From Adhaeribacter aquaticus DSM 16391 (lineage in GTDB: Bacteria; Bacteroidota; Bacteroidia; Cytophagales; Hymenobacteraceae): a stretch of DNA of 64,000 nucleotides. Positions 1 through 64,000 of this stretch are shown piece after piece; position 1 is the stretch's first letter, and every line of letters begins with the position of its first letter. The notes beneath the pieces are model-generated. The model made no database searches and was not told the origin of the DNA. It was given only the letters and a program-made list of their open reading frames with translations. The DNA is taken from NCBI RefSeq assembly GCF_000473365.1, contig NZ_KI421517.1, positions 1,517,606 through 1,581,605 of the forward strand, given 5' to 3'. The position numbers were made by a program, and so were the translations under genes.

Positions 1-569
1 TGAATAAGGGTAACAATAAGCTCCTTTTGTTTATCGGTAGCTGGTTCCGGTGTTGGTGGTGCTGCTTGCTTAGGAGTTTCCTGTTTAGGAGCTTCTGCTG
101 TATTGGATTGGAAGTCCATTTCCTCTGCCGGCGTAGCTTCGTAACCGGCTGCCTTCATCAGGAAACCTAAAGGCAAACGATAAGCTTTACCAGTAGCTCT
201 GGTTTGTGCCATGGATGCAATTGCATATTCATCAAAGAACTTCTTACCCTTTTCTTTATTAGAACACACTGCAAACCCACGACCTACCACTGTATTAGTG
301 TGGATATTTAGAAGCTCAACTACAGCCCTATATTTAACCTCCTCATTAGTGCTTTCATTAATCAGGTCAGTAACAACCGGACATAAGCCCATACTCATAC
401 CGGCAAAAGTCCAGGCTTCAACCAGTACATATTCTTTGCCCTGAATATTCATGCAAAGCTTTTTATCCTTGATGAACTTAGCCAGTTCATTGGATAGATT
501 CATAATGGAACTGGCAGAAGCAAGGGAGTATTCCTGCATTTTGCTTTGTTTAGCTGGTTTATTATCCAT
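1..569 (-). CDS. Phage-conserved early protein of unknown function, C-terminus cut by window edge
   Basis: The gene reads leftward from ATG at 569 and has no stop before base 1, so only the first 189 residues are seen. The middle carries a conserved phage pattern: VEAWTFAGMSMGLCP (about residues 57-71), then YAIASMAQTRATGKA (about 119-133), then a GYEATPAEEM tail (about 145-154). I recall this pattern from uncharacterised early proteins of temperate phages that sit with recombination or replication genes; the biochemical role is not established. A Pro/Ala-rich linker follows, then TDKQKELI, a start like the small C-terminal modules of phage annealing proteins. The start overlaps the end of the upstream 74-residue gene by 8 bases, which fits translational coupling in one leftward operon. 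Confidence 0.7.
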   Translation of the reverse strand, partial: MDNKPAKQSKMQEYSLASASSIMNLSNELAKFIKDKKLCMNIQGKEYVLVEAWTFAGMSMGLCPVVTDLINESTNEEVKYRAVVELLNIHTNTVVGRGFAVCSNKEKGKKFFDEYAIASMAQTRATGKAYRLPLGFLMKAAGYEATPAEEMDFQSNTAEAPKQETPKQAAPPTPEPATDKQKELIVTLI

Positions 570-786
570 GACAAACAGGTTTAGATTGTTTTTGCTGAAT
601 TACTTTTGCTTCTCTTTGCTTAATGCCCTGCGTCAGTGCGTTGATCATTTCAGCCGCACTAGCCTCCGTGGTACCGTTGATCATCCCGGCAAATTGCTCC
701 CGTTCATGGGCATTAATTACCGGGTTCTTAATAAGAGCTAAGAGCTGCTCTTTCTGTTCTTTGGTAGAGTATTTTGAATTAGCCAT
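562..786 (-). CDS. Small hypothetical phage protein, 74 aa
   Basis: I choose the ATG at 786 (MANSKYSTKEQ). The frame stays open further upstream to 873, but an earlier start would run into the preceding gene, which ends at 788. The protein is hydrophilic and helical-looking, with a Lys/Gln-rich end (REAKVIQQKQSK) and no transmembrane segment. It overlaps the next gene by 8 bases and follows the previous one by 1 base, so it belongs to the same compact leftward operon. I do not recognise a family; a small accessory protein of the element's early region is the most that can be said. Confidence 0.6.
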   Translation of the reverse strand: MANSKYSTKEQKEQLLALIKNPVINAHEREQFAGMINGTTEASAAEMINALTQGIKQREAKVIQQKQSKPVCHG

Positions 787-787
787 G

Positions 788-1135
788 TTAGTTTGCTGTA
801 GATGAATTGGTGATAAATAATTGGTGCTGCTCGTATTCAGCCTCCGTGATAAGTTGGTAGCCGAACTGCCCATAGGAATTACAAATCAGGTGATCCACTA
901 CTATCAACTGCTCCTTGGAAGTAACCAGATGGCTTTCCTTTTCTTCTGTGGTATCAGTTAGAAACTCAGCCTGGTATTGGCTGATAATTTTCAGGTAGTC
1001 GCTGCATTTCCGTTTGAGGTAAACCGGGAAGACAATCTCTTTCCCGGTCACATCTTTTAGCTTTGGTTTAGCGGAAGAAAACAGGTGGCTGATATAGGCC
1101 AGAACCTGAGCTGATGCAATAGTGGTGTTTTGCAT
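788..1135 (-). CDS. Hypothetical phage protein, 115 aa
   Basis: The 115-residue product begins MQNTTIASAQVLAYISHLF and contains mixed helix and strand sequence, a run of charged residues around 60-70 (TDTTEEKESHLV) and an acidic, aromatic end (TEAEYEQHQLF). There is no signal peptide or membrane segment. It sits 11 bases after the preceding gene and 1 base before the next in the leftward operon. I do not recognise the family. Position and codon use are like the flanking genes of the element, which is the main reason to call it real. Confidence 0.6.
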   Translation of the reverse strand: MQNTTIASAQVLAYISHLFSSAKPKLKDVTGKEIVFPVYLKRKCSDYLKIISQYQAEFLTDTTEEKESHLVTSKEQLIVVDHLICNSYGQFGYQLITEAEYEQHQLFITNSSTAN

Positions 1136-1146
1136 ATTTCTAAGAT

Positions 1147-1395
1147 TTAAGCGGCTTGTTCTGTATAGACTGAAAACTTTTCCTGTAGCTTAACCTTCAG
1201 GTTATCACACATCTCCCTTAGGGATCTCTCCTTGCTATGAATGACATACCCATCAAAGAATAGGGTACACTCATGGAATTCAGAAAAATTGCCATTGGAA
1301 TGCATAATCAGGTAGATGTTGTAGGCGCTAAGCTCGAAGCCGGGATAGTGGCGGCCTAACTGGTTAAGGGCAATCAAGATGTACTTATTGTGCAT
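1147..1395 (-). CDS. Hypothetical phage protein, 82 aa
   Basis: The 82-residue product starts MHNKYILIALNQLGRHYPG and has a central segment rich in aromatic residues (HECTLFFDGYVIHSKE) followed by a basic amphipathic helix (LREMCDNLKVKLQEKF). No known motif stands out. Its ATG lies 2 bases after the stop of the upstream 130-residue gene, so the two are probably translated together. It is likely a small cytoplasmic accessory protein of the integrated element; function unknown. Confidence 0.6.
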   Translation of the reverse strand: MHNKYILIALNQLGRHYPGFELSAYNIYLIMHSNGNFSEFHECTLFFDGYVIHSKERSLREMCDNLKVKLQEKFSVYTEQAA

Positions 1396-1397
1396 GG

Positions 1398-1790
1398 CTA
1401 TTTAGCAGTTGAAATGTGATACAATTCATCAAAAAAAGGCGCCTTAATAATCTCATTACCAAGCTTCATCATTAGGTCTTTCTCTTCGCGGAATACCCCT
1501 ACCGGGCTTTCATTGTTGATGTGAATGGTGATGTCGTTTTTATCCTTACTTAATTGACCTTCTTTATGGAATAAGGAATTTTCCTTAGGATCTAGGCGCC
1601 AATAGGCCATTAACTCATCCTCCATAAAGCGTAATAACTTTTTAATTTTGGCTCGGATTTTCTCAGCTTCTTTTTCTTTTTCGCTGATTTCTCTGCTTAG
1701 GAAAAGAACCGGAACACCAATAGATTTAGCTTGGGTAAGCTCCTGAAAAGATGGAGCATAGTTCATTGGGTACAAATAAGAATTTTGCAT
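1398..1790 (-). CDS. Hypothetical phage protein, 130 aa, coiled-coil-like centre
   Basis: The product is 130 residues. Residues about 34-60 (SREISEKEKEAEKIRAKIKKLL) are highly charged with heptad-like spacing and probably form a coiled coil, followed by a more compact region with DITIHINNESPVGV. There is no signal peptide. The 59-base gap to the upstream gene (start at 2302) is the largest inside the leftward operon and could hold an internal ribosome-loading region or a weak promoter. Family not recognised. Confidence 0.6.
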   Translation of the reverse strand: MQNSYLYPMNYAPSFQELTQAKSIGVPVLFLSREISEKEKEAEKIRAKIKKLLRFMEDELMAYWRLDPKENSLFHKEGQLSKDKNDITIHINNESPVGVFREEKDLMMKLGNEIIKAPFFDELYHISTAK

Positions 1791-1849
1791 AATTGTAAGA
1801 TTATAAGGGTTGATAAAACTTTATGATTATAGTGTCGTATTGAGATGTA

Positions 1850-2302
1850 TTAAGCCGCTAATTCCAGCTCACAGATATAATTCCGGTTTATAAAATCCAG
1901 CACATCTTTATAGAATACCCGGAAATCAGTTTTGCTCCCTGGTATTGATTTAATGTGAAGGTTATAATGCTCCTCTCCTTTTTTTCGGTTGATATTCTGC
2001 CGGATAATGGTTTCTGAACAATTCAGCAGATCAGCTATCTGATATACCGCCAACTCCAAATGATTAGGAATTAAATAAGGATAAGACGTTATCTCCCAGG
2101 ATGGACGAAGCTTTTTCAGGTATTTAGCTACATCGGTATTTAAGCATCTGGCCTGAGATTCAGATATTTTAAAAGCCCGTAAAAAGTTTGGCTCGTAAGG
2201 CATCCGGTGAGCATCATTCCACGGTGTTTGAGGACTGCAATCACGAATGATAGCAATATCATTAAACCGATAAGCAAAACGATCTAGGTTGATAGCTTCC
2301 AT
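1850..2302 (-). CDS. Hypothetical phage protein with HTH-like segment, 150 aa
   Basis: The 150-residue product contains, at about residues 86-108, AVYQIADLLNCSETIIRQN, which has the spacing and residue types of a helix-turn-helix or excisionase-like winged helix (A..IA..L..S...I...I). It is preceded by PYLIPNHLEL and followed by a basic stretch (NRKKGEEHYN). This suggests DNA binding, for example a replication-initiation or excision accessory protein, but that is inference; no family is recognised with certainty. Its start is 2 bases past the stop of the upstream small membrane protein, consistent with translational coupling. Confidence 0.6.
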   Translation of the reverse strand: MEAINLDRFAYRFNDIAIIRDCSPQTPWNDAHRMPYEPNFLRAFKISESQARCLNTDVAKYLKKLRPSWEITSYPYLIPNHLELAVYQIADLLNCSETIIRQNINRKKGEEHYNLHIKSIPGSKTDFRVFYKDVLDFINRNYICELELAA

Positions 2303-2304
2303 GA

Positions 2305-2469
2305 CTAAGCAGTTATAAGATTAATGAGTAATTGAGTGCCTGTTCCATATATTAAGGCGAATAGAAGCCCATAAATCCAGTACTTCCAGCTTCCCTTGTG
2401 CAACTGGTACAGGTAAGCTAAAAAGGCTGTAGAGAATAAAAAGCTGATAAAGGTTAGGACAATCCACAT
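2305..2469 (-). CDS. Small two-helix membrane protein, 54 aa
   Basis: Two hydrophobic segments, MWIVLTFISFLFSTAFLAYL and YWIYGLLFALIYGTGTQLL, are joined by a short basic loop (HKGSWK), giving a hairpin inner-membrane protein. I choose the ATG at 2469 because the earlier in-frame ATG at 2583 would overlap the upstream 88-residue gene by about 100 bases in another frame. With the later start the gap is 11 bases. Small two-helix proteins in early phage regions include superinfection-exclusion and holin-like proteins, but nothing specific identifies this one. Confidence 0.5.
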   Translation of the reverse strand: MWIVLTFISFLFSTAFLAYLYQLHKGSWKYWIYGLLFALIYGTGTQLLINLITA

Positions 2470-2480
2470 GGCTAGGTTAG

Positions 2481-2747
2481 TTAATAAGTGAATACTATTT
2501 TGATAAGCCCGTTTAGCTGAGATATTTCGCTCATCTTCCAAGGCTCCGGAATAAACAAGTCCCCTGCTTCCAGCACCTTGCAAGGGCTGGTAACTACCCG
2601 GATAATGGTAGTAGCAGGAACCAGCAGGTATAAGCGGCCCGGCTCTTTATCTCTGGGGTTATAGACATAGCCAGTAGTTGACAGGCTTTCCAGAAAATCA
2701 GCCGTGTTTTTTACAAAGCTGCTTAGGTGGGTGTTTAAGGCATCCAT
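2481..2747 (-). CDS. Hypothetical phage protein, 88 aa
   Basis: The 88-residue product starts MDALNTHLSSFVKNTADFLESL (amphipathic helix), followed by a strand-rich part with PGRLYLLVPATTIIRVV and an Ile-rich end. No known domain is recognised. Its ATG is 2 bases past the stop of the KilA-N gene, and the frame shares a 103-base stretch with the upstream extension of the small membrane-protein frame. The close spacing to the KilA-N gene is the best evidence that this frame is real. Confidence 0.55.
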   Translation of the reverse strand: MDALNTHLSSFVKNTADFLESLSTTGYVYNPRDKEPGRLYLLVPATTIIRVVTSPCKVLEAGDLFIPEPWKMSEISQLNGLIKIVFTY

Positions 2748-2749
2748 GA

Positions 2750-3496
2750 TTAGGCAGCGTTTCGGGATTGTATAATTGTTTTAGCTACCAACCTTGCAGT
2801 ATTGTAGCACTCGTATTCACACTCCTTGTTACCCTGAAGGCCCTTTTTTTCAATGTTATCAGCAGCTAATAATTCAGTAAAGCGGATAGCAGCTAATTCC
2901 GTTTCGGTCATATGTTCACGGGTATTGGCTTTTACAGGTAAGTTTTTCTTTTCCCGTACTAATTGAGCACCACCTCCATACATGGGAGTAAGAATAGCAT
3001 TAGTACAATCTCTGAAACCAATACCCTTTACCCCGTGGGCGGCAAGAGATGCACAAAAAGCAAGACGGGCAACTTTGCCGTTCAAACGTTCAGCAATCCA
3101 GTTATCAGACTTGCCGTGTTTTTTGTAGGTTCTGATACCACGATCAATAATCAGATCAGGGTTCTTCTCTTCTTCTATCCGTTCCAAGAAGACTTGGTTA
3201 ACTGTCAGGTGAAGTTCAGGCGATAGATACTTAGCATAAGCCAACGCGATTTGTTTATGAGCGAATGTGCCACCTCCCTTCCCTTTTTTAGATTTTATAA
3301 TACGTTCTGAGGACGTATTTAAAATTCCAGCAGCAGTATCTATTAATGTCTGTGTTGCATCTTGTCTCAACCAAGCATTAGGATTTGAAAAGCGATCATT
3401 ACCTGAAGCTTTCCAAAGGTCAGTTAAACTAATCCGGCCTTCTCCATCTTTGGAGATTTCAACACCGGCAAATGAGAATGGGATAACGGCTTTCAT
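2750..3496 (-). CDS. KilA-N domain protein (phage DNA-binding/antirepressor type)
   Basis: The N-terminal ~110 residues match the KilA-N fold: a strand with the start of the domain (VEISKDGEGRISLTDLWKAS), then NAWLRQDATQTLI, a basic Gly/Lys loop (SKKGKGGGTFAHK) and ALAYAKYLSPELHLTVNQVF, the usual closing helix. KilA-N domains bind DNA and are found in phage antirepressors and in early proteins of phages and large DNA viruses. Residues 115-248 form a second, less conserved domain with no recognised family; it may be the effector or oligomerisation part. The start overlaps the stop of the upstream HTH gene as TGATG, so the two are coupled. The place just after the Cro-position gene fits an antirepressor or early regulator. 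Confidence 0.88.
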   Translation of the reverse strand: MKAVIPFSFAGVEISKDGEGRISLTDLWKASGNDRFSNPNAWLRQDATQTLIDTAAGILNTSSERIIKSKKGKGGGTFAHKQIALAYAKYLSPELHLTVNQVFLERIEEEKNPDLIIDRGIRTYKKHGKSDNWIAERLNGKVARLAFCASLAAHGVKGIGFRDCTNAILTPMYGGGAQLVREKKNLPVKANTREHMTETELAAIRFTELLAADNIEKKGLQGNKECEYECYNTARLVAKTIIQSRNAA

Positions 3497-3735
3497 CAGG
3501 CAACTGCTTTAACTGGTGATGGGTAATTCTTTTCTAAAAAGGCAAGCCGTTGCTTATAAGCCTTTGAATCCGTAGCCATTGCTAATCTTTCAATAGCAGG
3601 CCAATATTTAGAGTTAGTCTTCTCAAGTTTTACAACCCGGCTAATGTTGGCCGGATCAACTCTGAGTTCTTTAGCCAGAATCATAGTAAAATCTTCTGGC
3701 ATGATTTCCCGAACTGTTTTAGGTTCCATTTTCAT
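3496..3735 (-). CDS. Small HTH regulator in Cro position, 79 aa
   Basis: This is the first gene of the leftward operon, transcribed divergently from the S24 repressor. The sequence DFTMILAKELRVDPANISRVV (about residues 15-35) has helix-turn-helix spacing, with an alanine in helix 1 and ANISRVV as a recognition helix. Length (79 residues) and position match phage Cro-like proteins that share operators with the repressor. Its stop overlaps the start of the KilA-N gene (TGATG). An alternative is a CII- or excisionase-like activator; the Cro-like call rests on size, HTH and context rather than on a family match. Confidence 0.65.
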   Translation of the reverse strand: MKMEPKTVREIMPEDFTMILAKELRVDPANISRVVKLEKTNSKYWPAIERLAMATDSKAYKQRLAFLEKNYPSPVKAVA

Positions 3736-3752
3736 TTCTTATCTTGGCTTGT

Positions 3753-3846
3753 TGTAATTGTTATTGCTGTAATTGTTATCAAATATACGCAATTGTTTCA
3801 ATCAAGTGCAACAATTATTTCAAAATATTTCGCAATTGTTTCAATC
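3753..3846. promoter_or_regulatory. Repeat-rich divergent operator region of the prophage switch
   Basis: The space between the Cro-position gene and the repressor holds two kinds of directly repeated sites sharing the core AATTGTT. The 12-mer TGTAATTGTTAT occurs at 3753-3764 and 3768-3779 (15-bp period). The 16-mer CGCAATTGTTTCAATC occurs identically at 3788-3803 and 3831-3846 (43 bp apart), with a related ACAATTATTTCAAA between them. CAATTG is itself a palindrome. Multiple spaced copies of one core between two divergent regulators is what a phage immunity operator looks like. Which protein binds which site is not visible from sequence. Confidence 0.7.
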
Positions 3847-3856
3847 TAATTTGCAA

Positions 3857-4711
3857 GTGTCTATAAATCAGCGAATAAAAATTCTTCTTGATAGGTATTC
3901 AAACGATAATGTTTTAGGATTTTCTAAAATGATTGGTGTTTCACACACAACAATTGCCACATTATTACCAGGAAGTAGAGAGAGTAAACCGGGTTTTGAA
4001 ATAATTGCGAAACTATTAGATAGATTTCCTGAAATATCTGCGGAATGGCTTGTTCGAGGAGAAGGAGATATGTTTAAATCAAATAAGCATACCCCTATAG
4101 CAACAGAATTAAGAACAACAGATGAAGTTATTATAATCACGCCTGACACTTCAGATTCGGTAATGGTGCCTATGATTGATATGAAGGCAGCAGCTAATTA
4201 CTTATCCGGTTACCAGTCTTCAGGTTATTATAACAGCCTAGGTCATACAACCCTGCCCGGCTATATGGCCAGAGGAGGAACCCATTATTGGCTACAGGTA
4301 AAGGGAGATAGTATGGAAACTACCCTATTTGAAGGTGACTGGCTGCTTTGCGAACAAATACCCAAAGACCAATGGGAAACCGCAGAAGACTTTAATATAT
4401 ATGTGGTAGTAAGTAAAGATAGAGGGGTTCAGGTAAAGCGGATCAAGAACAGGCTTAGGTCTAAAGGCTTTCTGCGTTGTCGCTCTGACAACCGGGCACA
4501 TAAGCCTTATTCAGTTGTGCATGATGATGTACTAGGCCTTTGGAAAGTGAAATGGTATCTGTCCAACTATATGCCTAACCGGAATGAGGATCTATTTAAT
4601 AAGGTAGATACGGTTGAAGAAAATATAGAAGACCTACGGGCCTTAACAGAGCAGTTGATGGAGGAAATGAATAGAATGAAAAAGCAATTACCACCTAAAG
4701 GTGCGGAATAA
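3857..4711 (+). CDS. Phage repressor with HTH and S24 (LexA-like) peptidase domain
   Basis: An N-terminal HTH (about residues 2-70: SINQRIKILLDRYS, then FSKMIGVSHTTIATLL) is followed by an S24/LexA-type domain with the nucleophile in GDSMETTL (Ser152) and the general-base lysine in VQVKRIKNR (about Lys194). This is the CI/LexA fold that self-cleaves when RecA is activated, so the element is probably DNA-damage inducible. I choose the GTG at 3857 because the protein then starts like related Bacteroidota repressors and leaves the operator repeats untranslated. The frame is open further upstream to a TTG at 3773. The C-terminus has an extra coiled-coil tail (about 245-284, VEENIEDLRALTEQLMEEMN), possibly for oligomerisation. 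Confidence 0.85.
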   Translation: MSINQRIKILLDRYSNDNVLGFSKMIGVSHTTIATLLPGSRESKPGFEIIAKLLDRFPEISAEWLVRGEGDMFKSNKHTPIATELRTTDEVIIITPDTSDSVMVPMIDMKAAANYLSGYQSSGYYNSLGHTTLPGYMARGGTHYWLQVKGDSMETTLFEGDWLLCEQIPKDQWETAEDFNIYVVVSKDRGVQVKRIKNRLRSKGFLRCRSDNRAHKPYSVVHDDVLGLWKVKWYLSNYMPNRNEDLFNKVDTVEENIEDLRALTEQLMEEMNRMKKQLPPKGAE

Positions 4712-4734
4712 GTTAAATTGTTAAATCTATTGAT

Positions 4735-5448
4735 ATGTCAATTTTTGATACAACTGCCCTTTCTCCAAACAGACCTACAAAAAAGGAAATAAGTAAAAAC
4801 AATCCAGATTACACTCTTCATATATTTTGTTTTGAAGAAGAGATTAAAGGCGACAGAGAGTGCAATTTATATATCCTTAAATGGCTTGTAGAATCAGGCG
4901 CTGAGATTGATGTATATACTCCGGTTTTCATTGTCCAGGTTGGAGAGTCCTACGGGAAAGACAAGTTGATGAAATGGACTACTCAGAATTACCTGTCCAC
5001 AGGTAACGGTAAATTTTATCCTAGAAAAGCCATTGGTGAACAGATAAAAAATGGAGACATCCTGTATGCCACCTTCAAGGAAACCTACCCTATTAAAAAT
5101 ACAACCCCTACACCGTCCATGCCAAAACTTTACAACGAAGATATAGAAACCCAGATCAGGAACCGCTTTATCCAAAAAGTTGATAACCTGATTGCTGCTG
5201 GCTTAGCTGATACTTATGCGGACATTTGCCGCAGCATCAATATTAAGACGGCCTCCCTAAATCAGATTAAATCAGGCAAGTCTAAACCTACACTGGAAAT
5301 GCTCTATAATTTACAATCTGTTTATGGCATACTGGCTGAAGATATTTTGTTTGAAAAACCTCCTAAACCAGATGTGCAGCTCCTTACTCAGCAGATTAAA
5401 AAACTACAAGGAGGTTTAGATGAAATCCTGTCCAGTATAAAACAGTAA
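4735..5448 (+). CDS. Hypothetical protein with C-terminal XRE-like HTH, 237 aa
   Basis: It follows the repressor by 23 bases on the same strand. Residues about 20-115 form an unrecognised domain (YTLHIFCFEEEIKGD, then WLVESGAEIDVYTPVF). Residues about 140-205 resemble an XRE/Cro HTH (FIQKVDNLI, then YADICRSINIKTASLNQIKSGKSKPTLEML), ending with a short coiled coil (VQLLTQQIKKLQGGLDEIL). The arrangement suggests a sensor or effector-binding domain tied to a DNA-binding domain. Co-transcription with the repressor points to a role in lysogeny, either as co-regulator or as a moron-type gene. Function is not known. Confidence 0.6.
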   Translation: MSIFDTTALSPNRPTKKEISKNNPDYTLHIFCFEEEIKGDRECNLYILKWLVESGAEIDVYTPVFIVQVGESYGKDKLMKWTTQNYLSTGNGKFYPRKAIGEQIKNGDILYATFKETYPIKNTTPTPSMPKLYNEDIETQIRNRFIQKVDNLIAAGLADTYADICRSINIKTASLNQIKSGKSKPTLEMLYNLQSVYGILAEDILFEKPPKPDVQLLTQQIKKLQGGLDEILSSIKQ

Positions 5449-5460
5449 ATCCTTTCAATT

Positions 5461-5730
5461 ATGCAAACCCTTTTCTTTTCACCACCAAACTTTTCCAGCC
5501 AGAAACACCAGGCCCAATATGATGCCCATACCCTAGCCATTATTACCAGACTTAGAAGCTTGGAATGCTGGGTAAGAAGTTTAATGATTGCCGATGCTTA
5601 TACCGCTGACGATATCCAATTAGCCAGCCGCAAAGCAAAGGCTTATAATTACCAGCTCCATTACCGTAAAAAGCGTTTAGCTATTGCCAATAAAAAAATA
5701 ATCCTGTTTATTCCCTTCAGCCTCAATTAA
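5461..5730 (+). CDS. Hypothetical protein, 89 aa, overlapping integrase 3' end
   Basis: The 89-residue product follows the previous gene by 12 bases. It contains ADAYTADDIQLASRKAKAYN, an amphipathic helix, and a basic stretch (YRKKRLAIANKK). Its last 54 bases overlap the convergent integrase gene. The overlap and lack of any recognisable family make it less certain than its neighbours, but the close spacing behind the upstream gene supports translation. It may be the last gene of a short lysogenic operon (repressor, HTH protein, this gene). Confidence 0.45.
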   Translation: MQTLFFSPPNFSSQKHQAQYDAHTLAIITRLRSLECWVRSLMIADAYTADDIQLASRKAKAYNYQLHYRKKRLAIANKKIILFIPFSLN

Positions 5731-7026
5731 ATTCCAGGCACTCAATAATTCATCCGCAATGATACCGGGTGCTACCTTTGTATAAGGATCATTCTTAAAC
5801 TTATGCCCTAAAAGCTTTTCCTTTAAAGCATCATTCCGGGTAACCTCAAATATACGGCTGGCTCCTGTTTGCCGGGAATTGTGACCCGAAATTACCTGAT
5901 GCAAAGGTACCAGTTTCCCTTTGTATAATACCTTGCGTTCTAACTTCGCTTCCTGCGTTGCTTCCTTTAACCGCTTCCAGTAATACCAATTATTAAAAGA
6001 TCCATCCTGGTTCCGGGGTATCGGAATACGGCCGTACCTATCAATTAATGCCTGTGCCATTGGTGGAATAGGTATATAAGTGGTATACTCCGTTTTAACC
6101 TGCTTTTTTATAATGGCTTTAAAGGCTCCGTGTTTCCGGGTATTTATTTCTAAATAACTGGCTGGGGTCAAGCTGGTTAAATCCGACCACCGCAAACACA
6201 ACTGGCAATTAATAACAAAGGTGTGCGCCGCCTCCGCTACCAACGGATCAGCATACATCGTATCTTTCAGTTTTAAAACTTCCGGCCAGTACAAATCAAA
6301 GGTTTCTGTTTCGGCAGCACTCACCACCTCAATCCACTCCGATGGCAATTGATGTTCTTTGAGGATCTTCTTTAAGTTGGACTGAAGCAGCCGGATAGAA
6401 TTAGAAGAACGTATTTCACTTTCCGCATAAATAAACTGATAGAACTCAGGCAACCATTCTTTATCTATATCCTGCGCTTTGGTTTGCTCACTAAATTTGG
6501 TTATCCAACCTACGGTTGTACGCATGGCCACATAGGTATTAAGCCCTTTTATCTGGCTCTTAAGTTCTTCCTTTCCGCGAAGATTGTACCGCTCCTTATG
6601 CAACACCTGTTTTTTCCAGTCCTGGTAAACCTGGTTATTCTCGGCATTTACATCCAGGTGGTTTAGCTTATTTTTGGAGGCCAGAAACTCCCACCGCCAT
6701 TGGTTAAACCAATCTTTTATATTGCCGTTATCCTTTACTTTTCGGGCTGGATTAATAATGGTTTGAAGAACAGACAAAGTAAATTCCTTTGGCCGGTTTT
6801 CATACTGGATGGCTTCATTAAAAATACGCCCGTCCAGGTCAATTAATTTGGTTCGGATGTATTCGTAACGGGGGTGCTTAGTGGAAACGAAAGGTTTGTC
6901 TTTTAACCAGTATTTCGGGTTAACAGAAATTCCGGTAGAAGCCCGGATTTTAAAAGGGGAAACCCAAACCATGACAACTGTTTTTTTTGCCTTGGGTTTA
7001 TCGGGATAAAGATAGACACTTATCAT
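5677..7026 (-). CDS. Tyrosine recombinase (phage/ICE integrase, Bacteroidota type)
   Basis: The 449-residue product has the layout of Bacteroidota site-specific integrases: an arm-type DNA-binding domain (residues ~1-75, with the strand pattern KTVVMVWVSPFKIRASTG), a SAM-like core-binding domain (~100-225) and a catalytic domain (~240-430). Catalytic residues are visible: Arg279 in CLRWSDL, a beta-hairpin lysine around 311, His382 and Arg385 in GHNSR, His408 in LLGHKF and the nucleophile Tyr415 in DPYTKVAP. All are intact, so the enzyme is probably active. It would catalyse integration and excision of the element whose early genes lie to the left. It lies at the element's right edge, so an attachment site is expected in or near 7027-7153. 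Confidence 0.93.
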   Translation of the reverse strand: MISVYLYPDKPKAKKTVVMVWVSPFKIRASTGISVNPKYWLKDKPFVSTKHPRYEYIRTKLIDLDGRIFNEAIQYENRPKEFTLSVLQTIINPARKVKDNGNIKDWFNQWRWEFLASKNKLNHLDVNAENNQVYQDWKKQVLHKERYNLRGKEELKSQIKGLNTYVAMRTTVGWITKFSEQTKAQDIDKEWLPEFYQFIYAESEIRSSNSIRLLQSNLKKILKEHQLPSEWIEVVSAAETETFDLYWPEVLKLKDTMYADPLVAEAAHTFVINCQLCLRWSDLTSLTPASYLEINTRKHGAFKAIIKKQVKTEYTTYIPIPPMAQALIDRYGRIPIPRNQDGSFNNWYYWKRLKEATQEAKLERKVLYKGKLVPLHQVISGHNSRQTGASRIFEVTRNDALKEKLLGHKFKNDPYTKVAPGIIADELLSAWNLIEAEGNKQDYFFIGNS

Positions 7027-7085
7027 AACTACTGATACAACTACTGATATACAAAACTAACATTATATCAATAACTTGTACAAGT
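7027..7085. promoter_or_regulatory. Tandem repeat and palindrome upstream of integrase; possible att/regulatory zone
   Basis: Directly before the integrase start, AACTACTGATA occurs twice at 7027-7037 and 7039-7049 (12-bp period). Further out lies a perfect 12-bp palindrome, ACTTGTACAAGT, at 7074-7085. Tandem sites next to an integrase gene often bind the integrase or a directionality factor. The palindrome would suit a crossover core, but the partner att site is outside the window, so this is only a candidate. No tRNA gene is visible here as an integration target. Confidence 0.35.
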
Positions 7086-7153
7086 GGCTCAAATAAAAGT
7101 GCCTTACAAGCGTAAAAACAAAGTATTTTTAATAAGTTATTAAGATCAATCTT

Positions 7154-7432
7154 ATGAGAGACATATCGGAATTTATTTATGGCGAAGAATATGCCCAAAA
7201 GAACCAGAATTTTGAGAAAGCTATGGAAAGTATAGAAGAAAAACATGCTGATTTCTTCAACAAACGTCCACCGCAAAACGAAACCGAAGAGCATGATCGG
7301 CTGCATAATCATTATGCTTTGCGTACAGCTTCCGGGCAGGTGGAGCTCCATTTTAATGCAGGCTCCGATTTACCTGAAGAAATAAAACAGGAATGTAAAG
7401 ATACCTTTCATCAAATATGGAAGTATGAATAA
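7154..7432 (+). CDS. Small hypothetical protein, 92 aa
   Basis: The 92-residue soluble product is rich in charged residues and histidine (EKHADFFNKRPPQNETEEHD, HNHYALRTASGQVEL). There is no signal peptide or membrane segment. An A/T-rich leader precedes the ATG, as usual in these genomes. It lies just outside the integrase, so it is either the first chromosomal gene or the last gene of the element. It ends before a symmetric terminator shared with the convergent cytochrome gene. The opposite strand is also open here, but with much less plausible composition. No family recognised. Confidence 0.55.
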   Translation: MRDISEFIYGEEYAQKNQNFEKAMESIEEKHADFFNKRPPQNETEEHDRLHNHYALRTASGQVELHFNAGSDLPEEIKQECKDTFHQIWKYE

Positions 7433-7459
7433 TAAAGTAATTGCTTAAGCTAATGCACA

Positions 7460-7489
7460 AAAAAAGGGGATGATAAACTCCCCTTTTTT
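7460..7489. terminator. Bidirectional intrinsic terminator
   Basis: An 11-bp perfect inverted repeat (arms 7460-7470 and 7479-7489; A-tract plus GGGGA against TCCCC plus T-tract, 8-nt loop) lies between the convergent 92-residue gene and the cytochrome c gene and can act in both directions. Confidence 0.8.
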
Positions 7490-7511
7490 ATTTTATATTT
7501 TTAACTAAATC

Positions 7512-8135
7512 TTAACGTAAAGACAAAATATAACGTGCCATTTCTTTAGCATCGCCCTGCGATAAGGTTGGGTGCGGACTCATTGGTACTTCGCCCCAAT
7601 TACCGGCGCCACCTTTTATAATTTTTGTAGCTAAGAAATTTAGGTTTTTCTCATTAGACTCATATTTCTGCGCAACTTCTTTATAAGCCGGGCCTACTAA
7701 TTTGTTATCTATCTGGTGGCAGGCTAAACAGTCAGATTTGCCAATTAAGGCTTTCCCTTTCTCAACATTAGCGCCACCTGCAGCTGCTTTAGGCTGAGCG
7801 GCCGCAGTAGCACCGGCAGCCGGAGTGGTAGTACCCGAAGTTGGCGTTGCGCCTGCAGCCGGAGTAGTAGTACCAGATGTGGCCGTTGCCCCTGCATTGG
7901 CTACCGGCGCAGCTTCCGTACTAACAGATGGTGTCTCTGACTCAGAAGCTACTTCTGTAGTACCTCCCTGAGCGTCTGTTCCGTTTTGTGCGCCATTGCC
8001 GCTGGAAGCAGACGAGTTTTCAGTTGGTTTATAATTCGGATCGTAATATTCTTCGCCTGCTTGTTTCTCTGAACTACCGCAGCTTGCTAAGAAAAGCATA
8101 TTACAAGCCGCCAATGCAAAAATTAATTTCTTCAT
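7512..8135 (-). CDS. Cytochrome c lipoprotein with long low-complexity linker
   Basis: A lipoprotein signal (MKKLIFALAACNMLFLASC, lipobox LASC) is followed by about 110 residues rich in Ala, Thr, Gly and Pro and then a class I cytochrome c domain. The haem motif is CLACH, with a distal Met ligand in EVPMSPHP. The domain is a short c-type monohaem domain with the usual final helix (AKEMARYILSLR). The product would sit on the outer leaflet of the inner membrane or inner leaflet of the outer membrane and carry electrons in the periplasm. The linker contains a repeated SGTTTPAAGAT unit. It is divergently oriented from ppnP. A C-terminal cytochrome on a flexible tether suits shuttling between membrane complexes. 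Confidence 0.85.
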   Translation of the reverse strand: MKKLIFALAACNMLFLASCGSSEKQAGEEYYDPNYKPTENSSASSGNGAQNGTDAQGGTTEVASESETPSVSTEAAPVANAGATATSGTTTPAAGATPTSGTTTPAAGATAAAQPKAAAGGANVEKGKALIGKSDCLACHQIDNKLVGPAYKEVAQKYESNEKNLNFLATKIIKGGAGNWGEVPMSPHPTLSQGDAKEMARYILSLR

Positions 8136-8446
8136 GATGTTTATTAAATAATTTTAAATTTTAGTTTTAAAGGGACGGTTCCATAAAATTTATGCCCCAA
8201 AGGTATTATACTTTTTTATCAAGTTTATACAAATTTCAATTTTGTCATTGAAATTCTACGAGCTTATACGTGTTTTGACATATATTGATATTGCCCTTAT
8301 TTATATGCACCCAAAATTCTTGCATAAGTTATTATTTTGGCAAAAATTTAATAATTAACAAAATAAAATATTTCTAAAATAATTTTAAAGTCCTTGCCTA
8401 TATTCGCCGCTTATTAAGAATAATAAAAGTTTTTATCTCTGAAAAT
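8136..8446. other. AT-rich divergent intergenic region
   Basis: This 311-base stretch separates the cytochrome c gene from ppnP and must hold both promoters. It is very AT-rich. The only candidate I see is TATATTCG (about 8399-8406), a near match to a Bacteroidota -7 box for ppnP; no clear -33 element accompanies it. No open frame, repeat or RNA gene is evident. Confidence 0.4.
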
Positions 8447-8470
8447 TACATAAATACATAAATACATAAA
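8447..8470 (+). repeat. Three tandem TACATAAA units in ppnP leader
   Basis: TACATAAA is repeated exactly three times at 8447-8470, ending 2 bases before the ppnP ATG. It lies where A-rich translation-initiation sequences act in Bacteroidota, so copy number could influence ribosome loading. Confidence 0.85.
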
Positions 8471-8472
8471 TC

Positions 8473-8754
8473 ATGATAAACGTAAACGAATATTTTAGTG
8501 GCACGGTGAAATCGTTGGGTTACCAATCACCAGAAGGCAAATCAACAGTTGGGGTAATGGAAGAAGGCGATTATGAGTTTGGTACATCCCAGCACGAAAT
8601 TATGACCGTAATAGAAGGTGAACTAACTGTTTTATTACCAGGCGATCAGGATTATAAAACTTTCACTAAAGGCCAAACCTTTGAAGTACCGGCTAACGCC
8701 TCCTTTAAAGTAAAATCAAAAGGCCAAACAGCTTATTTGTGCCAGTATCGCTAA
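8473..8754 (+). CDS. ppnP: Pyrimidine/purine nucleoside phosphorylase PpnP
   Basis: The 93-residue product matches PpnP (YaiE/DUF1255) over its full usual length. The family is a small RmlC-like cupin. The sequence starts MINVNEYFSGTVKSLGY and carries the family's HEIMTVIEGELTVLLPG, GQTFEVPANASFKVK and the final AYLCQY. Family members phosphorolyse a broad range of nucleosides to free base and ribose-1-phosphate in the cytoplasm, a salvage function. The ATG is set by the family start and is preceded by the TACATAAA repeats. It is monocistronic as far as can be seen. Confidence 0.93.
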   Translation: MINVNEYFSGTVKSLGYQSPEGKSTVGVMEEGDYEFGTSQHEIMTVIEGELTVLLPGDQDYKTFTKGQTFEVPANASFKVKSKGQTAYLCQYR

Positions 8755-8948
8755 AATAATTTTGTAAGAGAAATACTTAATACCTGTTTTATTTTGTATT
8801 TCTCTTACATTTTCCATTTTACCTCTCCATAGCTCCCCTACCTTTCTCCCAATCCTGCGTATTTTACTCCAGTAAATAAAACTCATTTTTAAGCTAAAAG
8901 AAACTATAGGCCCCACGGGAAACTTATAATCTTTGCAATATTTAAAAT

Positions 8949-9686
8949 ATGAATTTAGCAGGCAATACAGTACTTATTACCGGAGGGGCATCTGGCATTG
9001 GTTTTGCTCTGGCCGAGCGGTTTTTAAAGGCTGGCAGCCAAGTAGCTATTTGTGGTCGGCGAGAAGATAAATTAGCGGAAGCTGGACAAAAATTACCAGG
9101 TCTAAAAACTTTTGTCTGCGACATAGGGGCTGAAAGTGACCGACAAAATTTATTTTATTGGGTAAAAGATGAGGTACCACAGGTAAATATACTCTTAAAC
9201 AATGCCGGGATCCAGCGGCGGGTTCCATATACAGAGTTTGAGGAGAGCTGGCAGGAATTTCAGCAAGAAATCGCCATAAATCTGGAAGCACCTATTCATC
9301 TTTCAGCCTTATTTATTCCGCATTTGCAGAAGCAAAATAATTCGGCCATAATCAATGTTACTTCCGGATTAGCTTTTGTGCCGTTGGCCCAGGCGCCGGT
9401 ATACTCTGCCACCAAAGCGGCCTTGCATTCATTCACGTTATCGTTACGGTACCAATTAGCTAAAACGAATATCAAGGTAATAGAAATTATTCCACCTGCC
9501 GTACAAACCGATTTAGGTGGGCCGGGATTACACACCTTTGGCGTACCCTTACCTGATTTTGCCGATGCCATGATGGCAGGGTTAGCCTCCGGGCAGGAAG
9601 AGATTGGTTATGGTACCTCCGAAATATCCAGAATGGCCTCCCGGCAAGAGCTGGAACAGGTATTTAACCGAATGAATCCAAGCTAA
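8949..9686 (+). CDS. SDR-family oxidoreductase (DltE-like)
   Basis: This is a classical short-chain dehydrogenase of 245 residues. The NAD(P)-binding GGASGIGFALAE lies at about residues 12-23, NNAG at about 85-88, the catalytic Ser in NVTSGLAF, and Tyr/Lys in YSATKAALH. GRR after the second beta strand suggests NADP preference. The C-terminal part (PPAVQTDLGG) is like the DltE/YghA-type group annotated as oxidoreductases of unknown substrate. The substrate cannot be told from sequence. It is a stand-alone gene ahead of the DsbA-family gene, with a 107-base gap that probably holds the next promoter. Confidence 0.88.
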   Translation: MNLAGNTVLITGGASGIGFALAERFLKAGSQVAICGRREDKLAEAGQKLPGLKTFVCDIGAESDRQNLFYWVKDEVPQVNILLNNAGIQRRVPYTEFEESWQEFQQEIAINLEAPIHLSALFIPHLQKQNNSAIINVTSGLAFVPLAQAPVYSATKAALHSFTLSLRYQLAKTNIKVIEIIPPAVQTDLGGPGLHTFGVPLPDFADAMMAGLASGQEEIGYGTSEISRMASRQELEQVFNRMNPS

Positions 9687-9793
9687 AAAAAGTGGCACTA
9701 CCTTTGAGCAATTTACTTAGTCAAAGTTTATCTTCTTCCTATAAGGTAAAAGGTACATCTTGACAGTTTTAATTTATTATTTAAAGAGAAAAA

Positions 9794-10501
9794 ATGAAAA
9801 TTGATATATGGTCAGATATAGCCTGTCCGTTTTGCTATATCGGGAAACGCAAATTTGAGCAAGCCTTAGAACAATTTCCGCATAAAGACCAGGTGGAAGT
9901 AGTGTGGCATAGCTTCCAGTTAGATCCGGAAATGCAATTTGTACCAGGCAAAAGCATCAACGAAGTATTGGCTGAGAAAAAAGGTTGGAGCCCACAACAG
10001 GCAAAGCAAATGAATGCCCAGGTAACCGGCATGGCAAAAGAAGTAGGTTTAGACTACAACATGGACCAAACCATTCCGGCTAATACATTCCATGCTCACC
10101 GGCTTACTCATTTAGCTGCCAAACACGGGTTACAAGATCAGGCGGAAGAACGTCTTTTCCAGGCTTATTTTATGGAAGGTAAAAACATTGGCGATACTGA
10201 TACGCTGGTTCAGTTAGGAACAGAAATAGGCTTGGAGGAAGCGCTGGTTCGGCAGACTTTAGAAAATAACTTATTTGCTAATGAAGTAAACCAGGATAGC
10301 TTTGAAGCCCAGCAATTAGGCATCAGGGGCGTTCCCTTCTTTGTATTAAACCGCAAATACGGAGTTTCAGGAGCGCAACCCTCTGAATTATTTTTACAAA
10401 CGCTGGAAAAAGTTTGGGAGGAAGAAAAGCCTGTTATTACGCCTATCACTACGAACGAAGGGCAAGATGCTTCTTGTTCTGATGGGATGTGCGAAGTCTA
10501 G
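9794..10501 (+). CDS. DsbA-family oxidoreductase (FrnE-like)
   Basis: The 235-residue product has a thioredoxin fold with the CPFC active site near the N-terminus (WSDIACPFCYIGKRKFE). A helical insertion follows, then the cis-Pro region GIRGVPFFVLNRKYGVSGAQ. There is no signal peptide, so it acts in the cytoplasm like FrnE-type DsbA homologues, which have disulfide oxidoreductase or isomerase activity and are linked to polyketide and stress functions in other bacteria. A Cys-containing tail (DASCSDGMCEV) may be a second redox or metal site and is unusual to see so close to the end. It ends directly at a 20-bp-arm terminator. Confidence 0.9.
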   Translation: MKIDIWSDIACPFCYIGKRKFEQALEQFPHKDQVEVVWHSFQLDPEMQFVPGKSINEVLAEKKGWSPQQAKQMNAQVTGMAKEVGLDYNMDQTIPANTFHAHRLTHLAAKHGLQDQAEERLFQAYFMEGKNIGDTDTLVQLGTEIGLEEALVRQTLENNLFANEVNQDSFEAQQLGIRGVPFFVLNRKYGVSGAQPSELFLQTLEKVWEEEKPVITPITTNEGQDASCSDGMCEV

Positions 10502-10547
10502 TTTATAAAAAAGAGGGGCTGGTAAATCAGCCCCTCTTTTTTATAAA
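10502..10547. terminator. Extended symmetric terminator, 20-bp perfect arms
   Basis: Arms 10502-10521 and 10528-10547 are perfectly complementary around a 6-nt loop. The A-tract and T-tract pair with each other and pairing continues 5 bp past the T-tract. It begins on the base after the DsbA-family stop and ends just before the stop of the convergent porin-like gene. Confidence 0.92.
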
Positions 10548-10548
10548 C

Positions 10549-11148
10549 TTATTTGCCAAATAATTTATACCCTAGACTTACCAGAACTTGCTGGTTACCT
10601 ATATCGTAACTAGTACTTTGGTTGGTATATTCTCTATTAACACGTTCGTACCGTAAATCAGCAGAAAAACTAGATATATCAATGCCAACTCCTGCCTGAA
10701 AACCCCAATCCGTTTTGTCTAAATAGTTTTCTATTCGCTCTTCTCCCAATTTCCCATTCATCAGTACTGAAGCCACCGGCCCCGCCTGAATTCTAACTAA
10801 GTTTAATAAGCTAAAACCTACCAATACTGGCACATCCAGCCGATTAAACCGTGCTCTTATCTCTTCTACGTTATTGCTGCTTATTTCTTTCCGTTCTAAT
10901 TTACCTCCAGTAGTTGAAAAATAAGCTTCTGGTTGTACCGTAAACCCTGCTGCTTTTAACCGTACAAAAGCGCCGGCATGGTAACCGGTAATACTTCCTT
11001 CATCTTTAAATTGATATAAATTGTTTTTAAGGTTGTTTACATCAACAGTTGAAGAACTTGCCCCTACTTTAAGGCCCAGACTAACTTGAGCTTGCGCAAC
11101 CATTCCGGTTGTAAGCATAACAAACAAAATAAGTATTCCTTTTTTCAT
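10549..11148 (-). CDS. Outer-membrane beta-barrel protein (PorT-like family)
   Basis: The 199-residue product has a Sec signal peptide (MKKGILILFVMLTTGMVAQA) and then alternating amphipathic strands, as in VSLGLKVGASSS, GYHAGAFVRLKAAGF and FSADLRYERVN. It ends QVLVSLGYKLFGK, with the amphipathic strand and C-terminal aromatic-type signal of an eight-stranded porin-family barrel. It should insert in the outer membrane. Bacteroidota have many such barrels, and the ligand or role is not predictable. The 5' region holds a striking 16-bp inverted repeat with a 60-bp spacer that may control it. Confidence 0.8.
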   Translation of the reverse strand: MKKGILILFVMLTTGMVAQAQVSLGLKVGASSSTVDVNNLKNNLYQFKDEGSITGYHAGAFVRLKAAGFTVQPEAYFSTTGGKLERKEISSNNVEEIRARFNRLDVPVLVGFSLLNLVRIQAGPVASVLMNGKLGEERIENYLDKTDWGFQAGVGIDISSFSADLRYERVNREYTNQSTSYDIGNQQVLVSLGYKLFGK

Positions 11149-11159
11149 GATTTTGAAAA

Positions 11160-11251
11160 TTATTGGTTGAGTTTACGAAAGTAAAATGATAGGGATTTTT
11201 AAAATCTACCAGATTATCCTATCTATTTATCTTTTTAAACTCAACCAATAA
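11160..11251. repeat. 92-bp element bounded by 16-bp perfect inverted repeats
   Basis: The 16-mer TTATTGGTTGAGTTTA at 11160-11175 is exactly inverted at 11236-11251, with 60 bp between. It lies directly upstream of the porin-like gene, and no flanking direct duplication is visible. It could be a long-range regulatory hairpin or a small MITE-like insertion. Confidence 0.85.
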
Positions 11252-11352
11252 ACGTACCATTTTGCTAATATTGCTTTCCTAATATTAAGTGGTTTTAATA
11301 TATTTTTTATAAATCAATTACCTTCTAGGAGAACAGACTATTAATTTCAGAC

Positions 11353-11814
11353 ATGGATTACACTTTTCAAATACTTAAAGCTACCCGCACTAATTTCTTA
11401 AACCTGATTAATGGCTTATCCCTGGACGCTGTAAATGCCATACCTGCTGGTTTTAATAACAATATTATCTGGAATTTCGGGCACATTATTGCTGCTCAAC
11501 AAGTATTATGTTATAAAATGAGCCAGGTTACTCCCCGGGTAGAAGAAGAAATTATAACTAAATACCAAAAAGGAACCAAGCCAACAGCCTATGTATCACA
11601 AGCCGAACTAGAACTGCTAAAGAGCTATCTTTTTTCAACTATAGATTTTTTAGCTGAAGATTTTGAAAACAATATTTTTAGACCATTTACGCCTTATAAA
11701 ACCAGTTTAGGCAGCACCGTTTCTTCTATTGAAGGGGCAATTCAGCTTTTACCTATGCACGATGGCTTACACTTAGGTTATGCCATGGCCTTACGAAAAC
11801 TGGTTCAGAAATAA
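11353..11814 (+). CDS. DinB-family protein
   Basis: The 153-residue four-helix-bundle protein has the DinB/YfiT layout: an N-terminal helix with TRTNFLNLINGLSLDAVNAIP, the metal-site histidine in WNFGHIIAAQQVL, and the second metal region near the end in LLPMHDGLHLGYA. The family binds a divalent metal through histidines and includes thiol-transferases and damage-induced proteins; most members have no known substrate. Length is normal for the family. It lies in a convergent arrangement with the DUF885 gene, only 15 bases away. Confidence 0.85.
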   Translation: MDYTFQILKATRTNFLNLINGLSLDAVNAIPAGFNNNIIWNFGHIIAAQQVLCYKMSQVTPRVEEEIITKYQKGTKPTAYVSQAELELLKSYLFSTIDFLAEDFENNIFRPFTPYKTSLGSTVSSIEGAIQLLPMHDGLHLGYAMALRKLVQK

Positions 11815-11829
11815 CGGATGAGCTAGTTA

Positions 11830-13614
11830 TCAATCATCCAGCATCAATTCCCTAATGTGGCGGACAGGTGCACTGCCGTAACTTAAAAATTGTTCGTGGA
11901 AATTTTTCAAACTAAAGGCTTTTCCTTGTTGCTTTTTTAAGTCCTGGCGTAAATCATGTATTTCGGTAAAGCCGGTAAAATAACTAGCTAATTGTACCTG
12001 ACTTAAAGTGGCACGCCGCAATTTTTCCTGGGCTTCTGCTTCTTCCTGAAAACCTTCATCCCTTAACATTTTAATAGCTTCTGCCTCTTTAATGTTTTGC
12101 ACATGCACACCATAATCCAATATAGCATTAAGCGTAACCCGCAAATTCCATTTATACCACATTAGCCACAGTTCCGGCGAGTTGTTTCCGTACCCCTCCT
12201 CCAGCATCATTTGCTCAGCATAAACCGCCCATCCCTCAATCATGGCCCCGTTACCTAACACGGCCTTTATTACAGAGGGCGACCGGTTACTATAAATTAA
12301 TTGGGTATAATGTCCCGGAATGGCTTCATGAATATTCAGGATTTGCATCATATAACGGTTGTATTCGCGCAAATAGCTTTCAGCAGCTTTTGGGGAATAT
12401 TGCGTTATGGGCATAACATTATAATAGGTTATAGCTTCTTTATCATAAGGGCCAGGAGCGGAAACCGAAGCACCAGCAATCCCCTGCATATAAGGCGGGG
12501 TAATCCTGACTTTAAGAGGCTTGGTCGGATCTTGCGTGAGCAGATTTTTAGCATTAACAAATTTTACCAGTTCCGGAATATGATTTTGAATAGCTATCAG
12601 AAAAGAGTCTTTAGGAACATGGTTTTGAGAAATCCGGCTTATAAGAGATTTAACAGCGGGTAATCCTTTGGGCATGGGTACACCAGGAAAGTATTTTGGC
12701 CAAAGCTCTTCCGTAAGCCGTAGCATCTCCTGGTGCAATTTCCGCTTTCGCAAAACTGCTTTTTGATAAATTTCATTCGCAGTAAAACCTGATTCTAAAT
12801 CAAAATTAAATTTGCGCGCATACAAAGATGAGCCAATCCGAAAACTCCGGCTTTTACCTGCTGAAACTGCCGGCAATACTTTATATTCTAAATGGCGCAG
12901 GTAGTTTTCAATAGCCAGTCGGGTTATTTCTATACGCTGTTTAAGTATTTCCTTTTCGTGGGGAGCCAGATCCGATTTTGCAACTGAATCCTGTAGAGCA
13001 GGCCCAAATACAGTTAATGCGCCTTTGTTTTGCAGAATGGCTAATTGGGTATGCTCTAAAGTTGGTTTTTCTAAATTATCTATTGCAGTTTCATAGTATA
13101 TTATACTTCTTGCTAATTTTTCACCAATAACCCGGAGCCGGTTAGTAAGGTTGTCGTGCCGACTGTTTAGTACTTCAGCCACGCCACTGCCTATATTATA
13201 CCGGGCCGGATTCCATTTATACTCTTCAAATTCAGTAATTTCCCAAATAGTTTTATTCAGGTGATTCTGAATCATGTAATAATCAGTCCGGTTATTAGGT
13301 GAAAGTTTATGTAAGGCATGAGCTTCTAACTCCTTTAGAAATCCCTTGTAAGATCTTTCCAGGTTCTTCCGGTAATTAGCCGTAGGAACAACCAATGCTG
13401 TATCGTAATTATGGAAACCCTGAGAACTAGCCCATTCCGGATTTAACCGCCAAAACTTATGTAAAAGATTTTCTTTAAAGGCATCAAAAGCGACATCCTC
13501 TTCTGATATAGTATCCGTTCCACCGGTTACACTTTGTTTTGAATCGCATGCCACCAAAAAAATGCCGCTGCTAAACACGAGCGGCCAGAGAACCAGAAGT
13601 AAATATTTTTTCAT
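11830..13614 (-). CDS. DUF885 lipoprotein, predicted metallopeptidase-like
   Basis: The product is about 594 residues of the DUF885 family. A lipoprotein leader (MKKYLLLVLWPLVF... with lipobox LVAC) is followed by the long helical DUF885 fold with HEAIPGHYTQL, the conserved HExxxGH-like motif that suggests zinc binding and peptidase activity, and EGWAVYAEQMMLEEGY. The reaction is not established for this member. I choose the second ATG of an ATGATG pair (13614). The frame is open 21 residues further upstream, but that would overlap the DUF2905 gene and spoil the signal peptide. It should be anchored facing the periplasm. Confidence 0.85.
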   Translation of the reverse strand: MKKYLLLVLWPLVFSSGIFLVACDSKQSVTGGTDTISEEDVAFDAFKENLLHKFWRLNPEWASSQGFHNYDTALVVPTANYRKNLERSYKGFLKELEAHALHKLSPNNRTDYYMIQNHLNKTIWEITEFEEYKWNPARYNIGSGVAEVLNSRHDNLTNRLRVIGEKLARSIIYYETAIDNLEKPTLEHTQLAILQNKGALTVFGPALQDSVAKSDLAPHEKEILKQRIEITRLAIENYLRHLEYKVLPAVSAGKSRSFRIGSSLYARKFNFDLESGFTANEIYQKAVLRKRKLHQEMLRLTEELWPKYFPGVPMPKGLPAVKSLISRISQNHVPKDSFLIAIQNHIPELVKFVNAKNLLTQDPTKPLKVRITPPYMQGIAGASVSAPGPYDKEAITYYNVMPITQYSPKAAESYLREYNRYMMQILNIHEAIPGHYTQLIYSNRSPSVIKAVLGNGAMIEGWAVYAEQMMLEEGYGNNSPELWLMWYKWNLRVTLNAILDYGVHVQNIKEAEAIKMLRDEGFQEEAEAQEKLRRATLSQVQLASYFTGFTEIHDLRQDLKKQQGKAFSLKNFHEQFLSYGSAPVRHIRELMLDD

Positions 13615-13642
13615 CATGCACCAAGCCAACTTAACTCCCGCT

Positions 13643-13864
13643 TTAGAAAAGCCTTCGGATAACCCACATAACCGCACTAAACAAGATACTCAGCAACAGC
13701 ATGCTTACTATTGGGGCGTAAAATTTAAAATTAGGACGCTCAATCCGAATATCACCTGGCAGATTACCAAACCAGTTTAGCTTGTTGCCAAATAACCAGA
13801 TAATGAGGCCAATAAAAGCAATGCCCAAACCGGCAAATAATATTATTTTCCCTATAGGTTGCAT
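13643..13864 (-). CDS. DUF2905 small membrane protein
   Basis: The 73-residue product has two transmembrane helices (LFAGLGIAFIGLIIWLF and YAPIVSMLLLSILFSAVMW) separated by WFGNLPGDIRIERPNFKFY, the signature loop of the DUF2905 family. Its function is unknown; the loop is the conserved part in all members. It lies 28 bases upstream of the DUF885 start, so the two could be co-transcribed. Confidence 0.88.
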   Translation of the reverse strand: MQPIGKIILFAGLGIAFIGLIIWLFGNKLNWFGNLPGDIRIERPNFKFYAPIVSMLLLSILFSAVMWVIRRLF

Positions 13865-13927
13865 AACTTATAATTCTTAAACAAACCAGTAGTTTATACT
13901 TAACTCCTGGCACCTTTAAAGGTTGCT

Positions 13928-14539
13928 TTAGAAAATAAACCGGGCATTAAACGCCAGATTTAAAATTTTTCCAAAGCCTAAATGCTTGTTATTTAGAAAA
14001 CTAACCAGGGCTAAATCATGGGTACCAATTTCCGGAGAAAAAGCAATTCGTTTTATACCTGATTGTTGGTTTCCTACTGTTTTACTGATGCTAAATCCCA
14101 GATATGGTGTAAACCGAAAGCTGGTAGTCCACCAATAATATCCATCCGGATACCTGGCTGGCCAGGTAGTATGAAATTGGCGGCCTATGGAATAACTAAT
14201 TCCTGTTCCTATTTTAAGGGGTTCCAGCATGATGCCATTCTTAAACTCCCACAGCACTGGATGGTAAGAGGTTTTAGCCGTTATAATATGGATACTGGTA
14301 TTGGTTTCGAATCCTGGAGTTATGCCGTATAAAAATTCGGTATCCACCTTGTCCCGTAGGTAGCTATAGCCAGGACCAACCGCTAATAACCCAATGTTGC
14401 CGGCAAATTGTATGGCTACATGGTCTGGTAAATACCAGGGCCTGTCGGTATTTGAATTCTGCGAGTCCTGTGCTTTGCCAGAGTGGGCCCTTAATACTAG
14501 CAGGGAAAATATAAATAAGGGTAAATATTTTAGCTTCAT
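13928..14539 (-). CDS. Putative outer-membrane barrel protein of unknown role
   Basis: The 203-residue product has a signal peptide (LPLFIFSLLVLRAHSGKAQ). Many amphipathic strands follow, with aromatic girdles (GNIGLLAVGPGYSYL, YWWTTSFRFTPYLGFSISK), and the protein ends LNLAFNARFIF. The C-terminal Phe and strand pattern fit an outer-membrane barrel. I do not recognise the family. It is co-directional with the metallophosphoesterase gene, whose stop lies 11 bases upstream of its start, so the two may form a small operon. The function could be linked to that enzyme but nothing shows it. Confidence 0.7.
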   Translation of the reverse strand: MKLKYLPLFIFSLLVLRAHSGKAQDSQNSNTDRPWYLPDHVAIQFAGNIGLLAVGPGYSYLRDKVDTEFLYGITPGFETNTSIHIITAKTSYHPVLWEFKNGIMLEPLKIGTGISYSIGRQFHTTWPARYPDGYYWWTTSFRFTPYLGFSISKTVGNQQSGIKRIAFSPEIGTHDLALVSFLNNKHLGFGKILNLAFNARFIF

Positions 14540-14550
14540 GGATAATCTGC

Positions 14551-15387
14551 TTAAAATTTGATTACTTCATAAGTCACCTTTTCACCTATTATAGTCATGA
14601 GTACAAAAGATTGCTTTTCCACACTGCCAATAATTAAATAGTTTTGGTTATCGTTGTAAGGCTGCTTAAAACTATGGGTATGTTGGTGCCCATGGATGGA
14701 ATACTTTACCTTGTAATTCCGAACGATGGAAGCAAATGGCTCTTCTTTAGCCCTATTATAATCAGGATCATATGGGGCCACATGACTAACTATAAAGGCA
14801 TTCTTATAATTATTTACATCTTTCAGGCTGTTTTCCATATAGTCAAAAAGTGGGATATCACTTTCAAACTCCATGGTATTGGTATTCATAAAAACAAACC
14901 GGTTGGCCCCAACCTGAAAAGAGAAATCGTAGGGTCCGTACATGTTGCGGTACACTTTTTTCCCATTGGCCACACAATCGTGGTTGCCTAAAACCACGAC
15001 ATAAGGCATGGCTAACTTCTTCAGAATCTGGTGTTGCCATCGGTATTCTTCCAACAAACCAAAATCAGAAATATCTCCGCCATGAATTACAAAGTGAATC
15101 CGACTTTTTTTGTTGGCATTAATATCATTAATAACGTTAACTACCTTCTTTGTTTCATCATAAAAACGCTGGGTATCAGAAATCAAAGCTATTCTTAAGG
15201 TATCAGTAGCTGTTATACCTAAGGCAGTAATCTTATCAATATTTTTCTGGTTTAAATTTTTTTCGTCAGAAGCCAGTAAAACTTCATTGGGGCTATAATC
15301 GAATGGGTCGCAGGAAACGCCCATGAAAAGCAATACCAGTACCAGCAAATAACCCAAGGTCCGCTGGTAAAAATACACTTGTTTCAT
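14551..15387 (-). CDS. Metallophosphoesterase lipoprotein
   Basis: The 278-residue product has a lipoprotein signal (lipobox GVSC after LLVLVLLFM) and a calcineurin-like phosphoesterase domain. All motif blocks are visible: ISDTQ (DxH block with Gln in place of His), GGDISD, GNHD, SHVAP and HGHQHTH. The first-block Gln is common in this subgroup and does not by itself imply loss of activity. The enzyme would hydrolyse phosphomonoesters or diesters at the periplasmic face; the substrate is unknown. It lies 11 bases ahead of the barrel-like gene. Confidence 0.85.
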   Translation of the reverse strand: MKQVYFYQRTLGYLLVLVLLFMGVSCDPFDYSPNEVLLASDEKNLNQKNIDKITALGITATDTLRIALISDTQRFYDETKKVVNVINDINANKKSRIHFVIHGGDISDFGLLEEYRWQHQILKKLAMPYVVVLGNHDCVANGKKVYRNMYGPYDFSFQVGANRFVFMNTNTMEFESDIPLFDYMENSLKDVNNYKNAFIVSHVAPYDPDYNRAKEEPFASIVRNYKVKYSIHGHQHTHSFKQPYNDNQNYLIIGSVEKQSFVLMTIIGEKVTYEVIKF

Positions 15388-15505
15388 TTGTAAAAAGTAT
15401 CAATATCAAAATATTACTATACTTATACTTTTTACCTGAACCTGTAGTTACAAAACAATTATATTCTATATTATTTAAAATCCTAAATAATAAAGTAGCA
15501 CTTAG

Positions 15506-17938
15506 TTAATCAAACTGAAATACCACCTTGAATTCACTATTTAACAATAAAGAAGCGTCAAATTTATTTCCGGTTTTGGTTGAAGTAAAACCTTTGATTT
15601 TAGGTGTTTTGCCTTTTTGAATAAGATCAGAAAAAGTTTTATCGGAAATGGTTTTACCAGCAATAGCGAAAGGAACAATGAACTGGCAGCCTTCCCGGAA
15701 CCGGCTGCATCCATAGGCAGATTTACCTTTCAGCATTTGACCCTGTTTACATTTTGGACAAATATTTACCTGGGCAGCTTTCGGAGCTTTTTCCGTTATC
15801 TCAAAAAAGAGCTCTTTCCCTTCTACTAACGTTAATACACCATCATTTGCTTTAGCCTCCCCTTCTTCCTTAATACCTTTCAGGGGCAGCTTTCCTTTTT
15901 GCAGAAGGGTACTGATTTGTTTTTCTGTTAAGGTTTTATTCTTAAAAACAATAGGAAGCCGGAAGTGACAGTTTTCCTTCCACCGAGAACAGCCATAAGC
16001 CGAAGATCCTTTTAATACCGTACCAATTTGGCAAACCGGACACGAACCAATTAATCCGGACGAAGCTTCTTTTTTTTCCTTTTTTTCTCCTTTGGCTGGT
16101 GCCTTCTTTTCAGTTGGTGCAGGTGGCGTAGCTTTAGGCTCAATACGGATGGTGCCCCTATCAGCCTTTACCTCCTGTACCATTTCCCCCACAAGTTCTT
16201 TTAATTCCCGTAAGAAAGCATCTGAAGTAAAATTGCCGCTTTCTATCTGCCGGAGTTTCCGTTCCCATTGGCCCGTAAGTTCCGGCGATTTTAAAGTCGG
16301 GTTCTGGATGATTCCAATTAAATCAATACCAGTTTGAGTAGGAATTATTCTTTTTTTATCTTTCCGGATATATTCCCTCCTGAAAAGAGTTTCAATAATG
16401 GCGGCCCGGGTAGAAGGTCGGCCAATACCATTTTCCTTTAATGCCTCTTTTAGGTCTTCGTCTTCTATTTGTCTGCCGGCTGTTTCCATAGCCCGTAACA
16501 AAGTTGCTTCGGTAAAATCTTTGGGCGGCGAGGTCATTTTACTATCCAAGCGCGGCTCGTGCGGACCTTGCTCGCCTTTGGTAAAAATAGGCAGGATGGC
16601 ATTATCTTCTTTCTCTTCGCCTTCCCGCTCTTCTTTATTGGCTGGTTCTTTAGCTTCTTTCTCATAAACCACCCGCCAGCCAGGCTCTAATATCTGCCGA
16701 CCTTTGGCTTTAAATACATGGCTATCAACCTCAGCTGTTACAGTAGTATTACTAACAATACAATCCGGATAAAATGCAGAAATAAACCGTTTTGTAATAA
16801 TATCAAAAACTCTGGCTTCTGTATTTCCTAAAGAGGCATTTCCGCCGGTAGGTATAATCGCGTGGTGATCGGTAACTTTATTATTATTAAATACCTTGGT
16901 TGTTTTTCGAATTTTCTGACCTAACAACGGTTGCGTTAAAGCACTATAATTGCTTAAATTCTGTAAAATACCCGGAATTTTAGGATACATATCATCTGGC
17001 AGGAAGGTGGTATCTACCCGGGGATAAGAAACTACTTTTTTCTCATAAAGGCTTTGAACCGTTTTAAGAGTTTCGTCAGCAGAAAGAGCTAATTTATTAT
17101 TACATTCTACCTGCAAAGAAGTTAAATCAAAAAGCCGCGGAGGACTTTCGGTACCCTTTTTAATTTCAATGTCGGTAATGGTTAATAGTTTTCCGGTTAC
17201 CGCTTCTAAAACTTTTAAGGCTTTTTCATGGATGGTAAACTTTCCTTCGGTACTGGAGAAAACGGCTTCACGGTATACGGTCTTTAACTCCCAGAAAGGT
17301 TCAGGTTTAAAATTCTCGATTTCGTGGTACCGGTTTACAATCATGGCCAAGGTAGGCGTTTGCACCCGCCCCAGCGATAATAGTTGCCGGCCCTGCGCAT
17401 ATTTCAGCGTAAACAAGCGGGTGGCGTTCATGCCCAGTAACCAATCACCGATGGCCCTGCTTTTTCCAGCCTGGTATAAAGAGTCAAATTCTGCTCCTTC
17501 GCGGAGAGCAGAAAAACCTTGGCGGATGGCTTCCTCGGTTAAAGAAGATATCCATAATCTTTTAAAAGGCTTTCTGAATTTTGCTTCCGTTAAAACCCAC
17601 CGTTGAATAACTTCTCCCTCCTGCCCGGCATCTCCGCAATTAATTACCTCAGTAGCATTTTTTAATAGATCCTTTATAATTTTAAATTGCTTCTGAACGC
17701 CTTTGTCCTGCATTAATTTAATTCCAAACTGATCCGGCACCATAGGCAATTCATGTAAACTCCAGCGTTTCCATTCGGGTTTGTAATCTTCCGGCTCCCG
17801 CAACTGACAAAAATGACCAAACGTCCAGGTTACCTGGTAACCATTGCCCTCAAAGTAACCATCTTTCTTATTTCGGGCTCCAATTACCTGCGCAATTTCA
17901 CGCGCTACACTTGGCTTTTCTGCTATACAAACTTTCAA
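15506..17938 (-). CDS. topB: DNA topoisomerase III
   Basis: This is an 810-residue type IA topoisomerase. It has a TOPRIM domain with the catalytic Glu in CIAEKPSVA and the acidic motif CGDAGQEGE, and the active-site Tyr in VVSYPRVDTTFLP (about residue 307). The archetypal GRPSTRAAI motif follows at about 512. Two C-terminal topoisomerase repeats each have a CPxC...GCSRWKENCHF-type zinc-ribbon pattern (around 640 and 735). It decatenates and relaxes DNA. The length, with two C-terminal modules, matches chromosomal Bacteroidota TopB better than the shorter conjugative-element versions. A weak AT-rich hairpin (arms 15469-15477 and 15484-15492) lies just past the stop. Confidence 0.95.
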   Translation of the reverse strand: MKVCIAEKPSVAREIAQVIGARNKKDGYFEGNGYQVTWTFGHFCQLREPEDYKPEWKRWSLHELPMVPDQFGIKLMQDKGVQKQFKIIKDLLKNATEVINCGDAGQEGEVIQRWVLTEAKFRKPFKRLWISSLTEEAIRQGFSALREGAEFDSLYQAGKSRAIGDWLLGMNATRLFTLKYAQGRQLLSLGRVQTPTLAMIVNRYHEIENFKPEPFWELKTVYREAVFSSTEGKFTIHEKALKVLEAVTGKLLTITDIEIKKGTESPPRLFDLTSLQVECNNKLALSADETLKTVQSLYEKKVVSYPRVDTTFLPDDMYPKIPGILQNLSNYSALTQPLLGQKIRKTTKVFNNNKVTDHHAIIPTGGNASLGNTEARVFDIITKRFISAFYPDCIVSNTTVTAEVDSHVFKAKGRQILEPGWRVVYEKEAKEPANKEEREGEEKEDNAILPIFTKGEQGPHEPRLDSKMTSPPKDFTEATLLRAMETAGRQIEDEDLKEALKENGIGRPSTRAAIIETLFRREYIRKDKKRIIPTQTGIDLIGIIQNPTLKSPELTGQWERKLRQIESGNFTSDAFLRELKELVGEMVQEVKADRGTIRIEPKATPPAPTEKKAPAKGEKKEKKEASSGLIGSCPVCQIGTVLKGSSAYGCSRWKENCHFRLPIVFKNKTLTEKQISTLLQKGKLPLKGIKEEGEAKANDGVLTLVEGKELFFEITEKAPKAAQVNICPKCKQGQMLKGKSAYGCSRFREGCQFIVPFAIAGKTISDKTFSDLIQKGKTPKIKGFTSTKTGNKFDASLLLNSEFKVVFQFD

Positions 17939-18072
17939 TGCTGCTATCCAGGGTAAAACTATTATGCAAAAATAAGAGATTACAGGTATTTCCCACCTCC
18001 TTATTTTGTGCAGGCAATGTCTTGGTTTAAAGAACTTAATTTAAATAAGAGCGAACTGTCTGGGGTATAACA

Positions 18073-18108
18073 AAAAAAGCCGGTATGTAATTACATACCG
18101 GCTTTTTT
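18073..18108. terminator. 36-bp perfect palindromic terminator, no loop spacer
   Basis: Arms 18073-18090 and 18091-18108 abut with no unpaired centre (GTAATTAC middle), ending in a 6-T run. It lies downstream of the 134-residue lipoprotein gene (minus strand) and upstream of topB. Confidence 0.9.
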
Positions 18109-18123
18109 ATAAAAATGAAATAT

Positions 18124-18528
18124 TTAGTTACTAATAGTAAATTTAATTTCTTTAGTACCTGTATTATTACGACCATCAATGGTAGTTACAGATAACAGAT
18201 AATTTCCGGCCGCCAAATTACTCGTATTAAAAGTAGTATCAAGTATTACCGGATTCTTTTTAGGCTGTTTAGAAAACCCCCACAAAGCTTTACTACCATC
18301 CTGATTCAGTTGGGTAATATTTACATCTAACTGATTGATATTATCCTTATCAGTGATTTCGGAGTGAATTGCAACGTTTTGGTTTTTAGCAAAAACACTA
18401 TTTTCATTTGGGGAACTTAGCATAATGTAAGGTGTGGACCCATCAAGCTTGGTGCCATCATCAAACAATTCTTCACAACTCGTTAGGGCTGCCATAGAAA
18501 CTGCTATTGCTAATAATTTTAACTTCAT
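18124..18528 (-). CDS. Ig-like-fold lipoprotein (DUF4625-like)
   Basis: The start at 18528 gives MKLKLLAIAVSMAALTSCEE, a lipoprotein signal with lipobox LTSC. An earlier in-frame ATG at 18573 would add 15 residues before the signal. The mature part (PYIMLSSPNENSVFAKNQNV, then ITDKDNINQLDVNI, then NLAAGNYLLSVTTIDGRNN) is strand-rich and resembles surface lipoproteins of the DUF4625/Ig-like type in Bacteroidota. It is probably anchored in the outer membrane. Function is unknown, and the family match is from memory of the pattern. Confidence 0.7.
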   Translation of the reverse strand: MKLKLLAIAVSMAALTSCEELFDDGTKLDGSTPYIMLSSPNENSVFAKNQNVAIHSEITDKDNINQLDVNITQLNQDGSKALWGFSKQPKKNPVILDTTFNTSNLAAGNYLLSVTTIDGRNNTGTKEIKFTISN

Positions 18529-18796
18529 GTTGTTTTGTAAAGGGTATAACTTAAACCTACAGCCACACAACATAATTAACTTATAAAATAGTTTAGTACT
18601 TTTTAAAGAACTTTATCTTACTATTAAAGGAAACGCTTTATAATTTAAAACCATTTGAAAATCAAGATCGTAGCAAGCGCCTCTAAAATGCGGGTATATG
18701 CATAAACTTTTAACCTATCCAAGACTTCTCCGTAAATTATAAGACTTGGTTTGCGCCAAGTAGTTAGGTATTATCCACTTAAAATAATATACTACT

Positions 18797-19651
18797 ATGA
18801 GAAATTTTGAAAACTCGGACACTTCGTCCTTCAATACGTTTAGGTTTGGTGACGAAAATCCCCGGCGACTAACTCCTTACCAGGCAAGTAACACTAATAC
18901 CCATATTAACCGGCCTGGCTCCGACCCAAGTACTGATGATCATTATGATCGGAATTCGTTAATGCGCCACCCAAATGAACATATAAATTTGTACGGGAAC
19001 GAAAATCAGAACCGGAATCAACAACGGCAACAACCCCAACAAAATAGCTGGCAACGCAACCAAAACCAGGAACACCAGAATCAGAATCGTTGGCAAGTTG
19101 ATCACCGGCAATATAGAAACAATTACGGCAACCATTCCCAGGACCGGGATTACGACCGTCACCGTTCCGGCGACAGTGATTTCTTTGAAAGAACTGGTGA
19201 CCGGATAAACGAAACTTGGAACCGCTGGACCAATGACGATGATAACCGGTACAACCAGAATCAGAACCGTAACCAGCAGTATAACCAAAACCGAAATTAC
19301 GACCAAAATAACTATAATAATCAGAACCGGTATTCGCCTGACAATAGGTATCAAAACTTTAATAATCAAGAGCGCGGATACAATGAAAATCGGTATAACC
19401 AAAGTCGCCGGAACGAAAACCGGATGGACAATCACGAAGAAGAAGGTTTCTTTAACCGGGTAGGTAATTATATCAGTAATGCCTGGGACCGGATTACAGA
19501 AGAGGAAAGAGAAGATAGAGAAAGAGCAAACCGATATGAGCGCAATCACCGGAATGATGATTACCGCTCAAACCGGGGTTCTAACAACTCCAGAAACGAT
19601 GGTCCGCCATATAATTATGGATCTTCCTCATCCAGAGACTATGAATGGTAA
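18797..19651 (+). CDS. Asn/Arg/Gln-rich disordered protein with duplicated amphipathic motif
   Basis: The 284-residue product has 59 Asn (about 21%), abundant Arg, Gln, Asp and Tyr, and no lysine or cysteine at all. It has no signal peptide and no membrane segment. Two related segments stand out from the disorder: residues 129-145 (FFERTGDRINETWNRWT) and 218-234 (FFNRVGNYISNAWDRIT), each a likely amphipathic helix followed by acidic residues. They recall the conserved helix-plus-SWFGD segment of Arg/Asp-rich stress proteins in Bacteroidota, though SWFGD itself is absent. Composition suggests nucleic-acid binding or condensate formation. The gene ends in a 27-bp-arm terminator. Function unknown. 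Confidence 0.8.
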   Translation: MRNFENSDTSSFNTFRFGDENPRRLTPYQASNTNTHINRPGSDPSTDDHYDRNSLMRHPNEHINLYGNENQNRNQQRQQPQQNSWQRNQNQEHQNQNRWQVDHRQYRNNYGNHSQDRDYDRHRSGDSDFFERTGDRINETWNRWTNDDDNRYNQNQNRNQQYNQNRNYDQNNYNNQNRYSPDNRYQNFNNQERGYNENRYNQSRRNENRMDNHEEEGFFNRVGNYISNAWDRITEEEREDRERANRYERNHRNDDYRSNRGSNNSRNDGPPYNYGSSSSRDYEW

Positions 19652-19653
19652 CT

Positions 19654-19713
19654 AATAATAAGTAGATAAAAAAAGCCGCTAAAAATAGCGGCTTTTTTTA
19701 TCTACTTATTATT
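19654..19713. terminator. Extended symmetric terminator, 27-bp perfect arms
   Basis: Arms 19654-19680 and 19687-19713 match perfectly around a 6-nt loop and start 3 bases after the stop of the Asn-rich gene. Pairing extends 14 bp past the T-tract. It lies between the convergent Asn-rich and SulP genes. Confidence 0.95.
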
Positions 19714-19742
19714 TAAAACTTCAAGACATTCAAATACATTCT

Positions 19743-21311
19743 CTAATGAGAAACCACACTGGTTACTTCTGGTATCCCTATTAATTCTACCTTTAAATTT
19801 TTTGCTGAAGCATTAAATTTAAAATTATGAATGGCATCCAGCACATCATAATCAATAAAGGTAGATTTAGAGCCATCAATAATGACGTTGCTATTCTCAG
19901 GCAAATGATCAAGGGTCAAAACAATGCTGGCTTTATTTAAGAAGGTAACATTCTCACTTAACTGAATTCTAATAATATCCTCACCAAGATCACGATTCTT
20001 CTGGAAGAAGAAGGGTGATTTATAGTTAGCTCTTAATATATAAAAAATCCCTATTACTAAACCAACAGTGATACCTTTTAATAAATCTGTGAATAAAATA
20101 GCCAGAATAGTAATGATAAACGGAATAAATTGCTCAGTTCCTAACCGCCATTGAGCTTTATATAAAGCGGGTTTCGTTAATTTAAACCCTACCATCAATA
20201 AAATTGCCGCTAATGCAGAAAGTGGAACATGGTTGATATACTCAGATAAAAAAAGAACACTAAGTAATAATAAAATACCGTGTACAAAACTGGAAAGCTT
20301 GGTTTGGCCACCAGCATTTACGTTAGCTGAACTTCTTACGATTACCGCTGTCATGGGCAAACCACCCAATAAGGCACTAACAATATTACCAATACCTTGT
20401 GCTTTAAGCTCCCGGTTAGGAGGCGTTATCCGTTTATACGGATCTAATTTATCTACTGCTTCTACACTCAATAAAGTTTCTAAGCTGGCAATTATAGCAA
20501 TCGTAAAAGCGGTAATATAAATCTGCGGATTGGTTATTTGTGAAAAATCCGGAAGTCTTAATTCGCCTAATATTTCCACTGGAGATGCTACAACTGGTAA
20601 CTGTACCATGTGGGTATCCGCAATAAAAAGGTCAGGATTAAAAATATTAAAAGCCTGATTTAGAAAAACAGATGCAATAACCGCTACCAATGCACCGGGA
20701 ACCAATTTAAAAAAAGAAATTCGTTGCAGCGGTTTGCTTTCCCAAATAACTAAAATTAATAGGGCAAACAAGCCAATAATTAAGGCTCCTTTCTCCATGC
20801 TATTAAATCCACGTCTTATCTCGGAGAAGGTATTTTTGCCATCTGCCCAAAAAAATGACATTTCGCCGAGAAGATGCTCATTAGCCCCTAAAAAGTGTGG
20901 TATTTGTTTTATTATTAATATCAAACCAATAGCGGCCAGCATGCCTCTGATTACAGAAGACGGAAAATACAAGCCTATGATGCCCGCCTTTGCAAATCCT
21001 AAAACCAGTTGCAGAAAACCTGCTATTAACCCAGCTAATAGAAAAGCCTCAAAACTTCCTAAACTTTGAATACCGTTTAAAACAATTACAGTTAACCCAG
21101 CTGCCGGTCCGCTGACACTTAAAGCAGAACCACTTAGCATAGAAACCACAACACCACCTACAATGCCTGTAATAAGTCCAGCAAATAAAGGTGCGCCTGA
21201 AGCCAGAGAGATGCCTAAACAAAGAGGTAATGCCACCAGAAAAACAACCAGACCAGCTGGTAAATCTTTCTTTAAAGAGGCAATATTAAAAGTACTAGAC
21301 TGTTTTTGCAT
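19743..21311 (-). CDS. SulP-family inorganic anion transporter
   Basis: This is a 522-residue SulP/SLC26 permease. The N-terminal region has the family start DLPAGLVVFLVALPLCLGISLASGAP and the SALSVSGPAAGLTVIV block, with roughly 10-14 transmembrane helices to about residue 415. A C-terminal STAS-like domain (about 440-520, with NVIIDGSKSTFIDYDVLDAI) is short but recognisable. SulP proteins carry sulfate, bicarbonate or other anions, and no residue seen here decides between them. Upstream lie an 18-bp palindrome and a large inverted repeat; the two-component system gene that ends at 21445 reads toward it. Confidence 0.9.
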   Translation of the reverse strand: MQKQSSTFNIASLKKDLPAGLVVFLVALPLCLGISLASGAPLFAGLITGIVGGVVVSMLSGSALSVSGPAAGLTVIVLNGIQSLGSFEAFLLAGLIAGFLQLVLGFAKAGIIGLYFPSSVIRGMLAAIGLILIIKQIPHFLGANEHLLGEMSFFWADGKNTFSEIRRGFNSMEKGALIIGLFALLILVIWESKPLQRISFFKLVPGALVAVIASVFLNQAFNIFNPDLFIADTHMVQLPVVASPVEILGELRLPDFSQITNPQIYITAFTIAIIASLETLLSVEAVDKLDPYKRITPPNRELKAQGIGNIVSALLGGLPMTAVIVRSSANVNAGGQTKLSSFVHGILLLLSVLFLSEYINHVPLSALAAILLMVGFKLTKPALYKAQWRLGTEQFIPFIITILAILFTDLLKGITVGLVIGIFYILRANYKSPFFFQKNRDLGEDIIRIQLSENVTFLNKASIVLTLDHLPENSNVIIDGSKSTFIDYDVLDAIHNFKFNASAKNLKVELIGIPEVTSVVSH

Positions 21312-21318
21312 ATTATAT

Positions 21319-21336
21319 TGTTTAGATATCTAAACA
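21319..21336. promoter_or_regulatory. 18-bp perfect palindrome before SulP start
   Basis: TGTTTAGATATCTAAACA at 21319-21336 is a perfect palindrome 7 bases upstream of the SulP ATG. It is a good candidate operator or leader hairpin; the binding protein is unknown. Confidence 0.6.
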
Positions 21337-21355
21337 TATAATCTAGAAACTCAAT

Positions 21356-21445
21356 ATTAAAACAGCATTAAAATAACATTAAAAACAGATTAAATTTTAA
21401 TTTTATTTTAATTTTTTATTAATGTCATTTTAATGCTGTTTTAAT
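21356..21445. repeat. 26-bp inverted repeat between histidine kinase and SulP genes
   Basis: Arms 21356-21381 and 21420-21445 match at 25 of 26 positions across a 38-bp AT-rich spacer. The right arm reaches the first base of the kinase stop codon. In RNA it would form a long hairpin, perhaps a 3' boundary for the kinase operon or a SulP leader. Confidence 0.8.
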
Positions 21446-22830
21446 TAAAATTTAATTAAAATCTCCGATAAATTATAAAGGCTGATAGTTACTTCTGTGC
21501 CCACTGCTATCTGAGAGGAAATTTGGATAGTGCCCCGGTGGAGCTTCATTATTTTTTCGGCTAAAGGCAGGCCAATACCATGACCGGAAGTATCCCGAAC
21601 ATTATCGGCTCGAAAAAATGGCACAAAGACCTTTTTTAAATCTGAAGGAGTAATTCCCACCCCCTGGTCTTTAACAATTAATAAAATCCGTTGGTGATCT
21701 ACTTTTATGATACCAGCCACTGGCTTACCATCCGAAAACTTACAGGCATTTTCAAATACATTTAATAAGGCAATTAATAACAATGATTCATTGCCTTTCA
21801 CCATTATTTTGCGTTCGTCTTCTGGCAACTGATCAAAATATATATCAATTTTAAATTTAGGGTTACGTTTTTGGGCTTCAGAACCAGCCTGGTAAACCAA
21901 CTCATCAAACCGGATAGGGGTAAGTTTAATTTTAGATATGTCGAAGCTGGCATGGGCAATCTGGAGCATACCGTTTGATAAACGGGTTAACATCCGGGCT
22001 TCGTCCAGAATGGAATATAAAACATGTTGGTATTCGGTTATTTCGCGGGGCTTCATTAAGGCTACCTCTAATTCACCAATCATAGCCGTTAATGGAGTAC
22101 GCAGCTCATGCGAAGCATTGGAAATAAAGGTATTTTGCATATCAAAGGCACTTTCCAACCGGTCCAGCATGCGGTTAAAGGTCTGAGCCAGGTGTGATAA
22201 TTCATCTGCCCCATCTGCCTGGCTTAACCGAAGGTGCAAATCAGAAGCACTTATCTGTTCCACCTCATCAACTACTTTCAGGATAGGACGCAAAGCTTGC
22301 TTGGAAAAAGCCCATCCACTACCTACCACCACTACCATAGAGAGTAAAAACCCTACTCCTAATATCAACCGGAGATCTTTCAGTTCTTTTTGGGTAAGCT
22401 CATCAATAGAGGAAGCTATAACAATAAACTTACCCTTTTCATCATTAAAAATAATACCGGCTAGTTGTCTTTTATTTTCCCGCAGCAGAATTTTTCCCTC
22501 TCTTCTGACACTTTCTAACAGTTCGGGCTTAATAGCAATGGAACCTTCCCCTTCCCGAAATACATTTTTCCCTTCCCAATTATAAACCTGTACTATTTCG
22601 TGTGGCAGGGTCTGGTAATATTTACGCAGTAGCCTTCTATAGCTTTCTTTGCTTACTTTATCAGCATCTAAGTAAACATGAGCCACAACATTAGCCCGGT
22701 TTACCAAACTATCATAGAAGGCACTACTATCAGAATAGGAGTAGAAAAAATAAACAATTAAGGAGAATAAAACTAAAATTATGGCAAAAATGGAGGTAAA
22801 CTGGAGTGTTAACCGGGTCCGGATTTTCAT
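21445..22830 (-). CDS. Sensor histidine kinase (HAMP, HisKA, HATPase)
   Basis: The 461-residue product has a first transmembrane segment at about 10-32, a periplasmic sensor of ~120 residues (FYDSLVNRANVVAHVYLDAD) and a second membrane helix at about 154-178. A HAMP segment follows, then the H-box ISNASHELRTPLTAMIGELE and the ATPase motifs NVFENACKFSD (N), VKDQGVGI (G1) and GHGIGLPLAEKI (G2). All catalytic residues are present. It starts 4 bases after the response regulator stop, so the two form one operon. The signal is unknown. The sensor size matches metal- or envelope-stress kinases of the CusS-like type, but this is only a resemblance. Confidence 0.93.
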   Translation of the reverse strand: MKIRTRLTLQFTSIFAIILVLFSLIVYFFYSYSDSSAFYDSLVNRANVVAHVYLDADKVSKESYRRLLRKYYQTLPHEIVQVYNWEGKNVFREGEGSIAIKPELLESVRREGKILLRENKRQLAGIIFNDEKGKFIVIASSIDELTQKELKDLRLILGVGFLLSMVVVVGSGWAFSKQALRPILKVVDEVEQISASDLHLRLSQADGADELSHLAQTFNRMLDRLESAFDMQNTFISNASHELRTPLTAMIGELEVALMKPREITEYQHVLYSILDEARMLTRLSNGMLQIAHASFDISKIKLTPIRFDELVYQAGSEAQKRNPKFKIDIYFDQLPEDERKIMVKGNESLLLIALLNVFENACKFSDGKPVAGIIKVDHQRILLIVKDQGVGITPSDLKKVFVPFFRADNVRDTSGHGIGLPLAEKIMKLHRGTIQISSQIAVGTEVTISLYNLSEILIKF

Positions 22831-22834
22831 ACAG

Positions 22835-23509
22835 TTACCCTTCTCTTAACACGTAGCCCATACCTACTAATGTATGAATAAGCTTAGGGCTAAAGTCCTT
22901 ATCTATTTTTTTCCGAAGGAAATTAATATAAACATCTATTACGTTACTACCGGTATCAAAAGAAGTTTCCCACACCTGTTCTATTATATCCACCCGCGAA
23001 ACAACTCTTTCTTTGTTACGCATCAAGTAATGTAATAAGGCAAACTCCCGGGCTGTAAGATTAATAGGTACGTTAGATCGATTAACCGTCTTTTTAGCTA
23101 AATCCAATTCTAAATCAGCAATACGTAATACCTCATTACGCGGACCATCGTGGGTGCGTCGGGTTAAAGCCCGTATGCGGGCCAATAACTCCTGAAAAAC
23201 AAAAGGCTTTACCAAATAATCATCTGCTCCTGAATCCAAACCTCTGATTTTATCTTCTGTATTTCCTAAGGCCGTTAACATTAATATTGGCACAACCGCA
23301 TTATTCTCCCGAATTTGCTTACAAACCTCCAGTCCATTTTGCTGCGGTAAGATTACGTCCAGAATAATTAAGTCATATTCATTTTCCAGCGCCAGCCTTC
23401 TGCCATAAAAACCATCGTAGGCCTGATCTACTTCATATGCCTGCTCTTCCAACCCTTTTTTAATAAAGGCGGCAACCTTTGGTTCATCTTCTACAACTAA
23501 TATTTTCAT
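22835..23509 (-). CDS. OmpR/PhoB-family response regulator
   Basis: The 224-residue product has a receiver domain with the acidic pocket VVEDEPK, the phospho-acceptor Asp in DLIILDVILPQQNG (Asp51) and Lys in LVKPF (about residue 101). A C-terminal winged-helix (about 128-224) carries NLTAREFALLHYLM and the recognition part NVIDVYINFLRKKID. It is first in the operon with the kinase gene. It would bind DNA as a phosphorylated dimer. The SulP gene with its palindrome, directly downstream, is a plausible target, as are the operon's own promoters; this is inference. Confidence 0.94.
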   Translation of the reverse strand: MKILVVEDEPKVAAFIKKGLEEQAYEVDQAYDGFYGRRLALENEYDLIILDVILPQQNGLEVCKQIRENNAVVPILMLTALGNTEDKIRGLDSGADDYLVKPFVFQELLARIRALTRRTHDGPRNEVLRIADLELDLAKKTVNRSNVPINLTAREFALLHYLMRNKERVVSRVDIIEQVWETSFDTGSNVIDVYINFLRKKIDKDFSPKLIHTLVGMGYVLREG

Positions 23510-23524
23510 AGTACGATGCCATTG

Positions 23525-24211
23525 TTATAGTTCAAAAGTAAAACCTTTCTTCTTCAATTTAACATAAGTATCATTATTGAAACTATAATAACGAGCAGCC
23601 CGGTGCGGCACGCCGGTTTGGCTTTCGTTAAGCGGCAATAACAAATTCATTTTAAGGATTTTTTTCCGGAAGTTGCGGGTATCAAAAGCAGTGCCTAAAA
23701 CGGCTTCGTAAAGCCTTTGTAACTGCGTTAAGGTAAATTTTGCAGGCAGGAGCTCAAAGCCAATTGGTTCTGTTCTTACTTTAGCCTGTAACCGCACCAG
23801 GGCTATATCAATTATATGACGGTGATCAAATGCCAGTTCCGGTAATTGTGTAATATCAACCCAATGGATTTCAGAAGCTTCTGGTCCCGGTTTTAAATTT
23901 TCTAAGGTGTAGTTAATTAAGGCATAATAAGCAACCGTAATTACCCGTCGGCCCGGAAAGCGATCTACTTCCCCAAAAGTGTGTACCTGTTCCATGTACA
24001 CATTATTCATACCTGTGGTATGATCCAGAATACGGCGAGCAGCAATATCCAAATCTTCATGTTCCAGCACAAATCCGCCGGGCAACGACCACTTCCCTAC
24101 GGGTTCAATTACCCGTTTCATCAATAGAACCTTTAATTTATCATCGTCTAAACCAAAAATAATAGAGTCGGTAGAAATGGAGGGAAGAATATGGTCCGGG
24201 TTATAATCCAT
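23525..24211 (-). CDS. Nudix-type transcriptional regulator of pentose genes (AraR-like), degenerate Nudix box
   Basis: The 228-residue product has an N-terminal Nudix fold (residues ~1-140) and a C-terminal winged-helix domain (~150-228, TLTQLQRLYEAVLG, then NFRKKILKM). The Nudix box reads GGFVLEHEDLDIAARRILDH and continues TTGM. The conserved REUxEE glutamates are replaced (Ile, His and Thr), so hydrolysis is unlikely and the domain probably senses a ligand. Known relatives in Bacteroides (AraR) repress arabinose and related pentose genes. It is divergent from the xylose operon across 272 bases of palindromes, so it almost surely regulates xylB-xylA-symporter. The effector could be xylose, arabinose or xylulose. 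Confidence 0.88.
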   Translation of the reverse strand: MDYNPDHILPSISTDSIIFGLDDDKLKVLLMKRVIEPVGKWSLPGGFVLEHEDLDIAARRILDHTTGMNNVYMEQVHTFGEVDRFPGRRVITVAYYALINYTLENLKPGPEASEIHWVDITQLPELAFDHRHIIDIALVRLQAKVRTEPIGFELLPAKFTLTQLQRLYEAVLGTAFDTRNFRKKILKMNLLLPLNESQTGVPHRAARYYSFNNDTYVKLKKKGFTFEL

Positions 24212-24330
24212 AAAATATTAAAGGTGTCCGTATAAAAAGATATAATGGGAAAAAGTTGTTATTTACTGAGGTTAATCAATTAAGCAACTAAAATACAAAA
24301 TATTACTAAATAAGCAGGTATAAACTCTTT

Positions 24331-24471
24331 TCAGATGCTGATCTGATTTAGTAAATTAATTTATTTTACTTATTGATAGTGAAAACCTGATTCAAAAATA
24401 CTTTTATAATTTTAAAATAAATATACTTGGAGATATAATTTAGTATTTATAATATTGTAAAATTTACAATA
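24331..24471. promoter_or_regulatory. Candidate operators in the xylose divergent region
   Basis: Three dyads lie here: TCAGAT-GCTG-ATCTGA at 24331-24346; AGTAAA-9 nt-TTTACT at 24350-24370; and TATTGTAAA-A-TTTACAATA at 24453-24471, which ends 12 bases before the xylulokinase ATG. The last two share GTAAA half-sites. TATACTTG at 24422-24429 is a near match to a Bacteroidota -7 box, which would put the last dyad just downstream of the start of transcription, a blocking position for a repressor. Confidence 0.55.
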
Positions 24472-24483
24472 ACATTATAATTC

Positions 24484-25995
24484 ATGTATCTATTAGGATA
24501 TGATATTGGCAGCTCTTCAGTGAAGGCTACTCTTCTTGAAGCAAGTTCTGGGAAAGCAGTTGCATCGGCTTTTGCCCCGGAAGTTGAAATGGAAATGTTG
24601 GTTCAGAATGAAGGCTGGGCCGAGCAAGATCCGAATCGTTGGTGGCAATATATTAAGGAGACCACGCAGCGGGTATTGCAGGCAACTGGTATACAGGCGG
24701 CTGATGTAAAAGCAATTGGTATTGCTTATCAAATGCATGGATTAGTGGTTGTGGATAAAAATCAAAACGTATTAAGGCCATCTATTATTTGGTGCGATAG
24801 CCGGGCCGTGCAAATAGGCAATCAGGCTTTTATAGACCTGGGGGCAGAACAATGCCTGGGTAGCTACCTAAATTCACCCGGCAACTTTACCGCCTCTAAA
24901 CTTAAATGGGTTAAAGAAAACGAACCGGATATTTATGCCCAAATAGATAAATTTATGCTTCCTGGTGATTTTATTGCTATGAAATTATCTGGTAAGGCAC
25001 AAACTACTGCCTCCGGTCTTTCTGAAGGCATTCTCTGGAACTTTAAAGAAAACCGGCCGGCTTTTGAATTATTGGAATATTATGGCATTGATGCTAATCT
25101 GATTCCTGAAATTGTACCAACTTTTAGTCGTCAAGCAGAAGTTTCTGAAGTGGCTGCTCAGGAATTAGGTTTGGCTCCCGGCACCCCAATTGGCTACCGG
25201 GCCGGTGACCAACCCAATAATGCTTACTCGTTGGGAGTTTTAAATCCGGGTGAAATTGCTGCTACTGCCGGTACCTCCGGCGTAATTTATGGTATAAACC
25301 AAACACCTGCTTATGATCCGGCTTCTCGGGTAAACGGGTTCTTGCATGTAAACAGCACCGAGACTAATCCTATAACCGGCACCTTACTTTGTATTAACGG
25401 AACCGGTATATTAAACTCCTGGTTACGCAAAAACTTATTTACTTCCGAAAAATATAAATACCAGTATTCGTATCCGGAAATAAATGACATTGCTTCCCAA
25501 GCTCCTATTGGTGCCGATGGCTTAACAATATTACCTTTTGGTAACGGTGCCGAAAGAATACTACAAAACAAGCAGGTAGGTGCTACTATTACCGGGCTTT
25601 CGCTTACCACCCATACCCGGGGCCATTTGGCTCGCGCTGCTCAGGAAGGAATCATATTTGCCTTACGATACGGTTTTGACATCATGAACAAAATGGGCAT
25701 TAAAGCAAAGACCGTAAAAGCCGGTGATGCCAATATGTTCTTAAGTCCGTTATTTGCGCAGGCATTTGCTACCGTTACCGATACAGTAGTTGAGCTTTAT
25801 AATACAGATGGTTCGCAGGGAGCTGCCCGTGCCGCAGGTGTGGGTGCGGGTATTTATCCAGATTATGCCTCTTCCTTTGTAGGATTAACCTGTACCCGCT
25901 CTTTAGAGCCCCAGAAAGAGTTACAATCTTTGTACGAAGAAATTTATCAGCGCTGGCTAAAGGTTTTGGAAAACCAGTTAGCAGCTGTTCAATAA
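24484..25995 (+). CDS. xylB: Xylulokinase
   Basis: The 503-residue FGGY-family kinase has the N-terminal phosphate-binding block LLGYDIGSSSVKATLLE, a sugar-binding stretch YQMHGLVVVD and WCDSRAV, and C-terminal ATP-binding blocks GTSGVIYGIN and KAGDANMFLSPLFAQAFA. It phosphorylates D-xylulose to D-xylulose-5-phosphate in the cytoplasm. Position just before xylose isomerase makes xylulose the obvious substrate. It is the first gene of the xylose operon, directly behind the divergent region of palindromes. Confidence 0.95.
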   Translation: MYLLGYDIGSSSVKATLLEASSGKAVASAFAPEVEMEMLVQNEGWAEQDPNRWWQYIKETTQRVLQATGIQAADVKAIGIAYQMHGLVVVDKNQNVLRPSIIWCDSRAVQIGNQAFIDLGAEQCLGSYLNSPGNFTASKLKWVKENEPDIYAQIDKFMLPGDFIAMKLSGKAQTTASGLSEGILWNFKENRPAFELLEYYGIDANLIPEIVPTFSRQAEVSEVAAQELGLAPGTPIGYRAGDQPNNAYSLGVLNPGEIAATAGTSGVIYGINQTPAYDPASRVNGFLHVNSTETNPITGTLLCINGTGILNSWLRKNLFTSEKYKYQYSYPEINDIASQAPIGADGLTILPFGNGAERILQNKQVGATITGLSLTTHTRGHLARAAQEGIIFALRYGFDIMNKMGIKAKTVKAGDANMFLSPLFAQAFATVTDTVVELYNTDGSQGAARAAGVGAGIYPDYASSFVGLTCTRSLEPQKELQSLYEEIYQRWLKVLENQLAAVQ

Positions 25996-26046
25996 GAATA
26001 CTATTTACTTTTAATCAATTTTTTAAACAAACTTAAAACTTTATTC

Positions 26047-26067
26047 CGTACACTATTTACTTGTACG
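26047..26067 (+). promoter_or_regulatory. Inverted repeat upstream of xylA
   Basis: CGTACA at 26047-26052 and TGTACG at 26062-26067 are inverted across 9 nt, 35 bases before the xylA start. It is a weak candidate for a second operator inside the operon. Confidence 0.35.
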
Positions 26068-26102
26068 AATTAAATTTTAAACCATAAACTTAAACAAATT
26101 CA

Positions 26103-27437
26103 ATGGCAGTAAAAGTCACTACCGGAAGTAAAGAATACTTCCCGAACATCAAAAAAATAAGCTTCGAAGGCCGCGAGTCCAACAACCCGTTAGCTTTTAA
26201 ATTTTACGACGAAAATCGTGTTGTTGCTGGCAAAACAATGGCCGAACACTTCCGGTTTGCTATTGCTTACTGGCATTCTTTTAACGGTACCGGTGAAGAT
26301 CCATTTGGTCCGGGTACCCGCCAGTTCCCTTGGGTAAGCAAAACCGATGTTTTAGGTAATGCTAAAGCCAAAATGGATGCTGCTTTTGAATTTACCTCTA
26401 AGTTAGGTGTAAATTATTACTGCTTCCACGATGTAGACCTTATTGATGAAGGCAGCTCTATTCAGGAAACTGAAAAGAACATGCAAGCTATTGTGGAGTA
26501 TGCCAAGCAAAAACAACAAGAGTCAGGCATTAAATTATTATGGGGCACTGCTAACCTGTTCTCTAACCCACGTTACATGAACGGTGCTGCTACTAACCCA
26601 GACTTTAATGTAATTGCTTACGGCGCTACTCAGGTTAAAAACTCTATTGATGCTACTATTGCTTTAGGTGGCGAAAACTACGTGTTCTGGGGTGGTCGTG
26701 AAGGCTATATGTCTTTATTGAACACAAACATGAAGCGGGAAGTGGAGCACATGGCTCGTTTCTTAGAAATGGCACGTGATTATGGCCGGAAACAAGGCTT
26801 TAAAGGTACTTTCTTAATTGAGCCTAAGCCAATGGAACCAACCAAACACCAGTACGATTTTGATGCTGCAACAGTAATTGGTTTCCTAAACAAATTTGGT
26901 TTACAAGACGATTTCAAATTAAACTTAGAAACTAATCACGCAACTTTAGCTAACCATACGTTTGCCCACGAATTACAGGTAGCTGTAGATGCTGGTATGT
27001 TAGGTTCTATTGATGCTAACCGTGGTGACTACCAAAACGGTTGGGACACTGACCAGTTCCCGGTAGACCTTTACGAATTAACAGAAGCCATGCTGGTTAT
27101 CTTAGAAGGTGGCGGAATCATGACGGGTGGAGTTAACTTTGATGCTAAACTACGTCGTAACTCTACTGACCTGGATGATTTATTCCATGCGCATATTGGT
27201 GGTATGGATGCCTTTGCCCGTGGTTTATTAATCGCAGCTGATGTATTAGAAAAATCTGATTACAAAAAAATCCGTCAGCAGCGGTATGCTTCTTTCGACA
27301 GTGGTGATGGCCAGGCGTTTGAGCAAGGTAAACTTACTTTCGAAGAGTTAACCCAAATTGCAATTCGCAACGGTGAGCCTCAGCAAATCAGCGGTAAGCA
27401 AGAATTGCTTGAAAATATTATTAATCAATATATCTAA
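26103..27437 (+). CDS. xylA: Xylose isomerase
   Basis: The 444-residue type II xylose isomerase converts D-xylose to D-xylulose. Family landmarks are in order: [13 protein letters not shown] (about 58-70), [12 protein letters not shown] with the catalytic His (about 107), the metal-site Glu in [30 protein letters not shown] and [20 protein letters not shown]. Length is normal and no key residue is missing. The codon choice looks more biased than in neighbouring genes, with many CGT and GGT codons, consistent with high expression. It lies 107 bases after xylB and 107 before the symporter. Confidence 0.97.
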
Positions 27438-27484
27438 TATTTAAAAATCTAAAAGTGAACTTCACTAAGTTTTGATTTTTTTTC

Positions 27485-27515
27485 AGCAGCCTTGCTAGTG
27501 AATAGCAAGGCTGCT
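27485..27515 (+). other. Strong hairpin between xylA and the symporter gene
   Basis: Arms 27485-27497 and 27503-27515 form a perfect 13-bp GC-containing stem with a GTGAA loop. The run of T lies before the stem, not after it, so it is not a normal terminator on either strand. It may protect or separate the xylA message. Confidence 0.75.
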
Positions 27516-27544
27516 ATATTTAGAGGCTATAACTAAAAAAATTA

Positions 27545-29182
27545 ATGGGACTCCAATCGATCGACTACATCGTTTTTTTTATCTACTTTTTTATTGTTTC
27601 CGGATACGGTTACTGGATTTACAAGAAAAAAAACACTGGAATTACTGACTCAAAAGACTTCTTTCTGGCAGAGGGATCTTTAACCTGGTGGGCCATTGGG
27701 GCCTCTCTGATTGCTTCTAACATTTCTGCCGAACAATTTATTGGAATGGCCGGTTCTGGCTTTGCCATGGGTTTAGCCATTTCTACTTATGAATGGATGG
27801 CAGCTGTTACCTTAATGGTAGTAGCTATTTTCTTCATTCCAATATATTTGAAGAACAAAATTTATACCATGCCTCAGTTCTTATCCCATCGTTATAACGA
27901 TGCCGTAAGTACTTTAATGGCTATTTTTTGGCTTCTGGTATACGTTTTCGTTAACCTAACCTCTATCCTTTATCTAGGTGCCTTAGCTATCGAAACTGTT
28001 ACTGGTATTGATTTTTACTACTGCATGTACGGTTTAGCCATATTCGCTATCTTCATTACTCTGGGTGGTATGAAAGTAATTGGTTATACCGACGTAATCC
28101 AGGTATTCGTACTGGTTTTAGGTGGTTTGGCTACTACTTATCTGGCCTTAGAATTAGTTGCCACTAGTACAGGCGGCAATGGCTTTTTAGATGGCTTAAG
28201 CATGCTTCGCAAAGAAGCGGCTGACCACTTCAGCATGATTTTATCGGAAGGCGAATTAATGATTCCGAATGGCCAAGGCGGAACCCGTGATGCTTACATG
28301 GATTTACCTGGTATATCTGTACTGATTGGTGGTATGTGGATTGTTAACCTGAACTACTGGGGTTGTAACCAATACATTACCCAACGTGCTTTAGGCGCTA
28401 CTTTACCAACTGCTCGTAATGGTCTTTTATTTGCAGCATTCTTAAAGTTATTAATGCCGGTAATTGTGGTATTGCCAGGTATTGCAGCTTACGTTTTGTT
28501 TAAAAATGGTTCCTTCCAACAGGAAATGGCAAATCAGGCAGGCCACGTTATTCCAGACCACGCTTACCCTGTATTATTAAACTTATTACCAACAGGATTA
28601 AAAGGCCTATCCTTTGCGGCTTTAACTGCAGCTATTGTGGCCTCTTTGGCTGGTAAAGCAAACAGTATCTCTACCATTTACACCTTAGATATTTACAGGA
28701 AATTCTTTAACAAAAATGCTTCTGAAAAACGTTTAGTAGGTTTTGGTAGAATTGTAGTAGTTGTTTCGTTTATTATAGCCTTAGTAGTAGCACCTGCATT
28801 ACGTAACCTGGACCAGGCTTTCCAATACATTCAGGAGTATACAGGTTTTATTTCGCCGGGTGTATTTGCCATTTTTGCTTTAGGTTTCTTTTGGAAGCGT
28901 ACCACTTCTGCTGCTGCCCTAGCCGCCGCTGTACTTACCATTCCACTTTCTACCTTCTTAAAATTCCAATTCGAGGAGATTCCTTTCCTGGATAGAATGG
29001 GTATTGTATTCTTGATATTGGTAGCTTTAATGGTTATCATGACGCTGCTTGATCCGAAGAGCAAGAACAATCCAAAAGGTTTGGAAATCGATGCCTCTAT
29101 GTTTAAAACATCTACTCCTTTTGCCATTGGTGCAACTTTAATTTGTGGTATTGTTGCCGCACTTTATATCATCTTCTGGTAA
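27545..29182 (+). CDS. Sodium/solute symporter (SSS family), probable xylose transporter
   Basis: The 545-residue SSS-family symporter has about 14 transmembrane helices. Visible landmarks are the first helix YIVFFIYFFIVSGYGYWIY, the core FLAEGSLTWWAIGASLIASNISAEQFIGMAGSGFAMG (about residues 41-77), MPQFLSHRYNDAV, and the family's QRALGA and SFAALTAAIVASLAGKANS. It uses the sodium gradient to take up sugar. Being third in the xylose operon, behind isomerase and kinase genes, makes xylose the likely substrate, although other pentoses cannot be excluded by sequence. It ends at a 28-bp-arm terminator. Confidence 0.92.
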   Translation: MGLQSIDYIVFFIYFFIVSGYGYWIYKKKNTGITDSKDFFLAEGSLTWWAIGASLIASNISAEQFIGMAGSGFAMGLAISTYEWMAAVTLMVVAIFFIPIYLKNKIYTMPQFLSHRYNDAVSTLMAIFWLLVYVFVNLTSILYLGALAIETVTGIDFYYCMYGLAIFAIFITLGGMKVIGYTDVIQVFVLVLGGLATTYLALELVATSTGGNGFLDGLSMLRKEAADHFSMILSEGELMIPNGQGGTRDAYMDLPGISVLIGGMWIVNLNYWGCNQYITQRALGATLPTARNGLLFAAFLKLLMPVIVVLPGIAAYVLFKNGSFQQEMANQAGHVIPDHAYPVLLNLLPTGLKGLSFAALTAAIVASLAGKANSISTIYTLDIYRKFFNKNASEKRLVGFGRIVVVVSFIIALVVAPALRNLDQAFQYIQEYTGFISPGVFAIFALGFFWKRTTSAAALAAAVLTIPLSTFLKFQFEEIPFLDRMGIVFLILVALMVIMTLLDPKSKNNPKGLEIDASMFKTSTPFAIGATLICGIVAALYIIFW

Positions 29183-29187
29183 AAAAT

Positions 29188-29247
29188 AGCTCAGCATAAA
29201 TAAAAAGGGCGACTACTATTAGTCGCCCTTTTTATTTATGCTGAGCT
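29188..29247. terminator. Extended symmetric terminator, 28-bp perfect arms
   Basis: Arms 29188-29215 and 29220-29247 pair perfectly around a 4-nt loop, with pairing continuing 14 bp past the T-tract. This is the longest perfect one in the window. It closes the xylose operon on the plus strand and faces the convergent sugar isomerase-like gene. Confidence 0.95.
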
Positions 29248-29578
29248 GTAAAGTTATTCTATATTAAAATGAATCTATTAATAACGGTTAAGTTCTGGTT
29301 CAATTAGTTTGTATAAAAAGATTTTATGCATTTAACTGCATTCAAATAACTTTATCCTAGACAAGTTAACCTGCCAATAGAGGTCATAACTTTCATATTG
29401 TGGGGTAAAATCAAAACCAACAGGTCTAATATTTAATAAAGATTAACCTAGAACGGGCCAAATGGTAAGTGAATTGAATACTGTAATTATTTATTTATTC
29501 AATCAGGAATACAGTAAATTGAAAAGCAGAAGCCATTAATAGCTGCTGCTTTTTTAATAGTTAATACTTTTTTTAAAA
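29248..29578. other. Non-coding gap, nothing recognised
   Basis: No convincing gene is seen in these 331 bases. A weak AGCAG/CTGCT hairpin at about 29525-29550 may be a minor terminator. TACTGTA (near 29480) is inverted as TACAGTA (near 29513), but this is too weak to call. Confidence 0.4.
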
Positions 29579-30472
29579 CTAAGCCAGCACTTTAGATAAG
29601 TTTTTGTAACTAATGGCAATACTATCCAGCGGGTTACCGGGCGTCCGATCCTGCTCTACAAAAAAATATTTCATTCCGGAGGTTTTAGCCGCGGCAAAAA
29701 TGGGTTTAAAATCAATTGTCCCGTTACCAATTTCGGTAAAGTTTTTATTTTCGGTATTATCCATGTCCTTTACATGCCACAAGGCATAGCGCCCTGGGTT
29801 CTTCTTAAACATGTCTACCGGATCGGTACCAGCTTTTAAAATCCAGAATAAATCCAGTTCAAATTTTACCAGGTCCTTATCGGTTTGGGAAAGCATCAGC
29901 TCGTATGGAATTTGCCCTTCCATTGGTTTAAATTCCCGATCGTGGTTATGGAAAGCGAAAGTCATTCCGGCTTTTTTACAGGCCTCTCCTGCCCGATTAA
30001 ATAACTCGATAACCCTTTTAAGCTCATCTAAGTTGGAGAAATTGGAAGAAGAACAAACCAGATAACTTAATCCGGCTTCTGCCGCCATATCTACGTGTTG
30101 TTGTAATCCATCAAATAAAGTCATCCGGGTAGGATCGGTTTGTACTGGTTGCCCGGCCTGCGGGATACGACCCGCTGTAACATGATGCGCCCGTAATTTC
30201 ATACCCATATCCGCTACCATATTGGAAAGTTCTTTTGGCTTCATACCATAGTAATGTCCTTTTGCACCGGAGGCGGACTCTAATTCTTTGTACCCAATAG
30301 AGGCGATTTGTTTTAATGTACCGTTTAAATCCTGATCCAGTAATTGCCGGCAAGTATATAATTGCAGGCCTATTCGGGGTTTAGTTGCGGCTTGAACTAA
30401 TTGAGGGGCAAGCATGACACCGGCCGTTAAGGCACCGGCCTGCCATAAGAACTCTCTTCGGTTAAGGGTCAT
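29579..30472 (-). CDS. Tat-exported sugar phosphate isomerase/epimerase-like protein (copy 1)
   Basis: The 297-residue product has a Tat leader (RREFLWQAGALTAGVMLAP, with cleavage after VQA) followed by an AP-endonuclease-2/xylose-isomerase-like TIM barrel: KPRIGLQLYTCRQLL, IASIGYKELESAS, FAFHNHDREF, FELDLFWILKAG, and WHVKDMD with FVEQD at the end. Glu, Asp and His residues of the metal site are present. Such exported members act in the periplasm on sugars, sugar acids or inositol-like compounds; the substrate is unknown. It is a clear paralogue of the gene at 31000-31881 and lies 3' to it on the same strand. Confidence 0.88.
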   Translation of the reverse strand: MTLNRREFLWQAGALTAGVMLAPQLVQAATKPRIGLQLYTCRQLLDQDLNGTLKQIASIGYKELESASGAKGHYYGMKPKELSNMVADMGMKLRAHHVTAGRIPQAGQPVQTDPTRMTLFDGLQQHVDMAAEAGLSYLVCSSSNFSNLDELKRVIELFNRAGEACKKAGMTFAFHNHDREFKPMEGQIPYELMLSQTDKDLVKFELDLFWILKAGTDPVDMFKKNPGRYALWHVKDMDNTENKNFTEIGNGTIDFKPIFAAAKTSGMKYFFVEQDRTPGNPLDSIAISYKNLSKVLA

Positions 30473-30945
30473 TGGGTTAAATTTTGTGGTGGTTGTTATT
30501 AGTTATTATGAAGAAGCATATTACTGTAAATCTGCGATAAAGGAAAATTTAAAGCAGTTTAATTTTTACACCAAATACCAGAAGTCCTGGCTCTTAAAGA
30601 GACTATATTGATAGCTAATTAACTCCTAAAGCTTTGATTTTGTAGGTAATTTCTCGTTTTAATTGCAACAATATTCTAACTAAATTTATCCCAGGGCTTT
30701 GAGTCTGAAGTTTAAGGTTGGTAGTAAGTTTTGGTTCTAAAAGCTGGTAGCTTTCAGACTCCTCTATGGTGGGTGTACTTTAACTAAAAGGTATATCTGT
30801 TGTTTTTCTTAATGTGGTTTCAAAAGTTAAACCCAATTTTAATTAAAATAATTTTAGATGGTTACCTTCACCTTTTTAGAGGACTTCCCGCTAAACAAGT
30901 CCCACTCTATTAATAAATGGAAACTTCGCCTTACACTATTCGCAT
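30473..30945. other. Non-coding gap between paralogous genes
   Basis: These 473 bases hold no believable gene, repeat copy or RNA. The part next to 30472 must carry the copy-1 promoter. No remnant of a third paralogue is seen. Confidence 0.45.
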
Positions 30946-30976
30946 AAAAAAAGCGACCTGTTTTAGAACAGGCCGC
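30946..30976 (-). terminator. Intrinsic terminator of isomerase-like copy 2
   Basis: Read on the minus strand, a 10-bp stem (30967-30976 with 30953-30962, one mismatch, 4-nt loop) is followed by seven T (30952-30946). It ends the transcript of the gene that stops at 31000. Confidence 0.8.
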
Positions 30977-30999
30977 CCATAAATGTATAAATTAAATAA

Positions 31000-31881
31000 C
31001 TAAGCTAATATCCTTTTCAGGTTACGGTAGCTGGTAGTTATGCTATCCATAGGGTTTCCCGGCGTAATATCTTGTTCTACAAAATAATATTTCATGCCGG
31101 CTGTTTTAGACGCCGCAAAAATGGGCTTAAAATCTATAGTACCATTTCCTACTTCAGTAAAAAACCTTTTTTCAGTTCTGTCTATGTCTTTCACATGCCA
31201 CATAGCAAATCGGCCCGGATGGTTCCGGAACAATTCCAGCGGATCTTTCCCTATTTTAATTACCCAATATAAATCCAGTTCCATTTTTACCAGGTCCTTA
31301 TCAGTTTGTGACAAAAGCAGGTCATAAGGTACTTGTCCGTCCATAGGTACAAACTCAAAGTCGTGGTTGTGATAAGCAAACTTAATTCCTGCTTTTTTAC
31401 ACGCCTCACCAGCCCGGTTAAACAGCTCAATGTGGCTTTTATAATCATCCAGCTTAGTTCGTTCATGCGGATCAAGGTAAGCGCATGTTAGGTAATCCTG
31501 ACCAGCTTCCGCCGCCATATCTACCAATTTTTGTAAATCATAAGTTAGGGTCTCATTTTTAGGCTTGTTGCTGCCAGCGTTGTACCCTACTTTTACATGG
31601 GAGCTCCGGAGCTTCATACCCATATCTTTCAGCATTTTGCTGAATTCTTTAGGTTTTAAACCGTAATAATGCCCTTTAGAACCAGCAGCCGATTCCATAT
31701 TTTTAAAACCAATGTCAGCAACTTTTTGCAAAGTACCTTTCAGGTCTTGCTCTAATAAGCTGCGCACCGTATACAGCTGCAAACCAATAGGCTCCCGGCT
31801 GGCAGCATTTAAAAATTGAGGTACCAATAAACCACCAGCTGCTAAAGCACCTGTCTGCCATAAAAATTCTCTACGCTTCAT
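31000..31881 (-). CDS. Tat-exported sugar phosphate isomerase/epimerase-like protein (copy 2)
   Basis: The 293-residue paralogue of the 29579-30472 product has the same layout: Tat leader MKRREFLWQTGALAAGG, barrel blocks PIGLQLYTVRSLL, VADIGFKNMESAAG, FAYHNHDFEF, MELDLYWVIK, WHVKDID and YFVEQD. The catalytic-type residues are retained in both copies, so both are probably active. This copy has its own terminator, and the other copy lies about 530 bases beyond it. The tandem paralogues next to a FucP-like permease and downstream of xylose genes suggest a role in handling a specific extracellular sugar. Confidence 0.88.
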   Translation of the reverse strand: MKRREFLWQTGALAAGGLLVPQFLNAASREPIGLQLYTVRSLLEQDLKGTLQKVADIGFKNMESAAGSKGHYYGLKPKEFSKMLKDMGMKLRSSHVKVGYNAGSNKPKNETLTYDLQKLVDMAAEAGQDYLTCAYLDPHERTKLDDYKSHIELFNRAGEACKKAGIKFAYHNHDFEFVPMDGQVPYDLLLSQTDKDLVKMELDLYWVIKIGKDPLELFRNHPGRFAMWHVKDIDRTEKRFFTEVGNGTIDFKPIFAASKTAGMKYYFVEQDITPGNPMDSITTSYRNLKRILA

Positions 31882-32276
31882 GTAAATAAACTATAAATAA
31901 AGTGCCTTTTTGTTCAGGCACATTTGGTTGCATATTAAGGGATAATTCAGAAAATAAAAAGCTTAGTTTTATTTGATATTAATTTTAAACCCTAACCGTT
32001 CATAAACTAAATTACTTCCCAGATTTCATTTATGTTTTTAATATTATACCAAATTTAAAGCCAAAAAAATGGATTGTGGCAGGATTAGAAGTATTCTTGA
32101 ATATTAAGCGCAGAAAGAAATTAATTTTTAAGAATACTTTTAGCGACTATAGTGCCGATAAAGGTTTTATACTGAATACATTTTCAAATTGCCTTTACCT
32201 TGATTGCTTTACCGCATCCTCACCAGAAAACTTATTTTGTGCTAAAAATTGGAATTCTTTGGAGGCAGGCATAAAA
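31882..32276. other. AT-rich gap upstream of isomerase-like copy 2
   Basis: These 395 bases contain the copy-2 promoter region. A plus-strand open frame crosses it but is rejected: it has no family, poor composition and runs through the terminator at 32277-32319. Nothing else is visible. Confidence 0.45.
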
Positions 32277-32319
32277 ATAAAAAGAGGGAAGAAACGCTTA
32301 TTTCCTCCCTCTTTTTTAT
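32277..32319. terminator. Intrinsic terminator of the small membrane-protein gene
   Basis: An AGAGGGAAGAAA/TTTCCTCCCTCT stem with an A-tract on one side and a T-tract on the other, one G/A imperfection and a short CGCTTA loop. It lies 31 bases past the stop of the 42-residue minus-strand gene. Confidence 0.8.
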
Positions 32320-32349
32320 GTGGCTTACTAATAAATAAAAATACCCGGT

Positions 32350-32478
32350 TTAGTCACCAAAGAAAAATTTGGCCCCGCCAAATAATATAACTAACCAAAT
32401 CAGGCCTTTTATCAGGAAAAAAAGGAATCCCGCAATTCCTAACTTTTTCAGGTAGCTTTTAAATTTGGTTCTGTCCAT
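32350..32478 (-). CDS. 42-residue single-pass membrane protein
   Basis: This short gene reads MDRTKFKSYLKKLGIAGFLF, continues FFLIKGLIWLVILFGGAKFF and ends FGD. A basic amphipathic start precedes one hydrophobic helix that contains the FFLIKGLIWL core. The same type of tiny protein (basic start, KK-GxxGFLFFLIKGLIW) occurs in many Bacteroidota genomes, usually unannotated or labelled hypothetical. The ATG lies at 32478, and a dedicated terminator follows the stop, which strongly supports a real gene. Its function is unknown. Confidence 0.8.
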   Translation of the reverse strand: MDRTKFKSYLKKLGIAGFLFFLIKGLIWLVILFGGAKFFFGD

Positions 32479-32642
32479 GTAAACAAATGTAATAATTTAC
32501 TTTACCCAAGGCAATTATAAATAGGCGTACTTATTTAAAACTGCTCTTCCTTTATATTTAAACCAAACTCCATTACTTGGCATTTTATTATAAAATCTGA
32601 TTCATCTTTTGAGTAAACCTAAAAATAAGCCTAACCAATTGC

Positions 32643-33872
32643 TTACTCCTGCACTTTTGAAAATTTAGCCCCAAATAAGAAGATAACAAAATAACAAATA
32701 ATCGGCAGGTAATAAGCTTTGGCTACATCTTCGTTAGCTAATAAACCCATTAAAGGCGGAAAAATGGCTCCACCAACTACACCCATTACAATAATAGAAG
32801 ACCCTTGCTGCGTGTTCTTTCCCAGGTTCTTCAGCCCTAAACTAAAAATGGTAGGGAACATGATACTGAAAAAGAAATTCAACATAATTAAAGCTACAAA
32901 AGATACCCATCCCAAATTCTGTGTTACCAGCAAGCACATGATTATATTGGCCACGGCATAAGTGGCTAGTAATTTATTTGGAGCAATATATCGCATTAAA
33001 AAAGTGCCAATGAAGCGACCGACCATCATGGCTACCATGCTTAAGCTAAAATAATAGGACGCTACTTCATCGGCAAAGCCCATCTTTTCGTGGCCATAAT
33101 TAATAAAAAATGCCCAGGTTCCTCCTTGCGCGCAAACATTAAAGAACTGTGCAATTACCGCCCAAACGAAATGACGTTGTTTAATTAATGGTTTATCTTG
33201 TACCTGAGCGCCTGCTGCCCCATTTGCCGCATTAGCATGAGCTGCATGGGCATCAGAAAGTGCAGGCACTTTCACAAAAGAAAATGCTAAGGCTATACTG
33301 GCTATTACCGTTCCAATACAAAAATATAAGGTTTTAACTGAACTTAAGTCGTTTGGAGCCTCACTGGAAGCTCGCAAAATAAAATAACCTCCAATTAAGG
33401 GCCCAATTACCGCACCCAGACCATTAAAGGCCTGGCCAAAGTTTATGCGCTGGTCACTGGAACTTTGATTGCCTAAAGCGCCAATAAAAGGGTGCGCAAC
33501 GGCTTCCAGGGTAGCTAAACCACAAGCCAGTATAAACAAAGCTGCCCTGAAACCAAGAAAAGACTCACTGTTAGCGGCTGGCACAAATAAGAATGCGCCA
33601 ATAGCATACAAAATCAGCCCTAATAACACCCCATTTTTATAGCCATATCTTTTCATGAATAACCCCGCCGGAATACCCATAACAGCGTAAGCACCAAAAA
33701 TGGAGAATTGCACTAATCCAGATTCTGCTTTAGAAACGTGTAATACATTTTGAAAATGCCGGTTCAAGACATCGCCCATTGTAATGGCAATGCCCCACAG
33801 CATAAATAAAGAAGTGACAAAAATAAGGGTGGGCACATATTTTTTTTCGGTAAAAGCAACAGTCTGGCTCAT
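32643..33872 (-). CDS. MFS sugar permease, FucP-like
   Basis: The 409-residue major facilitator permease belongs to the FucP (L-fucose/proton symporter) type. It has 12 transmembrane helices, the start TLIFVTSLFMLWGIAITMGDVLNRHF with its conserved Asp/Asn, QFSIFGAYAVMGIPAGLFMKRYGYKNG (loop 2-3), and GQAFNGLGAVIGPLIGGYFIL. An Ala/His-rich cytoplasmic loop (about 213-230) separates the halves. The substrate is probably a hexose or deoxyhexose; fucose itself is not proven. It is followed by the small membrane protein gene on the same strand and preceded by two overlapping palindromes. Confidence 0.88.
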   Translation of the reverse strand: MSQTVAFTEKKYVPTLIFVTSLFMLWGIAITMGDVLNRHFQNVLHVSKAESGLVQFSIFGAYAVMGIPAGLFMKRYGYKNGVLLGLILYAIGAFLFVPAANSESFLGFRAALFILACGLATLEAVAHPFIGALGNQSSSDQRINFGQAFNGLGAVIGPLIGGYFILRASSEAPNDLSSVKTLYFCIGTVIASIALAFSFVKVPALSDAHAAHANAANGAAGAQVQDKPLIKQRHFVWAVIAQFFNVCAQGGTWAFFINYGHEKMGFADEVASYYFSLSMVAMMVGRFIGTFLMRYIAPNKLLATYAVANIIMCLLVTQNLGWVSFVALIMLNFFFSIMFPTIFSLGLKNLGKNTQQGSSIIVMGVVGGAIFPPLMGLLANEDVAKAYYLPIICYFVIFLFGAKFSKVQE

Positions 33873-33910
33873 TGGTAAGCTAAATTTTATCTAATTAAAA
33901 GGAGTTTGGG

Positions 33911-33952
33911 TTTGTATAATTTTGCTAATTATACAAATATTGATCAATATTT
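33911..33952. promoter_or_regulatory. Two overlapping palindromes upstream of the FucP-like gene
   Basis: An 11-bp-arm dyad (TTTGTATAATT at 33911-33921, inverted at 33927-33937, 5-nt spacer) overlaps an 18-bp perfect palindrome, AAATATTGATCAATATTT, at 33935-33952. Both lie 39-80 bases before the permease start, a typical operator position. Confidence 0.65.
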
Positions 33953-34204
33953 TATCTTATTATCAATTTTAATAAGTCAAATCTGGGTTTTTATTAGTAT
34001 TCCTACCGTGAAAATTATAATAAATCAGACAGTACCAAACCTTTAGCTAATGCTGAAAAACCCATATTTTGGCACCAGATTTTTCTGATTTATGCATGTT
34101 GAAAGAAACTCTTAAAACCTTTAACTAAAATTAATTGGAAAAACTCAGATAATATGGGTACTTTGCTACCCCTAAACTTTTAAAATACCCAATTAACACC
34201 ATTT
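33953..34204. other. Remaining divergent region before the OmpH-like gene
   Basis: Together with the palindromes this makes a 332-base divergent space. It must carry the promoter of the OmpH-like gene, but I cannot pick it with confidence. No RNA gene or open frame is seen. Confidence 0.35.
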
Positions 34205-34858
34205 ATGAAGAGGCCTTTTTTAGTACTGATTTTAAGTTTGTCAATAGGCGGATCAGCTTTCTTTACCGGCTGCCAGAAAAAGCAGGCTGATGAAAAAGCT
34301 GCAGTTGAAACAAAATCAGAAACCAGCACCCCGGCACCTGCTGCTACTCCAACAAATGATACCACCGCTCAGGCGGCTAACACTACTTCAGCTCAAGAAC
34401 CGAGTGTTGCCCCAAGCCAGCGATTTGGGTACATTAACACAGGTGAATTAATTAAATTAATGCCCGAAGCAAAACGGGCAGATGCGAATTTAACTGCTTA
34501 TGTCCGGAATTTAGAAAACCAATTCGGAGCTTTGCAAAAAGATTATCAAAGCAAAATCACAGATTTCCAGGCACAGGAAAGAACTATGATTGATGCCGTT
34601 AAACAAACCCGGATTAAAGCTATTACAGACTTAGAACAGCAAATGCAGCAAGCGCAAATGGTTAGTCAGCAACAAATAGCGGCCAAACGTGAGCAATTAT
34701 TTAAACCTGTTCTGGATAAAGCTGAAAAAGCAATTCAGGAAGTGGGTAAAGAAAATGGTTACGATTATATTTTTGATACCAGCTCTGGTTCCTTTATTTA
34801 TGCTAAAGAAAGCCACGATGTTTTACCTTTAGTAAAAACTAAATTAGCAATTAAATAA
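34205..34858 (+). CDS. OmpH/Skp-family lipoprotein
   Basis: The 217-residue product has a lipoprotein leader with lipobox FTGC, about 45 residues of Ala/Thr/Pro-rich linker and then an OmpH/Skp domain. That domain has GYINTGELIKLMPEAKRAD, the long coiled-coil arms (about 95-165, with Gln-rich QQMQQAQMVSQQQIAAK) and the closing VLPLVKTKLAIK. Skp-type proteins are periplasmic chaperones that hold outer-membrane proteins. Soluble Skp is the usual form, so a lipid-anchored, tethered version is notable. The linker resembles that of the cytochrome c lipoprotein at 7.5-8.1 kb. Confidence 0.88.
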   Translation: MKRPFLVLILSLSIGGSAFFTGCQKKQADEKAAVETKSETSTPAPAATPTNDTTAQAANTTSAQEPSVAPSQRFGYINTGELIKLMPEAKRADANLTAYVRNLENQFGALQKDYQSKITDFQAQERTMIDAVKQTRIKAITDLEQQMQQAQMVSQQQIAAKREQLFKPVLDKAEKAIQEVGKENGYDYIFDTSSGSFIYAKESHDVLPLVKTKLAIK

Positions 34859-34873
34859 GTTACCGTTACTTAC

Positions 34874-34914
34874 AATAAAAAGAGCCCGCTGTTATACAGC
34901 GGGCTCTTTTTATT
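34874..34914. terminator. Symmetric terminator, 19-bp perfect arms
   Basis: Arms 34874-34892 and 34896-34914 pair perfectly around TAT. The A- and T-tracts are inside the stem, with 3 bp of pairing past the T-tract. It ends the OmpH-like gene. Confidence 0.93.
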
Positions 34915-34955
34915 TTTAGCTAGTGTTGCTTTATCTGTCCCACCAAAATCTGGTG

Positions 34956-34963
34956 TATCTTTG
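34956..34963 (+). promoter_or_regulatory. Bacteroidota-type -7 box
   Basis: TATCTTTG matches TAnnTTTG exactly, 24 bases before the ATG of the nucleoid-associated protein gene. The -33 side (TTTATC about 20 bases upstream) is only a weak match. Confidence 0.65.
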
Positions 34964-34987
34964 TGCCCCAATTTATAATAGCATTTC

Positions 34988-36031
34988 ATGTTAATTACTT
35001 CTGAAGTTAAGTTAGAGCACCTTATATTACATAAAGTTGGCAATAAATCCAGAGAGGAAGGAATCCGCTTTTCGAAGGACGAGCTGAAGCTGGATGGTTT
35101 TGTGAAAGATTTACTTCTAAAGTATTTCCTTTCTCCATTTAAGTCCGATGAATATTTTAACCTGCATCATGAATCTGATATCAACTTGAACGAGGTTTTT
35201 TCCTTTGTTTCCAGGATATTCGATAATCCGGAAGATATTTATGAGCAATCGGTGAATCTGGCCCGGCATTTATATGAGCAAAGTTCTCATCCCAAAGTAA
35301 AAGAAGGTGAGTTTTACATTACTTATTTAAAAGATTGTGTACTGGACGGCGAAGCCATGGATGCCATTGGTTTGTTTAAATCAGAATCCCGGGAAACGTA
35401 CCTGAAAGTATATCCGAACGGCGACACATTTGATATAGACAGCGAAGACGGCGTAAACATAAATAAATTGGATAAAGGCTGCCTTATTTTTAATACCGAC
35501 CGGGACCAGGGCTATCTGGTAGCTACCATAGACAACCTGAACAAAGGAAACGAAGCCCAATACTGGAAAGACGAGTTTTTGAGGGTAAAATCCCGCCAGG
35601 ATAATTATTTCCACACCCAGCACCTGATGAGTATGTGTAAATCATTTGTGGAGGAAAGGCTTCCCGAAGAATATGAAATGAACCGGATGGACCAGGTAGA
35701 CTTATTAAAAAAGTCAGTGGATTTTATGAAAGAGAAAGAGGTGTTTGACCTGCACCAGTTCCAGAACGAGGTTATTGCCCAGCCCGAGCTGATTGAAAGC
35801 TTTCAGAACTATAAAAGTCATTACGAAAACGAAAATAACATTGAAATTTTACCAGAATTTGATATTCATGATTCAGCGTTTAAGAAACAAAGCCGGATCA
35901 TGAAAAGCATTATTAAACTGGATAAGAACTTTCATATTTACGTACATGGCCGCTCCGACCAAATAGTAAAAGGCTACGACGAAGAACGAAACCTCCATTA
36001 TTACCAATTATTCTTCCGCGAAGAAGAATAG
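34988..36031 (+). CDS. Nucleoid-associated protein (NdpA/YejK family)
   Basis: The 347-residue product matches the NdpA/YejK family (PF04245). Visible blocks are the start VKLEHLILHKVGNKSREEG, AIGLFKSESRETYLKV and RDQGYLVATIDNLNKG, followed by the family's AQYWKDEFLRVKSRQDNYFHT. The N- and C-terminal halves are both present and the length is typical. YejK associates with the nucleoid in E. coli, and the molecular role is not well defined. It is preceded by a good -7 box and stands alone. Confidence 0.88.
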   Translation: MLITSEVKLEHLILHKVGNKSREEGIRFSKDELKLDGFVKDLLLKYFLSPFKSDEYFNLHHESDINLNEVFSFVSRIFDNPEDIYEQSVNLARHLYEQSSHPKVKEGEFYITYLKDCVLDGEAMDAIGLFKSESRETYLKVYPNGDTFDIDSEDGVNINKLDKGCLIFNTDRDQGYLVATIDNLNKGNEAQYWKDEFLRVKSRQDNYFHTQHLMSMCKSFVEERLPEEYEMNRMDQVDLLKKSVDFMKEKEVFDLHQFQNEVIAQPELIESFQNYKSHYENENNIEILPEFDIHDSAFKKQSRIMKSIIKLDKNFHIYVHGRSDQIVKGYDEERNLHYYQLFFREEE

Positions 36032-36147
36032 CCTTACCTGATCCTGTATTTCTTCAGAAGTTTTGGTACCATAATTAAGAATTGTGCGTACATAAAGTAA
36101 GCCTTTACAAGAAGGTTTCTTTTTGAACCTATTAAAATTTAATTACT

Positions 36148-36342
36148 ATGAAGGAAAATCAAAAGAAAGATCAGGACAAACAGTTGGTTAAAGATATAAA
36201 CTCTGTGAATAAGGCATCAGAAGATAATGCTGATAATTTAAACCTTCCGCAAAATATGTATCCTAAATCAGGTGGCCGGCAAGGCGCAAAAAGCGTTCAG
36301 GATGGTGGCCAGGATGTGGGCTCATCGGCAGGAAGCAGGTAG
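36148..36342 (+). CDS. Small disordered hypothetical protein, 64 aa
   Basis: The 64-residue, fully hydrophilic product is rich in Lys, Asp, Gln, Asn and Gly (MKENQKKDQDKQLVKDINSV, then SGGRQGAKSVQDGGQDVGSS). There is no signal peptide or hydrophobic core. It has its own terminator directly downstream, which supports expression. The composition resembles small stress-related or hydrophilin-like proteins, but no family can be named. Confidence 0.65.
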   Translation: MKENQKKDQDKQLVKDINSVNKASEDNADNLNLPQNMYPKSGGRQGAKSVQDGGQDVGSSAGSR

Positions 36343-36355
36343 CTTAAATATACAA

Positions 36356-36404
36356 AAATAAAAAGAGCGTTTTGTCGGGATAAGACGAAACGCTCTTTTT
36401 ATTT
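36356..36404 (+). terminator. Symmetric terminator, 21-bp arms with one mismatch
   Basis: Arms 36356-36376 and 36384-36404 around GGGATAA with one wobble-type imperfection. The A- and T-tracts are in the stem. It follows the 64-residue gene. Confidence 0.9.
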
Positions 36405-36524
36405 ATAAACAATTCAACTGTTACCGCTTCTTTTTTAGCTTATTAAACGAAAATGAAATTTTTATTGTTAGCGTTCTTATATGCTACCAGGTAATTTAAG
36501 TACGGCAAAGTAGCTTATTTTCAT

Positions 36525-36532
36525 TACCTTTG
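36525..36532 (+). promoter_or_regulatory. -7 box of lysA and long leader
   Basis: TACCTTTG fits TAnnTTTG. It would give a leader of about 110 nt before lysA. No riboswitch-like fold or lysine-responsive element is evident there. The rest of 36405-36648 shows nothing. Confidence 0.55.
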
Positions 36533-36648
36533 TGTAAAAATTATTCAGATTTCTATTTTTGAATATCCTGGTTTTAGGTTTCTTTCCTATTTCTTTGCTA
36601 TTTTAAAAGTAACTCTGCTATTAGTTTATTAAAAAGTAAAGTCAGATA

Positions 36649-37842
36649 ATGTCCCTTATTAACGAAGCATTAGTTAGCTCAACCGAAACTTTTTCGATGC
36701 TTAAAGACCAGTTAAAGGAGTTAAAAAATGAGCCTACTCCTTTTTACCTGTACGATTTAAACCTGTTTGAACAAACCCTGGAAAAAGCACAAAGTGCTGC
36801 CAGCAAGTATAATTTTCAGGTACATTATGCCATGAAGGCAAACAGCAATAAGCCTATTTTACGATTAGTAAAAAAATATGGCTTTGGCGCTGATTGCGTT
36901 AGTGGTAACGAGGTAAAACGGGCTTTAAAGCGGGGGTTCTCGCCGGAACATATTGTTTTTGCCGGTGTAGGCAAATCAGATGCTGAAATTAACTTTGCTT
37001 TAAAACACGATATTTTCTGTTTTAACTGTGAATCGTCGCACGAATTAGCTGTTATAAATGAGCTGGCTGAACAACAGGATAAAATGGCCCGCGTGGCGCT
37101 ACGCATTAATCCAAATGTAGATGCCAATACCCATAAGCACATCACTACCGGCTTAAATGAAAACAAGTTTGGAATAAATATATGGGAACTGGAAGATGTT
37201 CTCCAACTAATACAATCCCTGCCCAATATAGAACTGATAGGGCTTCACTTCCATATTGGTTCTCAGATTACAGATCTTACGGTGTTTAATAACCTTTGCG
37301 CCCGGGTGAATGAAATACAGGATTGGTTTAACGATCGGGGTCTTGAATTACCGCACCTGAACGTAGGCGGTGGTTTGGGCGTGGATTATTACCATCCGGA
37401 TCAGAATCTTATTCCGGATTTTGAAAGTTATTTTGCAATTTTTAACGAAAATTTAAAGGTTCGGCCAGGACAACAGGTCCATTTTGAATTAGGCCGCTCT
37501 TTGGTAGCACAATGTGGTTCTTTAATTACTAAAGTTTTATACATTAAAAAAGGACGTACCAAAAATTTTGCAATTCTGGATGCTGGCATGACCGAATTAA
37601 TGCGTCCTATGCTATACCAGGCTTATCATAAAATAGAAAACCTGAGCAGCGTTTTACCGGAAGTAAAATACGATGTAGTAGGACCTATTTGTGAATCAAC
37701 CGACTGCTTTGCTAAAGATGTAATGTTACCGGAAACAAACCGCCATGATTTAATGGCATTGCGCACAGCTGGTGCTTACGGCGAGGTTATGTCTTCGGAA
37801 TACAACCTGCGAGATAAAGCAAATGCGGTATATGTTAGTTAA
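36649..37842 (+). CDS. lysA: Diaminopimelate decarboxylase
   Basis: The 397-residue fold-type III PLP decarboxylase has the PLP-lysine in VHYAMKANSNKPIL (about residue 64). It also has the Gly-rich phosphate site LNVGGGLGVDY, the substrate-binding FELGRSLVAQCG and the Cys-dependent active site VGPICESTDCFAKD. It removes the carboxyl from meso-diaminopimelate to give L-lysine. Length is close to normal and motifs are intact. A related possibility, carboxynorspermidine decarboxylase, fits less well. It is single-gene, with a symmetric terminator shared with the convergent lipoprotein gene. Confidence 0.92.
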   Translation: MSLINEALVSSTETFSMLKDQLKELKNEPTPFYLYDLNLFEQTLEKAQSAASKYNFQVHYAMKANSNKPILRLVKKYGFGADCVSGNEVKRALKRGFSPEHIVFAGVGKSDAEINFALKHDIFCFNCESSHELAVINELAEQQDKMARVALRINPNVDANTHKHITTGLNENKFGINIWELEDVLQLIQSLPNIELIGLHFHIGSQITDLTVFNNLCARVNEIQDWFNDRGLELPHLNVGGGLGVDYYHPDQNLIPDFESYFAIFNENLKVRPGQQVHFELGRSLVAQCGSLITKVLYIKKGRTKNFAILDAGMTELMRPMLYQAYHKIENLSSVLPEVKYDVVGPICESTDCFAKDVMLPETNRHDLMALRTAGAYGEVMSSEYNLRDKANAVYVS

Positions 37843-37855
37843 AAAATATATTGTT

Positions 37856-37897
37856 TAAAATAAAAAAGCCTCCCGAATGGGAGGCTTTTTTATTTTA
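37856..37897. terminator. Symmetric terminator, 19-bp perfect arms
   Basis: Arms 37856-37874 and 37879-37897 pair perfectly around GAAT, with 6 bp past the T-tract. The right arm includes the stop codon of the convergent minus-strand gene. Confidence 0.93.
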
Positions 37898-38587
37898 ATC
37901 TTTACTAACATAACTGCCACTAAAAATAAAGAAAAAGTCAGGTTCACTTGAATCTATTTTGTTATTCTCATGAAAGAAGTTAGCCATTTCCAGAGCGTTT
38001 CCCTGCGAGGTTTTATCCGCACTTAATATATAAGTTAAGTTGGAAAGCTGATCTACTATTTTGGTATTTGTTCTTTTAGCCATATTTTCTAAATCGGCAA
38101 GTGTGGAAGTAGATTTTAAATTAACAATAAACTGGTTAGTTATACCACGATCAGAACCGTCATTAGAAAAGAATGGTGTGGCATAACGCACCGCTTTGCT
38201 TTGTTTTAGCAGATCCAGTCCTGCCTGAACCTGTGAACAAGTAATGCCTTCTTTTAATAATATAACCGTAGCATCAGCACTACCTGTATGGTTTTCGCTT
38301 TCAATATTCTGTAGAAAAGAGTGGTTTGAGATAAACTGATTTTTCTGTTCAGTAGTAAACCCATCCTGGAAGCCAATAATAACCCGTTTGGTAGACACAT
38401 TTCCTAACTGCACTTTATCTTGATTATAATAGTAAAAATAAGACTTACAAGGTGTATTTTCTGCTCTACTTGGAAGATCTATAACCGTTTGTTCTGTTAA
38501 AGACTTTGGCTCAATATATTCTTTTTGACAACCAAATGAAACGAATATTAAACTAAATAAAATTAAAGGTAAATTTATGTATTTCAT
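37895..38587 (-). CDS. Lipoprotein with two subtilase-propeptide-like domains, no protease domain
   Basis: The start at 38587 gives MKYINLPLILFSLIFVSFGC, a lipoprotein signal with lipobox SFGC (an in-frame ATG at 38608 would add 7 residues). The mature part contains two similar blocks: VSTKRVIIGFQDGFTTEQKN... (about 68-130) and ITNQFIVNLKSTSTLADLEN... (about 150-220), the second ending SSEPDFFF. This pattern resembles the inhibitor-type propeptide of S8 serine peptidases (fervidolysin-like prodomain), where EPDF marks the end. No catalytic domain follows, since the protein ends there. It may be a stand-alone protease inhibitor, but that is inference. Confidence 0.65.
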   Translation of the reverse strand: MKYINLPLILFSLIFVSFGCQKEYIEPKSLTEQTVIDLPSRAENTPCKSYFYYYNQDKVQLGNVSTKRVIIGFQDGFTTEQKNQFISNHSFLQNIESENHTGSADATVILLKEGITCSQVQAGLDLLKQSKAVRYATPFFSNDGSDRGITNQFIVNLKSTSTLADLENMAKRTNTKIVDQLSNLTYILSADKTSQGNALEMANFFHENNKIDSSEPDFFFIFSGSYVSKD

Positions 38588-38815
38588 AATAAGAATATTT
38601 ATGTTCAATATGCTTATATACGACTTCTTTTAACTTTAATAATAGGATTTTTTATATAAAAGAGTATAAACCTAAATAATATATTTTCCCTTTTGTTGCT
38701 TTAAATAACATTTATTTCATTCCCTTGTTTATTGCCAAAACCCTTACCTATGAAAGGTATCACTAAAGAAAAAGCTATTAAAGCATAAGAAATCAAAATC
38801 TATATTCATGTTGAT

Positions 38816-38845
38816 TTTGAGGGTACAAATATCTTTTTAACTTTG
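38816..38845 (+). promoter_or_regulatory. purC promoter
   Basis: TTTG at 38816-38819 and TAACTTTG at 38838-38845, separated by 18 bases, match the Bacteroidota -33/-7 pattern 23 bases before the purC ATG. Confidence 0.65.
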
Positions 38846-38868
38846 CCACATCTTACGTTAAAATACAC

Positions 38869-39804
38869 ATGCAAGCGCTTAAAGAAACAAATTTTCAATT
38901 CCCCGGTCAAACTGAATTCTATCGTGGGAAAGTACGCGACGTTTACCATTTTCAGGATAAATTAGCAGTAGTAGCTACTGACCGGATTTCTGCGTTTGAT
39001 GTGGTTTTACCCAGGGCCATTCCTTATAAAGGGCAGGTTTTAAACCAGATTGCTGCTTTTTCGTTAAAAGCCACTTCGGACTTAGTGCCCAACTGGGTGC
39101 AGGTGCAACCAGATCCAAATGTGACAATTGGTTTGAAATGCGAGCCATTTAAAGTGGAAATGGTAATTAGAGGTTATCTGGCCGGCCATGCCTGGCGGGA
39201 ATACAACAGTGGGAAACGGGAAGTTTGCGGCCAGAAGTTACCCGAAGGTTTACGTGAAAATGATAAGTTACCGGAGCCCATAATTACACCTACTACTAAA
39301 GCGGCCGAAGGACACGATGAAGACATTTCGCCGGAAGATATTGTAGCGACTGGCTTGGTATCGGCAGATGATTATGCGCAATTAGCGGACTATACCAAAG
39401 CTTTATTTGCCCGGGGTACTGAACTGGCAGCCAAACGTGGCCTGATTTTAGTAGATACCAAATACGAATTTGGCAAGGCAAACGGAACAATTTATTTGAT
39501 TGATGAGATTCACACCCCAGATTCATCCCGGTATTTTTACAGCGAAGGGTATGAAGAACTACAGGAAAAAGGGGCTCCGCAGCGGCAGCTTTCGAAAGAA
39601 TTTGTACGTCAATGGTTGATTGACAATAATTTCCAGGGGAAACCAGGACAGGAAATACCTGAAATGTCGGATGCCTGGTTAGAACAAATTTCTGCCCGCT
39701 ACATTGAATTGTACGAAGTAGTTACCGGTCAATCATTTATTAAAACAAGTTATGATGCTATTTTAGACCGGATTGAAAATAGCATAAAACAAAACATTTT
39801 ATAA
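38869..39804 (+). CDS. purC: Phosphoribosylaminoimidazole-succinocarboxamide synthase
   Basis: The 311-residue SAICAR synthetase has a glycine-rich ATP loop with [14 protein letters not shown] (about residues 18-31), then [25 protein letters not shown] and [12 protein letters not shown], in family order. It joins CAIR and aspartate in purine synthesis. The size matches the longer eukaryote-like or Bacteroidota form (about 310) rather than the short bacterial form (about 240). It begins a co-directional block with the STAS and RNase Z genes. Confidence 0.95.
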
Positions 39805-39868
39805 ACAAAACCGATATTTTTCAATTATATTTGGTAGATTCGCACTTTAAAACCATATAGCAGTACGT

Positions 39869-40246
39869 ATGAAATACACCATCGATAAAAAAGAGAATTA
39901 TACAATCATCACGATAGATGAGAAAAAGCTGGATACGACTATTGCTCCTGATCTGAAATCTGAATTTGTAAAATTAAATGCTGAAGGAATCACGAATTTA
40001 ATTCTGGATTTAAGCAATGTTAAGTATACAGATTCATCTGGCTTAAGCTCTATCTTAATCGCGAATCGCTTGTGCAATTCTTCTAACGGTTTATTAATCC
40101 TGGCTGGCTTGCAAGATCACGTTATGAAACTGATTACTATTTCTAAATTAGAATCGGTTCTTAACATTCTGCCTACCGTAGAAGAAGCTGTCGACCGTGT
40201 ATTTCTACATGAGATCGAACGCGATTTAACCAATAAAGAAGAATAG
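39869..40246 (+). CDS. STAS-domain protein (anti-sigma-factor antagonist type)
   Basis: The 125-residue single STAS domain starts MKYTIDKKENYTIITIDEKK and carries the phosphorylation-site motif TDSSGLSSIL. Ser in DSSG is the usual target of a serine kinase of the RsbW type. Such proteins work in partner-switching with an anti-sigma kinase and, in Bacteroidota, are also found next to RNase Z genes. It lies 64 bases after purC and 17 before rnz, whose TTG start it probably supports. No kinase partner is in this window. Confidence 0.85.
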   Translation: MKYTIDKKENYTIITIDEKKLDTTIAPDLKSEFVKLNAEGITNLILDLSNVKYTDSSGLSSILIANRLCNSSNGLLILAGLQDHVMKLITISKLESVLNILPTVEEAVDRVFLHEIERDLTNKEE

Positions 40247-40263
40247 TTAAAGCGGGTAGCAGA

Positions 40264-41181
40264 TTGGACTTTGAGCTTAAAATATTAGGCAGTTCCTCGG
40301 CAACCCCTTCACCTAACCGAAACCATACCGCCCAAGTACTAACAATAGGTAATCAATTATACCTGATTGATTGCGGCGAAGGCACCCTAATGCAGCTGAT
40401 GCGTTACAAAGTAAAGCATCAGCGCATTTCTAGTATTTTTATTAGTCATTTGCATGGCGACCATTTCTTTGGTTTATTTGGTTTGCTCTCTACCATGCAT
40501 TTACAACAGCGCACGGCTCCCCTCTCTTTATATGGTCCGCCTGGTTTAGCTGATATTTTAACGCTTCAGTTTAAGTATTCTAATACCCAATTTTCGTTTA
40601 AGCTTACCTTTCACGAACTGGATACTACTGTTCACACCCAGATTTTTGAAGACAAGTACATTACCGTACATACTTTGCCCATGCAGCACCGGGTAAGCTG
40701 CTGTGGTTTTCTGTTTCGGGAAAAGCCAAAACCAAGGCACCTGGTAAAATCTAAACTTCCTAATTTTCTGACTCCGCCCCAATTAATTAAATTGAAAAAT
40801 GGCGCAGATATACTGGATGATTCCGGTCAGATACTCGTACGAAATGCCGATGTCACCACCCACCCATCGCACAGTCGCTCCTATGCCTTTTGCAGCGATA
40901 CCCGGTATAAAGAAGATATTCTGCCTTACATCTGGCAGGTAGATTTGCTTTACCACGAAGCCACCTTCCTGGATAATATGCGGGAAAGAGCTGAATACAC
41001 CTTCCACAGTACTGCCAGGCAAGCAGCTACGTTAGCTTTAAAGGCTCAGGTAAAACGTTTATTGATTGGTCATTTTTCTGCCCGCTATAAAGATTTAACG
41101 CCTTTACTGGAAGAGGCCAAAGAAGTTTTTGATAATACTAATTTGGCTTTGGAAGGCAAGACAATTGGTATTTTAGATTAA
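40264..41181 (+). CDS. rnz: Ribonuclease Z
   Basis: The 305-residue metallo-beta-lactamase-fold nuclease has IFISHLHGDHFFGLFGLLSTMH, the HxHxDH zinc motif, at about residues 59-80. The second zinc block is FCSDTRY and the last histidine lies in IGHFSARY (about 263). It trims the 3' ends of tRNA precursors. The start is TTG at 40264, 17 bases after the STAS stop; no suitable ATG exists before MDFELKILGSSSATP, the normal family start. The STAS-rnz pair is a recurring neighbourhood. Confidence 0.93.
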   Translation: MDFELKILGSSSATPSPNRNHTAQVLTIGNQLYLIDCGEGTLMQLMRYKVKHQRISSIFISHLHGDHFFGLFGLLSTMHLQQRTAPLSLYGPPGLADILTLQFKYSNTQFSFKLTFHELDTTVHTQIFEDKYITVHTLPMQHRVSCCGFLFREKPKPRHLVKSKLPNFLTPPQLIKLKNGADILDDSGQILVRNADVTTHPSHSRSYAFCSDTRYKEDILPYIWQVDLLYHEATFLDNMRERAEYTFHSTARQAATLALKAQVKRLLIGHFSARYKDLTPLLEEAKEVFDNTNLALEGKTIGILD

Positions 41182-41246
41182 AAAGAGGCAAAACAAAATT
41201 TTATGCTTTCTTTGCAGGAGTACCAACTTACTTTACTCCTTAGATA

Positions 41247-42041
41247 ATGGACTCACCGTTTCAGCGAAAAAAAACACTCCTTTTTCTGATTTTAAGCAGT
41301 ATTTTTTTAACCAATGCAGTTTTAGCAGAACTTATTGGGGTTAAAATATTTTCCGGCGAAGCTTCCTTAGGTTTACCTCCTGCTCATTTAAATCTTTTTG
41401 CCGATACGCCCTTTGATTTTAATTTAACAGCCGGCGTAATTATTTGGCCTGTGGTTTTTATTACTACTGATATTATAAACGAGTATTTCGGTAAGGAAGG
41501 CGTAAAGAAAATCAGTATTATTACCGTTTGCCTTATTTTATATACCTTTTTAGTTATAACTGTTATCACCAACTTACCGCCAGCAGCTTTCTGGCTGGAT
41601 GTAAACAGTAAAACACCAGATGGCAAGCCCTTTGATATTGATTATGCCTTTAACAGTATTTATCGCCAGGGAGGCGGCATTATCATTGGTTCAGTTTGTG
41701 CTTTTTTACTGGGCCAATTGCTCGATGCATCGGTATTTCATTGGTTGCGTCAACTTACCGGCAAAAAAAAGATATGGCTCCGGGCTACCGGCTCTACCCT
41801 GGTTTCACAGTTGGTAGATACCGTAGTGGTTTTATTCGTAGCTTTTTACGTTTTTGGTAATTGGACCCTTACCATGGTTTTTTCGGTTTCTATTATAAAT
41901 TACCTTTATAAATTTTTTGTAGCTATAATCATGACCCCAATACTTTATGTTGCTCATGCTATTATAGATAAATACCTGGGAATAAATCAAGCTAATCAAT
42001 TAGTAACGGAAGCCGCTCAAGACCGCTCCATTGTGTCTTAA
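41247..42041 (+). CDS. Queuosine precursor transporter (YhhQ/VUT family)
   Basis: The 264-residue membrane protein has about six or seven transmembrane helices and the signature FITTDIINEYFGKEGVKK in the family's conserved loop (about residues 71-90). RQGGGIIIGSVCAFLLGQLLDASVF and STLVSQLVDTVVVLF also match the family. It imports queuine or preQ0/preQ1 for tRNA modification. It lies between rnz and trpS, a stretch with a tRNA theme (processing, modification, charging). Confidence 0.9.
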   Translation: MDSPFQRKKTLLFLILSSIFLTNAVLAELIGVKIFSGEASLGLPPAHLNLFADTPFDFNLTAGVIIWPVVFITTDIINEYFGKEGVKKISIITVCLILYTFLVITVITNLPPAAFWLDVNSKTPDGKPFDIDYAFNSIYRQGGGIIIGSVCAFLLGQLLDASVFHWLRQLTGKKKIWLRATGSTLVSQLVDTVVVLFVAFYVFGNWTLTMVFSVSIINYLYKFFVAIIMTPILYVAHAIIDKYLGINQANQLVTEAAQDRSIVS

Positions 42042-42130
42042 CCCGACATTACTTTAAACTCTTGTTCTTTCGACTAAACAAGCAGGCATTTTTCCATTAA
42101 AATAGCTTTATTTGCAAAAAATAAGTTTTC

Positions 42131-43108
42131 ATGTCACGCATATTAACCGGAATTCAAAGCTCTGGCCGTCCGCATTTAGGTAACTTACTAGGTGCCATTA
42201 TTCCGGCCATTGAGCTTTCTAAAAAAAGTCAGAACGAATCGCTATACTTTATCGCAGATTTACATTCACTAACTACTGTCCGCGATGCCGAGGTTTTACG
42301 TCAGAATACCTATGCGGTAGCTGCTGCCTGGTTAGCCTTTGATTTTGATACCGACCGTAATATATTTTACCGGCAATCGGATGTACCGGAAACAACAGAA
42401 CTTACCTGGTACTTAAGCTGCTTTACACCATATCCCATGCTGGCCAATGCACATTCGTTTAAAGATAAATCAAACCGGCTGGCCGAAGTGAATGCAGGTT
42501 TATTTACTTACCCGGTACTAATGACTGCCGATATAATATTATACGATGCAAACTTTGTACCCGTAGGAAAAGACCAGCTGCAACACCTGGAAATGGCTCG
42601 GGATATAGCCAGTGCCTTTAACCACCGTTACGGCGAAACTTTTGTTCTGCCAGAAGCCCGCATCGACGAATCGGTAATGATTATACCGGGCACCAACGGT
42701 GAAAAAATGAGTAAGTCATACGGTAACATAATTGATATTTTTGCCCCGGATAACCAGCTAAAGAAAGCCATTAAGTCTATTGTTTCTGATAGCAAGTCCT
42801 TGGAAGAACCTAAGAACCCGGATGAGGATACTACTTTTAAAATTTATTCATTAATGGCATCAGAGGCCGAGGTAGAAACTATGCGCCAGAATTACCTGAA
42901 TGGAAATTATGGTTATGGCCACGCCAAGCAAGCACTCTATGAGCTGGTTGTAAATAAATTTGCTAAGGAACGGGAGCAGTTTAACTATTACATGAATAAC
43001 CTCCCCGAAATAGACGAAAAGTTAAAAATTGGAGCTGATAAAGCCCGGGCTATAGGCTCCCAAACCCTAAACCGGGTAAGGGAAAAGCTTGGGTACCTGC
43101 CAAAATAA
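42131..43108 (+). CDS. trpS: Tryptophanyl-tRNA synthetase
   Basis: The 325-residue class I synthetase has the HIGH-type motif in SGRPHLGNLLGAI and the KMSKS motif in GEKMSKSYGNI (about residue 195). It charges tRNA-Trp. The length is typical of the bacterial enzyme, and the Trp-specific blocks FIADLHSLTT, DIILYDANFVPVGKDQLQHLEMAR and NHRYGETFVLPE are visible. It ends at an extended symmetric terminator shared with the convergent gene. Confidence 0.96.
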   Translation: MSRILTGIQSSGRPHLGNLLGAIIPAIELSKKSQNESLYFIADLHSLTTVRDAEVLRQNTYAVAAAWLAFDFDTDRNIFYRQSDVPETTELTWYLSCFTPYPMLANAHSFKDKSNRLAEVNAGLFTYPVLMTADIILYDANFVPVGKDQLQHLEMARDIASAFNHRYGETFVLPEARIDESVMIIPGTNGEKMSKSYGNIIDIFAPDNQLKKAIKSIVSDSKSLEEPKNPDEDTTFKIYSLMASEAEVETMRQNYLNGNYGYGHAKQALYELVVNKFAKEREQFNYYMNNLPEIDEKLKIGADKARAIGSQTLNRVREKLGYLPK

Positions 43109-43112
43109 ATAA

Positions 43113-43170
43113 GTAGGCCATAAAAAAAAGTCCTGGGTTATATAACTCAGGACTTTTTTTTATGGCCTAC
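43113..43170. terminator. Extended symmetric terminator, 27-bp arms, one mismatch
   Basis: Arms 43113-43139 and 43144-43170 pair at 26 of 27 positions around a 4-nt loop, with 9 bp past the T-tract. It lies between trpS and the convergent 131-residue gene. Confidence 0.93.
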
Positions 43171-43209
43171 CTTCAAAGCTTAATGGCCTGAAGCAACTTT
43201 TTAAGTGGC

Positions 43210-43605
43210 TTAAGCTTTCCAAACTTCTTTTTTAATATTTTTACCTACCGATAAAATTAACCGGGTTGGGTTAGGTATTAATACTAAACGAACTTCCCGG
43301 TCAGGAAACTCATCTGAATCCACCCAAACACCTTCCTTATGTGAAAGCTCCTCTTCATCGCCGGCTAAATTATTTGGCAAATAAGCTGTTGGCAACAATA
43401 CATCCGAATCTGGGCATATACGGTCATGTACTTCGGCCAGCACTTCTTCTAAGTATTCCCCGTAATTATCATTAAAATCATCTTCCATGTCGTGCAGTTC
43501 TTCCTCTACATCATCATAGCGGGCGTCATTATAAGATAATTTACTTAACTCCTCTTTTTTGCGGATTATAGCTTCCAAGGAAGAATTTAACTCTGTAATA
43601 TTCAT
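43210..43605 (-). CDS. Acidic hypothetical protein, 131 aa
   Basis: I start it at the ATG at 43605 (MNITELNSSLEAIIRKKEEL); nine more residues are open upstream. The N-terminal half is an acidic coiled-coil-like helix region (YDDVEEELHDMEDDFNDNYGEYLEE). The C-terminal half is strand-rich (VRLVLIPNPTRLILSV). There is no signal peptide. Similar short proteins are common in Cytophagales and of unknown function. It shares a terminator with trpS. Confidence 0.65.
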   Translation of the reverse strand: MNITELNSSLEAIIRKKEELSKLSYNDARYDDVEEELHDMEDDFNDNYGEYLEEVLAEVHDRICPDSDVLLPTAYLPNNLAGDEEELSHKEGVWVDSDEFPDREVRLVLIPNPTRLILSVGKNIKKEVWKA

Positions 43606-43965
43606 AAAAGCATTAGCTATTGTGTGACACAAATTTTACAACAGGAATCAGCATTTCCAAGTAAATCTAAATATTTTAAAAATTAAATTAACTAACTATT
43701 CTAAATTCTTTTATTCCGGTAAGTAACCGAAACCCACAACTGCAAATATTAGTAGTATCGGAAATAGTTTAAGTTTAAGTTTAACTAACTCTTAGAAAAG
43801 ATAGCAGTAAACTATTAATTAGTATAAATCTTTTAGTATCTTTTAATTGCTAAGGATACAAAGAACATACTTGCAGAATCCGAAACATTATCTTTTTCTT
43901 AATATATATTTTACAAAATTTGTGCATCTTGCACCAAACAATTTAACATTTCTACGCTAAAACTT
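43606..43965. other. Divergent gap before the phosphosugar mutase
   Basis: These 360 bases hold both divergent promoters. Small signals are AGTTTA repeated three times at 43766-43783 and GTGCA-TCT-TGCAC at 43922-43934. I see no clear TAnnTTTG box and no RNA gene. Confidence 0.4.
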
Positions 43966-45699
43966 ATGATTGAAGCAGCTATACAAAGTAAAATTGATTC
44001 TTGGCTTAATGGCCCATATGACGAAGAAACCAAAGCAGAAATACGCAGATTAACCGAAACTGGCGAAACAGAAGCATTGGGAGATGCCTTTTACCGTGAT
44101 CTGGAATTTGGAACCGGTGGTTTACGGGGCATTATGGGCGTTGGTAGTAACCGGATGAATAAATATACTTTAGGTGCCGCTACTCAAGGATTAAGTAATT
44201 ACCTGAAGAAATCTTTCCCCAACGAACAAGTAAAAGTTGCTATTGCGCACGATAGCCGCAACAACAGCCCTGAGTTTGCCCGGATTGTAGCCAGCGTTTT
44301 TAGTGCCAACGATATTAAAGTTTACTTTTTTGAAGCCTTACGCCCTACTCCTGAACTGTCGTTTTCCATCCGGCACTTGGGATGCCATAGCGGTGTAGTT
44401 TTAACGGCTTCGCACAATCCCAAAGAATATAACGGATATAAAGCTTACTGGAACGATGGTGGCCAGGTAGTAGCTCCTCACGATAAAAATATTATTGCTG
44501 AAGTAAATGCCATTACCTCTATAGAAGATATAAAATTTGAGCCAAAAGAAGAAAACATAGAAACAATTGGGGCCGAAGTTGACGAAGCTTATATTAATCG
44601 GGTAGTTGGCTCAGCCGTAAATAAAGCAGTAATTGAGAGCCAGAAAGATTTAAAAATTGTTTATTCACCCATTCATGGTACTGGTATTACCTTAGTTCCT
44701 AAAGTTCTGGAGCGTTTAGGATTTACTAATGTAACCATTGTGGAAGAACAAGCCACTCCGGACGGCAACTTTCCAACGGTGGTATATCCAAACCCGGAAG
44801 AAAAAGATGCCATGAATCTGGCCTTAAACAAAGCCAAAGAAATTGATGCTGATTTGGTGCTGGCCACCGATCCGGATGCAGACAGAGTTGGTATTGCGGT
44901 TAAAAACCTTAACGGCGAGTTTGTATTGCTGAATGGTAACCAAACCGGCAGCTTACTGGTTTATTATTTAATTAAGGCCTGGCATGAAGCTGGTAAATTA
45001 ACCGGTAAAGAATTTGTGGCCTATACTATTGTTACTTCAGAACTAATTGGTGAAGTAGCTAAAAAATACCAGGTAAAATCTTATCAGACCTTAACCGGCT
45101 TTAAATACATTGCCGAAGTAATTCGGAGCCTGGAAGGGAAAGAACAATTTATTGGTGGCGGTGAAGAAAGCTATGGTTACCTGGTGGGTGATTTTGTGCG
45201 GGACAAAGATGCCGTTGCGTCCTGTGCCATGATTGCCGAAATGGCAGCAGCGGCCAAGGATCAGGGAAAATCCCTATACCAGCTAATGATTAGCATGTAT
45301 CAGGAATTCAGATTCTACAAAGAAGATTTGATCTCGCTAACAAAAAAAGGACAACGCGGTCAGCAGGAAATTGCTGAAATGATGCAGGAACTGCGTTCTA
45401 ACCCTCCTAAAGAAATTAATGGATCTAAAGTAGTAGAAATCCGGGATTACAAATCAGGTATTATTAATAACGTTGAAGCTGGTACAGAAGAATCTTTTGA
45501 TATGGAACGTTCCAATGTATTACAGTTTATTACAGCAGACGGCTCCAAGATTTCTGCCCGACCATCCGGAACAGAACCAAAAATTAAGTTTTATTTTAGC
45601 GTAAACGCTGAATTACCGTCGGAAGCAGATTTTGATCAGGTGGATCAGGAATTGACAGGTCGTATTCAGAATATAATTTCTGATATGAAATTAAAATAA
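43966..45699 (+). CDS. Phosphoglucomutase/phosphomannomutase family enzyme
   Basis: This is a 577-residue alpha-D-phosphohexomutase. The catalytic phosphoserine lies in VVLTASHNPKEYNGYKAY (about residue 147), the metal loop in LATDPDADRVGIA, the sugar-binding loop in GGGEESYGYLVGD, and the phosphate-binding loop in ISARPSGTEPKIKFYF. All four domains are present. The size fits the PgcA-like class of about 570-580 residues that interconverts glucose-1-P and glucose-6-P, and possibly mannose phosphates or pentose-phosphates. It ends in a 46-bp perfect palindromic terminator. Confidence 0.93.
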   Translation: MIEAAIQSKIDSWLNGPYDEETKAEIRRLTETGETEALGDAFYRDLEFGTGGLRGIMGVGSNRMNKYTLGAATQGLSNYLKKSFPNEQVKVAIAHDSRNNSPEFARIVASVFSANDIKVYFFEALRPTPELSFSIRHLGCHSGVVLTASHNPKEYNGYKAYWNDGGQVVAPHDKNIIAEVNAITSIEDIKFEPKEENIETIGAEVDEAYINRVVGSAVNKAVIESQKDLKIVYSPIHGTGITLVPKVLERLGFTNVTIVEEQATPDGNFPTVVYPNPEEKDAMNLALNKAKEIDADLVLATDPDADRVGIAVKNLNGEFVLLNGNQTGSLLVYYLIKAWHEAGKLTGKEFVAYTIVTSELIGEVAKKYQVKSYQTLTGFKYIAEVIRSLEGKEQFIGGGEESYGYLVGDFVRDKDAVASCAMIAEMAAAAKDQGKSLYQLMISMYQEFRFYKEDLISLTKKGQRGQQEIAEMMQELRSNPPKEINGSKVVEIRDYKSGIINNVEAGTEESFDMERSNVLQFITADGSKISARPSGTEPKIKFYFSVNAELPSEADFDQVDQELTGRIQNIISDMKLK

Positions 45700-45714
45700 T
45701 TTTAAGTTTAGCTA

Positions 45715-45760
45715 ACATCAATAAAAAAGGCCTTCTGCAGAAGGCCTTTTTTATTGATGT
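45715..45760. terminator. 46-bp perfect palindromic terminator, no loop spacer
   Basis: Arms 45715-45737 and 45738-45760 abut with no spacer (CTGCAG centre) and match at 23 of 23. Pairing continues 8 bp past the T-tract. It lies between the convergent mutase and dnaB genes. Confidence 0.95.
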
Positions 45761-45781
45761 ATTTTCTAAAAAATTTAAGAA

Positions 45782-47356
45782 TTAAAATGGTGGTTCTTCT
45801 ACCTCAAAATTTGACTTAGGTAAGGAATCGCCGTTCATTTTACTTGGTAACCTTACGGCATTTCCTCCCCCAAACGGATCGTCAAAATTACTTGGTGGCA
45901 AGGCGCCCATTTCGCCAAAGGGATTATCTCCAAAACCTTGATCTAAGTCACCGAACTTGGTAAACTTACCGATAAATTTAAGTGGTACGTTAGCCAAAGA
46001 GCCGTTCCGGTGTTTAGCAATAATTACTTCACCTACTCCTTGGGTTGGGTTCCCCATTTCATCTTCTGTGATGCCATAATATTCCGGACGATATAAGAAA
46101 CACACCATGTCCGCATCCTGCTCAATAGAGCCAGATTCCCGTAAGTCAGAAAGCTGAGGCTTTTTATCTCCACCTCTGGTTTCTACGGCCCGGCTTAACT
46201 GAGAAAGAGCAATTACTGGTACACTTAATTCCTTTGCCAGCATTTTCAGAGCCCGGGAAATAGAAGCAATTTCCTGCTCCCGGTTTCCACCACCTTTGCC
46301 ACCTTCTGAATTTCCGCTCATCAGCTGCAGGTAGTCAATTACGATCATCTGAATATCGTGCTGGGCTTTTAAACGACGACATTTTGTTCGTAACTCCCGG
46401 ATAGATAAACCAGGGGTGTCGTCAATAAAAATTGGAGCTTCTGATAACTTAGTAATTTTATGGTTAAGCTGGGCCCACTCATAATCTGCTAAATTACCTT
46501 TCTTCAGTTTCTCACTTTCCAACTCGGCTTCAGCCGAAATAAGACGGTTTACCAACTGAATAGAAGACATCTCTAAAGAGAAAATGGCTACTGGCTTTCT
46601 GAAATCTACGGCCGCATTCCGCAAAGCAGATACAACAAAGGCCGTTTTACCCATTGCCGGACGAGCTGCTAAAATGATTAAATCAGAAGGTTGCCAGCCA
46701 GAAGTAATCCGGTCTAAGGCTGTAAAACCACTTGGCACTCCGGTTAAACCATCTTTCTGGTTTTTCTTTTCCTCTAATTCTTTAATGGCTTTGTGCATCA
46801 AAGAACGCATATCATCAAAGTTTTTCCGAATGTTGGATTCAGAAATATCAAATAAATGCTTTTCAGTGCTATCTAAAAGCTCAAAAACATCGGTGGTATC
46901 TTCGTAGGCTCGGGTTAAAATTTCAGAGGAAACTGAAATAAGCTCCCGTTTGATGGAGTTTTCAGTAATAATACGGGCGTGAAACTCAATATTAGCCGCT
47001 GAGTTTACCCGCGTGGTCAGGTTCATGACATAATACGGGCCACCTACCATCTCCAATTCCCCTTGCTCCCGCAATTGCTGCGTAACCGTTAAAATATCTA
47101 TGGGTTCAGACTTGTCAAATAAAGCCAGGATAGCCGAGAATATGCGTTGATGTGCATCTTTGTAGAAACTTTGCGGTTTCAAAATATCAATTACCGAAGT
47201 AAGGGCATCCTTCTCCAGCATTAATGCTCCTAAAACTGCTTCTTCTAACTCTAAAGCTTGCGGTGGCAACTTTCCCACACCTGCCGGTATAGTAGACTTA
47301 CTGGTCCAGGGTGCCTTTGTTTTTATTGTTGTCATCTTTAACTTGCTATCCTCCAT
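45782..47356 (-). CDS. dnaB: Replicative DNA helicase
   Basis: The product is about 524 residues. A DnaB N-terminal domain (PPQALELEEAVLGALMLEKDAL) and a RecA-like motor domain with Walker A AARPAMGKTAF follow in order. Walker B is in MIVIDYLQLMSG, and later blocks are SRALKMLAKELSVPVIALSQLSR and RESGSIEQDADMVCFLYRPEYY. It unwinds DNA at the replication fork. The start is uncertain: ATG at 47356 (MEDSKLK) is used here. ATG at 47335 (MTTIKTK), with GGAGG about 15 bases upstream, or an earlier ATG at 47404 are possible. The Gly/Phe/Asp-rich tail is typical for Bacteroidota DnaB. Confidence 0.93.
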   Translation of the reverse strand: MEDSKLKMTTIKTKAPWTSKSTIPAGVGKLPPQALELEEAVLGALMLEKDALTSVIDILKPQSFYKDAHQRIFSAILALFDKSEPIDILTVTQQLREQGELEMVGGPYYVMNLTTRVNSAANIEFHARIITENSIKRELISVSSEILTRAYEDTTDVFELLDSTEKHLFDISESNIRKNFDDMRSLMHKAIKELEEKKNQKDGLTGVPSGFTALDRITSGWQPSDLIILAARPAMGKTAFVVSALRNAAVDFRKPVAIFSLEMSSIQLVNRLISAEAELESEKLKKGNLADYEWAQLNHKITKLSEAPIFIDDTPGLSIRELRTKCRRLKAQHDIQMIVIDYLQLMSGNSEGGKGGGNREQEIASISRALKMLAKELSVPVIALSQLSRAVETRGGDKKPQLSDLRESGSIEQDADMVCFLYRPEYYGITEDEMGNPTQGVGEVIIAKHRNGSLANVPLKFIGKFTKFGDLDQGFGDNPFGEMGALPPSNFDDPFGGGNAVRLPSKMNGDSLPKSNFEVEEPPF

Positions 47357-47560
47357 GTACAAATCTAAAAAAAGCAGCTTGCCTTTTATGCACAAGTTAT
47401 ACACATCGTGCCTGTGGATTAACTACTTCTCAACTAATCAGCTTTTTATAAATATAAAGATTATTATTTAAGATTTGTTGCCGAAGTACAGCAGGACCGA
47501 CCTATTTTCATCGGCTATTTAAAATAGCCCATAACCGAAACACATTTTTAAAAACCTGCC

Positions 47561-47590
47561 TTTCACCCGAAGATAATTTTTGTACATTTG
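47561..47590 (+). promoter_or_regulatory. Candidate mpl promoter
   Basis: TACATTTG at 47583-47590 is an exact TAnnTTTG match, 21 bases before the ATG of mpl. TTTC at 47561-47564 gives an 18-base spacing but is an imperfect -33 element. Confidence 0.6.
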
Positions 47591-47611
47591 TTTACTCTAT
47601 AGAATCTATAC

Positions 47612-48991
47612 ATGGATAATCAGAAGCTTAAAAATATACACCTGATTGCGATTGGTGGCAGCATTATGCATAATTTGGCCTTAGCTTTACACCAAAAAGG
47701 CTTAAACATAACTGGTTCTGACGATGAAATTTTTGAACCCGCAAAAAGTCGGTTAGCTAAAGCTGGCTTATTACCTGAACAGGAAGGGTGGTTTCCGGAA
47801 AAGGTTTCTGCAAATTTAGACGCGGTAATTGTAGGTATGCATGCCCGGGAAGATAATCCGGAGTTGCAGAAAGCCTTAGCAATGGGATTACCGGTTTATT
47901 CGTTTCCAGAATTTATTTACGAACAATCTCAAAATAAACAACGCATTGTTATTGGTGGCAGTCATGGAAAAACCTCCATTACCTCCATCATCATGCATGT
48001 GCTGAAATACCATAAACGTTCCTTCGATTACGCGGTGGGCGCGCAGTTGGAAGGCTTCGAAAATATGGTAAAACTTACTGAAGACGCACCAATTATTATT
48101 ATTGAAGGAGATGAATATCTGTCCTCTCCTATTCACCGGGTACCTAAATTTCATTTATACCGGCATCATATCGGGGTAATAAGCGGCATTAGCTGGGATC
48201 ATATAAATGTTTTTCCGGATGCAGATATGTACCGGAAACAATTCCGCATTTTTTCAGAACAAACGCCTAAAGCCGGAACCTTAATTTATAACCAGGACGA
48301 CGAGACTGTATTACACGTTTGTGTTCCCCGCAACCCGGATGTAAAATATATTGGCTATTCTATTCATGAGCACCAGATTCATAACGGCATTACTTATTTA
48401 GCAACCAAAAAAGAGGATATTCCGCTTCAGGTATTTGGGGAGCACAACTTACGGAATATTAGTGCGGCGAAAGAAGTTTGTAAGCAAATAGGCATAAAGG
48501 GAACGGCGTTTTATGAGGCCCTTGCCACTTTTAAAGGGGCTGCTCGCCGGTTAGAGTTAATTACTGGTAACAATAACAGCCAGATTTACAAAGATTTTGC
48601 CCATGCGCCTTCCAAAGTAAAAGCCACAACCGATGCCCTGAAACAACAATTTCCAAAACGCAGCTTAGTAGCTTGCCTGGAGCTTCATACCTTTAGTAGC
48701 CTTAATAAAGAATTTTTGCCCCAGTATAAAGGAGCTTTAGATGCGGCAGATTTACCTTTAGTTTATTTTAACCCTAAAACTTTAGAGCATAAAAGAATGC
48801 CTGCTATAACAGAGCAGGATATTTTAAGCAATTTTAATAACCCAAGAATTAAAGTTTTTACAGATAGTATCTTATTAGCAGATTATTTAAAATCGTTGGA
48901 GTGGGAAGACCAGAACTTACTATTGATGAGTTCCGGAACCTACAATAACATGAATCTTACCGAACTGGGTCAATCAATCATAAAAGCATAA
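47612..48991 (+). CDS. mpl: UDP-N-acetylmuramate:tripeptide ligase
   Basis: The 459-residue Mur-ligase-family protein begins with a Rossmann domain (KNIHLIAIGGSIMHNLALAL). It has the ATP loop IGGSHGKTSITSIIMHVL (about residues 112-129), IIEGDEYLSSPI and ISWDHINVFPD, and ends with the ligase C-domain with FAHAPSKVKAT. Mpl recycles peptidoglycan by attaching L-Ala-gamma-D-Glu-mDAP to UDP-MurNAc. The length and the HNLALALHQKGLNITGSD start match Mpl better than MurC. The next gene begins 12 bases later. Confidence 0.92.
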   Translation: MDNQKLKNIHLIAIGGSIMHNLALALHQKGLNITGSDDEIFEPAKSRLAKAGLLPEQEGWFPEKVSANLDAVIVGMHAREDNPELQKALAMGLPVYSFPEFIYEQSQNKQRIVIGGSHGKTSITSIIMHVLKYHKRSFDYAVGAQLEGFENMVKLTEDAPIIIIEGDEYLSSPIHRVPKFHLYRHHIGVISGISWDHINVFPDADMYRKQFRIFSEQTPKAGTLIYNQDDETVLHVCVPRNPDVKYIGYSIHEHQIHNGITYLATKKEDIPLQVFGEHNLRNISAAKEVCKQIGIKGTAFYEALATFKGAARRLELITGNNNSQIYKDFAHAPSKVKATTDALKQQFPKRSLVACLELHTFSSLNKEFLPQYKGALDAADLPLVYFNPKTLEHKRMPAITEQDILSNFNNPRIKVFTDSILLADYLKSLEWEDQNLLLMSSGTYNNMNLTELGQSIIKA

Positions 48992-49003
48992 GCGGTTAAA
49001 ACT

Positions 49004-49819
49004 ATGAAATTAAACCTGAAAAAACCTATTATCTTTTTCGACCTGGAAACTACGGGAGTAGATATTTGTAAAGACCGGATTGTAGAAATAAGTATGCTAA
49101 AGGTCTTACCTACTGGTGAGGAGATTTTAAAAACCAAACGCATCAACCCCACTATACCTATACCGTTGGAATCGAGCATGATTCATGGGATATACGATGA
49201 ACATGTGGCAAATTGTCCTACTTTTGCTCAGTTAGCCAGAGGTATGGACGAATTTATGCAGGGCTGCGATTTAGGCGGGTTTAACTTAAATAAATTTGAT
49301 ATTCCGTTACTGGCCGAGGAGTTTCTGCGCTCCAACATAGACTTTGATATTACCAATCGGTCAGTAGTAGATGTTTGCCGTATTTTTCACCAGATGGAGC
49401 AACGGACTTTATCGGCAGCTTATAAATTTTATTGCGATAAAACGTTGGAAAATGCCCATAGTGCCGAAGCCGATACCATTGCCACCTACGAAATTTTAAA
49501 GGCTCAAATTATAAGGTACGAAAACGTTTCCATGGTTTCTGCAGATCTAAAAGAAGTTTTCCCGGTTTCCAACGACATGCAGCAGTTACATAAATTTACC
49601 TCTCAAAATGCCGCCGATTTATTGGGAAGAATTGTGTTTAATGCGGATGGCGTAGAAGTATTTAATTTCGGGAAACATAAAAATGTATCGGTAGAAGAAG
49701 TTCTACGGAAAGAGCCAAGTTATTACGACTGGATGATGAAAGGCGAATTCCCCTTGTATACGAAGAAGGTATTAACCCGCATTAAGCTCAGAAACAGCTT
49801 TATGAAGGTAAGCTCTTAA
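49004..49819 (+). CDS. DnaQ-like 3'-5' exonuclease
   Basis: This is a 271-residue DEDDh exonuclease. ExoI block IIFFDLETTGVDICKDRIVE (about residues 10-29), ExoII block LGGFNLNKFDIPLLAEE and the ExoIII block AHSAEADTIATYEIL (about 152-166) are all present. The C-terminal ~70 residues (AADLLGRIVFNADGVEVFNF, then KHKNVSVEEVLRKEPSYYDW) form the family's added DNA-binding-like module. It is a proofreading or repair type, unlinked to a polymerase here. It follows mpl by 12 bases. Confidence 0.9.
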   Translation: MKLNLKKPIIFFDLETTGVDICKDRIVEISMLKVLPTGEEILKTKRINPTIPIPLESSMIHGIYDEHVANCPTFAQLARGMDEFMQGCDLGGFNLNKFDIPLLAEEFLRSNIDFDITNRSVVDVCRIFHQMEQRTLSAAYKFYCDKTLENAHSAEADTIATYEILKAQIIRYENVSMVSADLKEVFPVSNDMQQLHKFTSQNAADLLGRIVFNADGVEVFNFGKHKNVSVEEVLRKEPSYYDWMMKGEFPLYTKKVLTRIKLRNSFMKVSS

Positions 49820-49939
49820 ATTCAAGCGGTATTGCTATTTTACTTTATCTGATTTCAGGCAAAAAGCTAAAATCAGAAAAGAGATAAAGGCAATTCTTTT
49901 CTTAGACATAAATAGTAGTTTAGATTTATAAATACGCAA

Positions 49940-49977
49940 AAAAAAAGCTGATGGCACATAAGGCATCAGCTTTTTTT
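49940..49977. terminator. Bidirectional terminator
   Basis: A 14-bp stem (49940-49953 with 49964-49977), with A- and T-tracts of 7 or more, lies between the convergent exonuclease and M48 peptidase genes. The loop is 10 nt. Confidence 0.88.
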
Positions 49978-49996
49978 ATTTGTTTTTTATTTACAA

Positions 49997-50785
49997 TTAC
50001 CGCTTATAATATTTCAGGGCCTCTGGCATTAAACGTTGTAAATCCCTAATACGTGTTTCGTCGGAGGGGTGAGAAGATAAAAATCCAGGCGTTGCAGCAC
50101 CTCCTTTTTGAGCCGCCATTCTTTCCCAAAAAGGAACAGCTTGCTGCGGATCGTAACCTGCCATGGCCATAAAAATTAAGCCTAAATGGTCGGCTTCTGA
50201 TTCCTGGCTACGGCCGTGCCGTAACATACCTAACTGGCTACCAATACCAAAAACATTAGCAAACACATTGGAGGAAGCGCCGGAACGGCCACCTAAAGCG
50301 GCACCTGCCAAAGAACCTCCGGCCTGCGCTGCTACCGCCTGACTCATCCGCTCTTCGCCGTGTTTAGCAATGGCATGAGCAATTTCGTGTCCCATTACCA
50401 CCGCTAAACCAGTTTCGTTTTGCGTAATTGGTAATATGCCGGTATACACGGCTACTTTACCTCCTGGCATACACCAGGCGTTTATCTGCTTATTCTGAAT
50501 TAAATTAAATTCCCAGGCAAAACCTTGCAATTGGGCAGAGTAATTATTTTGTGCCATGTATTGTTCCACAGCCCGCTGAATACGACCTCCTACTCGTTTT
50601 ACCATGGCCGCATTATTGTCGTTCAGCACTCGGGAAGTATCCATAACCTGCCGATAAGCCTGGTTACTCATAGCTTGAATTTCTGAACTAGATACAAGGG
50701 ACAGTTGGCGCCGTCCGGTAATGGGTACAGTGGTACATGCCACTGTACCCATTAAAAGCATTGAATAGAATATTTTTTTTAACAT
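49997..50785 (-). CDS. M48-family metallopeptidase lipoprotein (LoiP/BepA-like)
   Basis: The 262-residue product has a lipoprotein signal (lipobox TVAC) and an M48 domain with the zinc site MGHEIAHAIAKHGEER (HExxH, about residues 127-142) and the distal Glu in ESEADHLGLIFMAMAGYDP. A Gly/Ser/Ala-rich stretch lies between. Family members degrade misfolded outer-membrane proteins. It should be anchored facing the periplasm and is intact. The gap to the next gene shows nothing striking. Confidence 0.92.
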   Translation of the reverse strand: MLKKIFYSMLLMGTVACTTVPITGRRQLSLVSSSEIQAMSNQAYRQVMDTSRVLNDNNAAMVKRVGGRIQRAVEQYMAQNNYSAQLQGFAWEFNLIQNKQINAWCMPGGKVAVYTGILPITQNETGLAVVMGHEIAHAIAKHGEERMSQAVAAQAGGSLAGAALGGRSGASSNVFANVFGIGSQLGMLRHGRSQESEADHLGLIFMAMAGYDPQQAVPFWERMAAQKGGAATPGFLSSHPSDETRIRDLQRLMPEALKYYKR

Positions 50786-51053
50786 AGTTTAGTCTTTAAA
50801 TAGTTAATAATTTAAAGGTTTACTTTTCACGTATAAAGCAGCAAATATATAACAGGCTTAATATTTAAAAAGTACATTGGCTTAATTAGGTATATACACA
50901 ATGTATGCCAATTGCTGGTATATACGGTTTCTTACATATAAAATGTTCTGGTCTGGTTGTACACCCTTATTCATTCCAATTTAAATTTCAATTATAAATA
51001 AACTTTTAGGCAAAGGAATAAATGTTTTATTTTGGGTTCTAAATCTTAAGAAA

Positions 51054-51665
51054 ATGAAAATTTTAGCTATTGGACGTAACTACGCGGAACATATTGCCGA
51101 ATTAAAAAATGAGGTTCCGGATGAGCCCGTAATATTTTTTAAACCTGATACGGCCATTTTAAGAAATAACGAGCCTTTTTACTTCCCTGATTACTCCCAG
51201 GATATCCATCACGAAGTAGAATTAATTTTGCGTATCTCCAAGGAAGGAAAAAATATTGGGGCCAAGTTTGCCAGCAAATATTACGACGCAATTGGGTTAG
51301 GCATAGATTTCACGGCCCGTGATTTACAGGCGAAAGCCAAAAGTAAAGGTTTGCCCTGGACCTTAGCCAAAGGATTTAATGGCTCAGCCCCCATTTCGGA
51401 ATTTTTACCTCTTACAGATTTCCCGGATTTAAAAAACATAAACTTTAAGTTATTGGTAAACGGGGAAGAAAAACAAAAAGGAAACTCTAGTATGATGTTA
51501 AACTCCTTTGACGATATGCTGGCGTATATGTCGCGCTTTATAACCTTAAAAACAGGAGATATAATTTTTACCGGCACTCCTGCGGGCGTGGGTCCGGTAA
51601 AAATTGGTGACAGATTAGAAGGGTTTATTGAGGATAAAAAGCTTTTAGATTTTGAAGTTAAATAA
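51054..51665 (+). CDS. Fumarylacetoacetate hydrolase family protein
   Basis: The 203-residue FAH-domain enzyme begins MKILAIGRNYAEHIAEL and carries the metal-site residues in HHEVELILRI (Glu). It also carries the family's IGLGIDFTARDLQAKAKSKGLPWTLAKGFNGSAP and TGTPAGVGPVKIGD. It probably acts as a decarboxylase or acylpyruvate hydrolase (YcgM/FAHD1 type), e.g. oxaloacetate decarboxylation; this size matches FAHD1. The last 14 bases overlap the start of the M23 peptidase gene. Confidence 0.9.
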   Translation: MKILAIGRNYAEHIAELKNEVPDEPVIFFKPDTAILRNNEPFYFPDYSQDIHHEVELILRISKEGKNIGAKFASKYYDAIGLGIDFTARDLQAKAKSKGLPWTLAKGFNGSAPISEFLPLTDFPDLKNINFKLLVNGEEKQKGNSSMMLNSFDDMLAYMSRFITLKTGDIIFTGTPAGVGPVKIGDRLEGFIEDKKLLDFEVK

Positions 51666-53553
51666 GAAATTTTTAGTAGGAGTACTGGCCATTGGCACTT
51701 GGTTTAACCTTACCACCCAAGCACAGGTTAATCAGGTACCAACGGGCTATTTTCAATTTCCCATCATGCCGGGAAAACAAAATTTTCTTTCTGGAAGTAT
51801 GGGCGAAATCCGTCCAAACCACTTTCACGGAGGAATTGATATAAAAACCAATCAGATGATAGGCCTACCCGTTTATGCCGCCGCTGATGGTTACATTTCC
51901 CGTATTGAGGTATCGTCGTATGGGTACGGGAATATGATTTACCTAACTCATCCGAATGGCTTGGTAACTACTTATGCCCACCTGGAAAAATTTATTCCGC
52001 CGGTGGCCGATTATGTTTTACAAAAACATTACCAGCAAGAATCTTTTGAATTACGATTAGGTTTCCCAAAAGACCAATTCGTATTTAAAAAAGGAGATAT
52101 TATTGCCTATTCCGGCAATACGGGAGGCTCCGGTGGTCCGCATTTACACTTTGAAGTCCGGGATGCGCAAAATAACTTACAGAATCCATTAAAATATGGA
52201 TTCTCTGAAATTCAGGATAATATAGCTCCTACCATCAGTGCTATTGCTATTAAAACCCTCTCGATAGACGGACGCATTAATAACCGCTTTGGCCGGTACG
52301 AATTTTCACCGGTAAAGCAAGGTACAAACTTTACCCTGCCAGATACGGTTTCAGTTCATGGCTTAATTGGCTTAGAATTCCAGGCTTACGACCAGTTTAC
52401 AGGAGCTTTAAATAAAAATGGCGTTCAACAGGTAGAGGTTCTGGTAGATGGACAACCCTTTTATTCGCATGTAATAGATGGCGTTCCATTTGATTATACC
52501 AAACAGGTAAACTGGCATATAAATTACGAATTCTACAAAACCAGTGGCCGTAACTTCCAAAAATGTTATGTAGATGATGGGAACAAGTTGCCTTTGTATA
52601 ATGCCGGCACCACAAAAGGCAAACTACGCGTTTTACCCGGTGAAAAGCGGCGGATAAGTATGTTGTTTAAGGATTCTTACAACAATACCACTACCCTCGA
52701 ATTCATGGTGAAAGGCGAAAAGCCCATCTACTTTGCTACCCGTAATCCTGCTATTAAGAAAACAGCTTTATCGTATGAGGTTGCGGAAAATATATTGAAA
52801 GTAATAGCCACCGACACCGCTAAAATTGCTAAAAACATACAGCTGTATGTGGGCAAAATACGCTACGACCTGATTCCAAGCTATACACAGGATTCTTATA
52901 CGGTTTATTTATATGATTTACGTGGTGGCTTGCCCGACTCCATGGCATTGAATAGAGTGTCTCGCAGATTTAATTTTCAGCAAGTAATCCCTTCGGGTAC
53001 AGATTACTCTTTTGCTACCCGCAATATGAATATTATTTTCCAGAAGGAATCTTTATACGATACGCTTTATATTGATACCAATATGGAAAACGGCGTGTAC
53101 ACCATCAATAATCCAACAACTCCGGTTTTCCAGCCCTTAAAAGTAACTTTAAAAGGCCCTGCCGGCAGCTTTGATAAAAGTAAAACGCATGTATATTATA
53201 TGGGTTGGGGAAAAAGCCGTGGCTTTACGGGTGGCGTCTGGGAAGGCGAAAACATTACATTCCTGGCTCGTAACTTTGGGAAATACAGGATTTTAAGCGA
53301 TATAAAACCGCCTACGCTTAAACTCGTTTCCAAATCGCCGATGGAAGTCAGGTTAAAGTATGCCGATGATTTATCGGGAATAGCTTCCTTCCGCGCCGAA
53401 TTAAATGGTAAGTTTTTATTACTTAAACAGGAACATAAAGAAGCATTGCTTTACTCTGAAAGGCTGGATAAAACGCAACCCTTATCCGGGGAATTAGTTG
53501 TGCGGCTAAAAGATGCAGCTGGAAATGAAACTGTTTTTCGGACCCAGCTTTAA
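51652..53553 (+). CDS. M23-family metallopeptidase
   Basis: The product is 633 residues. A signal peptide (KLNKKFLVGVLAIGTWFNLTTQA) is followed by an M23 (LytM) domain with the zinc motif RPNHFHGGIDIKT (about 55-67) and PHLHFEVRDAQN (about 163-174). A long strand-rich C-terminal region of ~420 residues of unknown role follows. It would cleave peptide cross-links in peptidoglycan or another envelope polymer. The start is TTG at 51652, overlapping the FAH gene by 14 bases; no ATG allows the signal peptide. It is a translational-coupling arrangement. Confidence 0.88.
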   Translation: MKLNKKFLVGVLAIGTWFNLTTQAQVNQVPTGYFQFPIMPGKQNFLSGSMGEIRPNHFHGGIDIKTNQMIGLPVYAAADGYISRIEVSSYGYGNMIYLTHPNGLVTTYAHLEKFIPPVADYVLQKHYQQESFELRLGFPKDQFVFKKGDIIAYSGNTGGSGGPHLHFEVRDAQNNLQNPLKYGFSEIQDNIAPTISAIAIKTLSIDGRINNRFGRYEFSPVKQGTNFTLPDTVSVHGLIGLEFQAYDQFTGALNKNGVQQVEVLVDGQPFYSHVIDGVPFDYTKQVNWHINYEFYKTSGRNFQKCYVDDGNKLPLYNAGTTKGKLRVLPGEKRRISMLFKDSYNNTTTLEFMVKGEKPIYFATRNPAIKKTALSYEVAENILKVIATDTAKIAKNIQLYVGKIRYDLIPSYTQDSYTVYLYDLRGGLPDSMALNRVSRRFNFQQVIPSGTDYSFATRNMNIIFQKESLYDTLYIDTNMENGVYTINNPTTPVFQPLKVTLKGPAGSFDKSKTHVYYMGWGKSRGFTGGVWEGENITFLARNFGKYRILSDIKPPTLKLVSKSPMEVRLKYADDLSGIASFRAELNGKFLLLKQEHKEALLYSERLDKTQPLSGELVVRLKDAAGNETVFRTQL

Positions 53554-53649
53554 AAAGACTTATAATTTTTAAATTTAATACCGGGGCAGCAAGCAGGTTA
53601 ATTTAATTACCTTTCCGCCCCAAAATAATTTTTACCGTACGTTATTCTT

Positions 53650-54099
53650 ATGAAATTAAATATTGGCGATCCTGCTCCTGATTTTGCAATACCCGATCAG
53701 GATGGTATTTTACATAAACTGTCGGATTATACCGGCCGGAAACTCGTAATTTACTTTTATCCAAAAGACGATACTCCTGGTTGTACTGCCCAGGCCTGTA
53801 ACCTGCGCGATAATTATTATGCCCTTCGCCAAAAAGGGTACGAAATAATAGGTGTAAGCGTAGACGATACTAAAGCCCACCAAAAGTTTATTAAAAAGTA
53901 TGAATTACCTTTCACCCTGCTTTCCGATACAGAGAAAAAAATGGTAGAAGATTACGGTGTTTGGCAGGAAAAATCTATGTACGGTCGGAAATACATGGGT
54001 ACCATGCGTTATACATTTATTATAGACGAAAATGGAATTATACAGGACATTATTACCAAAGTAGATACCAAAGAACACGCTAAACAAATTGCTGAATAA
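53650..54099 (+). CDS. bcp: Peroxiredoxin (Bcp/PrxQ type)
   Basis: The 149-residue thiol peroxidase has YFYPKDDTPGCTAQACNLRDN, with the peroxidatic Cys in PGCTAQAC and the resolving Cys five residues later, as in two-Cys Bcp. The late FIIDENGIIQDI strand is also seen. It reduces hydroperoxides with thioredoxin. It lies ahead of the transketolase gene with a 48-base gap. Confidence 0.93.
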   Translation: MKLNIGDPAPDFAIPDQDGILHKLSDYTGRKLVIYFYPKDDTPGCTAQACNLRDNYYALRQKGYEIIGVSVDDTKAHQKFIKKYELPFTLLSDTEKKMVEDYGVWQEKSMYGRKYMGTMRYTFIIDENGIIQDIITKVDTKEHAKQIAE

Positions 54100-54147
54100 T
54101 TTAATTATCAGCTGAAATCAGGTTTTGTACTATAAACGGATTTTCGA

Positions 54148-55002
54148 ATGAACCCATTCAACAAAAATACAGAAGAATTAACTAACGTAGCTTACCAGGT
54201 CCGTCGTGATATCTTGCGCATGGTACATGCTGTAAATTCTGGTCACCCCGGTGGCTCGCTTGGCTGTACCGAGTTATTGGTAGCCCTGTATTTTAAAATA
54301 ATGGATCACAATCCAAAGTTTAACATGAGCGGAACCGACGAAGATCTGTTCTTCTTATCCAATGGTCACATTTCGGCTGCCTGGTACAGCGTGCTGGCAC
54401 GAGCAGGCTATTTTGATGTAAAAGAACTAGGTACTTTCCGGAAGCTGAATTCCCGTTTACAGGGCCACCCGGCTACGCATGAACATTTACCTGGTATCCG
54501 GATTGCTTCTGGGTCTCTGGGACAAGGCTTATCAGTGGCTACGGGTGCGGCTCAGGCAAAAAAATTAAACCAGGATGATAAACTGGTTTATGTACTTATG
54601 GGTGATGGGGAGTTAGATGAAGGCCAGATTTGGGAAGCAGCCATGTATGCCCCCCACCATAAAGTAGATAACCTGATTGCTTTCATTGATCATAATGGGC
54701 AGCAGATTGATGGCCCTACCGATGCCATTATGAATTTAGGTAGCCTGCGGGCAAAATTTGAAGCTTTCGGCTGGAAAGTTTTAGAAACCAATGGAAACAA
54801 TTTTGCAGAATTAGTACCAACTATAGAAGAAGCTAAATCATTAACCGGTCAGGGGCAGCCCATTATGGTTGTTATGCATACCCAAATGGGCTACGGCATT
54901 GATTTTATGATGGGTAGCCATAAATGGCATGGAGTAGCGCCCAATGATGCACAATTGCAGCAGGCGTTATTGCAAGCTATGGAGACGCTGGGAGATTATT
55001 AA
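54148..55002 (+). CDS. Transketolase, N-terminal (TPP-binding) subunit
   Basis: The 284-residue product is the first half of split transketolase. HAVNSGHPGGSLGCTELL starts it. The TPP-binding motif GDGELDEGQIWEAA... ends in IDHNGQQIDG, as in the family's GDGx(25)NN pattern. MLPHMTV-type pyrimidine-binding parts lie in the other subunit (56472-57425). Together they move two-carbon units between sugar phosphates in the non-oxidative pentose phosphate path, which takes up xylulose-5-P from the xylose operon. A terminator-like hairpin follows the stop, and a vWA gene lies between the subunits. Confidence 0.93.
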   Translation: MNPFNKNTEELTNVAYQVRRDILRMVHAVNSGHPGGSLGCTELLVALYFKIMDHNPKFNMSGTDEDLFFLSNGHISAAWYSVLARAGYFDVKELGTFRKLNSRLQGHPATHEHLPGIRIASGSLGQGLSVATGAAQAKKLNQDDKLVYVLMGDGELDEGQIWEAAMYAPHHKVDNLIAFIDHNGQQIDGPTDAIMNLGSLRAKFEAFGWKVLETNGNNFAELVPTIEEAKSLTGQGQPIMVVMHTQMGYGIDFMMGSHKWHGVAPNDAQLQQALLQAMETLGDY

Positions 55003-55025
55003 TTTATAACTTTTAAAAATTAAAA

Positions 55026-55070
55026 ATTAGCGTAGGTTATATGGTATAGCCTACGCTAATGCTTTTTTTT
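55026..55070 (+). terminator. Terminator-like hairpin between transketolase halves
   Basis: A 16-bp stem (55026-55041 with 55045-55060, one G/U-type imperfection, TGG loop) is followed by GC and eight T (55063-55070). It is a full intrinsic-terminator pattern. The vWA ATG comes 4 bases after the T-tract. Confidence 0.88.
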
Positions 55071-55074
55071 GCCT

Positions 55075-56469
55075 ATGTCTATTCGTCGGATTTTAGCTAT
55101 ACTCTTTTTGGTTTTCTGCCTAGTTAGCAGTACGTGGGTATCAGCTCAAAATACTACACCACCTCCTCAAAAGACGCGCATTTTATTTATGCTCGATATG
55201 TCGGGCAGTATGCAGGCTAAATGGGAAACCAGTACCCGCGTTGCGGTAGCCAAAGTAATGCTTTCCAGACTGGTCGATTCATTACAACACTTTCAGAATT
55301 TAGAACTTGGGTTACGGGTTTACGGGCATCTGTACCCCAAAGAGGCCAATAATTGTAAAGACACCAAACTGGAAGTGCCTTTTTCTGAGGGCAACGAAAG
55401 TCAAATTATTACCCGCCTGAAACAAATTACACCCAAAGGAAATACGCCCATTACGTATTCGCTAACCCAGGCAGCCAATGACTTTCCCCCTGATAAAAAT
55501 GCCCGTAACATTACCATTATTATTACCGATGGATTAGAATCCTGCGGTGGAGATCCTTGTGCGGCCTCGCTGGCTTTGCAGCAGAAACGAATATTTCTCC
55601 GGCCGTTCGTTATTGGAATTGGGGCAGATACAGATTGGTCGAAGCAATTTTCCTGTGTAGGCCAATATTTTGATGCAGCCAACATTCATACTTTTAGTAA
55701 CATCCTGAGTGATGTTGTAAACCTGGCCCTTAATAAAACTACTGTTTCGGTTGATTTGACCGATGAAAAAGGCAAACCAATTGAGTCCAATGTTAATTTA
55801 ACTTTTAAAAATAGCATTACGGGCCAGCCCGAATATAATTATGTGCATTACCGCGAGCAGAATGGCAACCCGGATGTTCTGGATATAGATGCTATGATGA
55901 GTTATGACTTGGTAATAAATACGGTGCCACCTATCGAGTTATCTCAATTAGCTATTAAACCTGGTAAGCATAACGTATTTTCTGTAAAAGCACCTCAGGG
56001 TATATTATACCTGCGCCAGGACAACCCCAGCTCATACGGCCAGGTGCAGGCTATTCTGAAACAAAAAGGTGCTACTACTAATTTGCTGGCTTTGCCATTT
56101 GGTAGCCAACAGAAAGTTTTAGCCGGAAATTATGATATTGAAATATTAACCTTACCCCGAATCCAAATAAACAACTATACGGTAAAACCAGGCGTAACCA
56201 ATACCATTACTTATCCACCACCCGGTATTCTCAACATCCCAAATGAATTACAGGGTTATGGTAGTATTTATACACTAAGCAACACAGGTGCCCAGGAATG
56301 GATTTATAATTTACCAGAAGGAAATAGCAAAACAAATTTACCTTTGCAACCAGGAAAATACCGGATTGTGTACCGTTCCAAATTTGCGAAAGGCAGCAAT
56401 TTTACCGATGTTCAGGATTTCGAAATCCGGTCGGCTGTAACAACGACCATAAAACTTTTTACGAAATAG
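55075..56469 (+). CDS. vWA-domain protein between transketolase halves
   Basis: The ATG at 55075 gives MSIRRILAILFLVFCLVSST, a Sec signal peptide (TTG at 55069 is a less likely start). The mature part is a von Willebrand A domain with an intact MIDAS: DMSGSMQ (DxSxS), the Thr in PKGNTPIT and the Asp in ITDGLES. A cysteine-rich stretch (ESCGGDPCAAS) follows. About 230 residues of strand-rich C-terminal region come after, with repeated PEGA-like or carboxypeptidase-regulatory modules. It is secreted or periplasmic. Its stop is 2 bases before the start of the transketolase C subunit. The role is unknown. Confidence 0.88.
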   Translation: MSIRRILAILFLVFCLVSSTWVSAQNTTPPPQKTRILFMLDMSGSMQAKWETSTRVAVAKVMLSRLVDSLQHFQNLELGLRVYGHLYPKEANNCKDTKLEVPFSEGNESQIITRLKQITPKGNTPITYSLTQAANDFPPDKNARNITIIITDGLESCGGDPCAASLALQQKRIFLRPFVIGIGADTDWSKQFSCVGQYFDAANIHTFSNILSDVVNLALNKTTVSVDLTDEKGKPIESNVNLTFKNSITGQPEYNYVHYREQNGNPDVLDIDAMMSYDLVINTVPPIELSQLAIKPGKHNVFSVKAPQGILYLRQDNPSSYGQVQAILKQKGATTNLLALPFGSQQKVLAGNYDIEILTLPRIQINNYTVKPGVTNTITYPPPGILNIPNELQGYGSIYTLSNTGAQEWIYNLPEGNSKTNLPLQPGKYRIVYRSKFAKGSNFTDVQDFEIRSAVTTTIKLFTK

Positions 56470-56471
56470 AA

Positions 56472-57425
56472 ATGAAAGATTTTCCTTACACCGAATCAAA
56501 AGATACCCGCTCCGGATTTGGCGCAGGTTTACATGAATTGGGCAAGAAAAACCCCAATGTAGTAGCCCTGTGTGCTGACTTAACCGGCTCCCTAAAAATG
56601 GACGCATTTAAAAACGAGTTTCCGGATCGTTTCTTTCAGGTAGGTATTGCTGAAGCAAACATGATTGGTTTGGCAGCTGGCATGACCATTGGAGGGAAAA
56701 TTCCATTCACGGGTACATTCGCTAACTTTTCTACGGGCCGGGTTTACGACCAGATCCGTCAATCGGTGGCTTATTCCGGTAAAAACGTAAAAATTTGTGC
56801 TTCGCATGCTGGACTAACTTTAGGCGAAGATGGTGCAACCCACCAGATTCTGGAAGATGTTGGGATGATGCGGATGTTGCCGCACATGACGGTAATTAAC
56901 CCTTGCGATTATAACCAGACCAAAGCCGCTACCATTGCTATTGCCGATTACGAAGGTCCGGTTTATTTACGCTTTGGTCGTCCGGTTATTCCTAACTTCA
57001 CGCCAGCTGATCAGAAATTTGAAGTAGGTAAAGCAGTGATGTTGAATGAAGGTACTGATGTAAGTATTTTCGCCACTGGCCACCTGGTTTGGAAAGCCAT
57101 TTTAGCGGGTAAGCTACTAGAAGAAAAAGGCATTAACGCCGAAATTATAAATATTCACACCATTAAACCTTTAGACGAAGAAGCAATCTTAGCTTCAGTA
57201 GCTAAAACCCGTTGTGTAGTTTCTGCGGAAGAGCACCAGCTTAATGGTGGCCTAGGTGATAGCATTGCACAATTATTAGCCCGCAAAATGCCACTTCCTT
57301 TAGAAATGGTAGGTGTAAACGATTCTTTTGGCGAAAGTGGTACACCAGATCAACTAATGGAGAAATATGGCCTGCATGAAGGCGCAATAGTTGAAGCTGT
57401 TGAAAGAGTAACGGCACGTAAATAG
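56472..57425 (+). CDS. Transketolase, C-terminal subunit
   Basis: The 317-residue product is the second half of transketolase (1-deoxyxylulose-synthase-like pyrimidine domain). It has VALCADLTGSLKMDAF, RFFQVGIAEANMIGLAAGM (with the catalytic Glu in GIAEANM), GLTLGEDGATHQILEDVGMMR, VYLRFGR and the C-terminal EEHQLNGGLGDSIAQLL. It works with the 54148-55002 product. The ATG is 2 bases after the vWA stop, so its translation is probably coupled to the vWA gene rather than to the N subunit. Confidence 0.93.
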   Translation: MKDFPYTESKDTRSGFGAGLHELGKKNPNVVALCADLTGSLKMDAFKNEFPDRFFQVGIAEANMIGLAAGMTIGGKIPFTGTFANFSTGRVYDQIRQSVAYSGKNVKICASHAGLTLGEDGATHQILEDVGMMRMLPHMTVINPCDYNQTKAATIAIADYEGPVYLRFGRPVIPNFTPADQKFEVGKAVMLNEGTDVSIFATGHLVWKAILAGKLLEEKGINAEIINIHTIKPLDEEAILASVAKTRCVVSAEEHQLNGGLGDSIAQLLARKMPLPLEMVGVNDSFGESGTPDQLMEKYGLHEGAIVEAVERVTARK

Positions 57426-57438
57426 TTATTGGTTGTAG

Positions 57439-57483
57439 GTTGTCAGTTTCTGGAAACACCTTGCGAAACCAGTAGCTGACAAC
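57439..57483 (+). other. Two-tier hairpin before the sigma factor gene
   Basis: GTTGTCAG (57439-57446) is inverted at 57476-57483, and inside it CTGG (57450-57453) pairs with CCAG (57469-57472). There is no T-tract. It lies 20 bases before the TTG start of the sigma gene and could affect its translation. Confidence 0.55.
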
Positions 57484-57502
57484 TTATAACGGATTACCAG
57501 CT

Positions 57503-58042
57503 TTGGAAGACAAAGAACTGCTAGTTAAATTTTTAAACCCTGATACCCAGAACTTTGCTTTTAACCAGCTGGTCCGGAAGTATCAGCAACAGGTTTACTG
57601 GCATATCCGTAAAATGGTAATTGATCACGATGATGCCAACGACCTGACCCAGGAAGTTTTCCTTAAAATTTGGAAGAACCTGGACACTTTCCGCCAGGAC
57701 TCCCAACTGTATACCTGGATTTACCGCATCGCCACCAATGAATGTTTAAGTTTTCTTAAATCTAAAAGGCGAAAATTTTTCTTACCCATACGTGATGTAG
57801 CAGCAGAGCTTACCGAGAAACTGGAAAATAGTCCGGTAATGGAAGGAGATGAAATACAGATGTTACTGCAAAAGGCTTTATTGCAGTTACCGGATAAACA
57901 ACGGCTGGTTTTTAATATGCGCTATTATGATGACCTGAAATATGAGGATATTTCAGCCATATTAGGCACATCTGCTGGCGCGCTCAAAGCTTCTTACCAC
58001 CACGCTGTAAAAAAAATTGAAGAATTTTTAAGTCGGCATTAA
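57503..58042 (+). CDS. ECF-type RNA polymerase sigma factor
   Basis: The 179-residue product has sigma2 (residues ~10-95, with HDDANDLTQEVFLKIWKNL and TYTWIYRIATNECLSFLKSKR-like blocks) and sigma4 (about 120-175, ALLQLPDKQRLVFNMRYYDD... with the HTH LKYEDISAILGTSAGALKASY). Its start is TTG at 57503. It is first of a three-gene operon with a membrane protein and a periplasmic protein, the usual arrangement of an ECF unit. It should direct polymerase to envelope-stress or similar promoters. Confidence 0.92.
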   Translation: MEDKELLVKFLNPDTQNFAFNQLVRKYQQQVYWHIRKMVIDHDDANDLTQEVFLKIWKNLDTFRQDSQLYTWIYRIATNECLSFLKSKRRKFFLPIRDVAAELTEKLENSPVMEGDEIQMLLQKALLQLPDKQRLVFNMRYYDDLKYEDISAILGTSAGALKASYHHAVKKIEEFLSRH

Positions 58043-58072
58043 ACCTTTCTGGCAACTTAAACTCTAACACAT

Positions 58073-58492
58073 ATGAAACTGGAAGATTTAGAGAAGAAGA
58101 ATATATACCAGGTACCAAACAAATATTTCGACCAATTACCTGGTAGTATTATGGCACGCGTTTCTGTTACCGAAGAGAAATCTTCTATTTTCTCTTTTTG
58201 GCAAATTCCTTATTTCAGGAATGCATTGACTTGTTTTACCTTAATCATAGCTTTTGTTTTTACCTTTTTACTAACGCCAAAACCAATTACTAAAAAAGAT
58301 TTCGAACTCACTTCTGTTTCGGATAAAGAAGTATTGGATTATTTATTGCAGGCAGATGAAATAAATCATCAGGATTTAACAGAACTAGCTCAGACCTCAA
58401 TTGATATAACGCATGAATTTATTGAGGCTTCCACTGAAGATCTCCTGCAAATAACAGATCCGATGGATGTTGAAGAAATAATTATGAATTAA
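58073..58492 (+). CDS. Membrane protein, probable anti-sigma partner
   Basis: The 139-residue product starts with the LEDLEKKNIYQVPNKYFDQL-type N-terminus common behind Bacteroidota ECF sigma genes, followed by one transmembrane helix (about 50-68, ALTCFTLIIAFVFTFLL). The ~70-residue acidic extracytoplasmic part (DEINHQDLTELAQT, then TEDLLQITDPMDVEE) follows. It fits an anti-sigma factor or regulator that holds the sigma factor at the membrane, but lacks a canonical zinc anti-sigma motif. It is 30 bases after the sigma gene. Confidence 0.75.
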   Translation: MKLEDLEKKNIYQVPNKYFDQLPGSIMARVSVTEEKSSIFSFWQIPYFRNALTCFTLIIAFVFTFLLTPKPITKKDFELTSVSDKEVLDYLLQADEINHQDLTELAQTSIDITHEFIEASTEDLLQITDPMDVEEIIMN

Positions 58493-58496
58493 TTAC

Positions 58497-58964
58497 ATGA
58501 ATAAGTTACAAACGTATTTAACCTTATTACTGGTGTTTTGCATTAATGCCGTACCCGCATTGGCTCAGGATAATCCTGTCAGTAGGGAAGAACGCATACA
58601 GAAAATAAAAAATGCTAAGATTGCCTATATAACCGAAAAGCTAAACCTTACTTCAGAACAGGCACAAAAGTTTTGGCCTGTATATAACCAGTATGAAGAA
58701 GAAAAATGGGCTTTAAAACGTAAATCCCGGGTGTTCCGGGACACCAGTATTGAAGCCTTGTCTGACCAGCAGGTGCGGGAAGGCCTGAACAGAAGAATGG
58801 CCGTTCGGGAAGAAGAAGTTGCTTTGGAGAGGCAATACATGGACAAATTTTTAAAAGTAATTTCAGTTAAACAAGTGGCATTGCTGTACCGGAGCGAACG
58901 GGAATTTACCAAGGTTTTGCTACAAAAATTAGATACCAACCGCCAAGGAATAAGCCGAAATTAA
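58497..58964 (+). CDS. Periplasmic Spy/CpxP-like protein
   Basis: The 155-residue product has a signal peptide (MNKLQTYLTLLLVFCINAVP, cleaved near ALA). The helical body has KIAYITEKLNLTSEQAQKFW, then VYNQYEEEKWALKRKSRV and VREEEVALERQYMDKFLKV, resembling LTxxQ-type Spy/CpxP stress proteins. The gene is third in the ECF sigma operon, 4 bases after the previous stop. It may sense or buffer misfolded proteins and feed back on the sigma unit. A terminator follows. Confidence 0.8.
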   Translation: MNKLQTYLTLLLVFCINAVPALAQDNPVSREERIQKIKNAKIAYITEKLNLTSEQAQKFWPVYNQYEEEKWALKRKSRVFRDTSIEALSDQQVREGLNRRMAVREEEVALERQYMDKFLKVISVKQVALLYRSEREFTKVLLQKLDTNRQGISRN

Positions 58965-58988
58965 TAAATACCTATTTAAAGATTTAGG

Positions 58989-59016
58989 GCCTGATGCTAA
59001 AACATCAGGCTTTTTT
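58989..59016 (+). terminator. Intrinsic terminator of the sigma operon
   Basis: An 8-bp stem (58989-58996 with 59003-59010) and a 6-T run end the three-gene unit. Confidence 0.85.
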
Positions 59017-59131
59017 ATTCAATTTTGCAAAATAAAATATTGGTACAGCTAAATCCATTTCACCTTTAAAGTAGGTATAGCACTAATAAATATTTTTACC
59101 CTGATTATTTAATAAACTATTATTTAACCGT

Positions 59132-60319
59132 ATGCTTTCTCATCGCCAACTTTTTTTACAAAATCAGGCCCAAACCTCTGATTTTCCTTTATTAATTGAA
59201 GTAGAAAAAGCAGAAGGTATTTACATGTATGGCACGCAAGGCGAACGGTACATAGATTTAATTTCTGGTATTGGGGTAAGTAATATAGGGCACCGGCACC
59301 CGAAAGTATTGCAGGCTATTCAAAACCAGTTAGACAAATACCTGCACCTTATGGTGTATGGCGAGTTTGTACAGGCTCCGCAGGTGCAGCTAGCTAGCGC
59401 CTTGAAGGAAACCCTTCCTCCTACCTTGAATAATACCTATTTAGTAAATTCGGGGGCCGAAGCAGTAGAAGGCGCTATTAAATTAGCCAAACGCTTTACC
59501 GGCCGCGCCCAAATGTTATCTTGTTATAATTCCTATCATGGTTCTACTATTGGTGCCTTATCTATTACCGGCAGCGAAGATTTAAAACGTGCTTTCAGAC
59601 CGCTTTTACCAGGAGTTACCCATATCCATTACAATAACCTCGATGATTTAAAATATATTACCAACCATACCGCCGCTATTGTTTTAGAAGCTGTTCAGGG
59701 AGAAGCGGGTGTTAGAATACCTGATTTAGGTTTTATGCAGGCTGTACGCGAGAAGTGCACCCAAACCGGCACCTTATTAATTTTAGACGAAATTCAGACT
59801 GGGTTTGGCCGGACGGGTACTTTTTGGGCTTTTGAACAATTAGGCATTGTACCGGATATTTTATTATGTGCCAAAGGGATGGGTGGCGGCATGCCAATTG
59901 GTGCCTTTATAGCCTCTGCTGAAATTATGGGTTCTTTAAAGAATGATCCTATTCTCGGCCATATGACTACTTTTGGTGGTCATCCGGTTTCGTGTGCGGC
60001 TGCTTTGGCTACCTTACAAGTTGTTCAGGAGGAGAATCTGCTGGCGGAGGTTCCAGCAAAAGCAGCTTTATTCCGGCAGTTCCTGGTGCATCCTAGAATA
60101 AAGGCTATTCGCAACTTTGGTTTACTTATGGCCGCCGAATTTGACTCTTTTGCCGTGGTGAAGCCAATTATAGACCGGGCAATTGAAAAAGGAGTATTAA
60201 CCGATTGGTTTTTATTCTGCGATAATTCCATGCGTATTGCCCCGCCACTTATTATTACCCCTGCCGAAATTAAAGAAGCCTGCCAAATTATTCTGGAAGC
60301 AATAGAGGAAGCAGGTTAA
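59132..60319 (+). CDS. Class-III aminotransferase (acetylornithine-type)
   Basis: The 395-residue PLP enzyme has NSGAEAVEGAIKLAKRFTGR, LDEIQTGFGRTGTFWAFEQLG and the PLP-lysine in LLCAKGMGGGMPIGAFIAS (Lys248). It is the ArgD/OAT type. Without arginine genes beside it, the exact substrate (acetylornithine, ornithine, or another omega-amino acid) cannot be assigned. It is single-gene with a Thr/Ser-rich normal layout and ends before an AT-rich gap. Confidence 0.9.
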   Translation: MLSHRQLFLQNQAQTSDFPLLIEVEKAEGIYMYGTQGERYIDLISGIGVSNIGHRHPKVLQAIQNQLDKYLHLMVYGEFVQAPQVQLASALKETLPPTLNNTYLVNSGAEAVEGAIKLAKRFTGRAQMLSCYNSYHGSTIGALSITGSEDLKRAFRPLLPGVTHIHYNNLDDLKYITNHTAAIVLEAVQGEAGVRIPDLGFMQAVREKCTQTGTLLILDEIQTGFGRTGTFWAFEQLGIVPDILLCAKGMGGGMPIGAFIASAEIMGSLKNDPILGHMTTFGGHPVSCAAALATLQVVQEENLLAEVPAKAALFRQFLVHPRIKAIRNFGLLMAAEFDSFAVVKPIIDRAIEKGVLTDWFLFCDNSMRIAPPLIITPAEIKEACQIILEAIEEAG

Positions 60320-60461
60320 ATTTCCTTTTTTAAACTCTTATTTAAAAAGGGCAGGCAAACAATATTTTCTAAAAATAGTAAAAGCAATACTTGATTTTAC
60401 TTTAGCTAATAAAAGAGATTTCCACCTTAGCTACATCAAGTTTTAATTTCGACCTGCTTTT

Positions 60462-62219
60462 ATGGAAGTAACCATTGTTTTATCGCTGTTAGGTATTGCG
60501 ATCATCTTATTCGCCACAGAAAAAATTTCAGTGGATATCGTGACACTTATAATGCTTATAGTTCTCTGCACCACCCGCATTATCACCCCAGAAGAGGCTT
60601 ACGCCGGATTTAGCAGCGATTTTATTGTAATTCTGGCTTCGGTATTTGTGCTCACCGCCGCTTTGGAAGAAACTGGGATCTTGGAATTTATGATTGTGCG
60701 GTTGGTACAAGTTGCCAGCAAAGGCACCAATATTTTATTATTCCTGGTAATGCTTATATCGGGTGGTATTTCAGCTTTCATGAACAACACCACCGTAACA
60801 GCCATGTTTGTGTCGCCATTAGTAGGAGTTTCCAGAAAACTTAAAATTAGCAGCTCTAAATTATTAATGCCGCTGGCTTATGCTTCTATTTTAGGAGGAA
60901 CCTGTACATTAATTGGTACCTCCACTAACGTAGCCGTAAGCGGATATATAAGCAAGGCTGGTTTTGAACCCGTAACTATGTTCGAACTTACTCCTATAGG
61001 GTTGGTAATTTTTGCGGTTGGCATGTTGTATATGATGACAATTGGTCGGAAACTGCTACCAAACAACCAGGACACGACACTTACGGAAGAATACCGAATG
61101 CAGAAATACATAACAGAAGTAATTGTGTTGGATGAGTCTCCTTTAGTTGGCCAAATTGTTTATGCTTCTGATTTAAGCCGGATGCGTTTTAAGATTTTAA
61201 ATATTATCCGGAACAAAGAAAAATTTTTACCTGATTACCGCACCCGTATAAAAGGAGGTGATGTACTTTTAGTAGAAGGGCAACTCGATGATTTAATTAA
61301 AATACGGGAAACAAAAGGTATTGAAATAATGGCGGATGTTATTCTGGAAGATGCTTTGCAAAGCCCCGATATTCGTTTAGCAGAGGTTTTGATAACCGCT
61401 CAATCTAATATGATTGGGCACACCATCCGAGGCGTAGATTTCCAGCGCCGCTATGGATTAGTAGTACTGGCTGTTTCCCGCCAAGGCGAAACCATCCGAA
61501 CTAAAATTGGCGAAGTACGCCTTAAATTGGGCGATCTTCTTTTGGTACAAGGCGATCGGGAAAGGTTAGCCTCATTACGCGTAAACCAACATTTAGCGCT
61601 TTTAGAAGAATTTGCACCTATATTATTTGCTAAACGAAAAGGATTTATAACTATTTCCTGCTTTGTTTTAGCCATTATTCTTGGGTCTTTTAATATTTTA
61701 CCTCTTTCTATAAGCTTTTTAGCTGCTGCAGTAATAAGCATTATTACAGGGTGTATAACAACTGAAAAAGCTTATCAGGCCATAGATTGGCGCTTACTTA
61801 TTCTTATTGGGGGTATGACTGCCTTTGGTTCGGCCATGGAAAATTCCGGAGCCGCCAAATTTCTGGCTACGAATATTGTAGAGTGGTTAGAGCCATTTGG
61901 AAAACTTGGCATTTTGGCCGGTTTTGTTTTGCTAACTGTTTTTCTAACCCAGCCAATGTCTAATGCAGCTGCGGCACTGGTTATTGTACCAGTTGCCCTG
62001 CAAACAGCGCTAACACTAAATTCGGAACCTAGAACCTTTGCCATTGCCATAATGCTGGCAGCTTCTGTTTCGTTAGTAACACCTTTTGAGCCTTCTTGTA
62101 TCTTGGTTTATGGCCCAGGGAAATATAAGTTCAGCGATTTTCTAAAAGTGGGCTCTGGCCTGACCTTATTGTTATTAGTAATCATAATTTTTATGCTACC
62201 TATGTTTTGGCCACTATAA
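60462..62219 (+). CDS. SLC13-type permease with TrkA_C domains
   Basis: The 585-residue DASS/CitT-type transporter has transmembrane helices at the N-terminus (VTIVLSLLGIAIILFATEKI), the Asn-Thr-rich signature SGGISAFMNNTTVTAMFVSPL and GGTCTLIGTSTNVAVSGY. Two TrkA_C (RCK-C-like) domains lie in the cytoplasmic middle (about 205-370, VLDESPLVGQIVYASDLSRM and VLITAQSNMIGHTIRGVDFQ). A second membrane half follows, with the mirrored motif TVFLTQPMSNAAAALVIVPVA. It probably moves an anion such as sulfate or a dicarboxylate; TrkA_C domains point to ligand control. Confidence 0.9.
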   Translation: MEVTIVLSLLGIAIILFATEKISVDIVTLIMLIVLCTTRIITPEEAYAGFSSDFIVILASVFVLTAALEETGILEFMIVRLVQVASKGTNILLFLVMLISGGISAFMNNTTVTAMFVSPLVGVSRKLKISSSKLLMPLAYASILGGTCTLIGTSTNVAVSGYISKAGFEPVTMFELTPIGLVIFAVGMLYMMTIGRKLLPNNQDTTLTEEYRMQKYITEVIVLDESPLVGQIVYASDLSRMRFKILNIIRNKEKFLPDYRTRIKGGDVLLVEGQLDDLIKIRETKGIEIMADVILEDALQSPDIRLAEVLITAQSNMIGHTIRGVDFQRRYGLVVLAVSRQGETIRTKIGEVRLKLGDLLLVQGDRERLASLRVNQHLALLEEFAPILFAKRKGFITISCFVLAIILGSFNILPLSISFLAAAVISIITGCITTEKAYQAIDWRLLILIGGMTAFGSAMENSGAAKFLATNIVEWLEPFGKLGILAGFVLLTVFLTQPMSNAAAALVIVPVALQTALTLNSEPRTFAIAIMLAASVSLVTPFEPSCILVYGPGKYKFSDFLKVGSGLTLLLLVIIIFMLPMFWPL

Positions 62220-62337
62220 ATAAGGCAAAGCGCATTTAGTAGTGCAATTTAATACAGGGCCATTTAAACTGGTTATAATAATTTAAGTATAACGTTAATG
62301 GAACTGCCCAAAAATTTAAATGGCTAGAGGAAGAAAA

Positions 62338-62970
62338 ATGAGGGGATTAAAACACATTGTTATACTGCTAATAAGTTATTTCCTATTCCAATGTCAAGCT
62401 AAAAAGTCGGAACCGGAACAAATTTTAAGTCAAATTAACCGCACTGAACCGGAAAATCAGGTGGATTCATTAAACAATATTCGGCAGGATGGTCTGGATT
62501 ATGAAGACATAAATACTGGTTTATACCGCCAGTTACCGGCCTTTATAACCAGTTATTTAAATGAAAAATATCCTGGATGGCTATTACCAACAATTTCTAA
62601 AGAATTTATAGAAGAAACCAGCCAATCCCCTACGGGGCCTTATGTTATTACCGCCGATTTAGATAATAATCAGGTAACGGATTATGCTGTTTTATTTCAA
62701 TTTAAAGATAGTATTTATGTTTCTGCTTTTTTCAGACAAAATAATAATCAAATGTCAGAAAAAGTAGTTTCTAAACACCTTGTAAACTCCTATACTAAAA
62801 ATGGAAATGCTTTCTTATATATAGAGAGACCTCCCGAAGGAGGTCTTAATAAGGACGCAAAAAATAAAAACACAAAAGCTGGAGATGGAAAAACCATAGT
62901 AATTCATGCGGAAAATACTACCCAAACTTTTGTGTATAATGGAAATGATTTTGAAATATCTCCTAATTAA
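62338..62970 (+). CDS. Hypothetical lipoprotein
   Basis: The ATG at 62338 gives MRGLKHIVILLISYFLFQCQ, a lipoprotein signal with a lipobox-like LFQC (an ATG at 62320 adds six basic residues and is also possible). The mature part contains YVITADLDNNQVTDYAVLFQ, a pattern seen in proteins with calcium-binding-like or FG-GAP-like strands, but no firm family. It has 210 residues from this start. Its last 4 bases overlap the stop of the convergent TerB-like gene. Function unknown. Confidence 0.65.
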   Translation: MRGLKHIVILLISYFLFQCQAKKSEPEQILSQINRTEPENQVDSLNNIRQDGLDYEDINTGLYRQLPAFITSYLNEKYPGWLLPTISKEFIEETSQSPTGPYVITADLDNNQVTDYAVLFQFKDSIYVSAFFRQNNNQMSEKVVSKHLVNSYTKNGNAFLYIERPPEGGLNKDAKNKNTKAGDGKTIVIHAENTTQTFVYNGNDFEISPN

Positions 62971-63395
62971 AAGTTTAAGAAGTTTTGCGATTCCTGTTTT
63001 ATTTGCTCCCGGGATAATCCATCTTTTACACCCATGGATATTTTACGCACTAAAACCCCCACAATCGCTTTCCTAAAGCCTAGTTTAACAGCCATATCCA
63101 CACAAAATTCCATCTCATTGTCATCTACAATACCATCGGCCAGCATCATCTCTACTAAATCATAAATTTGGTCAAACCGTTCGGAATCATTATCCGGAAC
63201 ATGGTGCTTAAAAGAACCAGCATTCGCAATCAAAGATCTAACTTCCTCAGGCTTTAATCCATTTTTCTGACCAATAGTAACAATGTAGTTTAATTCTGTA
63301 GCATCAATATGGCCGTCTACTTTGGCCAATTCTCCTAAATTAAGTAAATGGTTTTTAACCTTTTTTACTTGTTCGCTTTCAAAAAAATTAAACAT
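62967..63395 (-). CDS. TerB-like protein
   Basis: The 142-residue helical protein resembles the TerB/DjlA N-terminal fold: GELAKVDGHIDATELNYIVTI (a TerB DGxxDxxE motif) and a second half with EMMLADGIVDDNEMEFCVDM. Two acidic metal-type motifs are therefore present. The family is linked to tellurite resistance and membrane stress, and its chemistry is unclear. It overlaps the end of the convergent lipoprotein gene by 4 bases. Upstream is an AT-rich gap shared with pfkA. Confidence 0.82.
   Translation of the reverse strand: MFNFFESEQVKKVKNHLLNLGELAKVDGHIDATELNYIVTIGQKNGLKPEEVRSLIANAGSFKHHVPDNDSERFDQIYDLVEMMLADGIVDDNEMEFCVDMAVKLGFRKAIVGVLVRKISMGVKDGLSREQIKQESQNFLNF

Positions 63396-64000
<605 letters not shown>

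Follow-up and report, generated by a model that had tools for sequence, protein, structure and literature searches.

Why should the symmetry of a transcription terminator continue well past its T-tract? This question is raised by a stretch of 64,000 nucleotides of the Adhaeribacter aquaticus DSM 16391 genome (positions 1517606-1581605 of contig 1; hereafter the window). The initial annotation of this DNA described six intergenic inverted repeats, all between convergent genes, that include the A- and T-tracts of a terminator and keep pairing beyond them, and it proposed that the extension serves bidirectional termination, protection of RNA 3' ends or blocking of converging polymerases. The genome comprises 5.17 Mb in 4 contigs. 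According to our own codon-model gene calls, the window contains 64 genes and is 85 percent coding, with a GC content of 39 percent. We analyzed the window together with 60 further stretches, i.e., 1.26 of the 5.17 Mb. This sample includes 132 convergent and 559 tandem gaps of at least 20 nt, in which 70 and 93 terminators were detected, respectively. Terminators were called using only the core and the T-run, so that the procedure was blind to outward pairing.

All six inverted repeats were recovered between convergent genes, and their arms of 20-29 bp are perfect or nearly so. At each of the six, the A- and T-tracts are equal in length (5-8 nt), and the pairing beyond them that had been reported was also found: 7, 14, 14, 7, 9 and 8 bp in the order of position. 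None of the six is assigned to a strand. The palindrome at 10500..10549 (arms 22/22 with 7 bp past tracts of 6 nt, loop 6) reaches into the final bases of the two convergent genes, 9794-10501 on the plus strand and 10549-11148 on the minus strand. The one at 19654..19713 (arms 28/28, loop 4, 7-nt tracts plus 14 bp) starts 3 nt past the stop of the plus-strand gene 18797-19651. Arms of 28/28 and a loop of 4 are also found at 29188..29247, where 5-nt tracts are followed by 14 bp including GCTGAGCT. The palindrome after lysA, 37855..37898 (arms 20/20 with 7 bp past tracts of 6 nt, loop 4), shares bases with the stop (37895) of the facing gene. The palindrome after trpS, 43113..43170, has arms of 28/29 with one G.T pair in the core and 8-nt tracts plus 9 bp. 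The last one, 45715..45760, lies between a phosphoglucomutase-like gene and dnaB (arms 23/23, 6-nt tracts plus 8 bp). Folded as single-stranded RNA, the six give z-scores of -9.4, -11.5, -14.2, -8.1, -11.6 and -7.7, respectively.

In each case a GC-rich hairpin lies just downstream of the stop codon and is followed by the T-tract. Because an A-tract is present upstream at all six, the reverse strand also reads as a hairpin with a T-tract. Judged by this anatomy, the six are probably ordinary bidirectional intrinsic terminators, a known kind, which would stop transcription in both directions in the cell. A long-read survey of E. coli by Ju et al. (2019) reportedly found bidirectional intrinsic terminators between convergent genes. 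Published terminators of this kind (PMC5381666, PMC7566282, PMC12207403) share with ours the GC-rich hairpin common to converging genes, the upstream A-tract and the downstream T-tract, and their tracts can pair. The difference is that here the symmetry often runs 5-17 bp past both tracts, which the consulted portions of these three papers do not describe. Symmetry past the tracts in convergent pairs was likewise unreported in the titles and abstract openings found by our literature search, which covered few subscription journals. A search of the window against Rfam at the gathering threshold gave no matches.

The window contains 10 convergent gaps of at least 20 nt, and 8 convergent terminators were detected in it. 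Six of the 8 are extended; the other two, omitted from the initial annotation, have no extension past the tract and, like the six, are assigned to no strand. At 7460..7489 (detected at 7466-7483) the outward pairing of 6 lies within the tracts, and so does the outward pairing of 7 at 49940..49977 (detected at 49947-49970). The comparison with tandem terminators made in the initial annotation roughly holds within the window. The plus-strand terminator at 36356..36404 (detected at 36365-36395) has an outward pairing of 9, of which 4 bp are past the tract, and the minus-strand terminator at 18073..18108 is an 18/18 palindrome with no extension past its tracts. Elsewhere in the genome, long extensions also occur on tandem terminators. 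A different kind of repeat is found at 21356-21462, where several degenerate repeats resembling ATTTTAAT cluster between the minus-strand genes 19743-21311 and 21445-22830.

Could such symmetry arise by chance from base composition? The flanks are AT-rich, and the probability of chance pairing is about 0.30 per position. In the 1.26 Mb sample, pairing continued at least 5 bp past equal tracts in 26/70 convergent and 11/93 tandem terminators, and at least 8 bp past them in 13/70 and 6/93. As a null model, we shuffled the right flanks among the terminators within each class in 2000 permutations. Swapped flanks predict only 0.8 convergent and 0.4 tandem terminators with an extension of at least 5 bp, and the observed counts were reached in 0/2000 permutations. 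The A- and T-runs were equal in 41 of the 70 convergent terminators vs 14.7 expected. The initial annotation had named extension expected from base composition alone as an outcome that would overturn its reading, and flank swapping did not give this outcome. Since no permutation matched the observed counts, chance or AT-rich composition is rejected for the whole sample, and we regard the probability of this explanation as negligible. The palindromes past the tracts are real and commoner than chance allows. The window itself is atypical: an extension of at least 7 bp is present in 6/8 of its convergent terminators vs 11/62 of those sampled elsewhere (p 0.002).

Extension was approximately three times commoner in convergent than in tandem terminators (Fisher 2.6e-4). 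Such an excess would be expected if the long symmetric arm were itself selected, either because it improves two-way termination, or because it protects the 3' ends of occasional read-through RNA, or because long hairpins or DNA cruciforms stop converging polymerases. Selection on pairing is the main rival to the origin that we favor below, and the very stable predicted RNA folds also speak for it. However, tandem pairs have extensions too. An outward pairing of 22 bp, the longest found, is represented by one case in each class. When only terminators with an A-tract of at least 4 nt were compared, 26/57 convergent vs 11/48 tandem terminators were extended (p 0.024). With the comparison restricted to equal tracts, the numbers were 26/41 vs 11/26 (p 0.13); much of the difference between the classes therefore comes with equal A- and T-tracts, and the insignificance of the remaining excess speaks against a selected arm. 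Thus, the comparison of convergent and tandem pairs suggested by the initial annotation, made over 24 percent of the genome, bears out an overall convergent excess but not a significant one given equal tracts. Hidden facing genes behind the 11 extended tandem terminators were considered and rejected. No credible facing ORF was found within 200 nt of these terminators; the two ORFs of at least 30 aa have coding scores of 0.7 and -2.8, which are not credible.

The shape of the arms is informative. In convergent terminators with equal tracts, the next pair forms in 257/298 cases while all earlier pairs hold and in 18/59 cases after one mismatch. Over the ten positions past the first mismatch in the 26 extended convergent terminators, 70/260 pair, which is near the chance level of about 0.30. 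Pairing resumed through a bulge of 1-2 nt in 0/26 of these terminators (0.02 with swapped flanks). Among tandem terminators with unequal tracts it did so in 3/22 cases vs 0.05 expected, which looks like decayed stems. Arms that are perfect up to a sharp end, with near-random sequence beyond it, are as expected of a product of quasipalindrome template switching, and near-chance pairing beyond the first mismatch is a point against a selected arm.

A part of the extensions might have a simpler origin. Short extensions of 5-6 bp could be long A/T-tracts interrupted once (e.g., TTTTGTTTT) and mirrored as both directions need a tract. A second TTTT was found at the extension in 10/26 convergent and 8/11 tandem extended cases, as this explanation predicts. 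Yet it leaves unexplained the mixed-composition extensions of 8-17 bp, for example ATGGCCTAC and ATTTATGCTGAGCT in the window, and we consider it improbable.

Long inverted repeats are not limited to the detected terminators. Perfect inverted repeats of at least 14 bp number 61 in 24 kb of convergent gaps, 34 in 109 kb of tandem gaps, 5 in 54 kb of divergent gaps and 5 in 1073 kb labelled as coding, in which the ends of stretches are included. Their concentration in convergent gaps is an argument for a selected arm. A few palindromes have no usual T-tract: in L143, a perfect one whose arms measure at least 22 bp lies across the ends where two convergent genes face each other (5998-6052), and in L153, at the 3' end of trpS of genome G006, an 18-bp perfect inverted repeat without a T-tract begins with the final base of the stop codon. 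Two further observations concern single loci. In L025, near 19680, the final gene called in the stretch is followed by a perfect inverted repeat of at least 21 bp whose T-tract is strongly interrupted. L011 has two terminators approximately 700 bp apart, at 3053 and 3771, with the same core and, as printed, the same flanks, which suggests a tandem duplication.

The gene-end location and the palindromic form of these structures are also features of mobile or repetitive elements, and one could suppose that REP-like, MITE or IS-end palindromes have been inserted at gene ends. In agreement with this, apart from the reverse reading of the 19654 terminator itself, five matches to it (80-91 percent) were found at four other places of the genome. 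Against it, these places (L003, L005, L006 and L007) are alike mainly in the core and tracts. Besides, among the 26 terminators with at least 12 outward pairs in the 1.26 Mb, none has a full second copy and three have partial matches of 16-22 nt. We reject REP, MITE or IS-end palindromes by this copy number and consider an origin from mobile or repetitive palindromes very improbable.

We compared the occurrence of extension between relatives. Extended convergent terminators were found in 7/33 cases in four members of the genus and in 5/15 cases in three members of the family. The other Bacteroidota, after removal of family loci, gave 2/35, and two genomes from outside the family gave 1/9. The family including the own genome thus has 38/118 extended convergent terminators vs 3/44 in the others (p 5e-4); without the own genome the family has 12/48 (p 0.024). 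In 250 kb of E. coli MG1655, 0/8 convergent and 0/13 tandem terminators were extended. Strain variation of E. coli was therefore dropped as a test bed, and the lack of extension in the 8 convergent terminators is another point against a selected arm. A published map of gene-end inverted repeats in E. coli (PMC6060812) agrees with our data in that most repeats there are parts of intrinsic terminators. The difference, as far as the consulted part of that paper goes, is that the map is poor in repeats of at least 13 bp, whereas here 26/70 convergent terminators exceed the tract by at least 5 bp.

For four of the six palindromes we were able to find orthologous junctions in the same genus that are still convergent, 13 in total: 2 for lysA, 4 for the 19654 junction, 5 for trpS and 2 for dnaB. 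Junctions in which the next gene is on the same strand (L153, L263 and L264) or has no assigned orientation (L324 and L325) were left out, and L150 and L155 were counted though their facing gene is about 400 nt off. Only 2/13 junctions have an extension of at least 5 bp. One is the lysA junction of G001, with arms of 29 bp and extension letters unlike those of the window; the lysA junction of G002 has an arm of 9. The other is the trpS junction of G003, with 6 bp past a 3-nt tract. TrpS of the window is 84 percent identical to TrpS of Adhaeribacter aerolatus. The trpS junction of G001 has a different extension broken by an indel and was counted as unextended, and a script search found no terminator-like repeat in the trpS junctions L150 and L155. 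At the 19654 junction, the arms of all four convergent orthologues measure 12-14 and are not extended, and the orthologues of the dnaB junction (L028 and L029), with 1-2 bp past the tract, are also unextended. The extension is therefore mostly not conserved between relatives, which counts against a selected arm.

Where many orthologues of one junction are available, substitutions on the two sides of the stem can be compared. For a convergent junction (junction A) in the genus of G009 we collected 40 orthologues in addition to G009, 41 in all (L216 and L269-L308). The hairpin was usable in 38 of them, i.e., in all except L291, L292 and L303. The tree was built from sequence beyond the hairpin, and parsimony was used to assign changes to its branches. 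Among outward pairs 4-7, there were 23 cases of both sides changing on one branch, and 20 of these ended paired (null 8.25; 0/2000). At pairs 8-11 there were 9 simultaneous changes vs 7.6 expected (p 0.33), and at pairs 12-16 there were 9 vs 14.2. Weighting by branch length led to the same result, and slid controls of the tree-based test at this junction showed no excess. Without L288, L281 and L298, where indels shifted the register, the numbers were 18 vs 6.7 (0/2000) at pairs 4-7, 5 vs 5.6 at pairs 8-11 and 7 vs 10.9 at pairs 12-16. A shuffle ignoring relatedness additionally gave excess pairing at positions 11, 14 and 16 (p 0.003-0.005).

It follows from the covariation at pairs 4-7 that pairing is clearly maintained in the zone expected to be part of the RNA once released; further out, no maintenance was detectable. 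The covariation at pairs 4-7 speaks for a selected arm, and the lack of tree-based covariation at pairs 8-16 speaks against it. The result is only partly generalizable: it concerns one junction in another genus, and the right flank of this junction carries a conserved element from approximately position 12. The element, AACCCTTTAC, lies about 12 nt past the start of the T-tract and is exact in 34/41 sequences; AAGGTT comes after it within 75 nt in 25/41. It is possibly an RNA element or a binding site. Compensatory evolution of terminators has been described in Bacillus cereus (PMC5381666), where, too, stem pairs coevolve and shared convergent terminators are more constrained. In comparison with the consulted part of that study, the coevolution seen here, at one junction, reaches the tract zone (pairs 4-7) and is unseen in the outer arm. 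Another junction (junction B), with 15 orthologues in the genus of G017, mostly has no tract-type terminator and is outside all the statistics. In genomes of the same genus, the segments 440-525 and 580-653 of the query L225:12900-13600 are dispersed repeats with many copies among the matches listed.

We explain these observations as follows, with confidence slightly above even. The palindromes would be ordinary bidirectional intrinsic terminators in which the inner pairs are maintained and the outer pairs originate from quasipalindrome, i.e., hairpin-templated, mutation. One GC-rich hairpin between an A-tract and a T-tract would serve both converging genes. Pairing of the tracts up to approximately 7-9 nt from the GC core would correspond to the zone of the RNA stem and U-tract and would be kept in evolution. 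DNA synthesis may stall at such a strong hairpin, and one flank may then be copied from the other by quasipalindrome template switching, which would make the outer pairing perfect. The outer pairs would subsequently drift away or be rewritten, and a function of their own would be unnecessary. Bidirectional terminators would be the best seeds for such copying because selection already keeps the A- and T-tracts on both sides.

According to the consulted parts of two papers, template switching perfects imperfect inverted repeats in E. coli (PMC7202029) and is able to create RNA hairpins (PMC8794818). The likeness to our case is that imperfect inverted repeats are made more perfect. The difference is that in these sources the process has been documented with reporters and deduced for RNA genes, while here a pattern in a genome sample points to it and no event was observed. 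Template switching would explain the sharp perfect arms, the equal tracts, the tandem cases, the unrelated letters of orthologues and the palindromes without the usual T-tract. In addition, termination is thought to fall 7-9 nt past the hairpin (PMC7566282, in the part consulted), so the outer 3' arm should be outside the normally terminated transcript. Loss of the hairpin nuclease SbcCD as a cause was rejected by a search for SbcD, the subunit that was sought: the own genome has it, and among 29 genomes searched a match was found in 26, above the family cut-off in 24.

Three observations stand against a copying origin. In four pairs of closely related Bacteroidota, taxa with few extended terminators, none of 90 substitution clusters bore a footprint of template switching. 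The gain of pairing in L271, L277 and L278 relative to L284 and L287 (junction A) looks stepwise, as isolated substitutions suffice and no block copy is needed. The third is the convergent excess. Selection on pairing would account for the covariation at pairs 4-7 just as well, and the excess pairing at positions 11, 14 and 16 in the shuffle that ignores relatedness, as well as the resumption of pairing after a bulge in tandem terminators with unequal tracts, also count against copying. Nevertheless, we consider selection of the long arm rather unlikely, and in its appearance the extension is closer to a copying scar than to a new device.

As to the initial annotation, its bidirectional-terminator geometry and the convergent excess are supported. 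Its suggestion of a role for the extension itself in termination, 3'-end protection or polymerase blocking is not, in view of the comparison at equal tracts, the 2/13 orthologues, the position of termination relative to the hairpin and the covariation confined to pairs 4-7. Weak or occasional function of the extension may exist. A functional outer arm, if there is one, would be an unrecognized component of two-way terminators.

The stems of terminators are commonly interpreted in functional terms alone. Should most long arms past the tract be products of copying, neither stem length nor compensatory change at gene ends could be accepted uncritically as a sign of selection, and natural terminators would document template switching in bacteria across the genome. 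More tentatively, and with confidence somewhat below even, we suggest that terminators of this family are self-extending: a two-way hairpin could seed mutations by templating its own flanks over and over, with the result that convergent gene ends turn into near-perfect palindromes, some of them without the usual T-tract. If this is true, the shape of gene ends would record the replication process rather than transcriptional need, and the covariation seen in terminator stems would be partly mutational.
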